NCBI RefSeq assembly: GCF_000150955.2 | Contig: NC_011680.1 | Span: 723,926-787,925, forward strand | Direction of reading: 5' to 3' | Length of the DNA: 64,000 nt | From: Phaeodactylum tricornutum CCAP 1055/1 | Lineage: Eukaryota > Bacillariophyta > Bacillariophyceae > Surirellales > Neidiaceae | Part shown: positions 1 through 64,000 of the stretch, one piece after another | Layout: each line of letters starts with the position of its first letter | Numbering within the stretch: position 1 is the stretch's first letter | Translations under genes and position numbers: made by a program | Notes under the pieces: model-generated | Seen by the model: the letters and a program-made list of their open reading frames with translations, nothing else | Told to the model about the DNA's origin: nothing | Databases searched by the model: none

Positions 1-1789
1 TTTGGTTGACAGTAGCATCGCGTCCGTTGTGGAAGTGTTTGAGTTGAAGTCGTCCACAAAACGCTGTCGGTCTTGTTCTTTGGAGCTACCGTCAATACGC
101 AACAGTTCCACCCCCTCGGATAGAAGCGTTTTCTCTATGATATCCAACATTTTCGTACTCTGCGAGAAAATGAGGGTTCGATGGCCGTTCTGGCGAAAGT
201 TTTCGATCAACGACAAGAGAATACAGAGCTTGGCCGATTGCTGGACCAAATCATCAGGACTGGCCGTAGCAAGTAAACGTCCAACATTGATTGCGAGTTC
301 TTCTGCTAGAATAGGATGCCCGCAGAGCTTTTTCAGCCATGTAACGGCTTCCAACGGCGATCTGGTTTCACCAGAAAGGATCGAGCTTACCACTGATTCC
401 TTGGAGTCCACGAAGTCGGAGTACATTGTACGCTGTTTTGAACTCAAATGCGTCCAAACAACAAGTTCGTTTTTCGACGGAAGTTTGTCTATGAGAAAGT
501 CAACTTTGAGGCGTTGCAGAAAGTACGGCTTGAGCTTCTCCTGAAGTTCCTTGTTCACCCGTTGTCCCAGTTTGATTGCATGTGTTGTCGCATTCTTGTT
601 GCGAGCGTCTTCGATTGGTCGAGCGAAGTAATTCGTGAAAGTTTTCAGCTTGTTGAGAATCTGCCCACTCGTTGCCCAATCAAAAAGTGCCCAGAGTTCC
701 TGCAAAATAGAGGGCATTAGACCACGCACGGGGCACAAAATTTGGAGATCTCGAACTCTTCCAACATACCTTAAGATTGTTGAGTATAGGCGTTCCTGTC
801 AGCAAGAGCCGATGCGTCTCGCGACTGCGGCAGATCCGGCGACAAGCCCGACTGGTTGCGCTGGTAGGATTCTTGATTTGGTGACCCTCATCCAGCACCA
901 CGTAGTCGAAACAGCAATCACTTTGAACGAAACTCAAAGTGGCCGACCGGACTTGTCCGTAACTCGTAATAATCAAATAATTTGACGATTCGTCTTCCAA
1001 GGCTTTAAGCAAAATTCTATCGCGCTGTTGACTCTGGGTGCTGGAAAGGACAGCAATGCGAACATCGTGAACGCACTGGGTCAAAACATTCTGGGCCTCT
1101 TTTTCCCAGGAGCGTAAAACAGAGACAGGTGAAACGATGAGTGCGTTCCGTATTACGCCAGTTCGCATCAATCCTCCTAAGAAGGTCAATGCCATGTATG
1201 TTTTACCCATTCCCATATCATCTCCTAGCACACCTCCGATGCCAACCTGATGGAGTGTCCCCATCCACTGGACACCACTTTTCTGGTAGTCAAAAAGCTT
1301 TTGAAAGAGCCCACGAGGTATGCGCAGATCTGGCCAGTCGACTTCTGTTGTGTCGCTTTCCTGGGCACGCAATAACATTTCATTGCTTTTCCGATCACAA
1401 ATCCAGTTGGAACCCAATGGAAGCTCTGTGGGATCCTCTTTTTCGCAAAGATTTGGGCCATCCACGCTTCCACTGGAACTCGAGTCTCCTATGGAAAGGT
1501 CAAACGACTCTTCCACTGTATCCCGAACAGCGCCGTCTATCGATGCTCGAGCTAACCTTTGAATCTCATCGTCCAAACGTGAGTGCTTCAAATCCAATTT
1601 ACGAAGGTGCCCTTCCAAGGATGAGGAAGTATCGGAAAAATCGTCATCACCGAGCCAACGGGTCGGACGCGACAACGGAAAGACTTCGACTTCCGTACCA
1701 TCTCCACTATCGCTGCCGGATGAATCAACAATTACCCGACGACGTCGACATCGATCTAACGAAGGTACTGTATGGGTACGGCTCGCCAT
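1..1789 (-). CDS. ERCC6L/PICH-like SNF2 DNA translocase (3' part outside window)
   Basis: SNF2-family double-stranded-DNA translocase. Exon 1 runs 1789-770 and exon 2 from 699 to the window edge, with a 70-nt GTATGT...TTTTGCAG intron inside motif III. Exon 1 has a serine- and acid-rich N-terminus of about 160 residues. It then holds the ATPase lobe with Walker A GDDMGMGKT, the DEAH-type box VVLDEGHQIKN (DEGH) and LLLTGTPILNNLK. Exon 2 continues with ELWALFDWATSG and the helicase C-lobe through FSQSTKML and IDGSSKEQDRQRF to MLLSTK, where the window ends. The ELW[SA]LFDFA-like block and the RSPLxxxxxLKKLCxHP stretch resemble ERCC6L/PICH, which acts on ultrafine anaphase bridges, more than CSB. 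Subfamily assignment is by eye; RAD26/CSB-like remains possible. Frame joining across the intron is exact (phase 0). Confidence 0.85.
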
Positions 1790-1812
1790 GGTCTTATTCC
1801 ACTATATTTAGT

Positions 1813-1898
1813 TGACAGTGAACGATGCCTCTTTTTCCCATTCACGTTCACGCCAAAAATTGAGCCGTGGACATAACTTTTACAGTTAATTACAGTTA
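1813..1898. promoter_or_regulatory. Three TNACWGTNA palindromes upstream of the SNF2 gene
   Basis: TGACAGTGA lies at 1813-1821, only 24 bp upstream of the ERCC6L-like ATG. TTACAGTTA occurs twice in near-tandem at 1880-1888 and 1890-1898. The 9-mer recurs before many genes in this window, so I read it as a promoter or 5'-UTR element. Its role is inference. Confidence 0.5.
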
Positions 1899-2067
1899 CA
1901 TCAAGGCAAACAAATATATCTACCCCTCCGGAGTTCTCTCACCCTCAGTCAACTGAATAGTTTGGCTTTCTGTGTGAGCCTTGTAGATGGGAGAAAGAAG
2001 CTAACAGCAGAAAACAAATTTGATTCAGACTTTGTTGAAAAAAGTAATAAAAGGGTGCTCTTTTATA

Positions 2068-3891
2068 TTACAACTTTAAGTTGACGATTGTTTCTTGTAA
2101 TGCTTGATCCATCGTCAAGACTTCGGGAGAACCGAGACCTCGCCAGCAGGTAATATGTACGAGCATTAGCTCGGAATCGTTCACGACTACTTCATCATTT
2201 AGCACTTCGATTTCACGACAATTGCTATATTTGTACATGCCCTCCTCGTTGTCGAAAAACATTTTAAAGTTGATTCCACAAATGACGCATCGATCCCGCA
2301 TCTCGTCGGCAGGTACGGTGCTGTTATCGGGGTCAAACTCGTCTCCGGTCGTGGTGGCACCGATAGTACTTTGTTCTTTTACTTCAGTAGTCTGCAGATC
2401 TTTCTCTTTCGTTGCAAACGTCCAAACGAGGTCAGTGGCGTACCAGCCACGCTCTTCGGTACGAGCCATAGCTTTCTCTAGCTGATTCCGTTTAAACAAC
2501 GCATCCAAGTGTTTGGACAGTTCCAGCTGCGTCCGAAAGCGACGACCATCAGCGGAGCTCATGAATGGTAGACCGACTTCGTATAATATGCTTACTACGG
2601 CCGCGTTTTTCTGTTTGATGCCGTCGTTGGAAAACAAGCTTTTATCTATTGCAAAGCCACCAACTGGCATACTGCTTCCAACTGCAGCGTCTACACCAGG
2701 AAACGAAAGATTCGACTTGTTTTCTTTGCGGTCTGCCTGATTTTGCAGTCTTTCCATAGCGGCTGTCACCAATGAAGCGGTTGCAGATGCCGTCGCTAGG
2801 TAATCAGTCATGGCAATGACTTCAGTCCGAGTATAGCAAACATCTGGCGACGCCCCTTCACGTACTAGCTGTTGTAGTCTTGATACGACGTCGTGCGAGC
2901 CCTCTAGCGGGTTCCAACTCAGTTCACTCCAAGCTTTGGATTGGTCGAGGACATCTTGCGGGCGCGTTTCGGCGAAAAAGGCTGGAAGGATCGATGATGT
3001 ACTTGAGGTGTCGTTTGCGTTGGAGCCACCCGATCCATGCCGTATCGCATCTTCAGCAATTTGTTTGATATTAGCCAACAAGTCAGGGTTCAATTCGGCT
3101 AAACGTTCTAGTGACACTTTGTCGAGTTCGTTTTGAATATCGTTCTGCATGTCGTCCAGAACATTCTGCATTTCCCGCCGGAGGGAAGAAGGCAAAAGTA
3201 AACTCCCGTCTTTCTAAAGCCAGATAACATTGGATATTGTACTAACCGTGAGAGGAACAATAATGTACAGGCTGGCAGTATTCTATAGACAAACTTGTTT
3301 CTACATACCGTTCGACTGATTCCCGCTACTTTTGCTGCACTAGATCCAATTGCTTTATCGCTTACACGTTCATCGAAGCACAACCCCATGGCTCTCAAGT
3401 GATCAGTTGAAAAAATCTTGAATTCACTCCAGGTCCTCCAGACCTTTTGAAGCTTTATTCGTTCCGAATCATGTAGCCTACGATGGACCTCAGGAATCCA
3501 GTTCGCGGCATCGTCTTCTACAATAGGAATGTACTCTCCCTTGGCGTTTTTCAAAATGGAATCCAAAACGTATACCAACGGGAGCATTTTGTCCTGACTC
3601 GTACCAAGCAGCTGTTTGCGAATTGTGTTGTATATCGCCATAGCCGATTTTTTGGAATCAGCGTGATCCTCGGCAACCATGGAAAGACTATTTATCTTGA
3701 CCTTGTCCTGAAAGCGAGCAAACGATGACAATTGGTCAGAATACGAACCACAAAATCGAGTAAATGCTATCGAACTGCCAACTTACAGGGAAGGATCCTA
3801 GCTGCTCCACCATGTCTTCGTAATCCTCTAATTGCTCTTCGTCAATCGACTCCTCGTCGTCTTCCACTTCTATTGGTTCATGAGCTGCCAT
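2068..3891 (-). CDS. PCF11: PCF11-like pre-mRNA cleavage complex II subunit
   Basis: Pre-mRNA 3'-end cleavage and transcription-termination factor that binds the RNA polymerase II CTD. Three exons: 3891-3787, 3707-3309 and 3213-2068, all phase 0, giving about 549 aa. The first intron splits the CTD-interacting domain. Joining YEDMVEQLGSFP to DKVKINSLSMVAEDH restores the usual helix pair, followed by LPLVYVLDSILKNAKGEY and the W.EF helix. A glutamine/asparagine-rich linker follows. The region LYEVGLPFMSSADGRRF...SKHLDALF matches the first PCF11 zinc finger but lacks its cysteines. The C-terminal finger is intact (CVICG ... HITC). The chosen start MAAHEP is preceded by in-frame ATGs up to 4074 that would add non-conserved residues. 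Intron ends are GTAAGT/TTTCAG and GTATGT/CTTTAG. Confidence 0.85.
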
Positions 3892-4363
3892 GATGTCAAT
3901 TATTTTGCGTCGATCGCGATGGTGAAACTGTCGACTTGGGTTGACAATGAACGAAGCCGAGTCTGTGGCTTTGGCAGCGGCTGTTTGACTGACAGTGAGC
4001 AGAAAAACCCAAATTCGAATGAGACAAGTTTTTTGCATAAATAGAATTAATCGATCGACGCGAGACAGACACATCGTGTCCAGTCACTACGACAGTGTAC
4101 ACATACAGCTACCTGCATGTTCCTGGTGAACTTCTCGTTCGGAAAGCAGGATACGCCAAGACCCAATGGAAATAGATTCAAACTATGCTCTGGGGAAGTA
4201 ATAACAGGCTACGCATCATTATACCTAGAGTGTCGTTAAACTCTGCAAGCAAGCCTTTAGTTTTTCATGTCTAAATGCTAGACAAGAAACAAAGGCCAGG
4301 TAAAGCGCCGCGGTCCTGCTAAGCCCGACTGCCTCAAGTATCAAAATCCTGGTATCAGCAAAA
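3892..4363. promoter_or_regulatory. Intergenic 472 bp between PCF11 and HSF genes
   Basis: Holds the PCF11 5' region and the HSF 3' flank, both minus strand. One TGACAGTGA palindrome lies at 3990-3998, 99 bp upstream of the PCF11 ATG. No other gene or repeat was seen. Confidence 0.45.
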
Positions 4364-6850
4364 TCAGATGGTAACTCCTGCGCTCTTCAGCCACACTCCC
4401 GCGGCATGTTCCAACATGTCTGTCTCTTCCCGCGACCAGAGAGCCTCCACATTTCCTTTTCCAAGCAATTGGTGCATACAATTGACTGCGAACGTCTTGA
4501 AGTCTCGGACGGCATCGCCTCGGCTAACTTCACGTTGCCAGATCTGCTGAACAGTAATTGCACGACTTTCCCGTGGACTTGGGGAAAACATATACGAAGG
4601 CACTTCTTTAGGATTAGTAGGATGGAGCGCGGCACGGTAAAGTTGAAAATCTGATGCGAGTGCGCTGCAAGAAGCGATTAGCTGAAGAATCTTGCTGCAA
4701 AGCTGTCTGTCGCCGAGTGGCGAGGTGGACATGCAAAAGCCTGCGACTGCAACTGGAGTGATAAAAGGGGACGGGGTCTGCCCTGTTTGATTTTTCATAA
4801 TGCGATTCAGTATTGACTCTACAGCACTAGCATCTGAAACCGGTGGTCTACCCTTTGGTCCTCTTTTCAGCGGAGTTACAGTGTGCGGCTTTCGAAAACG
4901 TGAGGACCGCTCATAGTCGCTGAAAACGCTTTCATCTCCATCGACAGGAATAGTTCCAATAGTAGCCGGGGAGGTGCGAGCATCTACTTCAAAAAGAATC
5001 CCGCCGTTTGTCTCGTATTCATCGTCGTACGTAAGGAGTGCAGTTGAGGAATTTTGAAAGCCATTGGATGCTCCGTATGGTGGCGTCACCACTCCGGATC
5101 GTAGTGACCTCGCCAGGCCCCGTTCTTTCATTGCTTTCCGGGCACACTTTTCCAGTTTTGACGCCACATCCGCAACGTTGATATTCACGTTCACTGGTGC
5201 TCTATTTGTCAAGAGGGAGAAGCTACCTTTGTCTCCAACGAGTGGCTGCGTTTCGTTGATGACCTCTTCGAGCATCGAAGTGTCCACTACAACTTTGCTT
5301 TCTGTCTTCGTCTCTTTGTCCGCATTCGACGACTGTCGAAAGCGCTTACTTGATGGTGGTTTCAAAGTTTTGTCGGCGCTTATCAAGTCCCGTTTTTTGC
5401 TTGGTATCACTGGGGAAGAATAGGCATCGACTGTTGCTTCCAGCGAAGAATCTTCGTTGTCTGAATTGTCATCGCCGTCTGCCTGCCCCAGCGATCCCAC
5501 CGAAAAGCGTGAGAAGCGCTGTTTTCGACCATCCATACCAGGGCACGTGCGACGTCGAACCATATTCAAATCTTCGGGACGATCCCTGTGAAAAAGACTA
5601 TGCTTGTAGATCCAGACGTTACGCTCCCGGTTGATCTTCCGGAAAGAATAAAAGTTTAGCTGGCGCACAAGAGATTGAAAGCGATTGTGGCGGAAGTACT
5701 GCGGCAGTGTTTCCGATTCTAATCGATTTAGATCTGATCCAATGATAAATGCGTCGCCGTTCGGCGTCCACTGCATAGAAAAGAAAGATAGAAGTTAGAA
5801 TAGGGAGCCGATAGAAATAACCTGATAGCTAAGAGATGGGGTAACGTGAACGAAACTCCTCCAAGACCGCACGATGACGTCAACGAAACGAGTGAAACGT
5901 CATAAAAAAATCTCATAACCCAATCGCATGTCCGGTTCATGGGGGCCTCAGAATTCGAGCACGCCGATTGGCTCGCTCGATGAAAGAAGATTCGAACATC
6001 AATGATACGTCCTGGCCCGGTAGAAAGTTGAACGTGAAAGCCAGCTTTGACGATGTGACCCAGTCCGGATCATCGGAGGGAACTCTTTTTCGGACCATGG
6101 GGGCCAGTAAACCGTGCGTTTATGGTATGGATGAGATCAAAACACGCCTCTAGTCAACGCGATAACCATCCAAACAAAGTTGGATTATCTGCATCCGAAC
6201 GCTTTTGCAAATGGGTTTCCAAAACAAGGATTATCCCAAAGCAAACCTCCGAAAGAACAAATATCCGAAGCAATGATTTCGGCGTGTGTAAACGATCGTA
6301 CTCAGCGACCGTGGAGCCCTCAAGAAGGCTTGGCAACCTTTGTTTCTCCCGAAGCTGATTGCTTGAGATGGCCATGGATGAAAGAGAAGAAGCTTGTAAC
6401 TTTGATCGTCCAATGATTTCGAACTTTTGAAAGAACAAATATACTATAGAACGACCAACTTTCACTTATCCGATGTATGCACAAAACGTGACGATTGAAA
6501 GAATCCCTCACTGACTTTTCTTGGCTTCTCACATTTTCTGAAGATGCAATAGACGAAAGCGCTCCGACTGTCTTGGCAACATCCAGTACAGCAGGCGTAA
6601 CTACAAAGCAACGTACCGAAATGACCTTGTCAGGAGCACCGTTGACCATTTGAAAAAGTTTCAAAATAAACCCTGAAGGAGGCTCTGTGCCTCCTTCTTG
6701 ATTCTGTGTCGGTAAGTGGCTTCCACGGTTGATGTCGACATTTTCGAGGTCGTTCATCGTCTCATTGCCTGTAGCTGTTGTTAGTGAAGGAACTCTAGAA
6801 GGTACCAAACGAAATTGTGGGACGCTTCCGTTCGGTACTTCCGTTTTCAT
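4364..6850 (-). CDS. Heat-shock-factor-type transcription factor, two exons
   Basis: HSF family DNA-binding protein. Exon 1 is 6850-6617 (78 codons) and exon 2 is 5770-4364, giving 546 aa. Exon 1 ends with the first helix of the winged-helix domain, GFILKLFQMVNGAPDKVIS, at a GTACGT donor. Exon 2 begins after TATGCAG with WTPNGDAFIIGSD. It continues through the recognition helix FQSLVRQLNFYSFRK and NVWIYKHSLFHRDRPEDL. Each half lacks what the other supplies and both meet in phase 0, so I join them despite an 846-nt intron. The C-terminal 370 residues are serine-rich and disordered with an acidic patch. No clear heptad-repeat trimerization domain was recognised. A short model starting at ATG 5776 would lack helix 1. 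Diatoms are known for large HSF families. Confidence 0.8.
5875..5882. promoter_or_regulatory. TGACGTCA (CRE-like) palindrome inside the HSF intron
   Basis: A full TGACGTCA bZIP site lies in the long HSF intron, with ACGTCAT-like half-sites close by. In Phaeodactylum, TGACGT and ACGTCA are known CO2/cAMP-responsive elements bound by bZIP factors. Activity at this site is inference. Confidence 0.35.
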
Positions 6851-7173
6851 TTCTCACCAAAAACTGCGATCTCGATTTTGCGCCTTTCCCAGTCCTCGTT
6901 GGTGGCGCGTCGTGGCTAAAAATATAGATCTCGACTTTCCGGCGCGGATCCGGGTGCTATGGTGAAAAGGATTCGCTGCAGCCCTCCAAGTAGCACATGC
7001 CTCTAGTTAGGGTCTGTCGCTAGCCAAGCACTGCTACTGACTTTGACGTGTCGAAGCATGCAGCAGGATGATTTTATTATATCGGCAACCTTGAAAATCG
7101 AACGCAGATAATCTAGGCATCAAGACTTTGACTCTGACGTCTTTTCGAACAACATTGGGACCTGCTTAATTGG
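6851..7173. promoter_or_regulatory. 323-bp divergent spacer, HSF and unknown gene
   Basis: Separates the HSF start (minus) from the next plus-strand gene, so it should hold both promoters. No TNACWGTNA motif, TATA box or repeat was found here. Confidence 0.3.
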
Positions 7174-8721
7174 ATGCTTATGATGATTAGTAAAGGGTTC
7201 AGGTCCGTCAACTTCGAAGTGGTCTCCCAAGAAAATGCTTCTAGTACTATGATCAAAACTTCCGGCGAAGGCTCCTGGAAAACGTCTTCGTTCTACCTCG
7301 ATTCATCTGGGCGCTCGAGCATTTCGGTGCCTTTACGTCTCACATTTCCCTCCCAAGAGAGCATCGACGATTTTTTATCCAACACTCGAATTGACCTCTC
7401 AAACAATACCGATGTAAAGGAGGAACTTGTGGCCGCCGATCACGGTGACAAGAAAGATGCGAATCCCTCGGAATATCAGCTTTCTATTGAAGCCAAAGTG
7501 ACCCTGACTGTGGGATCCGGCGAAGCTGTTGCCGCAGCTGTTGAAGACGTTCTTCTTCAAAGTTTCGCAAAGGAATCTCTTTCGCTCATCCTTAAAACTA
7601 CAATTCTTATGCGAGTTTCTCGAGCAAACGGCGAAAAGCTGGATACCGAAGGCGCTGCTAGCGTAAAAACGAACATCGAAATCGCCGCCGTAGTGAACGA
7701 ATCACTTTCAGGGCTTTCAAAAGAACAACATGCTCGAGAAATACTGGACGCGCTTCATCGGGGCGGTATAGTTGGTCTCAGTACAGCGGAAAATAATTCT
7801 CATCGTCTACGCCAGACGAGACTAACGCCCGTGATGTTGCACGTCGCATTGACTCATGCATTTTCCATTGCCGTTCGAACCGTCAATCCAACTTCCTTCG
7901 AAGAGACGTTAATATCCTTGACAATACGGCATTCAAATACTCATAGCGAGCCAGTCCAGATTACGAATGTCGCACTTCATCCCAGCCATTCCAGGGTGGT
8001 CGACAATGGTGAGTGTGACAGCGCACAAAGGCCGAACCTTGTCGTTGACATGAGCAAATCCGTTCAATGGGGCTTTGCCGATCAAGACGACACTAACCTA
8101 CCTCGCGTCCTCGAGCGGAATCAAGCTATATCGTTAATTCTACGGGTAATGGCTTCGGATGACGTGCGTTCGCGCATTTTTGTTTCACCCATTTCCGTCA
8201 CTGCAAACGTCGGTTGCTACGAGCCAAGCAAAAGTCAGCACACCGTCTTAGCGGCAGCAGATGCCCAATGGACCAGTGTACGATCCGCTGTGGAGCCGTC
8301 GGATGCCTTTCGTGTACAAATAAATGTAGTTGAGACGGAGGTCAAAGTTGGGGCTCCGTTTGTATTGCTCCTGAATGTGTCCAATTTGAGTGCCGATCCT
8401 CGGGATATTGAGCTTCGACTTGAAAAGAGCAAATTCGTCGAAGACAGTGTATCTGTTATTGGATCACAAACGGTCCTCTTTCGTGGCTTGGATGCAGGTT
8501 GTTCACGGGATTGGAGTTCTCTTGGGGATGAACACCTCCTCGCCATGGAGCAATCTCTATACCTGGGAGAAGTTAAAGCCTCTGAAAAAACCAGTGCTGA
8601 GATCCGCTTCATTGCTTTGCAGCCCGGGACATTGAACATACCCAGTTTCGAGCTGCACGACAGAAAGAGTGATAAATTTTACCGATGTGTGCATAATGTA
8701 AGAATTGTTGCGACTGCATGA
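7174..8721 (+). CDS. Unknown protein with beta-sandwich-like C-terminus, possibly TRAPP-associated
   Basis: Uninterrupted 515-codon frame ending TGA. No catalytic motif, membrane segment or signal peptide is visible. The sequence is rich in alternating hydrophobic strands. The last 200 residues (VGAPFVLLLNVSNLSADPRDIELRL ... RFIALQPGTLNIPSF) read like immunoglobulin-type beta-sandwiches. That layout resembles the C-terminal domains of trafficking proteins such as TRAPPC13/TRAPPC14, but similarity is too weak for a firm call. The start at MLMMISKG is the first ATG of the frame. A spliced 5' extension is possible, since the N-terminus begins directly in a beta-rich region. Confidence 0.6.
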   Translation: MLMMISKGFRSVNFEVVSQENASSTMIKTSGEGSWKTSSFYLDSSGRSSISVPLRLTFPSQESIDDFLSNTRIDLSNNTDVKEELVAADHGDKKDANPSEYQLSIEAKVTLTVGSGEAVAAAVEDVLLQSFAKESLSLILKTTILMRVSRANGEKLDTEGAASVKTNIEIAAVVNESLSGLSKEQHAREILDALHRGGIVGLSTAENNSHRLRQTRLTPVMLHVALTHAFSIAVRTVNPTSFEETLISLTIRHSNTHSEPVQITNVALHPSHSRVVDNGECDSAQRPNLVVDMSKSVQWGFADQDDTNLPRVLERNQAISLILRVMASDDVRSRIFVSPISVTANVGCYEPSKSQHTVLAAADAQWTSVRSAVEPSDAFRVQINVVETEVKVGAPFVLLLNVSNLSADPRDIELRLEKSKFVEDSVSVIGSQTVLFRGLDAGCSRDWSSLGDEHLLAMEQSLYLGEVKASEKTSAEIRFIALQPGTLNIPSFELHDRKSDKFYRCVHNVRIVATA

Positions 8722-9879
8722 CATCGCTTGTGAGTGCTGAAGTCTCGACAAGTTTCAAAAGCAGAATGAAAGGTTAAAGCAAATTCCGTGTCCCGCATAA
8801 AAGGTTTTGGGCTCAACTTGTTCCAGAAATCTACGGTGATTCAGGCTTGACGTATGTGAAAGAATGCGATGTTTTTGGATTCAAATAAAACCAACGGCAA
8901 TGTCTCGAAATGATTAGCGGCTTTGCTTTGTTCACGGAAAAGTACACCAGACTTGTAAGTATTGCATTGCAAAGCATTGATCACGCTAGAAGGCAACGGC
9001 GGTCCACAACAGGCAAGGATTCGGTTCAAATTCCCTATTTATGACTGATGTCGGTAGCAGATTCATGGGCCATGGAAGAGCGACTGAAGAGCCTCAAATC
9101 CACTTCGCACTTACAGTTAACACGAAAGCGCCGATCTGCCGCCCATCACTGTTAATGCCAAATATATTTTTCCAAGACGACGAGGAAACCATTCATTTTG
9201 AAGCTGGCCTAGGCTGGGCTCTCAGTGAGGCAATTATCTGATCTACCATCCGAAAGCGGCTGCTGAGATCAAAGGCGACACCGCTTATATTTCTTGCAAA
9301 TGATCGGATGCTTGTTGCTTGACGCTTTCAGAGTCAATTATCTCAATTTCTCTTCGTATCTATGAGACGACGTGTCGGCTGTTATTTAAGACATACATTG
9401 TTCTATCTAATTCTAACCCGATGACAAAGTGACTATTGCTTTTTAAATAAAGCATAATTTTCGTCATTTACAGTAATAAGTCTGTCAACGACTTGTTGTT
9501 TGTCGCACAATGAAGAGATCATATTACAGACTTGCACATAATCAGTTAGATTTCCATAAAAAAATATTGGGTTTCCAATTTCTGGCTTGCTCGGAGAATG
9601 GAATAAGTAATTGTATATGATCAAGCAAAAATGATGCAACGATCGGCCTGTTTATATTATAGCCCTAAGGGTGCTGGCGCACGCGCGATCAAGCACATTT
9701 TCGATCGCTCATTTTTTTTCTCTGAACTCGTCCTAGCCAAAATTTCCGAGCATCGATCGAGGACTGCCTCTTCACGGTCAATGCCAGAACGTCATTTCGA
9801 CTCCACAGGTATACTGACAGTGGATAACAAACAGTGTGGTCGAGATTGATATCGAGAAATTGAATCAAGAAGGTTTGAT
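8722..9879. other. AT-rich intergenic region, 1.16 kb
   Basis: No convincing gene. Contains two TNACWGTNA palindromes, TTACAGTTA at 9111-9119 and TTACAGTAA at 9468-9476. They lie 761 and 404 bp upstream of the next ATG, so they may mark a distant promoter, a 5'-UTR exon or an untranslated transcript. Short frames here (up to 72 codons) look random. Confidence 0.4.
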
Positions 9880-12800
9880 ATGACTGAGATAGGCTCTGTG
9901 TTGAATAGAGTCCAAATATTGGAAAGATCTTTCGATGTGGTCCACTCTACTGGAAAGCCGCCGGTTATCCAGCCCGTCCACCCATTCAATCGACCTCGAA
10001 CTGCCAACAAGAAAATAGGCTTATTGTCAAACCATGTATCAGGAAATGAAAACTCTTCGGAAGTAACAGCGGAAACGATTGAATCAGATCAAAGATCTCT
10101 GTGTACTTCAAGCAGAGCAGTTATCGAGAATCGAGACGAGTATTCCGTCGGCGAACCTCGAAACACAGTAATATGTCGAATGAGATCTGGAGTGAAAAAC
10201 ATCAGTCCTGGACAGAAGTGCCAAGAGAGAGAGATCGTGGTAACTCCACCTGTCTCATCCGGCAACAAGAAAACGGTCGAAATCCCAGGCAGAGTAGCGT
10301 TGCCTATGTCTTCCGCGTCGGTATCCTCTGCTTGTCAACGATCGCGTATCGCTCGTCTATATGGAATTCGATCCAGATCGCCTGCTCTGGTACGTGGCAT
10401 GAAGAATTTGGAGCTAAAAAGAAATCTTGGTGCAGCCTCTGTCGTCATGGAAGAGGAGAAGGCCAGTGGTATAGGGTCCTCCTCGTCTTCCCGTTCATCT
10501 CTAAGCAATGAAGAACTTGGGACAATTGCACAGCGTGCCTTGCAGCTGTCCGTGATAGCAGCGGAAAGTAAACCAAATCGCAGAGAGAATTCCCCATTGA
10601 TGCAGTTATTGAAAACGAATCGTATAAGAAAAGTTGCCTTTCACGGAAATAACAAGGCGTTTGCGATTGCTTCAGGAGTTGAGTCTTGCCATCCTCACGA
10701 TGCTGGACTCATATCTCCAGTTCATCACGTGTCGAATTCTAGTGCAAAAAAGAAATTTATTCCCGGGCCGTCCAAAGAAGTCTCGTCAAAGCTTTCTCGT
10801 GCAGAACGCATTGCGGCCTTGAAACGACACAATAGGCGGATGGCACCAAGCCCTGTAAACGAGCATGCTCTCACTGAGCCTCACGATTCTTCGAAGCCGA
10901 TTGAGACAACTTTCCGTCCATCATTTGGGCATCTGATGAATTTGCATACTCATATTCGACGAAATGATGGTAGCTCAACTTCATGTTCAAACACTGCTTT
11001 GCCTCTCAGAGTCCAAGGACTGAGCCAGGCAACACTTCAACGACTCTCGCCATCGCCAGAGGAATGTTCGCAAAACACCGTCCAGTCGCATGCGAAAAAT
11101 GTCTTTCTCGAGGAAAATGTTCAATCGGATAGAATAGAGTCGTCGACCATATGCCGTTTTCTCGTTCGTTCTTCCGACGAAATGGTCCTTAACCATGGTA
11201 CGCCTGGAACAGAACTAAACTCGGAAGCAAAGATGCCGAGGTCCCGTGTCTTGATCGAGAACAAAGAGCGCGGCTTTGTCGATACGAAGAGCGAGTCTGC
11301 TCCTTTCGTCAGCTCATGGATTCCGGAAGGGAGTTCCAAGACTGGTGCAAGAACAAGAGTAGAAAACTCCTTAGTACGAGAGAAATGTGGCGCTCAATTG
11401 TCAGAGAATAGCAGTTCTGTACCTGACCACGAAGAAGATATTTTTTCTGGTCTCGACACTTGCAGCACAGTAAGTCGAACCGGTACTCTTAGTGCTCTGT
11501 AGCTAGTCACTATGCTCACAAATGTCTATTGCACCGGCAGACTAAGAAAGCACCTGAGGTAGCGTTGCCTCCTTTGCATAGTAGAAGCTATGTAGGGAAA
11601 GCTACCGAGACTGAGATGACAGGAGTTAAATTGAAGAAAATAGCTCATGTCTCATCGGAATCTACTGCATCTATGGGGGCTGATAACACTACATCAACGG
11701 ACGGCTCAGTCCACTTCTTTGAAGAAAATTCAGCTGAAAGTGGAGAATTATATGAAGGCTATCCACATTTCAGGCAGGGTGGAGTTTCTGATCACGTCCC
11801 CGCTCGCTGCTCACAGTCAGGAGGCGATTCCGCAAGCTCAACACAGAGCACTTCCACGCCGTCAGTAATATCAGGCGATAATACGCTAGCAGGAGTGGCG
11901 ACAAATAATCAGGCAATAAATGGAGAGGGCGACTCGCTTTTCCTCAATTTGGGTTGTGCTATAGCAGATTCGCTCGACCACTTGTGCAAATTGACATGTA
12001 AGTAGGAGCACGTCACCATTTTGCAAGCGCGAGAATGTTAGGCTTACGTAAGTGGATGTTTGCCTTACAGACCAGGAATGCAATTTAGAAGGGACTGCGG
12101 GTCAACAAAACGACAAAAGCAAAACGAGTTTTCGGGATGAAAGGACAACATCTTCCGAGGGGTACACGGTACATTTGAACGACGCTGTGAGCACACAGAA
12201 GGGTACTGGAAACAACTACGCCACCACTAAGCTCTCTTCTAGGAATATGATCGGAGTAGATACAGCAACAGAAATTCGTGGAGCAGCTCAAACAGGGCTA
12301 GAGTGGAACAGGCGATACCTACAACCTAAGGAAGAAGCTTCCCTTGGAACTAAGGAAAAGACAGAGTCGATTTTGGTCCCGAGGAGAGAAAAGCTCGATT
12401 TTAACGAGGAAAGAAGGCAGCAAGCCCGGGTGAAGTTGCTCGGTCACGCAGCTAAGGCTGTTTCGTGGAGTGTTTTACAACCGTCAGCGCGATCAGAAGG
12501 TGATCAAGAGTGCACAGAAATACTGCTTCAGGATCCCAATACCCTTTTTCCGGCTAAAAAATCGTACCCTCTAAGAAATGCGGCATCGGAGATACCCCGG
12601 AACAACCAAACATCCCTGGCTGCATTCTCATACAGGCTTCGAAATCCAGGCATCAAAGTACTCAAACTGGGCCGGAAAAGAAAGTGGCAGAGTCGCCACT
12701 TGACTGTCTCTCGACATCCAGAAGGATCCGGCCTCGAATCCAACTGTCCAAGTGCCTTAGTTTGGCTCAAGGAGCCACCAAAAAAGGTGTCGGTCAACTT

Positions 12801-13056
12801 CAAGGAGGGTTATGCAGGCCGCGGAGGCTTTCTTTTTTCGAAATTGGTACACATTGACACTGGTTTCGCATCGTCAACATTCGTTCCTTCTATCCCTAAG
12901 AAATGGGAGAACGAGTTCTCACAGCTTGGCGTGGGCCTTGTGTGCTATAGCATGAGAAATGGTAGCAATAGATCGCTCATCTTTTGCTTTACAACCGAAG
13001 ACGAAGCTGGACATTTCCGAACAGCTATGCAGATAGTGAAAGATGCTGCCAATTGA
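9880..13056 (+). CDS. Large disordered protein with C-terminal PH-like domain
   Basis: Three exons: 9880-11469, 11541-11997 and 12071-13056, about 1,010 aa. Donors are GTAAGT and acceptors are CCGGCAG and CTTACAG. Phases agree at both joins (phase 0, then phase 1). The first 850 residues are serine-, arginine- and threonine-rich and mostly disordered, with short basic clusters such as LKRHNRRM. The last 150 residues look like a pleckstrin-homology fold: GIKVLKLGRKRKWQSRHLTVS, then SALVWLKEPPKK, later SLIFCFTTEDEAGHFRTAMQ as the closing strand and helix. PH domains bind phosphoinositides or proteins, so a membrane-associated scaffold is plausible. No homologue was recognised for the rest. Convergent with COG1, 170 bp away. 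Confidence 0.75.
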
Positions 13057-13226
13057 CGAGAAATTTTGGACGAACAAGAAAAAGATGCTGTACTGAAAAT
13101 GGTTCAATATTAGATAGCTCAAACAGTAACACTAAGCGTCTGCTCTTCTAAAGACACGAGGCTTGACATGTCATAGGGGGCCAATTGCTCTGACATCGCA
13201 AAAAGGCGTTACACGACATTTTCGAC

Positions 13227-16200
13227 TTATTTTTTCTTAAGCATGGAGGAGAGGAAACCAAGGCCACTGCTCATTACGCCTCCCGAACCAGTCCCGGCAG
13301 AATTAGAAAAGTTTATTTGTTCCCTTGAGTTTTTTCCGCGTAGTTGTATCTCCTCGAGAGATCGATCAGCTTGGACGGAGAGCAGAATGAAACGTCGAGA
13401 AGATGGCAAAGGCGCCAAATGAAATAGAACCGATTCCCCTCCAAAATCTGATGTGTTATCCAATCCATGACCGTCGGTAAAAGCGTTTGCATCTGACTGT
13501 CCAAAGAGCGTTGAAGTGAACAAATCAGTTGCGCCTAGGACATAGGAATACTTCCTCGCTAGCTCCTGAGATACCGCTTCCCACTCGTCCAAACGGAATC
13601 GTGAACAGAGCTGATTCTTGTAAGAATGGATCATCGCTTCCAACAAGGCAAGTGATTTGTCGACGAGGATCTTTGCTCGGTCGTCGTAACCAAACTGATT
13701 TCGTTCGAAAAAACACAGCCTCAAGAACACTACATCAGCGTATACTTGAAGCAGAGCAGGAAGTGTGAGGGTATCCAAATCATCAAGGCTCCCATAACAT
13801 GTTTGCAGTATCGACGATATGAAAGAAAGCGACTGTTGTAGAAGAGCGGCACGAACTGTACCTCGCAACGTGGCAATGGCGCCTTGAGCAACTCCAAATT
13901 TAGACGCATATTCCGATGAAGGCACCGGAGGCAAAGAGTCTGGTGGGCAGGTTGACTGATTTAAAATCGAGGCAATCTCCAAGATTGCTCCCACAACGTG
14001 TGGAGAAACATTCGTAGAATCTGGTGCATAAATTCGGCGCCACTCTTCCTCTGAAAATTCGGAACCACTGGCAAATACGTCGAAAGTACAGTCTTGATAA
14101 GCTTGTACCAGGCCTGATACGGAATATTGAGCCCACTCGTCGAAGCAATGCCCAACAATATCGTCTAGAGCTAGTTGTATCGTGCCAAGAGCACTTTGCG
14201 AACCCGTAGTGTCATGGCGCAGGCCGCGTGCTGTAAGTAAAACCAATTCATGAAGGGTGACACTGAAAGATGGACAATGCGCTGTGTGCGGGTCTTGATC
14301 CATAGCACCTCCACCAGTCTTGGTCAGCAAAAGCGTATCGCGAATCATTTCTCCTCCACGAAACGGAGTTCCAGAAAAGGCACTTTCTACAGCTTCCATG
14401 GCTTCGTCCAAAGAAATGAGGCCATCGTTGTTGTCGTCAGCCAAATCGAAGGCTGATTGCAAATCAACATAAGAAATCATTCCCATGGTATGATGAGTCG
14501 GATCGGCAGCGCTAGTGGCGTCCAGCAACGTGGGTAGAGCTGTCAAACGAAACTTCAGCAAATGACAAAGGCGCCCTACTATCAACTCCTTGGTTGCATC
14601 GATATTTTTGCGTTGCGATTTCGCGTCAAGGCTTTCGGGAACAGCAACCATGCGACGTAGTTCACAAATAAGCCTTCCCATAATTTCGGAAGTTTGAACA
14701 TACAGTGATTGCTTTAAGCGACGTTCACTTTCTTCTCGTTCTTCGGCGTGCACCAACAATTCGTGCGCGTCATCACTCACCCTCAGTAGATCCTGATCAA
14801 GTTGGGTTGCAATCCTTAATGCGTTACGGTAGGCTTCATGCGGCAAAAGAGCCGACAAAGGCGGGGCATTACCGATTAAGGCTCGTAGAGTCGACACAAC
14901 CTTGGCGTGTACGGATTGAAAGGCAGTGGTCAATAAAGAATGAACGAGAGACGAGAAGGTATTCGAAAAAAGGGCGCTCCAGAGCGAGAATTGGCGATCA
15001 ACAGGCACGCGATTGCTAGAGTCTGTCGTCTGACTCGAGACTGAATGTACGTCGACCATACTTGCAACTGCTTCCTCCCAAGTGCAGGTTCCATTTCTGT
15101 CCAATAGTTGCCGACATTCGGAGCCGTCTGTTTTATCGTAGAGAGATTGGCGAATCTGTCCCAAGGCACTAGCTGTCGTACCCGCAATAGTGACCAGGAC
15201 GGACTTTACCTTGGTCCGGATCAGTGGCAAATGCGCCGCAAGAAACTTGGAGCATTTCGCGCGTATCAATTTCGCGTCGAAGGGGGGTAGCGTTTGCACA
15301 ATCTGGTCGATAGTAGAGTTGCTTTCGCCGTGCGGAGTAGGGAGCTGGCGGAGAACGAAAATCTGAAAAGGATGCAAAATGACGTCGTACTGTAAAACAA
15401 GAACAATCTTGGACAGAATTTCCTCGGCATTGTCCGTACCGACATGCGAACTTTCCATCTCCGAATCGTCAACGTTCTCATCCTTGGTGTTGACTGCCAA
15501 TTGACTCAATAAGGACGCTAGCAACTTGGTTTTGGAATTAAAATACCAATCCACAAGGTACGTAGCCCTATCTTGCTGAAGCTGGGGATCAGTCAAAAGC
15601 CAATCTAAGGCAGACAAGGCTGATGCTGAGGAAACGACACCCACGTTGGGATCAAAAGATTCCTCGTCACCGTAAGATGCCGCTTGCAGCAAGTTCTGTT
15701 CCGCTATGTGTGTGATATGACGAGGCAAACTTTGCACTTGTAAAAATACCATGCGCATTTGCGTTTGCAATAGCACAAAGCCTGAATGATCTTTGACAAT
15801 ATCGGCTTCGATTTTCGGGAATGCTCTCGCCGAGAGACTCGGCTGGCGAGCCAACACCGTGGCGAGTGGATATTCGCTGCTTTGTGAAGCGATCAAGGCG
15901 AACAGCTGGATCAAGGTAGTGGCAGCCTGGTGTATGTCATTTCGATCCACCGCGCGGTAAACCACCCGCGGTAGAGTTGACAGATCATGTCGTAGACGAA
16001 CTAAATTTGAATCTGCAGCAGTTAGCCCAGCATCCGTCTTTTCTTCGTCCTTCGAATCAGCGGTTGCGTTAGCGGAAGACAGGGAAAGCTTGTCGATTAG
16101 CCCAGGCAACGCGTGCACGAGATCGAACAACTCTTGTGAACGCTCTTTCATACGAATGACTTCGTCACTGCTGCCGACTAGTTCGCGATAACGCGACGCC

Positions 16201-16508
16201 AAGACGAGTCGTAGTTCGGTTCGTTTGGCTTCGGCCTCTCGTAGAGCCTGCTGGTGTACCTGTCGCATTTCGTCAATCGTCATACTTTTCGCCATGGATT
16301 GCGAATACTGCGAATTCGTGGTACCAGCGGGTGACGAGGTTGGTCGCGGCAGCGGAGGCGGCGGTAGACTACTACTCGTCGCCGCACGAAACCCGGACGT
16401 CCGCGACACGGACGAGGATGCCGCCGAAGTGACCGAAGAAGATCGAAACGACCGCGAGGGTGGTAGATCGGGAACAGATCCATCGCTACGAGATCTAGGG
16501 TAGCTCAT
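13227..16508 (-). CDS. COG1: Conserved oligomeric Golgi complex subunit 1 with EF-hand insertion
   Basis: Lobe-A subunit of the COG tether for intra-Golgi retrograde vesicles. About 1,093 aa from MSYPRSRSDG, single exon. After a Ser/Pro-rich leader comes the Vps51/COG1 signature (IDEMRQVHQQALREAEAKR, then TELRLVLASRYRELVGSSDE). The C-terminus ends with the conserved YDDRAKILVDKSLALLEAMI-type helices. Around residues 691-702 (bases 14403-14438) sits a canonical EF-hand loop, DDNNDGLISLDE, flanked by YVDLQSAFDLA and AMEAVESAF helices. This is not a usual part of COG1. The frame is open back to an ATG at 16730, which would add 74 residues that look non-conserved; either start is possible. Confidence 0.85.
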   Translation of the reverse strand: MSYPRSRSDGSVPDLPPSRSFRSSSVTSAASSSVSRTSGFRAATSSSLPPPPLPRPTSSPAGTTNSQYSQSMAKSMTIDEMRQVHQQALREAEAKRTELRLVLASRYRELVGSSDEVIRMKERSQELFDLVHALPGLIDKLSLSSANATADSKDEEKTDAGLTAADSNLVRLRHDLSTLPRVVYRAVDRNDIHQAATTLIQLFALIASQSSEYPLATVLARQPSLSARAFPKIEADIVKDHSGFVLLQTQMRMVFLQVQSLPRHITHIAEQNLLQAASYGDEESFDPNVGVVSSASALSALDWLLTDPQLQQDRATYLVDWYFNSKTKLLASLLSQLAVNTKDENVDDSEMESSHVGTDNAEEILSKIVLVLQYDVILHPFQIFVLRQLPTPHGESNSTIDQIVQTLPPFDAKLIRAKCSKFLAAHLPLIRTKVKSVLVTIAGTTASALGQIRQSLYDKTDGSECRQLLDRNGTCTWEEAVASMVDVHSVSSQTTDSSNRVPVDRQFSLWSALFSNTFSSLVHSLLTTAFQSVHAKVVSTLRALIGNAPPLSALLPHEAYRNALRIATQLDQDLLRVSDDAHELLVHAEEREESERRLKQSLYVQTSEIMGRLICELRRMVAVPESLDAKSQRKNIDATKELIVGRLCHLLKFRLTALPTLLDATSAADPTHHTMGMISYVDLQSAFDLADDNNDGLISLDEAMEAVESAFSGTPFRGGEMIRDTLLLTKTGGGAMDQDPHTAHCPSFSVTLHELVLLTARGLRHDTTGSQSALGTIQLALDDIVGHCFDEWAQYSVSGLVQAYQDCTFDVFASGSEFSEEEWRRIYAPDSTNVSPHVVGAILEIASILNQSTCPPDSLPPVPSSEYASKFGVAQGAIATLRGTVRAALLQQSLSFISSILQTCYGSLDDLDTLTLPALLQVYADVVFLRLCFFERNQFGYDDRAKILVDKSLALLEAMIHSYKNQLCSRFRLDEWEAVSQELARKYSYVLGATDLFTSTLFGQSDANAFTDGHGLDNTSDFGGESVLFHLAPLPSSRRFILLSVQADRSLEEIQLRGKNSREQINFSNSAGTGSGGVMSSGLGFLSSMLKKK

Positions 16509-16798
16509 CTTTCTGGAAAGGTACGGCTGTGCAGAGGGCGATCCGAGCCGTCCCCTTGCGAGTTTGGGTACGTTTACCGTGGATCGACTAGTACCTCTAG
16601 TAGTGCAATGGAACGGTCTTCTGCTGTTTGTGCCCAGGTCACAATATTCCCGTGCCGTGCGAACAACACCAGGCCAACACAACCCGGATGTACTATCGGG
16701 AATGAAAAACTTGACAGTCGCGGACACCATAAAGGGAACATATTTCCCCGTTATAAAGCTATCTATATATGCACTGATTGTACTGTTAGAAAGCTTGC

Positions 16799-16807
16799 TG
16801 ACAGTGA
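16799..16807. promoter_or_regulatory. TGACAGTGA palindrome upstream of COG1
   Basis: A member of the TNACWGTNA motif class, 291 bp before the chosen COG1 ATG and 69 bp before the alternative one. If it belongs to the COG1 promoter, the transposon's left boundary must lie between here and the transposase stop at 16892. Confidence 0.4.
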
Positions 16808-16891
16808 GGTATTTCGGTGATCTCCGACCCTTGTTTAGATACCTAGATAAGGCCCTAAATATGCATAAATAACCCGGAAACTAAAGAGAAA

Positions 16892-18694
16892 TTAAACTTG
16901 CACTGTGTCTTTAATGTCTCCGTTCTCCTTGAGATCAGCATCGCTAGCCGCACCAAACACATCCTCTACACCGCTTTCCTCTCCGCTTTCATCCGGATAA
17001 TTTTCGGGAGGTATACCTTCGTCTAATCCCGCTTTGTAAGCATCATAATCATCAGCTTCCTCCATTTCCAATGCCTCATCAGCTGCCTCCTCCATTGGAA
17101 TGTCTTCCTTGAACTGTCGCGCTAAATTGGTGCACTTGACAATCATACAATGAATGGAATCATGCCCTGACTCCTGCAACATGTCAAATTCTTTCATCAA
17201 TCGCTGGTACACAAGGTCCAAAGTTGAATCCAAACTGTACTGTCTGCCAACATTTCCCTTGATCAAAGCCCATACAAGCTCAATTGGTTGCAGATCGCTA
17301 TGATATGGTGGGGTGAACAGAACTCTATGTCCCTGCTCCTCAGCCAACCTCACACACTCAAATTTTTCATTTGCAACAATCCAGGCCTTTGTCCGGACTT
17401 TAAGCACCACAGCAGAACATTCTGCCTCCGTCTCAATACCTTTGGAATGGAGATAATCAATACACTCCTGCTTTTGCATCTTCCCACACTTTGGAACATG
17501 ACTCCCATATACCTTATGATATGCTGCATTGTCCATGTGAATAAGACAAGGCTGATGCAGGTTGGGTAGGAGCTGATTTTTCCACCAAGTGACAAAGTTT
17601 TCACCATTGAATACTTTATGGTAGTCACCTTGGTCACTACCCTTCTTCTGTGGACAGAATGCCCAAATGGTTCCTGGCACCAACCCAGCCTTTTCGGATG
17701 CAAGTTCAGGAACATCAACAAAAGGATCTGGTCCCTGAATTGCGGCAGCAAAGCAGTATCGCCGACCTTTGTGCTTTGACTTTCCATGCTGGATGTCCAA
17801 GACATCCTTAGGGTCCCAAACACTCCTGTCGTTCTTGTTATAGTGCTCATGAATACAACTTTCATCCATGTACACATTGCGCAGCCTTTCCCCTTTTGGT
17901 AGTGCTTCATTGGTAAAGAGAGCTTGAACATACTCATGGCGTTTGGCAATCATTGATTGATTTGGGGCAATGTTGTTACGTCGGCCCCGCCTGTAACCAT
18001 AGTCTTGCAAATATCGACGCACATTGCGAGAGGCTGTCTGGAAATCTTTCTTTACAAACACTCCCATCTTCGGATCCATTGGAATGCATAATATGCCTTC
18101 TTTAATAAAGAAATCCAGCACTTCACGTCCCGTTACTAGTTTCTGAAGTTTCCGTTCCCCTCGAACAAACTCACGGACGGCAATCGAAACGCTCTTTGTT
18201 CGGGGGATCCGACTTGATTTTGCGCCACTATTTCCGCCTCTCCCTTGACCATCCAATCCACTAGCATAAACAGAGCGGTGTAGGATGTACCCTGACATGA
18301 TTTTAGTGTAAACCTTTGGTGAAACGCCAAGCATACGGCACACGGTATTTCGAACTTCAGGAGCGGGTGTGTTCTTACACTTATTTTTGGATTTTTTCAG
18401 GAGATATTCCTTCTGGAACCTAAGACTGGCCACAATGATACGCGCCGAGGTATTTCGATCGTAGTCTATGCCCTGGAGTAGCAAGGAAGCTTCTCTTTCC
18501 ATAGGCAAAAGTACCTCAAGTGTGCTTGGCATCAGGGCCCTTGTCTGATTGGACGCCTTTGGAGACTTCGACCGGACCGATTTTGCCGCGCGTTCTGGCC
18601 CAATGTCTTCCAGTGCATGCTTTTTAGTGCATCCGTCAGATTCTGTGTATTCGTCTTCCTCTCCCAAGGAGAAATCTTCATCCGAGTCCACCAT
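16892..18694 (-). CDS. IS630/Tc1/mariner-type DDE transposase
   Basis: Intact 600-codon transposase. The start is taken at MVDSDEDFSLGEE; an upstream in-frame ATG lies at 18760. The N-terminal half is helical and basic, ending in a winged-helix-like region (GREVLDFFIKEGILCI, then RNVRRYLQDYGYRRG). The DDE core is complete: first Asp in NVYMDESCIHEHY, second in CLIHMDNAAYH, third acidic residue in TPPYHSDLQPIELVWALIK. The order matches the DDE_3 superfamily. The C-terminus is a long acidic tail. No introns and no disabling change were seen, so it may encode an active enzyme. Terminal repeats for this unit were not found on its left side (16808-16891). The right side carries tandem palindromes and then another element's inverted repeat. 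Confidence 0.85.
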   Translation of the reverse strand: MVDSDEDFSLGEEDEYTESDGCTKKHALEDIGPERAAKSVRSKSPKASNQTRALMPSTLEVLLPMEREASLLLQGIDYDRNTSARIIVASLRFQKEYLLKKSKNKCKNTPAPEVRNTVCRMLGVSPKVYTKIMSGYILHRSVYASGLDGQGRGGNSGAKSSRIPRTKSVSIAVREFVRGERKLQKLVTGREVLDFFIKEGILCIPMDPKMGVFVKKDFQTASRNVRRYLQDYGYRRGRRNNIAPNQSMIAKRHEYVQALFTNEALPKGERLRNVYMDESCIHEHYNKNDRSVWDPKDVLDIQHGKSKHKGRRYCFAAAIQGPDPFVDVPELASEKAGLVPGTIWAFCPQKKGSDQGDYHKVFNGENFVTWWKNQLLPNLHQPCLIHMDNAAYHKVYGSHVPKCGKMQKQECIDYLHSKGIETEAECSAVVLKVRTKAWIVANEKFECVRLAEEQGHRVLFTPPYHSDLQPIELVWALIKGNVGRQYSLDSTLDLVYQRLMKEFDMLQESGHDSIHCMIVKCTNLARQFKEDIPMEEAADEALEMEEADDYDAYKAGLDEGIPPENYPDESGEESGVEDVFGAASDADLKENGDIKDTVQV

Positions 18695-18742
18695 GGTGAG
18701 TTTTATTATTTTGGCGAGTTTGGCGATTTCGGGTCGAAAAAC

Positions 18743-18796
18743 ACTCGTGACTGCAGTCACGAGTTGGCAAAAACACTCATGACTGCAGTCACGAGT
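18743..18796. repeat. Two tandem 22-bp palindromes before the transposase
   Basis: ACTCGTGACTGCAGTCACGAGT-type palindrome at 18743-18764 (perfect) and again at 18775-18796 with one base changed. The copies start 32 bp apart, about three helical turns. They sit 49-102 bp upstream of the transposase ATG, a position suiting transposase binding or self-regulation. Function is inference; the repeats themselves are read directly. Confidence 0.7.
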
Positions 18797-18808
18797 GACG
18801 AAAAAAAA

Positions 18809-18916
18809 TGAGAAAATTCGGTATTTGGGATGAGCAGGGGTGAAATTTTCGCTATTTGGGAAAAATCACACTGTTTCTAAGTGTTTTTATTCTCGCGGGA
18901 AATACTTTCTAAGTAA
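18809..18916 (+). repeat. Left terminal inverted repeat, 108 bp
   Basis: Base-for-base identical to the reverse complement of 20769-20876. The inner continuation to about 18953 is diverged. Confidence 0.9.
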
Positions 18917-19489
18917 TCTTTTTAGTTAAGAAAAACCCCTTATCCTATGTTAGATCACAAGGATTGTTTTCATGTGGTCATCCCTTCACATTCACAGTTA
19001 GATGCCTCCAATGGTGAGGACTCGGGGCTGGCATTGACCCATGCAAACGATTACTAACTTCCAACCAACAAAAGTCAGAAACACAACTACTATGAAGCTA
19101 GAAATTGTTGGCCTTGCTGTCTTGGATGACAAACGTAGTATAGAAAATTACTTGCTGCCAAAGTACATTGCAAGTGTGTCATATGTCCGTCACTCTGGAC
19201 CGTCGGCATTTGGATGTCACGTCGCACTTCATCCCTTCAATGCGGAGTTTGGTGCAGAGCGGGTACCTATTGCCGTTGTAGATTGCATCCAGAGTGGGCC
19301 CCACACGACGCGCTTTCGGACAGCGGAAGGCTGTAATGGCGCTGCCCTTGTTTGGAGAGCCTCCGCCCACAGACAGCTTGTTGATTGTCAACTACTCCTT
19401 TGACACGCACGCGTTGGAAACCTTGGACATTACTGTCCCCAGTAACGTGACGTTTGTTGCGCTCCTGACCGCCCTTGAGGATTTGTATT

Positions 19490-20665
19490 CTGATTTTTGA
19501 CGACGGCATACCGGTGACAAAAGGTACAGCACTGAACGTATTGACCGGTAATACGCACATGATTCCCTTCTAGCAGGAGCGAACCAAACGCCAAGGCTTC
19601 GGCAGTGTCCCATTTGATACCTTCGCCATTTCCCGACGCGCCTTAAAGATTTTGGCCATTTGATGGTACAATTTAAAATTAGCTGGAACCGTTCCGGCTC
19701 GGATTCCTATCTTGCGCAAAGTCCATCCCATTGCCGGTAGGACGAATACGACTAATCTGCGACGGCCCTTTGAAACCAGTCCACCTGGAGCTCAACCAAT
19801 CCGTCTCCTTTTCCACATACATCTTGGAAGCTTCCAATCCTTCTCGTAGCTTTCCAGCGTAAAGTCACGGATCTCTTAACATCTTCTTTGGATAAGGTTC
19901 CTTCTTCAATCAATCCTTTTTCGAAAATATCCAGGGTTGGTGGGTGTTGAGAGATTTCCTTATAGAGTTTGGGTTGTGCAAAGGCCGGCTGATCCAATTT
20001 GTTGGGACCATTACAACGGTAGCAGACCATCTCGATAATGACATCCATGCCCCAGTCGTGATGCCATTCGACGGCTGTCTCGAGTGCCGTCGATACTGCT
20101 AGGGGATCGTCGCCGTTGCAGTGAAAGGTGGGGCAATTGAAGGCCTTGCCCAACTCCGACGAGTAGGGCACTGAGAGCGAATGTAGGGGGTTGGTGGTGA
20201 AGCCAATCTGATTGTTGATGATGACGTGAATGGTTCCACCGACATCAAAATCGGGCACCTCGGCCATTTGCATGGTCTCGTAGACTACCCCTTGCCCGGC
20301 AAAGGCGGCGTCTCCGTGCAATAGGATTGGTAAAACGTTACGATATCTTCTTCTGGCTGACGGCCTTGGCAACATGCCCGGACAGCGAGAACATAATTTT
20401 TTTTTAGAATGCACTGTGCCGGACCGAGTGCTTGCTCATTCGCAGCTTTGCCCGAGAACAACGGCTCGTGGGGTTCTTCGTTGTCCGAAATCTCTTCGGC
20501 GGCTTGCGAGTAAAAGCTGATCCCAACAAACCCCTTTGTGACAGGATGAATTCGTGCTGATCCCCCTTACTGTCAAAGCCTAGCGTTGCTTTCTGCACTT
20601 TCTCCGTTTTGTCGCCGCTGTCCAATATCTCAGCCAGTGTTGTACTTCACGTCGTGAACAAGAAA
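19490..20665 (-). pseudogene. 2-oxoglutarate dehydrogenase E1 pseudogene fragment
   Basis: The central part of the thiamine-dependent E1 subunit of the TCA-cycle oxoglutarate dehydrogenase is recognisable in several frames. It begins with a degenerate DVKY block near 20655. Then come LPILLHGDAAFAGQG and IHVIINNQIGFTT, then AFNCPTFHCNGDDPLAVSTA, and VIIEMVCYRCNGPNKLDQPA near 20000. Further on are SRIRPTG, AGTVPANFKLYHQMAKIF and [20 protein letters not shown], ending near HRYAVV at 19500. The reading frame shifts at least at about 19860, 19745, 19700 and 19640, and the N- and C-terminal thirds are missing. No introns are evident. It lies wholly between the two 108-bp inverted repeats, so it looks captured or inserted inside the element. 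A functional gene should exist elsewhere in the genome. Confidence 0.8.
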
Positions 20666-20768
20666 GAGTTGGCTGCTGGGTGGAGAGTCAAAAATTTCAT
20701 GGAAGGAACTGGTGAATTGAATCTAAATGGCTATGCATAGTATATGGGGTTGTTCTTAATTGAAATAT

Positions 20769-20876
20769 TTACTTAGAAAGTATTTCCCGCGAGAATAAAA
20801 ACACTTAGAAACAGTGTGATTTTTCCCAAATAGCGAAAATTTCACCCCTGCTCATCCCAAATACCGAATTTTCTCA
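20769..20876 (-). repeat. Right terminal inverted repeat, 108 bp
   Basis: Reverse complement of 18809-18916 without a mismatch. The inner continuation runs to about 20732. Confidence 0.9.
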
Positions 20877-21292
20877 AATAAAATTTTGGACTACAATAAC
20901 TCATCCTCTATTAGAAGCTGAAAGTTCCACTAAAGTCCTACTACAAACTTCGAATCGAGGTTTAGTGTCTGGTTGGAGCAATAGAGTGAAATAGAGCTTT
21001 CCGGGAAAGATATGATCATATGTTCCCTTTATGGTGTCCGCGCCTGTGAACTACTCGAACTATGGACACTAGATGTGAAGAGTTAATGATGCCTTTAGGC
21101 TCCAATTCTACAAATAAGTCCCATATTGATTGTGAGATCCCATTCTTAGGAACGACTGTAACATAGCGCCAACGAAACCTTTCCTTACGCGTAAAGTAAA
21201 ATTGAAAGCGACAAGCAGAAAGTGACCATAGTTAACTGTAAACTTTGCCAAAGCTCCATCTAGTTTCATTCTGCATCGGATAAACGTCCTGA
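20877..21292. other. Spacer between mobile element and RecN-like gene
   Basis: 416 bp without a supportable gene. It carries one TAACTGTAA palindrome at 21233-21241, near the 3' end of the RecN-like gene rather than a start codon. Confidence 0.35.
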
Positions 21293-23734
21293 TCATCCCT
21301 CTACACTTCGACGGCTCTCGGCACCAGCGCGTAACAATGCATCGGCGAAAATTTCCGCCTCAGCCTTTGCCAAATTTCCGCTCGCCATACGGGCCAACTC
21401 CTTTCGGCGAGCGATGCCCTCCACAGTCAATGCCTTGACGCCATTGTAACCCTTTTCCTTCGTTTTATCACCAACGGATTGGATAACAATGTGCAGATCT
21501 GCCGTGGCCGCAACCGATGCGCTATGCGTAATGCAAAATACTTGACTCGATTGCGACGACTGAATAGCTAACATGTTGGCAACGGCGACCGCTGCATTTC
21601 CACCAACGTGTGCATCAATCTCATCATAAATGACCGCCACCGGAGACTGTTTCGAGAAACGTTGTTCCATGTCATCGTCACTTTCGTCCCCCGCAGCCGC
21701 CGCATTGGAAGCACTACCGTCGATCATAGCACCAATCGAACCAGGCAACGCACATTCTATCGCGAGCAAAATTCTTGCCTTCTCTCCCGAACTTGCCGTT
21801 GTGTGAATTGGAGATCGTCTAGGGACCACGCGGTTCGCATTAGTTCCGGTAGCATTTGCGGACGACAATGCCGAAACGAGCCAAAAGTCAACCTCATTCG
21901 TGCCGAGAACTGATCCTGTCCCGTAGGCAGACGGCTCGTCACATCGTCGAACCTCACTGACTTCTACTTGCAGCGCCATCCCTTCCATCCCCAAGCAAGG
22001 TAAACGGTCGGTCACGACTTCTGACAATCGCTCTGCCACTCGTCGTCGTTCGATAGTCAACAACTCGCAGGCGTCCCGAAATGAAACAAACGCTTGTGCT
22101 TCTTGCTCGATCGAAGCCGGCAGTAGTTGCAATGCTTCCACGTTCCCATTTCGCTCGTTCTGCAATGCTTTGTGGCACGATGGTAACGTTGTCGGAGCTA
22201 TCCCGTGCTTGCGTGCCAACGTGTTCCATTCCAACAAGAGGCCGTCGACAGCCTCAACCGAACACGGACAAGTTTGGCGACACTCCTCCAAGCGATTCAA
22301 GAAGTTTGATTCCATAAAGCGAGAGCAGTTCAGGAGGGTAGATTCAACACTATTCAGAAGCTCATGGGATTCTTCAGCTGCTTGTGATATCTTTGAATTG
22401 GGTGATTCTTCTGATTGGGCAGCGTCGAAAAGTAGCTTACGAGCGCGCTCTAAACTCGACATGGTCGATTCAGAACGCGACATCGACGACAAAGTTTCAA
22501 TAGCGTCATACGCTGCCACAATTTGGTTGTCTGCGTCTCTTATTGCGTCTCGTAGCATTACGATGCAATCATACAGTCGAGACGAAAATATATTTGGCCT
22601 TCTCGAGCCATTTTCCATCCAGGTCGCCGTGGCCAACTCTGCACGGGCAGTTTCCAAGGCTGACCCATTGGAATCCTGTAAACCCGACGCAAACTTACAA
22701 AACGACATCACACGAGATTCAAAGGCATCGATTTCGTCAATCCAATGTGTTAGTAGTTCCACGTCGTTCAGAGAGTCGGACGTATAAGATGTTGGCAGCA
22801 CACGGCTAGCAAGTTCTGCTTCTAGGACCTCCCGTTCCCGACGGCAGACCCGGTACTTTGCTTTCGACTGAGTCATATAGGTTTTTACTTGCGGCTTTAC
22901 CGCGGTATCAAGAATGGCCATGAGGGATGTCGTCTTCACCAAAGCATTTGCTGCTATCCCAGCATCGACTGTCGCTAGCAGAGGACCCGCGACGGTAGCC
23001 AAAGCTTTGAGCGTCACGCTTTGGCCATTGATTGAACAAGCAGACTTTAATCGCAGCTTCGCTCTTTCTGATGTTGCTAGCGACGTTGCTAGCGACCGTC
23101 GGAGACATAGAATTCCGCAGGAAGAATTAGTTGCGGCAGAGAATAACAAGGAAGAGTTCACTCCAAGTCGTTCCAGGGTAGCTTTGGTAGCACCAAGGTG
23201 CGGATCCGTCAACAAAAGATCCATTTCAACCACAGTCGTTACACCTCCACTATACAACGTGGAATCTTCATGCGGTTCAAAAGTGGCGACAAGCGATGGC
23301 GTCGCCTTGCCTCCGCATAACAAATTGACAACCTTACCCACAAGCAGCGACTTTCCCGACCCTGTTTCCCCGGTAACCGCTACTAAGTTTTGCCCCGGAG
23401 CAATATTTATGCAAACACTTCCCTGCTTCGCGTCGTGGTCGCGAGCCCCCGCTAAATTCGTTGATCGAATGGAGACAATTTGACTCTTAGGGGGGGAAAC
23501 AGCCGTATCTTCCGATACTGGTTGCGAAAGGAAGGGTTTGGGTCGTGTGTGCGGCGACTTTAAATACCCAAGCACTTGCAGTCTTTTCGATTGTGAAAAT
23601 AAAGTTGGTTGAAAGCCCTGCGCGCATAAAAGAGCAACAGCGAAGATAAAGGCACACTCACGAAATCGTAAAACATGGACACTCCGAAATGACGATCGCC
23701 AAAAGATCTCTGCGAAACCTATCCTCCAATTCAT
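21293..23734 (-). CDS. RecN-like DNA-repair ATPase, probably plastid-targeted
   Basis: SMC-like ABC ATPase of the RecN type, 813 aa, single exon. An N-terminal hydrophobic stretch (AFIFAVALLCAQG) is followed by FQPTLF, matching the diatom signal peptide plus A/G|F plastid cleavage rule. Walker A GETGSGKS is at residues 122-129. The centre is long and helical (coiled-coil arms). Near the C-terminus are SSGEKARILLAIE, the counterpart of the SGGE signature, Walker B VAVIYDEIDAHVGGN and the switch FCITHSASVAA. In bacteria RecN gathers broken DNA ends. A plastid version fits an origin from the cyanobacterial endosymbiont; this is inference. The signal segment begins about 27 residues after the first Met, so the true start may differ. 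Confidence 0.78.
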   Translation of the reverse strand: MNWRIGFAEIFWRSSFRSVHVLRFRECAFIFAVALLCAQGFQPTLFSQSKRLQVLGYLKSPHTRPKPFLSQPVSEDTAVSPPKSQIVSIRSTNLAGARDHDAKQGSVCINIAPGQNLVAVTGETGSGKSLLVGKVVNLLCGGKATPSLVATFEPHEDSTLYSGGVTTVVEMDLLLTDPHLGATKATLERLGVNSSLLFSAATNSSCGILCLRRSLATSLATSERAKLRLKSACSINGQSVTLKALATVAGPLLATVDAGIAANALVKTTSLMAILDTAVKPQVKTYMTQSKAKYRVCRREREVLEAELASRVLPTSYTSDSLNDVELLTHWIDEIDAFESRVMSFCKFASGLQDSNGSALETARAELATATWMENGSRRPNIFSSRLYDCIVMLRDAIRDADNQIVAAYDAIETLSSMSRSESTMSSLERARKLLFDAAQSEESPNSKISQAAEESHELLNSVESTLLNCSRFMESNFLNRLEECRQTCPCSVEAVDGLLLEWNTLARKHGIAPTTLPSCHKALQNERNGNVEALQLLPASIEQEAQAFVSFRDACELLTIERRRVAERLSEVVTDRLPCLGMEGMALQVEVSEVRRCDEPSAYGTGSVLGTNEVDFWLVSALSSANATGTNANRVVPRRSPIHTTASSGEKARILLAIECALPGSIGAMIDGSASNAAAAGDESDDDMEQRFSKQSPVAVIYDEIDAHVGGNAAVAVANMLAIQSSQSSQVFCITHSASVAATADLHIVIQSVGDKTKEKGYNGVKALTVEGIARRKELARMASGNLAKAEAEIFADALLRAGAESRRSVEG

Positions 23735-24428
23735 GACTCATGGCAACGGGCAGCACAAAATGCTACACACGCGAGGCCCGTCTTTAAGGACACTGGTGTA
23801 GATTCTAGTAACGAAGCTGAGGACGGGTCGTTGTCAGGGGTGGTAAAACGGCCGAAATCTACTTTCTCATGGCCCGCTTCGCTGCTTAGAATCAACTGTG
23901 ACATAGAACAACCCCTACCCCCACCCCAGTCTAACTGTCGAATGAAAGAGTTTCAGGGTTTCACTATCGGAATACGATCACAGGCAACGAATTTACCGGT
24001 ATTCACAATCTCTCACGAAGTAGCACGCAGAACAAACAGTTAATCGTACGCCTTTCTGACTGTGAACTACCCATATTGATTCACAATGTGACCTAGCTTT
24101 CGCCAAGCGTGGAAAAGAAATTGGTGTTGTTTTCTAGCTCTGAGTCTAGATGATGGAAGGGTTTAACCTGACTTATGAATCAGGATCGGAAATCGTTCAA
24201 AAACGAATCGTAGTCCATGGCGTGTTGCGGCTGTATACGATGTGGCCAAATTTCTAAGAGTCGCTGATTGAAATAAGTGCAATTGAGTTTATAGAAAACC
24301 GTTCTCTTCAATTTTTCTATCACCGTGCCATCGCATCCAACCAAGCCGGGATCCAGTCACCAAATGTCATCAAATCGTATTTTGAAAAACCGAAGCAGCA
24401 CTCTTTTTCAACGCAGCCAGCGGGTACA
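23735..24428. promoter_or_regulatory. Intergenic 694 bp upstream of the RecN-like gene
   Basis: Contains TGACTGTGA at 24057-24065, 323 bp upstream of the RecN ATG, and the 3' flank of the methyltransferase gene. Small frames on the plus strand show no recognisable protein. Confidence 0.35.
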
Positions 24429-25517
24429 CTAACAGACTTCAGTCGTACGTCGAAAGGCCATGGTTGATTTTTTGAACCACCAGTAATTATCCTTGGCTTG
24501 CTGGAATCGTGCAGTCAATTTTTGGTCTAGAACATATCCAAGCTGTTCAATCACTTTGATGATATAATCATTGGAGTGGTTGTTGACATGGCCATATCCT
24601 CCTTGGCCAAGAACACCCCAACTCAATATTATTCCTTTGCAATTGTGTCGATGCAGATTCCGTAGGACCATACCTTCGTATTTACTAGGCACATGCTCTC
24701 CCACCTCAAGTGACAAAACCCAATCCGCCTTGGGTAGTCCCAAAGGAATGGTCAGATCAAAGTATTCCAGGTAGTCGTTGGTATAATTAACAGCATTACC
24801 AGCCCCATCATACGCATAGTACTGTAGATCAGGATGCCGCTCGGTCAAGGCCAACTTGTACTGTCCTACACCTGCACCAAAGTCGACTATTGATCTTACG
24901 TCTTCGTCTCGAATCAGCTTGTCAATTTCATCGACGAGACGCTTTGCTGGAGGAACATGATGGAATGGTACAAGAAAGCTGCCATTAGCCGTAGTCATTT
25001 TTTCCCCTTTAGGATTTGGTGTAAGACACCATCCACCTCGGGCTTGAGTAACCTCCTTCACCTGACAGTCGCCTTCCGCCTCTAATCGTCTTTTGTTCAA
25101 CAAAGCACGTGAGTGCGGAATAAGCACATCGCTGTGATCATCCATAAAGTGTACGGAGTCTTGGATGTCCTCCACTGTGTACCACTGCGGGCAGTCTCGA
25201 GGGGTTGGAACGCCAGGACACCCACAAAGACTGCATTTATCGGTTCCACCGTAAGAGTCGGGTCCGAGCAAACGTGCATTGATCCAATCAAATTCGATCT
25301 GTATCAGGTTTTGGTTTGCTGCCAAAGGTGTCTGCGGCAACGTCAGAAAGTCCCAGTTATTCCCTGAGGAACTGTGCGTTGCCGGAGAATCCTTTGCTCG
25401 GTCAATCGACTCATCGAACAATATGGGAAATTTAAAGGCCCATAAGCACAGTACTAGCACCGCAGCAATGATGCGTAGCATACGTCCACCCGAGGGTCTT
25501 TTGCTACGACCTCCCAT
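24429..25517 (-). CDS. Membrane-anchored SAM-dependent methyltransferase
   Basis: 362 aa, single exon. A short basic N-terminus and one hydrophobic helix (MLRIIAAVLVLCLWAFKFPI) suggest a type II signal anchor with a Golgi or ER lumenal catalytic domain. A cysteine cluster (CSLCGCPG) around residue 95 may bind metal or form disulfides. The Rossmann motif I is VDFGAGVGQYKLAL. The acidic strand-2 end is YAYDGAGNAV, and motif IV is WVLSLEVGEHVP. The tail DNYWWFKKSTMAFRR is also strongly charged and aromatic. Substrate is unknown. Divergent from the Mpv17-family gene with a 477-bp shared spacer. Confidence 0.75.
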   Translation of the reverse strand: MGGRSKRPSGGRMLRIIAAVLVLCLWAFKFPILFDESIDRAKDSPATHSSSGNNWDFLTLPQTPLAANQNLIQIEFDWINARLLGPDSYGGTDKCSLCGCPGVPTPRDCPQWYTVEDIQDSVHFMDDHSDVLIPHSRALLNKRRLEAEGDCQVKEVTQARGGWCLTPNPKGEKMTTANGSFLVPFHHVPPAKRLVDEIDKLIRDEDVRSIVDFGAGVGQYKLALTERHPDLQYYAYDGAGNAVNYTNDYLEYFDLTIPLGLPKADWVLSLEVGEHVPSKYEGMVLRNLHRHNCKGIILSWGVLGQGGYGHVNNHSNDYIIKVIEQLGYVLDQKLTARFQQAKDNYWWFKKSTMAFRRTTEVC

Positions 25518-25994
25518 TCTGAGACGCGGCCAAAGTTGCCGATCCCTTGCCAGTGTCCTCGATCTAGAAATTATTGCAGCATTTTGGGCCTCGAGAGTGC
25601 GAGGCCAACCTATAACGCTTTCCTCGGTTCGTTGCTCGTACGTAGTATGACAATAGAAAAGCTACATGGAAATCGACTTTGGAAATCATTTACAGGTGAG
25701 GTTATGGTCCACTGGTATACAGAGTCCTGGCACGATCAAGCAGTTCGCGGATGTGCACTTTCATATTCAATATTCACGCATCCGAGCTTACCACTACCAT
25801 GTCTTGGGGAAACAGCAAAAGCGTTCACGTGACACATGACACGTTGACTTCACGGCGGAACAACGGCGGCTGCCACTGCCGGCGATAGGCCACTCTCTTG
25901 ACGAGTGACCCAGTCGGTGCGGTGCAGTCGACAAAAAGTCTGAGCTGAGCCCGGGGCAGGAAAAGTAAACTGCACGAAGTTGAATCTCGAATTG
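25518..25994. promoter_or_regulatory. Divergent promoter region, 477 bp
   Basis: Lies between the methyltransferase (minus) and the Mpv17/PMP22 gene (plus). No TNACWGTNA palindrome or repeat was found; it must nonetheless hold both promoters. Confidence 0.35.
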
Positions 25995-26648
25995 ATGATG
26001 GCTCCGTTGATGTCAGCAGCAACCAAACTATGGACATGCTTTTCAGTAGCAGCCAAACACTATCCTTTTGCTGTCAACAGCATCACGGGTTGTTCCCTGT
26101 GTGCCGGTTCCGATGCTATGGCGCAGTATGTCGAGCGGTATCGTTTGGTCGCCAACCTACCGAAGACGGCTCAATCCAGAAGAGTCGATTGCTATTCAGT
26201 CGGCTACCATTGGTTTGATAAGCGAAGATTTGCATCAGCTGGATTAATCGGTGTTTTTGTCAACGGATTAGTGTATCCAAGAGCTTACGCCAAACTCGAT
26301 TCAATATGGGCCGGTGTCGGTTTTTCATCCGTTCTGCAAAAATCGCTTGTGGAACTCGCTACAGTCGGTATTTTTGTCAACACCGTCAGTATGACATCAA
26401 GAGGACTTCTGGGGGGAAGAGATCGCGATGACGTCGTAAAGCACGTGTGTCAAGAACTGCCGACGATAACAGTGAATGATGTTCGAGTTTGGCTACCATA
26501 CAATCTATTTGCCTTCACATTTATTCCAGCGCACATTAGACCATCAACCACGGCATTAATGGAAGCAATCTGGCAAACATATATCAGCCTCCGCTCCAAT
26601 AATTACGCGAATGGGCTCCCTCAGGACACAAATATGCTTGAAGCCTAG
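25995..26648 (+). CDS. Mpv17/PMP22 family membrane protein
   Basis: 217-residue four-helix membrane protein of the Mpv17/PMP22 family, found in peroxisomal or inner mitochondrial membranes and linked to small-solute channels. Seen: an N-terminal region with YPFAVNSITGCSLCAGSDAM (usual P..T..v.....gD...Q), and the diagnostic C-terminal VWLPYNLFAFTFIPAHIRP followed by an IWQTYIS helix. The first ATG of the frame, MMAPLMSAATK, was taken as the start; the frame is open slightly further upstream without an ATG. Exact organelle cannot be read from the sequence. Confidence 0.82.
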   Translation: MMAPLMSAATKLWTCFSVAAKHYPFAVNSITGCSLCAGSDAMAQYVERYRLVANLPKTAQSRRVDCYSVGYHWFDKRRFASAGLIGVFVNGLVYPRAYAKLDSIWAGVGFSSVLQKSLVELATVGIFVNTVSMTSRGLLGGRDRDDVVKHVCQELPTITVNDVRVWLPYNLFAFTFIPAHIRPSTTALMEAIWQTYISLRSNNYANGLPQDTNMLEA

Positions 26649-27091
26649 CGAAAGCCGAGCACAAATCTAGAGCCTCATTTCAAGGCAGCTTATCCCAAGA
26701 AATACTTTGTTAGTTTACGCTTACTGTTCTTGTATCCGCTCAATTGCAATCTTACAGTTAGTACGAACTGTCTGTTGATCTTGAATACAACATCCTTTTC
26801 CCTTAGAATCCGGTCAGAACCGAAAACACTCTCGTTAACGCTGCAGTGCGAGGGTCAAGACTAGACGACAAAATTGCGCACGGAATGCGGCCAATGTCCT
26901 TTCAACTAAAAACCTCATCTGAAGAACATTTTCGACTCGTATTTGTCTAATTCGTTCGAATATTTGCTTTAACTACCTGCACTGACAGTGAGGTAGTACT
27001 CATGCAAGGGAGAATGCTTATCAGAGAAATTATTTGGCAGCGCTTCTATATAAAAATCATATCCTTATTCGTGCGCATGCCGTCGCAGGCT
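26649..27091. other. Convergent spacer with two TNACWGTNA palindromes
   Basis: 443 bp between two convergent genes, so no coding-gene promoter is expected. Yet TTACAGTTA lies at 26752-26760 and TGACAGTGA at 26983-26991. No frame or RNA gene was recognised. Confidence 0.4.
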
Positions 27092-27810
27092 CTACTCATA
27101 GACCCAAGGCTGAGAAGCGCTCTCCCAGTCGCAAACGCCTTCTGGAAACCATAGGGCGATTTCAGCATTCGCGGACTCAACGGCATCACTTCCGTGGCAA
27201 ATGTTTCTGCCGACCTCTGCAAAGAAATGAATGAGTTTTTTTTCTTGTTTCTGACTGCGACAAAGCAAGCTAGCTTATAATCCGACATCGCCAAAGCGAG
27301 ACTTACCGATGCAAAAGTCACCTCGAATGGTTCCCATCGCGGATTCGCTGGGCATGGTGGCACCCAGCATTTTGCGTCCTTCTTTGACAGCTCCTTTTCC
27401 CTCCCAGACCATGGCACAGACAGGGCCAGAAGTCATGTACGCAATAAGACCAGGAAAGAATTTCTTGTCCTTTAAGTCTTCGTAGTGCTTCTCAAGGTGC
27501 TCTTTGCCCGGGGCAGTTAGCTTCATGGCAACGAGCTTGAAACCTTTGGCCTCGAAGCGCTTGATGATTTCTCCGATAAGCCCACGCTGGACGCCGTCAG
27601 GCTTGATCATGATATCTGCACATTAGTGGTGGCAAAGAAGATGAGATACCACAAAACACTGTTGCAGTGACCAGGCAAAAGGCGAAGATAACCTTGTCTA
27701 CTTGGTTGGACGAGGAATGAAAATGAAACCGCATCCCCTCGCTAATCTAATCCCAGTCAATTCGCCCCTATCTTCCCTGTCCTTTCGCTAGACTTACAAG
27801 TGCGCTCCAT
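27092..27810 (-). CDS. NDK: Nucleoside diphosphate kinase
   Basis: Transfers the terminal phosphate between nucleoside triphosphates and diphosphates through a phospho-histidine. Three exons: 27810-27798 (only 13 nt), 27615-27307 and 27216-27092, 148 aa, the family's usual length. The tiny first exon encodes MERT and the first base of a Tyr codon. Joined to exon 2 it gives the standard start [19 protein letters not shown]. Exon 3 carries the catalytic histidine in [12 protein letters not shown], and the protein ends [12 protein letters not shown] as NDKs do. Introns are 182 and 90 nt with GTAAGT donors. No targeting presequence, so probably the cytosolic form. Confidence 0.93.
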
Positions 27811-28211
27811 GGTAAGTTTCGTTGGTAGCTTACGGTTTTTTTATAGAATCTGTTCACTGGGCCGTTGCCAATTACGGTCACTACTAGTAAATATTGGAGG
27901 ACTAAAGATTCACGGTTGGCGTATCTCGCTAAATTTTGTACTCATAACCGAAAAGCTCGTGTCCCCCTTTACATAGTGTTAGGGCGGTTGGACCCCCTTA
28001 TCGAATTTTTACCTGGTTTTGTAGGATCGATCTAACAAAGCAATCGTTTCTAACAGAACACGCGCGATGGATAAGTTTAAATGACCAAGCAAACGGAAAA
28101 TGCCGATTGACTTTAATGTAAACTCCTTCAGACCATTTGCCGTGACGTGAAAACCTGAAATGAGCTCTATCATGTGAAGTTATAGAATTATTGACAGATC
28201 GCAGTAACTCG
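27811..28211. promoter_or_regulatory. 401-bp spacer upstream of NDK
   Basis: NDK promoter side and 3' flank of the leucine-rich-repeat gene. No motif, repeat or frame worth reporting. Confidence 0.3.
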
Positions 28212-31200
28212 CTACAGAAGATCTAACAGGATCATTTCGACGTCACTGTAATGAGCTTCGTTATCAGCAATCGAAGCTTCATCACAGTAGAGACTCTTTC
28301 CAGCAAACAACAAGCTTTCTGCGAATTTTAACTGTCGAAGCAACGCTAGTATTTGATCTGCTTGACTACTTCCAAGAGCCTGTAGCTTGGTCTGAAACGG
28401 CTTGTGAGCAAAAAAACTTTCACAAGAGACCCAGTTACTCGAATATTGCAACTCACCATGATTCTTGGATAGTAGGCGATCCTAGGCTTTGAATTTTTCG
28501 GGCGTTTCAGTGCGGGTTGTTCCTCTGATTGGCATTGCTTTTCAGATCGCCGTTTGTGCCCTCCAGCGTGTGACAGGGAGCGGGAGACAGAGAATGCATT
28601 TCCCAACGATTGAAAGGAAATCGCGCGACCCATTCCAGGTGCGCTGGGCTGCTGATTTGGTGTTGAAGGTGCTGCCATACCGCGGGCAGGCGTCGACGTT
28701 ACCTCGTGATGCAGACCATCGCAGTCATGAAGCACGACATTCGGTGGCGAGAAATAGTACTGATGTAGATGCCAAAGTTCGGCGTTGTTGAAAGGAATTC
28801 GCCCAACCTCTGATAGTGAACGAAAGTGCAACCTTAGCCAGCGTAAATTGCGACTACGTCGCTCGGAATTCTCATAAGTTTCCTGAACGGATAGTGTATG
28901 CGCCGAAGAAGGCAGTGTATCGGTGCCGTCCATCTTCGACTTTCCTCCTTCCCATTCGCTCAATTCGTCCTCGTTCACGAAGGAACATTTTGGGATCTCA
29001 AGGGTTCCTGATAGACTTCGTTCCAACAAAGCAGTATCCGAAGGATCGACCGAGGGGCGTTCCGAAATTGGTTTCTCGTACATTTCCGTCTGAAATAGAG
29101 TTTGAAGCGCAGTTCCCAGCGAAGCAAAAGCGACTTTGGCAGCTGCCGCAACCGCCGCTGGAGGCGCTGGTCCACGGGGAATATCGCCTTTTCCAACGTT
29201 TCCGCGTCCGGCTTTAATTGCCCACTGGCGCCACATAAGCCGGAAAAAACCCAACACCTGGTCGTTCGACCAAACCTCCGGCAACCGTGGCACTCCCAGG
29301 GTGACGGCAATGGCTGTAGCAGAAGCAAAACATAAGTAAGATGAACTCAAAACGGCTCGTGAGTAAAAAAGATTTCAAAAACGTACGCGCAAGAGGGAAG
29401 CCTGTCAGCAATCGTAAAGGTGCACTTTGGTTGGAAACAATTCCGGCAACGATGTGTCGCTGAGCAGAATACCCCGCGTGAGAATTGTCGAAGTAAACCG
29501 CTTGCAACGAAGTGTTGTACGCCAACGCATACGATACAGCCTTGGAAGAATTTTGATCGATGTGTATTCCAGCAAGCCCGAGTGAAATTAGCGAACTGTT
29601 CTCGGATACATTCTTCATCAAAGCTTTGATCCCGGCGCTCGTCACGGCGTTACACCCAATATCAAGTGATTGCAGTGGAATTGATGTCAGAACAACCGCA
29701 CAAAGCTGTGCGCCCCGATCTCGTAGTCGGTTATTGTCCAGCTTTATTTTCTTCAACGTAGTCGATCCCCATATAGAGTTCATTAAATTCTCAACACCTT
29801 GACACGTGATTTGATTGAAAGAAAGTACTAGCTCTTCCAAGGGTAGCCTTTTGTTTTGTGTCAGAGCTTGCGACATCAATAGAATATCTTGATCGTCAAG
29901 ATTGTTATTTGATACGCAAAGCGAGCGCAGGGCAGTATTTGTCACAAGCATTCCCGGTATCGCAGCGAATCCTCCAGATGCTATCAGAACTGTTCCTAAC
30001 TGCAAATCAACAATGCTGTGAATTTCAGTTGACCCCGTCAACGCAGCCTCCGTCTCAGCTATTCGTGAATCTCGATTGGCGATTGCACCAGCAACGGCCT
30101 GCACACCCATAGATCCAATTCGGTTCGCCGACATGTGCAATCGCGACAAGCCAGTGCCATGTAAAATTGCACCGGCAATAGAAAGCGCCCCCCGCTCTCC
30201 AATCTGATTTCCACTAAGGTCTATTGCACGCAATACGTAGTTCCCGGCCATAGCGTGTACTGCCAGCGCCTCGCACCCCACATCGCCTATCTCGTTGAAA
30301 GCCAGATCTACTACCGACAAATGCTTGTGATGTACCCCGTTTTGACAGAATGCCATTGCGAGAATAGTAGTCCCTTCGTCGCAAAATTCATTGTAAGCAA
30401 GCTTCAAAACAGATAGCTGTGGACTGTGAGTGATTGCCTCCTTTAAGAGGAACGCGTGAGAGACATCGAGACCCCTTCGAGACAGGTCGATCTGTACGAC
30501 AAGAGAGCTAGTGAGTAAAAACAGTTTTTGAAATACACAGACATTACTGAAAAGCACGTACTATCGATAGACGACCTTGGGGTATGGCTTCTCGCAAACG
30601 AGAGAACAAGACCCTGCTCTTCCGCTGTGATAAAAGAGCTGATTCAAATTCATCGTCGATTTCTGCCTCAGCATTTTTCTCGTGTTGCGGCTTGCTGGGA
30701 GTACTGTCTGCCATCGGAAGAGATTGCGCAAGGTAGCTTTCCTCCGAAAAAACGCTTGCTCGCTTCAATGCAGTTCCCGGTTCAGAAATCTCCGTCACAG
30801 TACAAGTGTTCGCTACAGAAGCATCCGACGGCGGCGAAGCTATCGAGCTCGGTACCGAAACTTCCGCCAGCGGAAAATGTTGTGATGAGCGTATTCGCCG
30901 AGTCGTTTTCTCAATCGCGCTGATTGTGAGACCTACATTGGAGCTACACTCCGAAGAGGACATTGAAGAATGGGCGCAGCTACTGTCGGTGCCATCCGTG
31001 ATTCGTAGGGGGGCATCTACATTCGGTTCGGCCTCTTTGGATTTGTTCTTTGGGAGTTTTTGCCCTTGCTGCTGCTGCCGCTGTTGTTGTTGGCCACAAT
31101 CATTCTCAGTGAAGGTTTGCCGTCTTGGCTCGGTCGAGGTACGGTCGCAGTCGCTCGTACTTCTGTTCATCCCGCTGGATACCTGCACTAATTCCGTCGA

Positions 31201-31242
31201 CGACGGATGTAAAACGAGACAGCTTTCCGTCCTACTACTCAT
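28212..31242 (-). CDS. Leucine-rich-repeat (RNI-type) protein, four exons
   Basis: Exons 31242-30562, 30491-29387, 29313-28457 and 28379-28212, about 936 aa, with all phases consistent. Residues 1-227 are disordered and include a glutamine tract. Exon 2 encodes roughly a dozen ribonuclease-inhibitor-type repeats (IDLSRRGLDVSHAFLLKEAI, LSVVDLAFNEIGDVGCEAL, IDLSGNQIGERGALSIA, and so on). The last 340 residues begin PRLPEVWSNDQVLGFFRLMW and belong to no family I recognise. RNI repeats are protein-interaction scaffolds; the partner is unknown. The three introns (70, 73 and 77 nt) share a T-rich tract plus CTCAC and flanking bases, as if copied from one another. One TGACTGTGA lies 116 bp upstream of the ATG. 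Confidence 0.82.
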
Positions 31243-32889
31243 CGAGCCGCTTCTCTCCGCAGCCCGCTATCTCGCAGTCAAACGGTGACGAAAGCTCGGG
31301 CGTCTGGTTGTCCTTCAATATGTTTCCAAATCCAGCAAGTGCTTGTTGCTGACCACCTGACTGTGAGATAGCTGCGTAAGTAGCTGGCGCTAGGACGATG
31401 ACCCTAACGACGGACTTGAAGTCGAAGAAACGCAAATAGAACTAATTTCACTGGTCGATTCCAGCGCAAGCGGGCAATGTCGCATCTACCGAAACTTTCG
31501 GCAGCAGCAATTCTGGTGTGCAGGGCTCTCCGCCCGTCACAACGTGGTGGTGATCGATGTCCTATTGCGGCCACGATTGATTGGCCAGACTTCAGATGAC
31601 GCGGTTTACTGTTGAAGCATTATGACGTGTCGCACAAGTGGACCTTTATTAATTTTTGTAGGATATACAGAAGACAGCAGACGTGCCTAACTGTAAGAAT
31701 GTGTAAGGTACCTCCGAACAAAGAAATCAACATATAAAGAAAAAATTGTTTTATTTATTGAAAAGAATAGCCGTAGCCGTGAAACCTCTCTCTTATGATT
31801 TTGAATGATCGGAATTTGGATGATTTCCCGAAGGACAGAACATAAATGGCCTGATGGGTACCGCTGAATATCCTTTCTTCGGCCATTCACGTTGACTGTC
31901 CGACATCATAGTTCGGGCACAGAAACCCTTTTCAAGCATCAATTTCTACATAAATAGTCTATCAGTTTGATGAGTGATATGCGGTATAATCGATGTAATG
32001 TAACCGTAAACTACGCTTCGGCCATCAAGACCCGCATCCAATACACGCCGCGATGACACCTTGAGAATACTTTTTACCTTCTTTTTCTCCACATGCTTTT
32101 TATTTCAGTATTTGAGCTGACTGTTAGCTAGTTAGTTGTAAGCTACATCATACTGATCTCACGGCCGCACTTTTGATTGTTCTTTTTCGAGACTCGTAAA
32201 ATATATAGTGCAAGTCAATAGGCGATTTTATCCTGGTATTTATAGTTACTTGCTTCCTCTCTTAGGGTGCGTCCGACTCACTCCCAATGCTGCTTTACTC
32301 CATAGCTCGGTTTCCATAGAGTTTTGTGGCTTCTTCGTTCAAAATGGGGAAATCATAGCGGAATGAATGAGAATGAGCTGTTTGTGAGTTCTCTTCTTGG
32401 CATTTCGAATAATTTAAGCAACAAGCAAAGATCTTTTATTATCCTTGAAGAGCTGGATGGGACACGAGTCCATCTTCGAAAAAAACGCTGTGATTGTGAT
32501 AAGGTCTGCAAGACATATGATTGGCTCGTCAGGTAGGCACAGAAATTCTAGATAAAACCCATGTCCGGTCGCCATAGCTTACAGTTACACGGTTCAAAAT
32601 AGTCACAAAGTTCACGGTGGTTCTCAGTTGCCTTCACCACGTATTGTTGTTACAGGAGAATGTATGTATTGTCGTGACAAGCGGGTAACGTGTACGCTCA
32701 CGTGGTACTGCAAGGCGAAACTGTCTGGCGTACGTCCAACTCACGTGAGAATAATCCTGACTAATGCAAACACAAACTCGTCGTTTTGCTGTAATTATTC
32801 ACAAGCAGTATAAAATACACTTGCCTGTGATTTCCATCATAAGCGCCCATGAATAAGGTTCTTTCGGACTGCCGCAGCACCTAAGAAAG
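31243..32889. other. Long intergenic region, 1.65 kb
   Basis: Divergent spacer between the LRR gene and UDP-GlcNAc pyrophosphorylase. It holds TNACWGTNA copies at 31358, 31688, 32118 and 32579; the last is TTACAGTTA, 303 bp upstream of the next ATG. Frames of 60-70 codons on both strands (for example 32324-32536) show no recognisable protein. The two middle palindromes are far from any start codon. Confidence 0.4.
31358..31366. promoter_or_regulatory. TGACTGTGA palindrome upstream of the LRR gene
   Basis: Member of the TNACWGTNA class, 116 bp before the LRR start codon. Confidence 0.4.
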
Positions 32890-34329
32890 ATGGATCAAAC
32901 CCGCAACGTGTTCACAGACGCAGATGACGAATCGGAAATTCGGTCTCGCTACGTGCAGGCCGGTCAGGAGCATGTGTTCCAACACTACGCCCAATTGTCG
33001 CCGACGGAAAGGACATCTTTTCTGCATCAGCTGCGGGACATTCAGGTTGAAAACGTTGCCATTTTATTGAAGTCAGCCGAATCTATCGACCAAGGAGAGC
33101 CCACCGACGAGACAGCTATTGCGCCTTTTCCTACCAATATTGTTGGTAGATCTACTGATGAGACGCTTGTGCGAGATTCCTACACAACGGGCATGGAAGC
33201 CATTCGAAAGAATCAAGTAGCTACCCTAGTATTAGCCGGAGGTCAAGGAACTAGATTGGGATTTGACGGTCCCAAGGGCATGTACAGTATTGGCCTACCG
33301 AGCGAACGGACACTCTTTGCCATGATGGCGCTGAGGATCCGAAAACTTGCGGCACTAGCCGGTGAGGAAAATGTTGCTTTACCGTTTTATGTCATGACCT
33401 CGCCCCTCAATCACGACGCGACAGTGGCATACTTCCATTCCAAAGAGTATTTTGGGCTGCCGGAGAGTGACGTGTTTTTCTTTCAGCAGGGAACTCTTCC
33501 CTGCCTGACGAAAGACGGTAAGATTATTCTCGAACGAGCAGGGAAAGTAGCCGTCGCTCCCGACGGCAACGGTGGTATATACCCTGCCTTGCAGCGCTCC
33601 GGTGCGCTGCAAGATATGATGACCAGGGGTGTCCGATATCTTCACGTATTTAGCATTGACAATGCCTTGATCAAACCAGCAGATCCGGTCTTTCTCGGAT
33701 ACTGCATCGGACAAGGAGCCGACTGTGGCAACAAGGTTGTGTGGAAGTCGCACGCACATGAAAAAGTTGGAGTTGTGGCGTCTCGAGGCGGGAAGCCTTG
33801 TATCGTGGAATATTCCGAAATCACAACAGAAATGGCGGAGAGCACGGATGATGACGGGCGATTGCTGTTTGGAGCGGGCAACATCTGCAATCACTTTTAT
33901 ACTTTAGACTTTCTGAGAGAGAAGATTCTACCCAACATGGGCAACATGTATCACATTGCGCACAAGAAGATTCCCTTTTATGACGCAGCTACTCAATCCA
34001 CAGTTGCCCCGACCGAAAATAACGGCATCAAGCTGGAGACTTTTATTTTTGACGTCTTTCCCCTTTCCGTGAATATGGCCGTTTTTGAAATTGAACGAAG
34101 CGAAGAATTTTCGCCCGTCAAGAATAAGGCAGGGTCGGAAGCGGACAGTCCAGATACGGCTCGAGCCATGGCTTCCGATCAGGCTAAAAAATGGATCAAA
34201 AATGCTGGTGGTAACTTGATCGGAAAGGTGGATGATGGTGTTTGCGAGATTTCACCACTCACTTCCTATGGCGGAGAAGGATTGGAGCACTATGAAGGTC
34301 AGGATGTTGCCTGTCCGTTTAGCCTATGA
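32890..34329 (+). CDS. UAP1: UDP-N-acetylglucosamine pyrophosphorylase
   Basis: Makes UDP-GlcNAc from UTP and GlcNAc-1-phosphate, feeding chitin, N-glycans and GPI anchors. 479 aa, single exon, close to the eukaryotic norm. Nucleotide loop LAGGQGTRLGFDGPKG is at residues 115-130. Further family blocks are FYVMTSPLNHDATVAYF, FFQQGTLPCL, VAPDGNGGIYPAL, IDNALIKPADPVFLGYC and NICNHFYTLDFL. C-terminal EVERSEEFSPVKN-like block (here EIERSEEFSPVKN) is present. No signal peptide, so cytosolic. Confidence 0.95.
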   Translation: MDQTRNVFTDADDESEIRSRYVQAGQEHVFQHYAQLSPTERTSFLHQLRDIQVENVAILLKSAESIDQGEPTDETAIAPFPTNIVGRSTDETLVRDSYTTGMEAIRKNQVATLVLAGGQGTRLGFDGPKGMYSIGLPSERTLFAMMALRIRKLAALAGEENVALPFYVMTSPLNHDATVAYFHSKEYFGLPESDVFFFQQGTLPCLTKDGKIILERAGKVAVAPDGNGGIYPALQRSGALQDMMTRGVRYLHVFSIDNALIKPADPVFLGYCIGQGADCGNKVVWKSHAHEKVGVVASRGGKPCIVEYSEITTEMAESTDDDGRLLFGAGNICNHFYTLDFLREKILPNMGNMYHIAHKKIPFYDAATQSTVAPTENNGIKLETFIFDVFPLSVNMAVFEIERSEEFSPVKNKAGSEADSPDTARAMASDQAKKWIKNAGGNLIGKVDDGVCEISPLTSYGGEGLEHYEGQDVACPFSL

Positions 34330-34601
34330 CGAAATTTCTACCTTTGCTTGAATGCTAGCTGCCAATGTATCGGAGGTGTAAATTCAAATTGAATTGTATA
34401 AACGTTGGACAACCATGTTCCTGTCGAACCATGGATCGTTTCAAAACATGTTGATTCTATTGCATTGTATTAACTGCAAGAAAAACACAAACACAACAAA
34501 TGCAATTTATTAGTCCCCGGAGTTGATGTATAAATGGACGAGGGGACGACGTAGGAAACCTGAGCGCCCAATGAGGGAGAATGAAAGGGAAATTGTGATC
34601 A

Positions 34602-34865
34602 TTATATGTCGGCATGATACGTTGGGTCTTTCATTAGCCTCGTCAGATGCTCGGCTTGTATCATAACAGTATCAAGATTGGTATCGGCCAACCGAATACA
34701 GAACTGGATTTCGTCTGGGTCTGTCAGGCTCTTGTTGGATCGAAACTCGGTGCGTGTCTTTTTCACGACAAACTTTCTCCGATTGGGCGTCGGCATCTTT
34801 TCGGCGCCTCTCAAGAGCTGGCGATACAGAGACAAGGCTTTCGCTCGGGTGGCAGGTACGACCAT
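34602..34865 (-). CDS. LYR-motif (LYRM) protein
   Basis: 87-residue Complex1_LYR protein. It has the LYR tripeptide in AKALSLYRQLLRGAEK and a later basic segment with Phe (RRKFVVKKTRTEFRSNKSL). Such proteins bind the acyl-carrier protein and assist mitochondrial respiratory complex or Fe-S assembly. Which LYRM member this is cannot be told. The start MVVPATRAK is the first ATG; the frame is open further upstream without one. Convergent with UAP1. Confidence 0.75.
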   Translation of the reverse strand: MVVPATRAKALSLYRQLLRGAEKMPTPNRRKFVVKKTRTEFRSNKSLTDPDEIQFCIRLADTNLDTVMIQAEHLTRLMKDPTYHADI

Positions 34866-35592
34866 GAGTCTATGATATTGTGTGAAGTACCAAAGGTGGC
34901 AGGGACTTTCGTATTCGCAAAAGAGTTTCACACGTCAACGTTTTGTGGAGATTGTCATGTTGGAAGCCGGGCGTGAGATTCTTCGCTTTTTCGTCCGTCC
35001 ACGACAACCCGAAGTAATATAAAGCGAGCGTATAGAATACAGACGCACACAGTCAAAAGCAGCCTATTTTATGGGATTTCCTCTCTTCTCCGAAGTCGTA
35101 CGACACCCAGACCGAGACTCAACGACTGACAAGAACACCTTTCGTCGATACCTCGTCATGTTTTATTGGCTTGTATTCATCTCTCATGTTTCTTCTATAT
35201 ATACAAATGTCGACTTGCAATGTCTAAAGCCTGTCCCTCCAACATATGCTGGAAATGTGACAAAATCCTCGAGCCACACCTTTGACTGTGAGAGCAAAAA
35301 ATGTGTGGCAATTGGTCGCGATGGCAGGGGCAGCCTACTCTTGTCGGCTATCCCCTTAACTGGACACCATTGGAAGGCATTCGAAGTACTCGAGTGCGGT
35401 GACTTTTCAACAATCAAGTGCACTTGCTGGACTTAGTGCTATCGAGTTGTCTGAAGGTGAGTTTGGAGGAATGATGCAAAACCAAAATGACGAAATTTGG
35501 TCTTCTCTTCCAACGGCCTGAGATGCTCACAAATTGCAAGTCCCACCTTTTTTCAGCCGAACTCCCTTTACAGTTAATACGTCTACCCCATA
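34866..35592. promoter_or_regulatory. Divergent spacer, LYR protein and NAA15
   Basis: 727 bp. Contains TTACAGTTA at 35568-35576, 17 bp before the NAA15 ATG, TGACTGTGA at 35283-35291, and a TATATATA stretch near 35197. A short cysteine-rich frame is listed separately with low confidence. Confidence 0.4.
35158..35436 (+). CDS. Possible small secreted cysteine-rich protein (doubtful)
   Basis: A 92-codon frame starting MFYWLVFISHVSSIYTN, which looks like a short signal peptide. Six cysteines follow. No homologue was recognised, and the frame overlaps what should be the NAA15 promoter, so it may be chance. Confidence 0.2.
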   Translation: MFYWLVFISHVSSIYTNVDLQCLKPVPPTYAGNVTKSSSHTFDCESKKCVAIGRDGRGSLLLSAIPLTGHHWKAFEVLECGDFSTIKCTCWT

Positions 35593-38425
35593 ATGACGCA
35601 AATTATCGACGATAATCCACAGGCGGGGTCCGGTCGTCCGCTGCCCAAAAAGGAGGCTGATCTTTTCAGGGGTGTCGTCAAACACTACGAAATGAAACAG
35701 TACAAAAAGGCGATTAAGCAAGCCGATGCCGTACTTAAGAAGTTCCCCAAACATGGAGAAACCCTAGCTATGAAGGGACTGACGCTGAACTATATGTCGA
35801 AACGTGAAGAAGCCCATGCTCTAGTCAAAGAGGCGTTGGCGCATGATATGCGGTATGTTTATCTGCTTTTTCGATGCCGTGGCAGCTTTGGCAAGACGCC
35901 TGGATCGATTCTCACAACGCTGTCGTGTCGTCTTTTTCGATCAGATCACACGTGTGCTGGCACGTTTATGGTTTGCTGTATCGTTCCGATCGGAAATACA
36001 ACGAAGCGATCAAAGCTTATAAGCAGGCTTTACGGATCGACATGGAAAACTTACAGATCCTCAGGGATTTGTCCATGCTACAGATCCAAATGCGTGACTT
36101 GGACGGCTTCGCCGCCTCCCGCAACACGCTTTTGAGTCTCAAACCCAACGCAAAGATCAACTGGATGGCCTTCGCTATGGCTCGTCACATGACTGGAGAC
36201 TTGGAAGGGGCAGTCAAGGTGATTGATATTTATCTCGGCACTTTGTCCGAAGGATCTGCGGAGCTTGGGCGGTGTTATGAGTCTAGCGAACTTGCTCTGT
36301 ACCGAAATAGTATTTTGGCCGAAATTCCAAACAATTACAAGGCGGCATTGGACCACTTAGTAGTGTGCGAGAATATCGTTTTGGATCGCGGTGCCTGGTT
36401 GATGCGACGGGCCGAGTACCAGCTCAAGCTCCATGACTTTTCTGGAGCACGAAATACGGTGTTGGATATGTTCGAACGCGGTATGACGGAAGACCATCGG
36501 ATCCATTCTCTCTATATGTGTGCACTACTTGAGCTGACCGACGACAGCATCTGCGACGAAGCGCTGCGACTTTCGGGAACTCGTACTTTGGCGACCATGA
36601 AACCGTTGACGATAGACGAGAAGGATATGATTCGCAAAGTATATGAAACACAACTATTGCCGAGATTTCCTACATCCCATGCTGTGCAAAGAATACCCAT
36701 GGCAATCCTAGAAGGCGATGATCTCCGGCACGTTTTGGATCAGCGTTGCAGAAAGGAACTATCGAAGGGTGTACCTTCACTATGTTCAGAGCTACAGTCG
36801 TTCTTACTTCTCGAAGTGAACGGGCGCTACACCAGACCAACTGATCCGGTGGATATCAAAGCGCATCCAGTTTATAGGATGATTGTGAAAATGATTGATG
36901 GGTATGCTGAATGTCTCGCTACGACTTCAAAGTTTTCTTCCAACGATGAATACGACGAACCGCCATCAACCCTGCTGTGGACTTGGTTCCTGCGGGCTGG
37001 ACTTCACGAAATCGCTGGGGAGTACTCAGACGGCATAACTCTTTCGGAAAAATGCTTGGAGCACACACCGACGGCTGTTGATGTTTACGAGTTGAAAGCG
37101 CGACTTCTAAAAAGTGGAGGTGATATCAAGGCGGCTGTAGAATGCCTAGACAAGGGACGGGAATTGGACCGTCAAGATCGTTACATCAACAACCAGACAA
37201 CCAAGTACATGTTGCAAGCAGGCATGGAAGAGGAGGCATTGAAACGAATTTCTTTGTTCACGCGAGACGAAGGTCAACCAGAAAAGCAGCTGTTTGACAT
37301 GCAATGCTCGTGGTATGAGCTTGAGCTAGCAGCTTGTCTTGCGCAAAAGAAGGAATGGGGTCGAAGCTTGAAGAAATACAGTAAGTTGAATATTAACTAC
37401 CATTCGTGCGTTTCTGGAAGGAAGAGTCTCACGTCATTGTTTTTTCCTTTCCAGGCGCTGTCGTTAAGCACTTTGACGATATCAACGAGGACCAGTTTGA
37501 TTTTCACGCGTATTGCTTACGGAAAGTTACCTTGCGCTCATACGTGAGTGTTTTGCGCTTCGAAGACCGAGTGTACGGCGAGGACTATTACTGTGCAGCA
37601 GCTTCCGGGATCGTTCGAATTTACCTGAACCTGTTTGATAACCCTTTGGAGGACGATACGGCTGAACCTGACTATACAAAAATGTCCGCCGCCGAGCGCA
37701 AGAAGGCAAAAGCTGTTGCTCGAAAGAAGAAGAAAACCGCCGAGAAGAAAGAAGCAGACAAAATCGAGGCTGAGAACAACAGTAAGAATGCAAAAGGCGG
37801 TTCAACACAATTAATAGATGAGGATCCGTTCGGCAAGGAATTTTTGAACAAGGATGTGCTTGACGAGGCAAGGAAGTTCTCCGCTACACTAGCACGCTAC
37901 GCTCCCAAGCGACTGGAAAGCTGGATTTTACAATACGACGTGGCGATTCGAAGGAAAAAGGTTCTGATGGCTCTGCAAGCTCTCTACAAAGCGCGGGCTA
38001 TTGATCCCGACAGTAGCGAGCTCTTCACCAGGATTGTAGATTTCGCTGGTAAGAAAGAGAGCTTCAACGAGTTGAGGGGCCCTACTCGCACAGTGTTGGA
38101 CGATGCTCTGCCGACACTTTTGGACAATCACTCGGTGGAAGACTTTGTTGAATCCGCAGCCACCATGGTTCGAAAAAGTTCAACCATTGCGTTGCCCTTC
38201 CGCACAGCAGTTGCCCAGGCGTTGGTGGGGACGAAAGCTGGATCAGCTGCCGATGCCGCTGCTTTGATTACGACAGGAGGAATGGATTCAAAACTTGTTA
38301 CCGTGCAAACGTGTCTCGATGCCCATGCGGCTTTAAAGACGTTCGGCGCAGAGGCTGCAGCGGCGAAGAATGACTGGGCAACAGCAATTCAACAACGTTT
38401 CCCTCTTTTACCGGCACTGGAGTAA
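35593..38425 (+). CDS. NAA15: NatA N-terminal acetyltransferase auxiliary subunit NAA15
   Basis: TPR scaffold that anchors the NAA10 catalytic subunit to the ribosome for co-translational N-terminal acetylation. Exons 35593-35852, 35945-37380 and 37455-38425, 888 aa against 866 in human. Joins are phase 2 and phase 1 and restore HDMRSHVCWHVYGLLYRSD and KYSAVVKHFDDINEDQFDFH. The TPR array runs throughout, with LQILRDLSMLQIQMRDL strongly conserved. A lysine-rich segment near residue 610 (AAERKKAKAVARKKKKT) matches the NAA15 basic linker. TTACAGTTA is just upstream of the start. Convergent with AK6, 83 bp apart. Confidence 0.93.
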
Positions 38426-38508
38426 CGCAAGATTGCTAGTGGTTTGATTTTTATTCTACATTTCAGACTACTTTACATCGCGGGGGGTTTGGGCGGTTTG
38501 TACACTCT

Positions 38509-39220
38509 CTAGGTTTCAACCGTCTCGTGGTCAGTAATCCATTGCTGACTCCAGAGTCGGACTCGTTCAATATTGCTTTCCATTTCTTCCAGTGTATTAG
38601 ATGGTACTTCATGCACAATCAGTGGATCGTATGATTCGCGAGCTTCGTCTAAAATAACTTGCATGATCTCCGATTCCATGTTCTCGGCCCGTTTCTTTTC
38701 CGAATACGCTCGTGTGGTGAGGCGATCGAAGAGAACTTCGGTACGAGCACGCAGTACCAGTACCAAGTCGAACCAACGCTCGGGAAATATTTCGCAAACG
38801 TGGAAATCGACAACCACGCCCACGCCTTCTTGTTCGGCTTCTTCCAGGATGTTTTCCAGCAAGTCGATTAGTTTGTCTTCGTCCAAAATATTGGTATCCA
38901 GTTCCTCGTCGCGTCCTTCGTAGAGCTTGTGTTCTTTCGCCAAGTCTCCCGGACTCACGTGTTTCATGCCCAAGCGTTCCTGAAAATGGCGCGACGTTCC
39001 ACAGTGAGTGCGCGAAGAATAGTTGCCGATGATGCAGTTGCCCATGGTTGTGTTCGTCGCCGCTGCCATCGCGTCACACGTCACCAAGGACAGAGTGTGT
39101 GTTACCAATGTCGCTTACCGCCAGTAAGGAGGCCGTGGCCGTCTTTCCCGTCCCGGGCGTTCCCGTTATCAGAACATTTGGTCGCTTTCGTTTGTGTTCC
39201 ACCACGTTATCGTCACTCAT
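38509..39220 (-). CDS. AK6: Adenylate kinase isoenzyme 6 (FAP7/hCINAP)
   Basis: Nuclear adenylate kinase/ATPase needed for late 18S rRNA processing. Exons 39220-39119 and 38979-38509, 190 aa. P-loop ITGTPGTGKT ends exon 1; exon 2 resumes phase 0 with ERLGMKHVSPGDLAKE. Family blocks are YEGRDEELDTNILDEDK, VVVDFHVCEIFPERWFD, VLRARTEVLFDRLTTRAY and a tail with W..QWI.DHE. The intron is 139 nt with a GTAAGC donor. The N-terminus has a basic leader HKRKRPN. Confidence 0.92.
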
Positions 39221-40127
39221 GATCGATGACGGTGATGTTGTGGTGTGGATAGGTGTGGATAGGTACCGACAGGTACAGCTACGGCTAGAGCAGGGTACAG
39301 TTAGTATAAGCGCACGCAACGCAATTCCTTCCCATGGCGTTTGATTTGCAGTTACCGTTATTTGCTTGGTGCGAACGGGGTAACGAACAAGGGAACCCTG
39401 GTTTGAGAAGCGACACCGGTCTCTCCAGGAGAGAGATCTTGCAGCTACCATTCTAATACTGTTGGTTTTCTGACGAACGTTCAGGTGACAGACAGACGAC
39501 GTTATCCTGCACCAGTGCACCTCTCTAGAGCTAGCTAGTAGAATAGGTAGTGTGTACTTACAGTTACTGTTTCGCTGTCAGTTTCTAGCTAGCTATCGCC
39601 CGCACTACGGCATTGGCCGGGAAAGGCTCCGTTTGGGGAACCGGGTTATCCATCCACCAACACCGTCCGCTGGTCAATCCGTTGAAAGCGAACAGCGAGA
39701 AAAGTCACCGGTAGTTTGAGAGTAGCTCGTCCGGACGACTCACAGTCAAGCAAACCACAAACCTATGCTTACTTTACCTCCACGTGTTGATGGCCTCGCG
39801 ACCCCCGACCTTTCGCTCTGTATTTCGCGGACTCTCCCAGTGAAGGCGGTTTACTGTTAGAAATGCGTGTGACTGTGAACGCTTGCAATTGAATTGGGTT
39901 TTTACTTTTCGGGTGTTGGGGTCCTTCGACCTTTCCAGGCTATCGTCCAACACTACACGAACACAAACACTGTATCGCACTGTACTGCACTGTATTTCAC
40001 TGCACCGCACGATCGACTTCTGAAGTGTCTTCTGCCCAGGTTGCGCTTTTTGCACATTGACAAGGATCTACACCAATTGTCCTTTGTCGAGCCGAAGCAG
40101 TCTCACCTATCCGTACTCCAAGCCATC
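39221..40127. promoter_or_regulatory. Divergent AK6/ANTH promoter with four TNACWGTNA copies
   Basis: 907 bp. Palindromes TTACAGTTA (39558), TCACAGTCA (39740), TTACTGTTA (39851) and TGACTGTGA (39870) cluster here. The last two lie about 250-280 bp before the ANTH-protein ATG. No other gene was found. Confidence 0.5.
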
Positions 40128-41942
40128 ATGCGGTTTCTACCAGCAACGCTTGTGGCCGTTGTGGCCATGGCAACGACGTTATTGGATGCGGGCGTCCTGT
40201 TCGCAGTGCAAGCGAAAAAGCCTAGCCGGACTCCACGACCCAGTGGGCGGCGTCCGGGTACCGCGGGGGGTGTCAGCGGTAGTCGTAGTAGCAGTAGTCG
40301 CCAAGCTCCGGTTTCTCGTAGACGAGTTCTGGAGGAAGAAGACGACGTGGAAGAGGAAGAGGACGATCTGGGTTTTTCAATGGATCTGGAAGAAGAGGAA
40401 GAAGACGGTGTTTACGGGGACGAGGAAGAACAGGAATTGGCTCCCCCTACTCGGAGATCGGCTTCATCGAGACGTCCTCCTCCCGCGTCGTCGCGGAATG
40501 CGAGGGCTCCGCCTTCCAGGAAACGTCCTTCGCGTCCGACCCGTGTGATTGAGGAAGAAGACGAATATGACGACGAGTATACGCGTCCTCGGTCACGGGG
40601 TCCGGCCAAACCGACCAAGCGAGGAACTCCCCCGTCATCGCGTCGTGGGCCTCCCCCGAGATCTGGCCGAGGAGGTCGCCCCGCTGGTAGACCAGGATCG
40701 GTCGTACCTTACGGAAAACAAAGTCCCGGGGCTGCGGCAACGTTCACCAAGGGTATTACTGCCTTTCGGAACTCGCTCCCCGATCCGTCTGCTGTGCGGG
40801 AAGCGGTGGGATCGTCACTAAGCGTGGCTCGCCAAACGACTTCGGGTCTCACGGCAAACATTTACCGGGAAGTCAAAGGACTCACCAGTTCGGAGCTTGA
40901 ACAAGTCATGCTCAAGGCAACGCGACCGGATGACACCCCCGTTAAGGGAAAGCACGTCGAACGTCTAGTTGGCGTCACCTACCAGATTAGTCCACGCTAC
41001 GATATCTACGATGCCGTCCTCCGCAAGCTATGGGGCAAAATGGCCGAAAAAGACTGGCGCACGACCATCAAGTCACTCTATATTCTGCATCGCTTTTCTG
41101 CGGATGGCGCTCCCGAGCACGCCGCCGCACTCAAAGCACGCCTGCGCGAACTCCGACGCACCCGCGATCCCAAGCGAAAAGACAAGTACTTCAACTCCAA
41201 ACAGCTCTTGGCCGGCGAATCGAATCCGGAAAATATCAAGTTTCGGGCCTTCATGTCCCGCTACGCACATTACGTCTTGCTGCGCGCGCAGTGTTTCGGA
41301 GGGCTCTTTGACGAAATCTCCCAGGAACCTAAACTAGATAAAAAGAAGCCCCCTAAGGCCATTACGACAACGTCGCTCCGGTCGGAGCATTTGGAAGCTG
41401 CCGCTATGTTGCTGAAGGCCGGTGTTGCTTGCCAACTGAAGGAAGACGAGGCGTGCGAAAACACGGCGATCGCCGCCGAGCGGGTGGCTTCGGATTTAAT
41501 CGGGTTGACCACTTCGGTTGCCATTGCCTTGAACCGTGCTCTCAAGTCGTCCGACCTCAAGGGAGGGGACCCCGAATTGTTGAAAAAGTGGTGTGAGTTC
41601 TACAGCGAAGAGCTATTGCCGCAAACACGGGCCATGGTGAAAAAGACTTCGAGTAAACTGGACGCCTACGGTCTGTTCCTGCCTTCCCGCATGGGCGCTT
41701 CCTTGTCTCCAGAGATGTTGCAAAAGGGACTCAATTTGGAAGGCAAGTCGTTGGAGCCGGACGAAGCCACCGAAGTGGAAGACGAACCCGTGGTAGCCAC
41801 GGAGAGTCGGGAAGATATGGATGCTACAGATGAACCCGAGGCCCGCGACGAGGAAGCAGCGGACGAGGTGGTCGAGGAAGAGGCGGAATTTGACGATGAA
41901 TACGAGTACGAAGAGGAAGAGTACTACGACGAAGAGGAGTAA
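40128..41942 (+). CDS. ANTH/ENTH-domain protein with secretory (bipartite-like) presequence
   Basis: 604 aa, single exon. The first 29 residues form a clear signal peptide (MRFLPATLVAVVAMATTLLD... ending AVQA). An acid-free Arg/Ser/Pro segment of about 35 residues follows, resembling a transit peptide. Then come acidic and basic low-complexity stretches. From about residue 230 an ANTH-like fold begins: ELEQVMLKATRPDDTPVKGK, then YDAVLRKLWGKM, DWRTTIKSLYILHRFSADG and MSRYAHYVLLRAQCFGG. The end is a run of Glu, Asp and Tyr. ANTH proteins normally sit in the cytosol as clathrin adaptors. Here the presequence predicts entry into the secretory route. Lacking Phe at +1, it fits the periplastidal compartment of the complex plastid. 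Location is inference. Confidence 0.8.
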   Translation: MRFLPATLVAVVAMATTLLDAGVLFAVQAKKPSRTPRPSGRRPGTAGGVSGSRSSSSRQAPVSRRRVLEEEDDVEEEEDDLGFSMDLEEEEEDGVYGDEEEQELAPPTRRSASSRRPPPASSRNARAPPSRKRPSRPTRVIEEEDEYDDEYTRPRSRGPAKPTKRGTPPSSRRGPPPRSGRGGRPAGRPGSVVPYGKQSPGAAATFTKGITAFRNSLPDPSAVREAVGSSLSVARQTTSGLTANIYREVKGLTSSELEQVMLKATRPDDTPVKGKHVERLVGVTYQISPRYDIYDAVLRKLWGKMAEKDWRTTIKSLYILHRFSADGAPEHAAALKARLRELRRTRDPKRKDKYFNSKQLLAGESNPENIKFRAFMSRYAHYVLLRAQCFGGLFDEISQEPKLDKKKPPKAITTTSLRSEHLEAAAMLLKAGVACQLKEDEACENTAIAAERVASDLIGLTTSVAIALNRALKSSDLKGGDPELLKKWCEFYSEELLPQTRAMVKKTSSKLDAYGLFLPSRMGASLSPEMLQKGLNLEGKSLEPDEATEVEDEPVVATESREDMDATDEPEARDEEAADEVVEEEAEFDDEYEYEEEEYYDEEE

Positions 41943-42159
41943 GCTTTTAATCAACTCGCGATGTGAAAACAACGATGTAGATTTGGTCTGGAGTCAAACT
42001 GCCACATTTTCTTGTAGAGTCTGAGGTAGTGTAGTCGGGATCGGAGTTTGCAAGTTGAGTCATTGGGTGGCTCTGAAAGTCTTGAATGTGAGCATGTTTG
42101 GATTCGTCCGTCTGTTTCACTAAATTCATTTACACGCAAAAGATAAGCATATTCCGTCG

Positions 42160-44524
42160 TTATTGCTCTTTTCCATTCTTCTCGGTAGTGGCGTCGGTAG
42201 CTGCACCACTCTGTCCCCGGACCATGCTGGCCATCTTTTCAAACAATGCTCGTGATGTGTTGGCTCCAAAGTAAACGGCAGCTTCCGACATTCGCGACAT
42301 TTTTTCCTACCGACGAATGCCAGTGTAAGTCGAAAGGACGGCAACGTTTTTGTCCATTTTCTTGTGCCAAGGGCAACAAACGGAGACTTACCTTCCAGTT
42401 TTCATCAATTGTAAACTCCTTGTATTCAGCGTTCTCGTACAGCTGCAGCAAGTTCTGACGTTGCTCGGTAAAGCAACTGGGGAAAAAGTCGGGGTAGAAT
42501 CGCTGGATAGCACCAAAGACAAGAACGTGGCCGATGGGCGACAACGGAATCAACAAGATAATCACAAACGGAATAAATGTAAAAAAATCCTTGAAGGTTC
42601 GTCTGTCCAAAACGAAAAAAAACGTTTGAGAAAAAGCTCAGCATATCCGCGACGGAACATAAATGACAACCCATACGTACCGAATTGTGCGTACTTCTCG
42701 AGGCTTGAGAGTATACCCTTGTGCGGCGCGGTTGATCAGACTCAAGCAAAATATGATATCATTCCAGAAGAGGCGAACGCCCTTGACGTAAAAGGCTAAA
42801 CCTTTCTTGGTCTTTTCCAGTAATTCACTCATATACCGTTTTATCGCGTCCCTGTCAAACGACAAACCAGCCACAAAGTAGTCGATTCCCAATCGTCGTT
42901 TAAAATCAATCATTTGCTCCAAGACGACCGCCATGACGTCTGTATCGAGCGATGAGCTACCCTCGTCCAGTTGTCGATGGAAGCTATCAATTTGAGATTC
43001 TAGCAACCCAAATTCTGCTACATTCAATCGATCTTGCAATGGAATGTACCCATTTTGGGCAGGATTACCCATCTCTCCCACTAAATAAGTGTATACCCTT
43101 TCGAGTTCGTACACTAGAGTTTGAAACGAGACCTTTTCCTTCATAACATCAATGCCTTCGGTGGATTCACGAATTCTGCTACGTTGCGCAGGCTCGAGAT
43201 TGGCTAGGTTGACGTTGGCCACAGCTTGTCCCGGAGCAATGGCGGAGCTGATCAGCGCAATGTAATCCGCTTCCATTTTGGCCAAATCCGCGGTGAGGAT
43301 CTCCAAGCGTTGACGAGCCCTAATTATTTCTGGAGTTTCTTCAATTTTGGCCGTCACGGTTGGCTTTTCGACCTCACGAACTTCTCCCACAACGGCAGCG
43401 CCCGTGGCCGACTCGATTTCTGCGTCAATGACAGCAGATGAGCCAATATTGGCATTTTGGGGATTGCGCTGTTCACCGTCGAGAGATTCAGGATCTCGTC
43501 CATTGATGCGTGCCCAAACCGCGGTTCCGAATTTTTTCATGGCAGCTTGGTCTTGTAATGCTCCGTCCCAGTCAACGGTACCATCATCGCGCACGTACAA
43601 TTTGGGACCGGGTGAGGAAGGATCTTCTTCTCGTGGGATTTCTACGCGAATCGAAGGCAAACTGATGGTAAAGGAATCCATCGGATCGATTTCCAGTTCG
43701 TAGCCTTGAATGACTTCCAGGAGAAGTTGACGCGTACGAAACAAACGATCCAATAAAGCCTGACGTTGTTTGAGTGAGTAGACGAGCGTACCGGCACCCA
43801 CATCCGGTTCCACTTGTCCACTGGGAACGACAGCTTCGTCGGTAACCTCGTCGTCGTTCGTCTTGGGAGCCTCTACAGGCTCACAGCCCAAATCGCGAAT
43901 CCGGCGATTGAGCTGTCCGAGTAATTTTTCGTAATCAACGGCGCGTTTGCGTCGCCGAGACACAGTTTCGTCCTGTTTGTGGTGCGAGGCCTCCACCGTG
44001 CAAGCGAATTCGGCCGCCGTCAAGTCTTCCAGAGCTTCCCGGACCCACATGAGATCTTTGAGTTTGCGTAGCTTACTGCCCGGTGCGGAAGGCGCAATTT
44101 CGTCGAGAGGTGCCGCCTTGGCGAAGCGTTCCGCCGCTGCCGCACTCGCCGAGATCAAGTTTTCCCCATTCGGCGGCGGTGGTGGAGTCCTGCTGCCGTT
44201 GCGGAATCGTTCTTCGCTGCCTTCACCCGCAACTGCGGAACGTCGTGTCGTGCGTGTACTACTCGAGAGCATCTGGAAGCGACGCGAGTGTGCTTCTAGC
44301 TCACTGTCAATTCCGAGCGGCAGTTTTTGGTGGCGTGGAGACTGTTGCCGTAATGCCGGACTCAATTGTCGAGACGCGGGAGACCCGTCGGTTGCCACCA
44401 GTAACGGCATCGTCACGAATGGTTTGTGGGTGGAAAAGGCGTCGGTTTTCCAAAGCAAGCTAGGTAACAATACCCATAGGACTAGTTGCAACCAGGAACT
44501 GCAGTGCCTGAGGAAAGCGGACAT
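42160..44524 (-). CDS. LETM1-like protein, plastid-targeted
   Basis: Exons 44524-42681, 42602-42392 and 42306-42160, 733 aa. The N-terminus is a signal peptide ending KTDA|FSTHKPF, the diatom plastid cleavage pattern. The middle is helical and charged. The LETM1 core spans exons 1 and 2: VRLFWNDIIFCLSLINRAAQ, GYTLKPREVRTIRRTFKDFF, then one membrane helix (FIPFVIILLIPLSPIG) and PDFFPSCF. LETM1 proteins affect K+/H+ or Ca2+ exchange in mitochondria; plant plastid relatives exist. Here a plastid inner-membrane role is likely. The last 48-residue exon, EKMSRMSEAAVYFG onward, ends EKNGKEQ. Donors are GTACGT and GTAAGT; joins are phases 2 and 0. Confidence 0.82.
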
Positions 44525-45440
44525 GATTGTGATGTGTTGCGGTAAGTTTCTACGTTACGAGGAAACGCAAAAACTTTGAGCGCAAATCCAGGAATCCACA
44601 ACCCAGATCTTGCGTTTGATGATTTTCTCCCACGACGAAGAATCGGACCGCTATTTCTACGTTGATAGTCGGTGGATGTTGAACGGTTTCGAGTAAGAAC
44701 GACTGGTAGTGAGGTCGTGTGTGGGAATCGATCACGGAAGGAACTGCAACTACGATGACCGGGATGGTGAAAGAAACACGTCGAGAGGTCAAGCTACGGC
44801 GTTTACTGTTCGATACTATACGGGGGACGAGAATTCGCCGAGGTTACCTTACAGTTACCGTTCACCGAAAAAGCACTCTAAACGATGCCCGCCCTCCTAC
44901 CCCTCCACAACCCCGCGTACAGAAGAATAGACGCAGTGTCACTCTCAAGGATCCAAACTGCGGATATTCCAGTCTGACTCGAAATTCCGCCCGCACGTCG
45001 TGCGTCTACGACGAGAGATGATGTCGTTGACTGTGACATACACGATCCAATCCCCGAACGGAACCCGGATATGAAGTGTAGCGGGTAGTTTCGCAATGAC
45101 ATGACACCAAAACCTCACGACAGTGACTGTAACTGCCCCCCCCCCCCCCTAACCGTAAATCGAGTGCTCGTGTCAGCATTTGTTGGCGGAATCGAATTGT
45201 GTGTAAGAGAGTTTTCTGCCCCCACCGAAGACAATTTAGACAATCGACCCATGTTGTCCGTCACCAACAACGCTAGAGCCACCGTCGTGACTCTAGCATA
45301 CAAGTCTCTCTCTTGCACACAATTAGAGTCCGCCAACGAATGCTGACACGAGCACTCGATTAACGGTTAGGGATGCGTGCGTATCCACAACTTATCCAAA
45401 TTCTGTCATTCGTTGATGCCGGTGCCGCAGCACCTAAGCT
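44525..45440. promoter_or_regulatory. Intergenic 916 bp with promoter motifs and a foldback element
   Basis: Upstream of the LETM1-like gene. TTACAGTTA is at 44849, TGACTGTGA at 45028 and TGACTGTAA at 45124, followed by a 14-base C run (45136-45149) and the MITE-like element. Confidence 0.45.
45147..45372. mobile_element. MITE-like foldback element, 226 bp
   Basis: Ends are long inverted repeats. The left arm starts CCCTAACCGTAAATCGAGTG and the right arm ends CACTCGATTAACGGTTAGGG. About 65 bp pair with roughly five mismatches. The interior is about 95 bp without coding potential. It abuts a poly-C run, so the outer left boundary is uncertain and no target duplication could be read. Superfamily unknown. 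Confidence 0.7.
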
Positions 45441-47081
45441 TCAACTCCAACGCAACGTTAGCAGCACAAACACTTCGAGAATCACCGAGTGCAAGAGATA
45501 GGACCAGGCGCCGGGCAGTAGCGTTCCCTTCACTGCCAAACAGGGCACATCCCAGCTTTCCTTTACATGATCACAAATCCTCGCACCGTGCCCGTCCATC
45601 CGAAACAAAACGCTGCCAATTGGAAACAATGCGTGTGATGTCATAAAGAGTGCAACAGAAAAGACGAGACTGCCAAGGGCCGGTTGAATGCAGAACAGCC
45701 ACGTACGGCTGTGCGTCGACCAACCACCCTCGGCTACCCAGATTAGAGTGCACAAACACGTCGCGAGCAACGGTATGACCACGACGGTACCCAATAATAT
45801 CATTCCAATCACGCCCACAATCCAATAGGCCGTTCCCGAATGTAACCCTTCTTTTGAAAGCATAATCGGTATATCCCACAAGTAAACTTGTAGATGGGAA
45901 CTTTTCAGAAAGTCAACCAATGCTCCCGAATACGTGATTCGGACCACTGGCAAATAGGTGGATGGCAACCACAATATCGTCGACAGCACACCTAGTTGAA
46001 ACAGCAAGACTTGGCGTCCAAAGGTCAACTTCTTTCGGAATAGTTGCTCATACATTGCCGGCCGTTCGTCTACTAGCTCTGGAGTGGAGATACTAGTAGA
46101 CCCTCGCCGTGGGAGTTGTGATGCAAGAGGCGGTTCCGTCACTTCCTCCAACGCCATCATATTCGGCTCATCGGGATCGACTAACTGCCAAGGTCGCTCC
46201 AGTGCTCCTGGGGGCAGAGGAGCTGGCGTTGACGAACGAAATCTTGGAGTGCCTTGGTCGGAACGTGACAGCGGTGTGCGTTGCGATTTCCGCGGTGGCC
46301 ATCGCAAGACGACGGCTACTCCAATCGCACTGACGACACCCAAGGCGTAGGCGCCCAACGGTCCCAAGGCACGATTATGTGTGCGTATGACGGTATCCGT
46401 CCATTGCAATTCCAAGACTGACGTGGACAGATCCAGTAGCGCAAACGTAAATACGGCAAGCAAGGCAAAGCGCATACCTATTTCGATTGCCCTTCGAGCG
46501 TTGACGGCCCGGATGCGTCGATCCCAGTTCACGATGCGATTATAATCGGAAGCGATAAAGGTCGGGCTAAGAATCATAAAGGCGCACGGAAGAATGAGCG
46601 ACGTCGACCACAGCGCGATCAAGAAACCGTACTGTTTTCCGTCATTCAAGTATTCCAGAATAGTTGCCAAATTCTCTCTATGCACGACCGTATCCGTCAA
46701 ATCGTCCAGAAATGGAAGATACTGTTTCTGCCAGGCTATCGAAACCTGCAAATGCGTTTCGGACCATACATCCGACATGTAAGCACCCCATATAAATCCT
46801 AAATGAAGCAAGCAAAAGGCTCCAGCCAAGACGGTATATATTGGACCTTTCCGGTAGCCATATCCAGCACAATTATATCCGTTGACGTCGGCGAAAGAAC
46901 GGTACCAGGAGGACGGTGAATCCGCTGCCAGTTCGTAGTCGAACCCTTGGGCCAACGCTGCTAGCGGATTCGATAGCGCAATCAATCGAGAAAAATTCGT
47001 TTCTTCCTCCTCCGTAATCACAGGACCCGACGATAACGAAGGCGCCGACGTGTCGCCCCGCGCTAACAAAGGAGTCTCCAT
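45441..47081 (-). CDS. Polytopic membrane protein, possibly PqiA-like
   Basis: 546 aa, single exon, about eight hydrophobic helices (for example GPIYTVLAGAFCLLHLGFIW, ALGPLGAYALGVVSAIG, WIVGVIGMILLGTVVVIPLL). A proline-rich loop of about 90 residues separates the first four from the last four. The C-terminal half, with TYLPVVRITYSG, HSGTAYWIVG and a run ending VIPLLATCL, recalls bacterial paraquat-inducible protein A, but cysteines typical of PqiA are missing. Function is unknown. TTACAGTCA lies 16 bp before the ATG. The N-terminus METPLLARGDTS has no signal peptide. Confidence 0.72.
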   Translation of the reverse strand: METPLLARGDTSAPSLSSGPVITEEEETNFSRLIALSNPLAALAQGFDYELAADSPSSWYRSFADVNGYNCAGYGYRKGPIYTVLAGAFCLLHLGFIWGAYMSDVWSETHLQVSIAWQKQYLPFLDDLTDTVVHRENLATILEYLNDGKQYGFLIALWSTSLILPCAFMILSPTFIASDYNRIVNWDRRIRAVNARRAIEIGMRFALLAVFTFALLDLSTSVLELQWTDTVIRTHNRALGPLGAYALGVVSAIGVAVVLRWPPRKSQRTPLSRSDQGTPRFRSSTPAPLPPGALERPWQLVDPDEPNMMALEEVTEPPLASQLPRRGSTSISTPELVDERPAMYEQLFRKKLTFGRQVLLFQLGVLSTILWLPSTYLPVVRITYSGALVDFLKSSHLQVYLWDIPIMLSKEGLHSGTAYWIVGVIGMILLGTVVVIPLLATCLCTLIWVAEGGWSTHSRTWLFCIQPALGSLVFSVALFMTSHALFPIGSVLFRMDGHGARICDHVKESWDVPCLAVKGTLLPGAWSYLLHSVILEVFVLLTLRWS

Positions 47082-48830
47082 TGCACGTATATATTCTTAC
47101 AGTCAGTTGCTGTGGATTGGCAGAATCTGTCTAGAGAGTGTGCCCATGGAACCAATGGGAAAAATCGGTCACTGTCAACGCTTTCAGCGACTCGTTCAAA
47201 ATGGAAGAAACGGCACCAACCCTACTAAACGATGCCCTAATGGGGGTAACAAATCATAAGTTCCGGGACTGACTGTGAGTGTGAAATGGACAACCTTTGG
47301 ACATTCAGCGCAGTCATTTTTCTTCGTGACCTCCGTAAAATCCGAACATGTTGGTTTCGAGCTTTTAGTGGCAAACGTCATACGTCAAAATGCAAATATC
47401 AGTCGGAGGCTGATTGTCTAGGGAGCGTGCCGGAGTTTGGATCGGAGCGATGAAATTCAACAGAAGAAACTTTCGTGGAATGGAGTGGCGTAACGCCAGT
47501 CGCACCTTTGTCGCATGTCTGCATTGGAAGCGAACCGAAATCCCCCACGGGCCAATTTACACTTAGCTGCACCTTTGACGAAAACAATTTCATGGGTTTG
47601 GCTTCGTCAGATGTATATGAGTGCTTGATGTGAGGCATTTTTGTGGTGGGCCAACACGTTTCGTTCCGACGATCTGCATACGAGGGAGGGTGCTTCAAGC
47701 GGCGTCAATCTCCTTGTTGGGCAGATGTCTGATAGGAGATACCGGCACTCGGCTACTGTTTTCAGTACAAGGGTTTCCCTTTCTATCGCAACGGAATTTG
47801 CTCTTTTTTTCTCAGGCCAGCAATGCAAGTGTACATATCCGGGCCACAAAGGGTTCTTTGGTGGACGACTCACGGCACCTCGACTCGGAGAACATCACTA
47901 AAGCACCCACGTTGATTTCAACAGCATTGTGGACGACGGCTACCCCGGCACAGCTTCTATTGCTCCTTCTACTGCAATTCCTTCCACAACAAGTCTCCTT
48001 CCATCAACGCCTTTGAATCAAAATGATTCGTTGGATTCTGATATGGGTAGCCAAAAAGATATCGGTGGCCCGTTACTGCGGTCCTTTGTTATTCCGATAC
48101 TTTCGTTCAGCATTATACTATGGCCGTGAGCAGACCCTCACGACGATGTGCAGTACTTTGCGGTGACATCCTAGACACAGATTCGATTCCGGGAGAAATG
48201 TTTGACTCGTGCTCGGTAGAATCCGTGATGAATGATGATGACGATGCTACAGTAATGGAACTTATGCCAGTCTGTCCTACGCGTTGTATCGATCAACAAC
48301 ATATTCCCGTGGAGAATTCAGCATCGCGAATACTTCATTCTGATTTTATCCTAATGCGGGACTAGTAAATTTTTTAATGATTGCTCGACTCGGTTAGAGG
48401 GAGGGCCGAGTGTCGTTGACTACCACATTGGCTTACAAGTTACGGTGGCTGTTAGTCGAACTAACTTTTTGGCATAACGATAGTTGTTTTTCCACTGCAA
48501 CGAAACGTTATCTCTAATAGGGAAAATTGCGAAACACCCGGACCTCGGTCTATCAAGCGGTCGCAAACAGAAATCCTGTGTGGAGAAGACGTTTGACTTC
48601 GACATTTTGGACAACTGTTTTCACAATCAAGCAGACGTTTGTCCGGTTTGGAGTTTGTGATCGTTTCATGTTATTCTAATATCCGTAGGGATTGCGGCGT
48701 ACTCGTCCGTCCGACAGGAATGAAGAGCCAACATCCGATCCGAATTGACGAGACTTTTCATTTGCCCGTGTGAAGAATAGGGTACTGGTCGGGGTGCATT
48801 CGAGCCCAAGTCTTTCTCCGGGGCTCGGAA
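47082..48830. promoter_or_regulatory. Long intergenic region with three motifs near its left end
   Basis: 1.75 kb. TTACAGTCA (47097), TCACTGTCA (47170) and TGACTGTGA (47270) cluster just upstream of the polytopic protein gene. The rest holds short frames, the longest at 47621-48016 and 48120-48365, without recognisable homology. An unidentified spliced gene cannot be excluded. Confidence 0.4.
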
Positions 48831-50082
48831 ATGGTAGGGATAGGAGACGTTGTCCAGTTACCCCACACGAGTACGCTTCGAACATTTGTTTGCTGCATTG
48901 CGGTTTGGGGTAGCGGTACGACGGGGATGCCACGCTCGGCAGTCCGGGCGTTCGCGTGGCGACCGTTTACCGCTCGGGAGGGTCGACATTCCTTGTGCTT
49001 CTGGCGACCTTACGGTACGACGGGTCCCGTCGCACCCACTGTATGGCAGCGATCGACAAGAATACGAGGACTCGCGATGGGGACGAAGCCTACGTCTTTG
49101 TCCGAGTCTGGATCGTTGGTCAGCACTGATCGAGAGCGAACCTACGAACAGCTATTTGATCTGCAACTCCCCGAGGGACGGTGTGTCGGCTTGCGATGGC
49201 CGGAACCAACGATTGCAAACGACAGCAGACAGACAAGTGATCTGAGTGTGGAATCAATTGCGAAGGATCAAAACCATTGGATATACAATGTACTTCACGT
49301 AGACGAGGTTGCCTTCGGCCTCCGACTGTCCTCCGAGGCGACGCGACAATCCTTCTTTATAGGGCGTTTGGCTATACGTCACGCATTGGACTTGCCAGAT
49401 ATTGGGGATCCGAATTGCTGCGTGTTATTGAAAGACGAGTACGGTCGACCACAGCTCCCACCCGGTTATTTGGGTTCGATTTCACACAAGCGCAGTGTTG
49501 GAGTAGCACTCGTCGCACCCGACCCGGCCATGTGTAATAGTGGTGGTGGCGAACCGGCGCTTCGACCGGGGAGTCCTCAACGTGGCATTGGTGTGGATAT
49601 TGAAGGATCCGTGCCGAATCCCAAAAGTAACATAGCACAAAGAGTGTTGACGGCTCGCGAACGCAACGAATTGGGCCTCATAGAGGTAAGTCGGGCGAGA
49701 GAGGGTTTTGTACGACCTATACATCGTGATTACGGGTCGTTCTCCCTAGATGCTAATGACGTAGGAACTGTTTTCTCTTTCGTATTTGTTTCTTGCATAC
49801 GTCATCCGTTGGGGGGGGCGCTGTGTTCAGGGTATTTCTGCGGCAGAGGAGGTGCTGTTGCGATTCAGCATCAAGGAAAGTCTGTATAAGGCCATGCATC
49901 CGTTGATTTGTCAATACGTCGGGTTTCAGGATGCGGAAGTGCGTCCTTTGTCGTCGGGTACAGTAGAGGTTCACCTAACGCTACCGTCGGGTGCACACAC
50001 CGCGTTCGACTCCATCCAAGCGCACTGGCGCCGGGAAGGGGACTTCTTTTTGACCAGCGCCGCGGTGACGCGGCCAACCTAA
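48831..50082 (+). CDS. 4'-phosphopantetheinyl transferase, Sfp/EntD type
   Basis: Transfers phosphopantetheine from CoA to acyl-carrier proteins. Exons 48831-49685 and 49831-50082, phase 0, about 368 aa. Core motifs are FFIGRLAIRHAL, GSISHKRSVGVAL, GVDIEGS (metal-binding Asp and Glu) and, after the intron, RFSIKESLYKAMHPL (the KES/A..KA box). The N-terminal 80 residues lie outside the family core and are rich in Arg and aromatics. They contain ATGs at 48831, 48927 and 49080 (MPRSAVRAFAWRP, MGTKPTSL). Different starts could give organellar or cytosolic forms. The intron contains an eight-base G run. EntD-like rather than AcpS-like by the order of motifs. Confidence 0.85.
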
Positions 50083-50621
50083 TGTAGTGATGGTATCCGT
50101 GGATACGGGTGACTGGGTTTGTGTGTGTAACAACGGCAACACCATTTCAGTGTAAATGCTACTAGTTATAGAATTTGAAAAACAGTCGGTAGCTAATGCT
50201 CTGCTTACTAGAGTGACTCGATATGTCACTTTGGATTTTCATTCGACTGTAGCTCCCGTTCCTAGTCAGAGGAATTTTACAGGTAGTTTACAATACAGGT
50301 ATCGGTGAGTCCAAAACGTCCGGACGGGAGCTTGTGGTTAGGCCGGCGTTTACTGTTAGCGCGACGCACCGCACCACTCGAACAGGCGTGGGTGGGGGTT
50401 GGAATTGTCGCTCTCCCGCACCATCGAGTCGTTTCCGGGAAAGTCACCCGGATGCGACTCCGACCAAGCTTCTCTCCGGACACCGTCGGCGTGGGCATTG
50501 TTGCGCCTTGCCGTTGTTGGTACAACTCTCCCGTTTGCTGATTGTTACGATTAACTATTGTTGCGACGACTCGGCGGTTGTTTGTATATTGGTGCGACTG
50601 TGAAAGAAAAACGTTGTCGAT
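50083..50621. promoter_or_regulatory. ISWI upstream region, 539 bp
   Basis: TTACTGTTA at 50350-50358, 264 bp before the ISWI ATG. Nothing else recognised. Confidence 0.4.
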
Positions 50622-53600
50622 ATGAGTTCCAAAACTGTCGACGCTACCAAAGCCGATGAGGAGATCGATTCCGACGTTGAAATGGAGGGCATGGATCTGG
50701 AGGACGACGACGGCCAAGTCGACGAAGCGGGAGACGACGAGGAAGCGACCGAATCGGACAATGCACCCGTTGAAAACGAAGAAGACTTTGCGGCTTTGGC
50801 GACGGAAGAAGCTCAGGAGATGGAAGAAGCGCGTCGGGAACGTACGGAACTCATGGCAGCCGAGCAGAAAAAAGCCATGGGCAGCAATCCACAGCCCTTG
50901 ACAGCGGCGGAGCGATTGGAATACATTCTCGCACAATCGGACGTCTTTGCGCATTTTCTGGCCGGTACGTGAGAGGACAGTGGGAGGAAACGGGGAGGCC
51001 AGTCACCCGCAACGACACCGTACTCGCGTGTGCGTGTGTGTGTGTGTGTGTACTAACCATCCCACACTACTCCTGACGAGTGTAGATTCGCTCACTAAAA
51101 AAAATCATTGTTCTTTCTTTTACCAACGACAGGATCCGTCGCAGCGGGCAGCAAAAAAGGCAAAGGTTCGCGAGGCAAAAAGGGACGCATGACCGAGGCC
51201 GAAGAGGACGCCCAGCTTCTCAAGTCGGCGCAGTCCAAGCGTCGGGTGATCCGGGTCGACCAGCAGCCCTCCAACCTAGCCCCGCACTGTCGTATGCACC
51301 CGTATCAGCTAGAGGGACTCAACTGGCTCATTAAATTGCACGATCACGGGATCAACGGAATACTGGCGGACGAGGTACGTCAATCGTCGAAACTTCCAGG
51401 CGTCGGTCGTTCCCGTCGAAGCCTACTACTCACTCCGATATCTCCCTTTTCGAGTATAGATGGGTCTTGGCAAAACGCTCCAGACTATTTCGCTTTTGGC
51501 CTACCTTCGGGAAAGCCGCGGAGTGCGGGGGGCACATATGGTCATTGTCCCCAAATCGGTCGTTGGCAATTGGATTCGGGAGTTCAAAAAGTGGTGCCCC
51601 TCTATCAAGGCCATTCGGATGGGAGGAACCAAGGACGAACGACAGAAATTTGTCACGGAAGACTTGCCTTTGGATCCCAACACTGGTAAACGAAAGTTTG
51701 ATGTCCTCGTCACCTCGTACGAAGGTTTGCTCCGGGAAAAGGGCAAACTCTCCAGGATTCCGTGGAAATACGTCATGTAAGTACGACCGCAGCGCGGCAC
51801 CCACGGTGCTAATAGGGCGGTCCAAAACTCTTTATTTCACGTTGTGGTACGCTCACGCAGTCCTGTCTTCTTTCCTCACAGCATTGACGAGGCGCACCGT
51901 ATCAAGAATGAGAATTCGTCGCTTAGCAAGGTCGTCCGGACCATGAAGACCGAATTTCGCTTGCTCATTACGGGAACTCCTTTGCAGGTACGTTCGTGTG
52001 TTTGAGTGTGTGTGTGTGTGTGTTTGCGTGTAAAAGTCGAAGCGTCACCACGCGTGCGCTTATAGTGACGAACAGGAGGACCGTCACTAACATTTGTACC
52101 CTATTTGATTCACAGAATAATCTGCGTGAGCTATGGGCGCTTCTCAACTTTTTAATGCCCGATATCTTTGGAGACGCTGAGCAATTCGACGAATGGTTCA
52201 GTTTAACGGACGCGTCGGGCAAGGAAAACGTAATCAAGAAGCTCCATACCATTTTGCGACCGTTCATGCTTCGGCGCGTCAAAAAGGACGTCGCCACTTC
52301 GCTCCCGCCCAAGAAGGAAACGAAACTCTACATCGGGTTGACAAAAATGCAACAGGAATGGTACGTTCGTTGTCTCCAGAAAGATGCGCACGAACTAAAC
52401 AAACTTGGTGGTCCGGATCGCAATCGCCTTTTGAACGTTCTGATGCAGTTGCGAAAGGTCTGCAATCATCCGTACCTATTTGACGGAGCCGAACAGGGCC
52501 CACCCTATATTGACGGGCCTCATCTCTGGGAAAATAGTGGCAAGATGCAACTTATGCACAAGCTATTGCCCAAGCTCCAAGCGAAAGGATCTCGCGTTCT
52601 CATCTTTTGTCAAATGACCCGCGTTCTTGATATACTCGAGGACTACTTTCGATTGACAAAATTGGAATACTGTCGCATCGACGGTAACACGGACGGTGAG
52701 CGTCGGGATTCTCAAATGGACGAGTTCAACGCCGAAGGCTCAAGCAAATTTGCCTTTCTTTTGAGTACTCGTGCGGGGGGTCTCGGTATCAATTTGGCGA
52801 CCGCCGACATTGTTATTCTCTACGATTCCGATTGGAACCCCCAAGTGGATCTCCAAGCAATGGATCGTGCCCACCGCATAGGACAAACCAAACCGGTACA
52901 GGTCTTCCGGTTCGTGACGGAGGGTACCGTGGAAGAAAAAATCATTGAGCGCGCCGACCGCAAGCTATTCCTCGATGCCGCAGTTATTCAGCAAGGGAGA
53001 TTGGCCGAGCAGCATTCGTCGTTGGAAAAGGGCGATCTCATGAAGATGGTACGGTTCGGTGCCGATCAAATTCTCAGTGGAACAGGGGGGACCTACACTG
53101 ACGAAGATATTGACGCTTTGATTGCTCGTGGAGAAGAGCGTACCACCGAAATGCAAGCCAAATTGCAGACTGACGCCCAACACAATTTGGCCAACTTCAG
53201 CTTGATGGCCGAGGACGAGGGTGGGACCGACACATTCTCTTTTGGAGGAAAGAATTATCGCGATTCGGAAAAGTCGGCCGGAAATTTTATCAACTTGCCA
53301 CAGCGACAAAGGAAGCGCAACTACGATCTGAGCGGCTCTACGGGCAATACTGGCTTGTCAGGCAGCATGAAAGCGCACGCCGCTGATGCGGCAGCCAAGA
53401 AGAAACGCAAGGGACCAGCGTTACATGACTACCAATTGTTTAACATGTCACGACTTCATGCATTGATCGAAAAAGAGCGCGCTCTGGCGTCTGCGAAAGA
53501 GCAGGAGGTAAAGCTTATTGGCGAGTTGCGTCAACGTGCGATTGAAGCTCCTCCGTTGGGAAGTGGTCACGCTCCGGGGTACAGTCGCGAAGAGCTTTTG

Positions 53601-54434
53601 CAACTGGCTCATGCGAAAGAGCAAGGTCTTGATACAAGCTTTGTTTTGTCCTCGAAAGAAGAAGCCGAACGAAGGAGCCTCTTGGCGGAAGGATTTCCGG
53701 ATTGGAGCCGAAAGGACTTTCGCTCCTTCTGTTTGAGCTTGGAACGCCACGGACGGTACGATTTCAATAGTATTGCGCAGGACGTTTTGCGTGAAACGGA
53801 TAAAGATTTGCAGGAAGTCCAACGCTATTTTGTGGCCTTTTTTACAAACTACACGCGAATCAATGACTGGCAAAAGATTCTTGACAAGATTGAACGCGGG
53901 GAAAAGAAGATTCTGCGACTGCGACAAATCCGTGACGCTATTCAGGAGAAGGTGGAGCGCCATTTGGAAGACGCGTTTGGTCCACACTACGGAGAGAACG
54001 CTAAAAACGGAGACGAATCCCAAAAGTTGCCGCCTGTATCTGAATTGCTGCACTACTCGTGGCCCCAGATGAGGATAAGCTACGGTTCTAGTGGCCGAGG
54101 TCGGGGATATCAGGAAGAGGAAGATGCCTTTCTTGTTTGCATGATGTACCGGCATGGCTATGGAGCGGCAGAACGCATTCGTATGGAAATCCGCCGCGCT
54201 TGGCAATTTCGATTCGACTGGTACTTTAAATCTCGTTCGGCGCAAGAAATCCAGAAGCGATGTGACATGTTGGTGCGCGTCGTGGAACGCGACAACGCTG
54301 AAGTGCGAGAAAAAGAAGCAGAAGAAGAACGTAAGCAAGAACGGGACAGCTTTACCGTCCCCACTCCACAATCGGCAAAGGATAGTTTCCAAAAGGTTCC
54401 TGAAGGAGCGGTTGCCCAGTTTGCGTCTAACTAA
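50622..54434 (+). CDS. ISWI-type chromatin-remodelling ATPase
   Basis: Nucleosome-spacing ATPase of the SMARCA5/ISWI class, about 1,108 aa. Exons 50622-50964, 51133-51374, 51460-51776, 51882-51987 and 52116-54434, with every phase consistent. The N-terminus is acidic. The ATPase reads [22 protein letters not shown], then [16 protein letters not shown] (Walker A split by an intron), [51 protein letters not shown] and [14 protein letters not shown]. After residue 750 come the HAND, SANT and SLIDE modules ([20 protein letters not shown], then [18 protein letters not shown]). Two introns contain (TG)n runs (near 51030-51050 and 52005-52025). An acidic patch plus AutoN-like basic stretch precedes the ATPase, as in other ISWI proteins. 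Confidence 0.95.
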
Positions 54435-54721
54435 GCAAGTCTGGCGAGATCTCGAACCGACAACAGAACGGTAAATGACCAAAAGTTATCGAATGAATGT
54501 ATACGTATTTTCTTTATATGATATTAACAGAATTACGGTAGGGATCTCGAACCAAACTAGTTTGGTGAAATCCACCCACCTCCACACGTTTTACATAAAC
54601 CGGGGATCTCCAACCGTACTCGATGAAATCAACCTGGTATCACACAAAAGAAATCCTTCGAATTGATTGTTTCCATCTGGCCAACCCTCATACAACAATT
54701 CATGTCCTTGTTAATCGTTGT

Positions 54722-55543
54722 TCATGCATTGTTTTCCTTTTCACGAGCCTCGTGTCTTTGTTTCGGTACGCCCCCCACCACAACCGCGCGTCGACTGAGT
54801 GTTCCATGGACCGCTTCTTGGACGAGGAATCGTGCGCAATCCATTTTCGCGAGGTGATGATCGGGATGATCGCCATGCTTTTGGTGTTGCACAAACCACT
54901 TGCCGCTGGGAGGGCTGTGCTCGCCCAACAGAACAGTACGCACCACGAGCGAATCGAGATCCGCGTGTAGTTGTTCTGCTAGGCGCACCGCTTGTTCCGC
55001 CCCGCTCAGGTCCTGGTACTGCGTCCAGCAGACAGTCCGGAAAAATCCAGACAGACGCCCACCTTCCCGACTCCACTCCATGGGCGGCCAGTCTTCCGCA
55101 ATGCCAACCGAAGAGAGCAGCGCGAGGCGGCGCACATCCGTGGCCATCATGGCTTGTACGATGCGTTCAGTTCCTGCCTTGGCGATACAGTCTGGATGAA
55201 ATGGCTTGCGATTGCCGAGACAGGAGACGACAGCGTCGACTCCTTCTAAATGGATCGCCAGCGGATCCTTCGTACAGTCCAAACAAATCAGTTTGAGTCG
55301 CTGTCTATCTCTTTCGGTAAACGCGTGCCTTGTGCGACACCCGCAGTTCCACTTGCGATCGTCCAACGATGTAATATGGTTAGAAAAAACACGGATTTCG
55401 TTCACTTCATCGGAAGCACGTTCCAAAGCAGCCGCGACAACGTGCATTCCTACTTCCCCTAGATCTCCCGATGAAAAGAAAACACCCAGCGTTTTGGATC
55501 TGCCACGTACGTTGACCTCCACCGATTGGTCTCCGTGGCTCAT
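54722..55543 (-). CDS. Atypical SDR / NmrA-like NAD(P)-binding protein
   Basis: 273 aa, single exon. N-terminal dinucleotide fold with FFSSGDLGEVGMHVVAAALE in place of the usual GATG.xG. Later blocks are VDAVVSCLGNR, GTERIVQAMMATDVRRLALLSSVG and a C-terminal YVL-free segment with LDSLVVRTVLLGE. The layout resembles SDR_a5/BLVRB-type reductases. The substrate is unknown, and the glycine motif is altered, so cofactor binding should be checked. Minus strand, convergent with ISWI, 287 bp away. Confidence 0.7.
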   Translation of the reverse strand: MSHGDQSVEVNVRGRSKTLGVFFSSGDLGEVGMHVVAAALERASDEVNEIRVFSNHITSLDDRKWNCGCRTRHAFTERDRQRLKLICLDCTKDPLAIHLEGVDAVVSCLGNRKPFHPDCIAKAGTERIVQAMMATDVRRLALLSSVGIAEDWPPMEWSREGGRLSGFFRTVCWTQYQDLSGAEQAVRLAEQLHADLDSLVVRTVLLGEHSPPSGKWFVQHQKHGDHPDHHLAKMDCARFLVQEAVHGTLSRRAVVVGGVPKQRHEAREKENNA

Positions 55544-56294
55544 GCTTCTCTGTCGATGCGAGAAAAAGTTTTATACCTGGCGCGATCTCCTTTTTCGTCG
55601 ACTATCCATGCCGAAGAATGGGTTTCGGTTGGGCTCTGGGTGTTCAAAGGCCTAGTTGGTCACCGTTTCTGAGGTTTTTGTGAGAACAATCTGGTTGGCC
55701 TGGAAGGTTTCATGCGTCGACAGCGTTTCACAGAACTCACGAACGATACACACAGGCTTCGAACGAGAATGCGCGAAGTCCTTTTTTCGATCTCGCTCGC
55801 TCACCTTTCGTTCACGCAGCTATGTTTTGGATTTGGATTGTCAGAAATTGAGAATTCTGATTGGCTCCAAGTTCTAGACCAATCACCAAACAGACTGGTC
55901 CAGTTTCGATCCATCGACGAGACATACCATATAGGGGGGAAATGCGGATGGAACGTTCCGACGACGGAATCTTGCCAATCAACGTTTCAAAGACACCAAG
56001 TTCCCGCATATCGGCCGATCCCGCAAGGCTATTGCAAAATAAAAGATCGACGCTATTGGCAAAAAGGAGAAAGCAAGATTTAGTCGATAAGTCTTAAAGA
56101 TTCATCATTGTTCCTGTATGGGTTACGACTCGAGGTCCGTTTTCGCCACAGAGAATTGCGACCGCCCGTCTGTCAAAGATTGAAGTGCCGTTCCTTGCCC
56201 TAGGTAACGGTGACCTGGGAGGCCAGCTAGAAGGTAGAAAAAGGGTGGATAAAGTGTAGTTAGAGAGTTATCCGTCCAACTTCTACTACTACTA
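55544..56294. other. Intergenic 751 bp with a CCT5 fragment copy
   Basis: Between the CCT5 stop and the SDR start; it should hold the SDR promoter. No TNACWGTNA here. A 48-bp piece of CCT5 coding sequence is repeated at 55971-56018. Confidence 0.45.
55971..56018 (-). repeat. 48-bp duplicate of CCT5 3' coding sequence
   Basis: Matches 56376-56423, within CCT5, with one mismatch and the same orientation. It encodes the CCT5 peptide [14 protein letters not shown] and is not part of a longer coding copy. Confidence 0.85.
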
Positions 56295-58085
56295 CTACTG
56301 TGGTCCCATGGAAATCACGTCGTCAATCTTGAGAATCATCTTGACCACTTGAGTTGCCAACTGAATTTGTTGTTGCTTGCCAATCAACGTTTCAAAGACA
56401 CCCAGTTCCCGCATATCGGCCGAATGGTAGCCATCCGCTTCGTTCATCACGTCCATACCGAGCCCAATTACGGGATTCTTTTCCTTGACTTGCCTCGACT
56501 TGGCGGCCGCCACTTCTTCAATCGGCGAGAGGCCAGCGTTCTCCGCCAAGGCCAGCGGGATGTCGTCCAAAGCGTCGGCAAAGGCCCGAATCGCGTACTG
56601 GTCCACACCGGTTACAGTGTCGGCGAATCGGCTGACGGCCAAGGAACAGGCGATTTCGGCTGAGCCGCCGCCGTAGACGACCCGATTGTCCCGAATGAGA
56701 TTGCGCACCACACACATGGCATCGTGCAACGAGCGTTTGGCCTCTTCGACGATCATTTTGCTGCCGCCGCGGACTAAAACGGTGACCGCCGTGGTATTGA
56801 CGGGATTTTCAATGACCAGCATGCGTTCGTCGGAGGTACCAAAGGTAATTTCCTTCACGCGACCGGCGTGTCCGAGTTTTTCCGCCGATATTTCTTCAAA
56901 GCGCGGCACGATACGTCCACCCGTAGCCATGGCAATATGCTCAATTTCGACCCCGCCGACCCAACGCACGGCCGCCAGGTCGTTCTGTAGCAGTAGATGA
57001 TTTGCTTCGTCGTCAAAGCCCCATTGACAAATGACGAGGTTGGCGCCGCTGTCTTTCACTTTTTTGACCATGTCCCGAAAGTATTCTTGTTCCTGTTGGT
57101 AGAGCTGTTCGTAGGCTTCCTTGCTGTCAATCTCGAGCTTGTGTTTCGTCTTTGGTTTGGGTGGTTCGAACGGACAAGTCAAGATGCAGAGTTTGGCGTC
57201 TTCGATAATCTTGGGCATTTGCGGATGCGCGATTTCCTTATCAATAACGATACCGTTGACGAGTTCGGCGTCTTCCAGACTCCCTCCCGTCTTCCCTTCT
57301 ACACGTATATGCTCAAAGTTGACGTCCCGCCGTTCGAGATCGGCAACTTGCAGGACGGCGCGGACGGCAATGTCGGCCATTTTGTGCTTGTGTTGGTGCA
57401 GGATCTTGCTGCTGAGTGTGGTCATCGCGGTCGCAACGAGGGCGGCGTGGTTGTTGACGGCAATGTCCATGGGCTCGGCGATTTCGGCGAGCGTCTGCAT
57501 GGCCACATCGGCGGCCTTTTCCAGTCCTTCCGCCACGCGAATGGGATGAATGCCTTTTTTCAAAAGCACCTCGGCTTGTTCCAGGAGCGCTCCGGCCAGA
57601 ACGACGACTCCCGTCGTGCCGTCACCAATTTCGTCGTCTTGGGACTGCGAGAGCTCCACCATGAGCTTGGCAACCTGGTGATCAACGTGCAGTTGCTCTA
57701 GAATGGTGGCTCCATCGTTGGTAATGGTAACGTCGCCGTCGGGACTGACGAGCATCTTGTCCAGACCTTTGGGACCGAGCGAGGTGCGAAGCATGTTGGA
57801 GATGCTACGGGCAGCGAGAATGTTCGACTTGGTCGCTTCCGTGCCTTTCACACGGGCCTTGGCCTGTTGCTCTTTTAGAATAATGAACGGCCGGCCGTAT
57901 TCATCTAGTCGGAAACAGAAGAAGTGGAAGAACACAGCGGTGGTGAGTTGAGTATTTGCGCGAGTGTAGGGTTTGTGTTTGTTTGTGTGTGTGACACTGT
58001 CTCGATTCGTGTGCTTGTCGTTGTTGAATACTGCATTGCATCGCATCCCATCGCACACACGCAACGTACCGTAGACCATCGACAT
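56295..58085 (-). CDS. CCT5: Chaperonin CCT/TRiC subunit epsilon
   Basis: One of eight subunits of the cytosolic group II chaperonin that folds actin and tubulin. Exon 1 is only 58085-58070 (16 nt, MSMVY plus one base). Exon 2 is 57904-56295; total 541 aa, as in human CCT5. The join gives [19 protein letters not shown], matching the epsilon start FDEYGRPF. ATP-binding blocks are [51 protein letters not shown] and a C-terminal [20 protein letters not shown]. The open frame extends upstream into the intron and is not coding there. A CTA trinucleotide run covers the stop. TAACTGTTA lies about 110 bp upstream. Confidence 0.93.
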
Positions 58086-58929
58086 GATGAGGCCGTGTGG
58101 TTGTGTTTCTTGAAGAGAGAGAGAGAGAGAAGCAGAAAATGGAGACAAAGGATCGAAACTGTACGAAATCTAGACAAAAGTGGAAGAAGAATCTAACTGT
58201 TAAGGAATAAACTGTTGCTGCATTGGATGGATCACGTTCGCCCATTGCCCCCGGTGCGCATCGTCGTCATGGTCGAACGGCTAGCGGAGGGGGGGTTTTC
58301 GTTCGGGTCCTTCCCTGTCGGTTCGTCGTCCCCGCAAACGGGATCCAGTCTCCTTGTCGTCTGGCGTCGATCGTCGTCGTGCACCGGTGACACGAGAGCG
58401 GTACCCGACGGTAAACTCGGACGGGACTGACTGTGACATAGCTGCATTACCTGTAAAGTAACAGTTCGCAACAGCGAACAAGACATCCGGCGATTGGCAT
58501 AAAACCATGTCACGAACTAGACTCCACTAGCTGACTGCGAAAGCACACCAAAGCACACTGCAGCATTGCCCGACCTGCGGGACCCACCATTGACGGTGAA
58601 CAATTCCTTGTTCGCGCTTGAGTTTACTGTCACTTACTGGGATATTTCCATCTATTCCCAGTAGCACACGGACTGGAACTTCGCAACACATAACGATAGC
58701 ACAATGCGTTCGATAAGCCTAACGTGTGTGTAAATGCGGTCTAAAAAAGAAATATACTTTAGTGGGATTTCTTCTTCTGCCAATCTACTCGTCAGTAGAT
58801 TTGGAGTATTCGTACAATGGTCTCGTTACGTTTGGTTCTGGTGTGTACGTCCTTCCCTTCGTTTATTCCTTCGAAAAGCAGGCCATTCCGTAGACTAGGA
58901 GAGACGAGGTTGGTGCCTGGTGTCGACGT
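58086..58929. promoter_or_regulatory. CCT5 upstream region
   Basis: 844 bp. Palindromes TAACTGTTA (58194), TGACTGTGA (58428) and TTACTGTCA (58624). A GA microsatellite lies near 58115-58130. No gene seen. Confidence 0.45.
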
Positions 58930-61386
58930 TTAGCTGGGCGCCGCCGACTTGTCCACGTCCACCTCTACGTCTTCTAGAATCATATCCTGCAGGGGTTGTC
59001 CGGGGGCCACCAACGGTAGACACGGCGTCCGCTCGATGCGCACGTGGAACAACACGGGCTCGTCCGGATCGTCAAACAGAAATTCTTTCATGCGCGCCTC
59101 TAGGTCTTCCTCGCAATCGCAGTACACCGACTTGATGCCGAACGCCTTGGCCAGCGTGGAATAGTCGGGGTTGGCCGAGTTACGCACGGCAATCAAGCGA
59201 TTGTCGTGGAACAAACGTTGCCAGTATTCCACCATCATTTGACCGTCGTTGTCCAAAATCATAATCTTCACCGGGATGCCCTGTTCGGCCAACGTCTTGA
59301 GTTCGGTAAACGTCATGTTGAAGGAACCGTCACCGTCGACAGCAATCACCATTTTATCGGCGTTCGCCAGTTTCGCACCGATCGAATAACCCAGCGCGAC
59401 ACCCATGGTTCCCAGCGACCCCGAACTCAGCATTTGTCGCGGTTGCGTCCAGGTGATCAGCTGTGCGGCAACCATCTGGTGAATGCCTACGCCGGTGGTG
59501 AAGATGGCGTCGTCCATGGCGTCGGCCGCCAACAACTGCCGATCCAGCTCGGCCACGACGGATTGCGCCGACGCGCGGGTGCGCGTCGTTTCCGTCGTGC
59601 TACCGTCTTCGTTCGTCACCGATACGGTCTCCGACGGAAAGGATGGGATTTTGACCGGGTATTCCTTTTGCAATTCCTTCATGCGCTTGATCCAGGCTGA
59701 CGTGTTGGGCTTGCTGTCCATGCCGGCCAGGAATTCAATCATGGTTTCGAGGAATTTCTTGCCCGTCGAATGCACAAAGAATGTTGGAGAAATCTGCTTG
59801 GCGTTTTCCGTCAGACGAATATCCACGTGAATGACCCCACCGCGGCCTTCTTCTTCCGCCACACGAGCTTCCGGGACGAAGTCACTCATGCGGCCAGTAA
59901 TCCGATCGTCGAAGCGGGAGCCCACACAAATGATCAAATCAGCTTCTTGGACCATAAAGTTGGGTGTCGGGTGTCCGTGCATGCCGACCATGTTGAGCGC
60001 GAGTTCGGAGCGCTCGTCGAAACATCCGAGTCCGTGCAGCGTCGTGGCGACGGGTATTTGCAAGCGATCGGCAAAGATCTTCAACTCGGCACTAGCGTCG
60101 TTGCAGCCTTGTCCGGCGATGATCACGGGTTTCTTGGCCTTCATGATGAGATCCGTAATTTTCTTGGTCATTTCTCCACCAACCTGGAGGGGGCCTTGTT
60201 CGTTGGGCAGGTGTTCACCGGCGACGACTTTGCCGGTCCGTATGACACGGTCGCTGGGATGGTGATCGGCGTGGTAGGAGTCCACGGTGTTGGCGTGTGT
60301 GACGGGTTTGAGTTTGTACGTGGGGGTGTTTTGCGGCGCGGCTTCGTCCTTGTATATTTCAAAGGGCAAACCCTTGCCACCGGTTCCCAAGTGGAGGGCT
60401 TGGAAAACTTCTCCGTCCGGGCGGTACATTTTTTGCAAGCGCGCAAAGGATGTTTCGTCTCCGGGATTCTCGGCGTCGATAAATGAGTTGATGAGATCTC
60501 CGGTGAGAATCTGGTTGAGCAAATCCTTGGGCAGATCGACAAAGACGGGTCCGGGTCTGCCGTTGCGGGCTATGTAAAAGGCGTAGTCCATGACGAGAGG
60601 AATTTCAGCGGCACTCTTGATTTGGTAGCTCCACTTGGTGCAGGGTCGGGTGAGATCCACGGCTGGTGAGCTCTGAAAGGCGTCTTCCGGAGCCACGGTC
60701 GCGGCTTGTCCACAGAGGACGACCAGGGGGACACCGTCGCAGATGGCGTCCTGCAACGGTGTGATCAAGTTGGTGACGCCGGGTCCCGAAGTCGCCACGG
60801 CGACTCCTACGGGTTTATGGGGCCCGTTGATGGGCATGGATTTTGCGTATCCTTCGGCAATGTGTCCCGAGGACGCTTCGTTGGAGTTGGTGATCCATCG
60901 TATCGGTGTCACGCCGCTGGTTTCGTGTCGCGGGTGCCCTTCGTGAAACTGATCCAGCAAGGGCAGGACGGCGCCGCCCGAAAATCCGTTGACCACCGTG
61001 ACGCCGTGTTCCACGAGTTTGCTGTAAATGAGCGAGGCTCCCGACTGTGCTTCGTACTGGCCCATGTAGGCGGCAGCTCCCGCACGAGCTTCGATCGCGG
61101 CGAGCTTGGCGAGTTCGGCGTCAGCTTGGGGGTCCCAGTGTTGACTACTGCTCGTAGTAGCGGTGCCGGTTTCGGTCAACGGTGAGACGCCCGCCGCCAA
61201 AGCGGATTGGTCGAACGGGTTGACGGTGACACCATTCTTGAGGTCCGCAGTCACGTCGGTCTTGCGAAGTTCCGTAGAAAACAACGCGGGACGGGGACTC
61301 TTGGGCGAGACGAACGCGTGCGGTACAAAGGCGGTGGACGCCGTAGCGCTGACGGCGAAGATCAAGGCGGCGGTGGAGAACTTCAT
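58930..61386 (-). CDS. ALS: Acetohydroxyacid (acetolactate) synthase catalytic subunit, plastid
   Basis: First enzyme of valine, leucine and isoleucine synthesis; joins pyruvate with pyruvate or 2-ketobutyrate using thiamine diphosphate and FAD. 818 aa, single exon. The start MKFSTAALIFAVSATASTA|FVP is a textbook diatom plastid presequence. Core blocks are VNGFSGGAVLPLLDQF, EASSGHIAEGYAK (catalytic Glu), ATSGPGVTNLITPLQDAICD, RPCTKWSYQIK, GRPGPVFVDLPKDLL and IAVDGDGSFNMTFTEL, with LDNDGQMM completing the ThDP motif. About 80 residues are inserted after the first domain, and the Gly-Gln loop before DAFQ is one residue shorter than in plants and yeast. Confidence 0.93.
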   Translation of the reverse strand: MKFSTAALIFAVSATASTAFVPHAFVSPKSPRPALFSTELRKTDVTADLKNGVTVNPFDQSALAAGVSPLTETGTATTSSSQHWDPQADAELAKLAAIEARAGAAAYMGQYEAQSGASLIYSKLVEHGVTVVNGFSGGAVLPLLDQFHEGHPRHETSGVTPIRWITNSNEASSGHIAEGYAKSMPINGPHKPVGVAVATSGPGVTNLITPLQDAICDGVPLVVLCGQAATVAPEDAFQSSPAVDLTRPCTKWSYQIKSAAEIPLVMDYAFYIARNGRPGPVFVDLPKDLLNQILTGDLINSFIDAENPGDETSFARLQKMYRPDGEVFQALHLGTGGKGLPFEIYKDEAAPQNTPTYKLKPVTHANTVDSYHADHHPSDRVIRTGKVVAGEHLPNEQGPLQVGGEMTKKITDLIMKAKKPVIIAGQGCNDASAELKIFADRLQIPVATTLHGLGCFDERSELALNMVGMHGHPTPNFMVQEADLIICVGSRFDDRITGRMSDFVPEARVAEEEGRGGVIHVDIRLTENAKQISPTFFVHSTGKKFLETMIEFLAGMDSKPNTSAWIKRMKELQKEYPVKIPSFPSETVSVTNEDGSTTETTRTRASAQSVVAELDRQLLAADAMDDAIFTTGVGIHQMVAAQLITWTQPRQMLSSGSLGTMGVALGYSIGAKLANADKMVIAVDGDGSFNMTFTELKTLAEQGIPVKIMILDNDGQMMVEYWQRLFHDNRLIAVRNSANPDYSTLAKAFGIKSVYCDCEEDLEARMKEFLFDDPDEPVLFHVRIERTPCLPLVAPGQPLQDMILEDVEVDVDKSAAPS

Positions 61387-62582
61387 CGTGAGTTACAATT
61401 CGTTACTGTTGGTAGATTATTGTTGGTCGCTTCGTTCGTTGCTTCGTTGGTTGGTTGGTTGATTGATTAGATCTACTAATGAATGAATTAGTCAATCAAA
61501 CAATCAGTCAATCAATCCAGGTGGGAGAAACGTTGTATGAAAGTCCCAAATGGAAAACGGTATAAAAGCGAATGGGAACGAAGACTGCGTCACGAACAGT
61601 ACAGCACAAAGCCAAACGCGGTTCGACGAGTCGCTACGGTGGTGCTTGGTTGTGCCTTGAGATTGTTTGGTTACAATACGAGGTTATTGGTTGGTTTGCC
61701 TTGGTGGTACCGGGGGGGGGGGGGGGGGGGAGAGTAACAAGTATCCGACGCCGCAAAGGGACTGTGAGAGGTGGGTGACCTGTACACATTCGCGCACACA
61801 CACCGAACTACCTACCACGGGTACTACCTACTTAGTGGTTGTGTCGTTACAGAAAAAAACCCTCCTGGAAGTCTACTGGTACGCCCGTACGCCGGTACAC
61901 TACTACACTCCGTACGAAAACGGTTGCTCCAAGGTCAGCGGCCGTCGAACGCTCCGAGTCGCGAGATTCGTCGTGATGCGAACCAGTACTACCGCGTCTG
62001 TCTGTTCGTTGTCCGTAAATCCATGGATTGGCTCACAGTCAGACCACATACCTCGTGAGTGGCCAGTACGGTTTCTACGCAATCCCCAAAGGTCGGTTCG
62101 GTGTCAATCCCACACAATTTCCGAGAATAGGACGTCACGACGATTCTTCCGTGCCACGTCAGTCAGTTTCCACCAACCGTCGGTAGGTGCTGCGCTTACC
62201 GCGGTACCTGCCGACCGACCACCAACCGTGAGTGACTGACTTTTGACTCGTGAGTCCGACTCACCGGTATCGATGCGATCGGTATTTGGCAAGCTACCGC
62301 CAACCCAGACAAGTCCCGTCCAGTTTACCCCTGCCCTGCCCTGCCCTACCCTCGCAACCAACCCACCGGAGGCGTCACGCTAACTAACATGATTCCCTAC
62401 ATCAGGTGTTACAAATAGTTAGTTCTCTTTTCTAACAGCAAGTCAACTGTCCATGGTCCAACCGAGGTCGACCGAATTCCAGCAATCGTTTTTCCATTGT
62501 GTTGGTGTAATGTATGCAACTGTACTTACAGTTCACATTTGGTAACAGTAACTAAAGTACATCCCACTCGGTTTACTCCACC
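61387..62582. promoter_or_regulatory. Divergent spacer, ALS and aminopeptidase, 1.2 kb
   Basis: Contains a 19-base G run (61712-61730), short CCCTG repeats near 62335, and palindromes TCACAGTCA (62033) and TAACAGTAA (62543-62551, 32 bp before the aminopeptidase ATG). No further gene was recognised. Confidence 0.45.
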
Positions 62583-64000
62583 ATGTTGCGAGACGCCTCC
62601 AGTCTCGCGAATCCGCAGGAAACCCGCGTCACGCATTTGGATTGGAAGGTGACGGTGGATTTCACCGCCAGCGCCTTGATTGGGAGAGCGACCTACACAC
62701 TTGATCGGGTCGACCCGGACGCCACCACGCTTTGTCTCGATACTTCCAGGCTCGAGATCCTCACTGTTGTAGATCAGAATGACGACAGTCTCTCCTTTGC
62801 CTTGGAAAGTCCCGGTGGGGATTCCGTCGCACACTCGCATTTGGGCCAACGGCTCGTCATTCGGATCGCCCCTGCCACCACCAGCGTCGCCATTGACTAC
62901 CGCACCACACCGGCATCCTCCGCTTGTCAGTGGCTGCCTCCCGCACAAACATCCGGTGGCGTCTTTCCCTACCTATACACCCAAGCGCAAGCCATACACG
63001 CACGATCATTGATTCCCTGCCAAGACATGCCCGGCGTCAAATTCACCTACGGGGCCACCGTCACTGTTCCGGCCTGGGCGACCCCCGTCATGTCCGCTAT
63101 TCTCAAAACAACCTCCCGCGCTCATCCAGACGACAGCCAACACGGCAGTAGCAAAATTTATACTTTTGAACAAACAGTCCCCATCAGTGCCTACTTGCTG
63201 GCCCTCGCGGTGGGGCAGTTGGAAAAACGAGACCTTTCCCCCCGCTGCGCCGTTTGGTCGGAGCCCTCCGTCGTCGAAGCCGCCGCTTACGAATTCGCCC
63301 AAACCGAAGAGTTCCTCACCATGGCGGAAGACCTGGCGGGAACTCCCTACGTGTGGGGCCGCTACGACCTGCTCTGTCTCTGTGCGAGCTCGCCCTACGG
63401 TGGCATGGAGAATCCGTGCATTACCTTTGTGACCCCCACCTTATTAGCGGGCGATCGCAGTTTGGCCGACGTGGTCGCGCACGAAATTGCCCACTCCTGG
63501 ACGGGAAACCTCGTCACCAACGCGACGTGGGACCATTTCTGGTTGAACGAAGGCTGGACCACGTGGTTCCAACGGAAAATCATGTCGCGCATTCACCACG
63601 ACGACCACGAACAATTGCTGGATTTGGACGCCATTGGGGGGTACCAGGCCCTGCAGGATGCCTGTAGTCGCGAAATGCCCCTGGCCTACCAAAAACTCGT
63701 ACTGGATATTGGTGACGGTGACCCGGACGAAGCCTACTCGTCCATTGCCTACGAAAAGGGATTCCATCTCTTGCGTGCCCTCGAACGCCGCGTCGGAACA
63801 TCGGCCTTTGAAGCCTTCTTTCAATCCTACGTGCAAAAGTACGCCTACCAGACCTTGACTTCCGACGACTTTCGTGATTTCTTCACCACGTCTTTTGAAG
63901 ACAACGAGGCGATTCGAGATTTCGATTGGGAGACGTGGTTTTACGAACCGGGCATGCCGCCGGAAGATCCACCATTCGACCGCACCTTGGCCGAGCACTC
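62583..64000 (+). CDS. LTA4H: Leukotriene A4 hydrolase-type M1 aminopeptidase (3' part outside window)
   Basis: Zinc metallopeptidase of family M1, reading MLRDASSLANPQETRVTHLD onward and still open at the window end (about 472 codons). Seen in order: an N-terminal beta domain with IPCQDMPGVKFTYGA, the exopeptidase motif YGGMENPC, zinc-binding HEIAHSWTGN with the third ligand in LNEGWTTWF, and YEKGFHLLRALE. The order, PCQD block and close spacing match LTA4H rather than general M1 enzymes. In animals it also opens an epoxide to make leukotriene B4. Algal homologues are probably aminopeptidases. No signal peptide. Confidence 0.9.
   Translation, partial: MLRDASSLANPQETRVTHLDWKVTVDFTASALIGRATYTLDRVDPDATTLCLDTSRLEILTVVDQNDDSLSFALESPGGDSVAHSHLGQRLVIRIAPATTSVAIDYRTTPASSACQWLPPAQTSGGVFPYLYTQAQAIHARSLIPCQDMPGVKFTYGATVTVPAWATPVMSAILKTTSRAHPDDSQHGSSKIYTFEQTVPISAYLLALAVGQLEKRDLSPRCAVWSEPSVVEAAAYEFAQTEEFLTMAEDLAGTPYVWGRYDLLCLCASSPYGGMENPCITFVTPTLLAGDRSLADVVAHEIAHSWTGNLVTNATWDHFWLNEGWTTWFQRKIMSRIHHDDHEQLLDLDAIGGYQALQDACSREMPLAYQKLVLDIGDGDPDEAYSSIAYEKGFHLLRALERRVGTSAFEAFFQSYVQKYAYQTLTSDDFRDFFTTSFEDNEAIRDFDWETWFYEPGMPPEDPPFDRTLAEH

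Follow-up and report, generated by a model that had tools for sequence, protein, structure and literature searches.

Here we show that the window (the whole 64,000-nucleotide stretch of DNA analysed) contains two inverted-repeat structures, one inside the other. A 33-bp inverted repeat encloses an open reading frame (ORF) for a DDE_3 transposase together with a second, perfect inverted repeat of 108 bp, and the latter bounds a frameshifted segment homologous to the E1 component of 2-oxoglutarate dehydrogenase (OGDH). We consider it reasonably probable that these form a nested pair, in which an outer IS630-Tc1-mariner-like transposon harbours a non-autonomous Pack-type element, probably Mutator-like, carrying the OGDH fragment. 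An earlier note on this DNA had proposed a Pack-type element; that reading agrees with the anatomy and remains the best explanation, but it overlooked that the element appears to lie within a transposon whose transposase ORF is unbroken. The inner element is most likely a known type of element in a little-studied host and in an unusual, nested position.

Background

Plants are reported to have Pack elements of several superfamilies (PMC8903248), and the earlier note described these elements as best known from there. They are not confined to plants, however, as 370 Pack-TIRs have been listed from 100 animal genomes (PMC8277862), and Turmoil-1 of C. elegans holds gene sequences within its inverted repeats (PMC2572040). 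For P. tricornutum, two Mutator-like families have been described (PMC2806351), and an annotation gives 152 MuDR, 261 putative non-autonomous class II, and 235 MITE copies (PMC5859163). The site described here may already be part of that annotation, its cargo unremarked. The available text of a P. tricornutum histone paper mentions gene capture for Helitrons only (PMC10421102). In the diatom and stramenopile literature on Pack-MULEs, Mutator, and gene capture, and in the general Pack literature, no diatom Pack element appears in titles or abstracts among the matches listed.

Methods

The outer inverted pair was found by self-comparison of positions 16001-22500. For the OGDH profile 54 loci were fetched, of which 52 had a stop-free stretch of more than 850 aa and the motif GDA; 15 were chosen by hand. 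Positions and strands of all features are summarized in Table 1.

Table 1. Features of the nested elements, in window coordinates
Feature	Position	Strand	Remarks
Outer left arm	16711-16743	+	31/33 complementary to 21018-21050; may begin at 16715, CAGTCGCGGACA
Transposase ORF, 600 codons, unbroken	16892-18694	-	Pfam DDE_3, 33.7 bits (cut-off 28.6)
22-bp palindrome ACTCGTGACTGCAGTCACGAGT, two copies (second with 1 mismatch)	18743-18796		32-bp tandem
Left flank AAAAAAAAT	18801-18809	+	Candidate 9-bp target-site duplication, weak, A-rich
Inner left perfect arm	18809-18916	+	Mobile end perhaps 18810
Left arm, diverged inward extension	18917-18949	+	25/33 against 20736-20768
Broken OGDH E1 segment	19481-20339	-	Frameshift-aware score 438
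Right arm, diverged inward extension	20736-20768	-	25/33 against 18917-18949
Inner right perfect arm	20769-20876	-	Mobile end perhaps 20875
Right flank AAATAAAAT	20876-20884	+	Candidate 9-bp target-site duplication
Rest of outer transposon, inner element to outer right arm	20885-21017		Assigned by position
Outer right arm	21018-21050	-	31/33 against 16711-16743; may end at 21046

Results and discussion

Arms and cargo of the inner element

As the earlier note had claimed, a perfect 108-bp inverted repeat (108 of 108 positions complementary) bounds 2,068 bp, and a weaker repeat continues from it solely inward. This 33-bp tail matches at 25 positions (binomial P ~2e-8) and, on that probability, is not a product of chance. 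The outer edge of the arms is abrupt, with no continuing similarity when the 60 bp outward of the 108-bp arms were compared, and inward of the full 141-bp arms local alignment finds nothing above shuffle level (146 of 200 shuffles scored as high as the best match). Along the 141-bp arms, mismatches occur in the inner 33 bp only, eight in all (Fisher P=5e-6). Simulating the window 20 times with a first-order Markov model gave no inverted pair at 31/33 (the best reached 27), so the inner arms are not explained by chance. The arm end occurs at just two sites in the window, both of them the element's own arms, and the arm pattern had no match in viral_contigs, where a host family would not be expected. 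If T18809 and A20876 are assigned to the flanks, the inner ends become GAGAAAATTCGG, and the mobile unit is perhaps one base shorter on each side (18810-20875; 2,066 bp with 107-bp ends). These GAG ends may resemble those of maize Mutator.

The 141-bp arms enclose 1,786 bp, of which the enzyme match occupies 859 bp, about half, running on the minus strand from 20339 to 19481 and covering columns 335-621 of the 912-column OGDH profile, with three frameshifts (near 19864, 19722, and 19627) and no stops. The ORF at 19752-20414 matches Pfam E1_dh (E=1.6e-38), and the cargo matches human OGDH 7wgr over 159 residues without gaps (E=2.6e-47) and NCBIfam PRK09404 (E=3.9e-61), the last well under that model's full-length cut-off, as expected for a fragment. 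The content had been described as an eroded, intron-free OGDH segment. Its E1 identity and its erosion stand, although the match fills only part of the interior; the largest insertion in the alignment is at most 4 codons, so there is no intron within the matched 859 bp.

In the remainder of the interior (18917-19485 and 20335-20768) no OGDH signal emerged, with scores of 23-29 over both strands versus 20-35 in 24 shuffles, under penalties slightly unlike those of the main frameshift-aware alignment. Faint OGDH-like stretches seen by eye near 20630-20700 and 20340-20470 were rejected, being unsupported by this shuffle-controlled scoring. Four interior pieces compared with Pfam yielded one sub-threshold match only (LAP1_N, E=0.17). 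The sole ORF of at least 150 aa inside the arms is that of OGDH, and a transposase domain was found in none of the five interior pieces scanned (part of the frames). The earlier statement that the element has no transposase holds for these pieces, but a transposase ORF starts 114 bp to the left of the arm, the inner element lying upstream of it. The inner element shares with Pack-TYPE elements a gene fragment between terminal inverted repeats and the lack of a transposase in the pieces scanned.

Broken cargo and perfect ends

The earlier note saw a puzzle in perfect ends beside a decayed cargo. Human OGDH and the 15 bacterial sequences agree at 41 columns within the 158 codons that precede the first frameshift, and the cargo differs at 8 of these; in leave-one-out controls, bacterial sequences differ at 0-2 of 41-43 columns and the human sequence at 3 of 44. 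A second count, over 52 columns identical in 13 non-Alphaproteobacteria, was less favourable to decay of the cargo, which differs at 11, compared with 6 for human OGDH and 7 and 6 for two Alphaproteobacteria. The excess of altered residues is not significant in any single comparison (Fisher P 0.11 to 0.44), and much of the case for a dead cargo is therefore carried by the frameshifts. Had the arms aged equally, 7 to 19 mismatches per 107 bp would be expected, taking the excess as neutral and assuming 2.3 sites per codon, equal rates, and unselected ends; the observed number is 0.

Together, the frameshifts and altered conserved residues suggest that decay of the cargo is older than the identity of the arms, and constraint on the cargo had probably lapsed when the arms last became identical. 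These counts support the puzzle without settling it. Two readings are about equally likely: young ends may have taken up an already dead gene copy, with the left/right differences of the inner 33 bp built in, or the outer part of the arms may have been homogenised later. The fuller version of the latter, in which gene conversion or hairpin template switching equalised the outer 107 bp after the cargo and inner 33 bp had diverged, in an element that also rides in a second transposon of another superfamily, is one that we hold only tentatively and consider doubtful.

Flanks and probable kinship with Mutator

At the GAG boundary the flanking 9-mers AAAAAAAAT and AAATAAAAT are identical at 8 of 9 positions, or at 7 of 10 with one more base. 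Only 42 of 400,000 9-mer pairs drawn randomly from the window reach 8/9; among A-rich pairs, however, 3.4% do, which weakens the match. The left flank is matched at 8/9 or better by 8.8% of A-rich 9-mers, and 8 of 36 rearranged versions of the right flank match it equally well. The flank match is ambiguous, one boundary giving both 4/4 and 8/9, and this ambiguity would also suit a Pack-type element of a superfamily other than Mutator, for example hAT or Merlin, both of which have 8-9 bp duplications. All main inverted-repeat superfamilies potentially form Pack elements in plants (PMC8903248), but arms of 107-108 bp are long, and the ends of Mutator-like elements (MULEs) are described as typically exceeding in length the ends found in other superfamilies (PMC6446971); we judge such an origin unlikely.

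MULEs have long arms and an 8-11 bp target-site duplication (PMC6446971). The arms here are likewise long, 108 bp perfect and 141 bp including the diverged part, and they are near the 123-124 bp given for a diatom MULE clade (PMC6446971). The row for that clade has a target-site duplication as none or not indicated, whereas the inner element has candidate 9-bp flanks at 8/9. Of the 53 window ORFs of at least 150 aa, 25 were scanned, and no Mutator transposase was found in these. The GAG-type ends and 8/9 flanks lend mild support to a Mutator-like Pack element, and the inner element is probably akin to Mutator.

The disparity between perfect arms and broken content, seemingly of different age, together with the arrest of arm similarity within 141 bp, could also point to a composite that never moved as a unit, with an old OGDH pseudogene flanked by an inverted duplication or by two oppositely oriented copies of a short element. 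We find this improbable, as the arm end is found in the window at these two sites only and the flanks match, if weakly, across the whole unit; an OGDH pseudogene between the ends of the outer transposon would itself need explaining.

The outer transposon and the probable nesting

An IS630-Tc1-mariner-like transposon most likely encloses the inner Pack-type element. This outer transposon spans approximately 16715-21046 (4,332 bp, or about 2,257 bp minus the insert), and no inverted pair as good as its arms arose in the 20 Markov simulations of the window. An ORF of 1,167 aa with a VPS51/EXO84/COG1 N-terminal domain (13227-16730) has its first ATG within the outer left arm, so its true start may be further in or altered by the insertion.

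The transposase ORF has the DDE_3-type catalytic domain of the IS630-Tc1-mariner group and matches NCBIfam IS630 (E=2.6e-13) at 50.1 bits, under the cut-off of 100. It contains the motifs MDES, MDNA, and PIE, with 83 residues from the second D to the E. No relatives were found in viral_contigs, genome_contigs (prokaryotes), plasmids, or phages, the contig searches being sensitive to close relatives only, and comparison with PDB sequences gave one chance-level match to an unrelated enzyme (E=0.52). An AlphaFold model was unusable (mean pLDDT 34.7). The palindrome ACTCGTGACTGCAGTCACGAGT sits between the transposase start and the inner element, and turns up twice in the window, and never in shuffles, when as many as 3 mismatches are allowed.

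A TA duplication was absent at all eight outer boundaries tried, and we thus name the outer element only IS630-Tc1-mariner-like. The only perfect 2-9 bp flank matches, the 3-bp ACT and TGA, occur at two of the eight boundaries, and chance can give such matches. The Sailor superfamily (DD82E) has spacings of DD78E-DD111E, with DD83E frequent in groups including Stramenopiles, and listed arms of 24-57 bp (PMC8533490); the outer element resembles it in spacing and in its 33-bp arms. It differs in the length of its transposase, 600 aa versus the 323-507 aa listed for Stramenopiles (PMC8533490), and the TATA duplication predominant in Sailor was seen at none of the eight boundaries. We do not assign the outer element to Sailor.

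Comparison of the inner arms with the outer arms, the palindromes, and a hairpin near 45 kb gave scores of 14-23 (without a shuffle baseline), the highest, 23, being with the outer right arm. Inner and outer ends are thus without clear similarity, and the inner element does not appear to derive from the outer. Capture of the OGDH piece by the outer transposon, with the inner arms as part of that transposon's structure, is highly improbable: the cargo does lie between the outer repeats, and FB4, annotated as Tc1/mariner-type, captured a gene in Drosophila (PMC8277862), but the perfect 108-bp inner arms would be left unexplained and the two sets of ends show no clear similarity.

The hairpin (45147-45372; 226 bp) has 65-bp arms that are 92% complementary, starts with CCCTAACCG, and ends with CGGTTAGGG by a C-run. 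It looks like a small MITE-like element, and its scores against the 108-bp arms (14-20) indicate no clear similarity. Elsewhere in the window, a 48-bp direct repeat (55971-56018 and 56376-56423) is 98% identical between copies 405 bp apart; the second copy falls within the terminal part of a TCP-1/cpn60 chaperonin ORF (56295-58148, minus strand) and the first is just past that ORF.

Proposed origin and relation to known elements

Mobility, order of insertion, and mode of capture of the nested pair are what we infer from this anatomy. The outer transposon would be a cut-and-paste element, IS630-Tc1-mariner-like, whose ends measure about 30 bp and whose transposase ORF is unbroken. The inner Pack-type element would be non-autonomous, its 107-bp ends moved by a transposase encoded elsewhere, and would have landed upstream of the point where the outer transposase starts, perhaps with a 9-bp duplication. 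Uptake of the OGDH fragment would most likely have occurred through template switching as the region between the ends was repaired, which is the mechanism proposed for published Pack elements.

Like plant Pack-MULE and Pack-TYPE elements (PMC8903248), the inner element has inverted-repeat ends, a host gene fragment, and no transposase of its own; it differs in being nested in another transposon, in being present as one copy in the window, and in a candidate duplication of just 8/9. As in the animal Pack-TIRs, non-transposon sequence lies between the ends of an inverted-repeat DNA transposon outside plants, but the median capture there is 224 bp (PMC8277862), versus at least 859 bp in the inner element.

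Should the host be a diatom, the known range of gene capture by inverted-repeat transposons would widen from plants and animals to stramenopiles. Refreshing of the ends, if true, would allow a Pack element to stay mobile while its cargo decays, and the nested position, if true, would let a captured piece of a gene move by two independent routes. The sharp edge between the perfect and diverged parts of the arms offers a concrete handle on whether transposon ends become homogenised.
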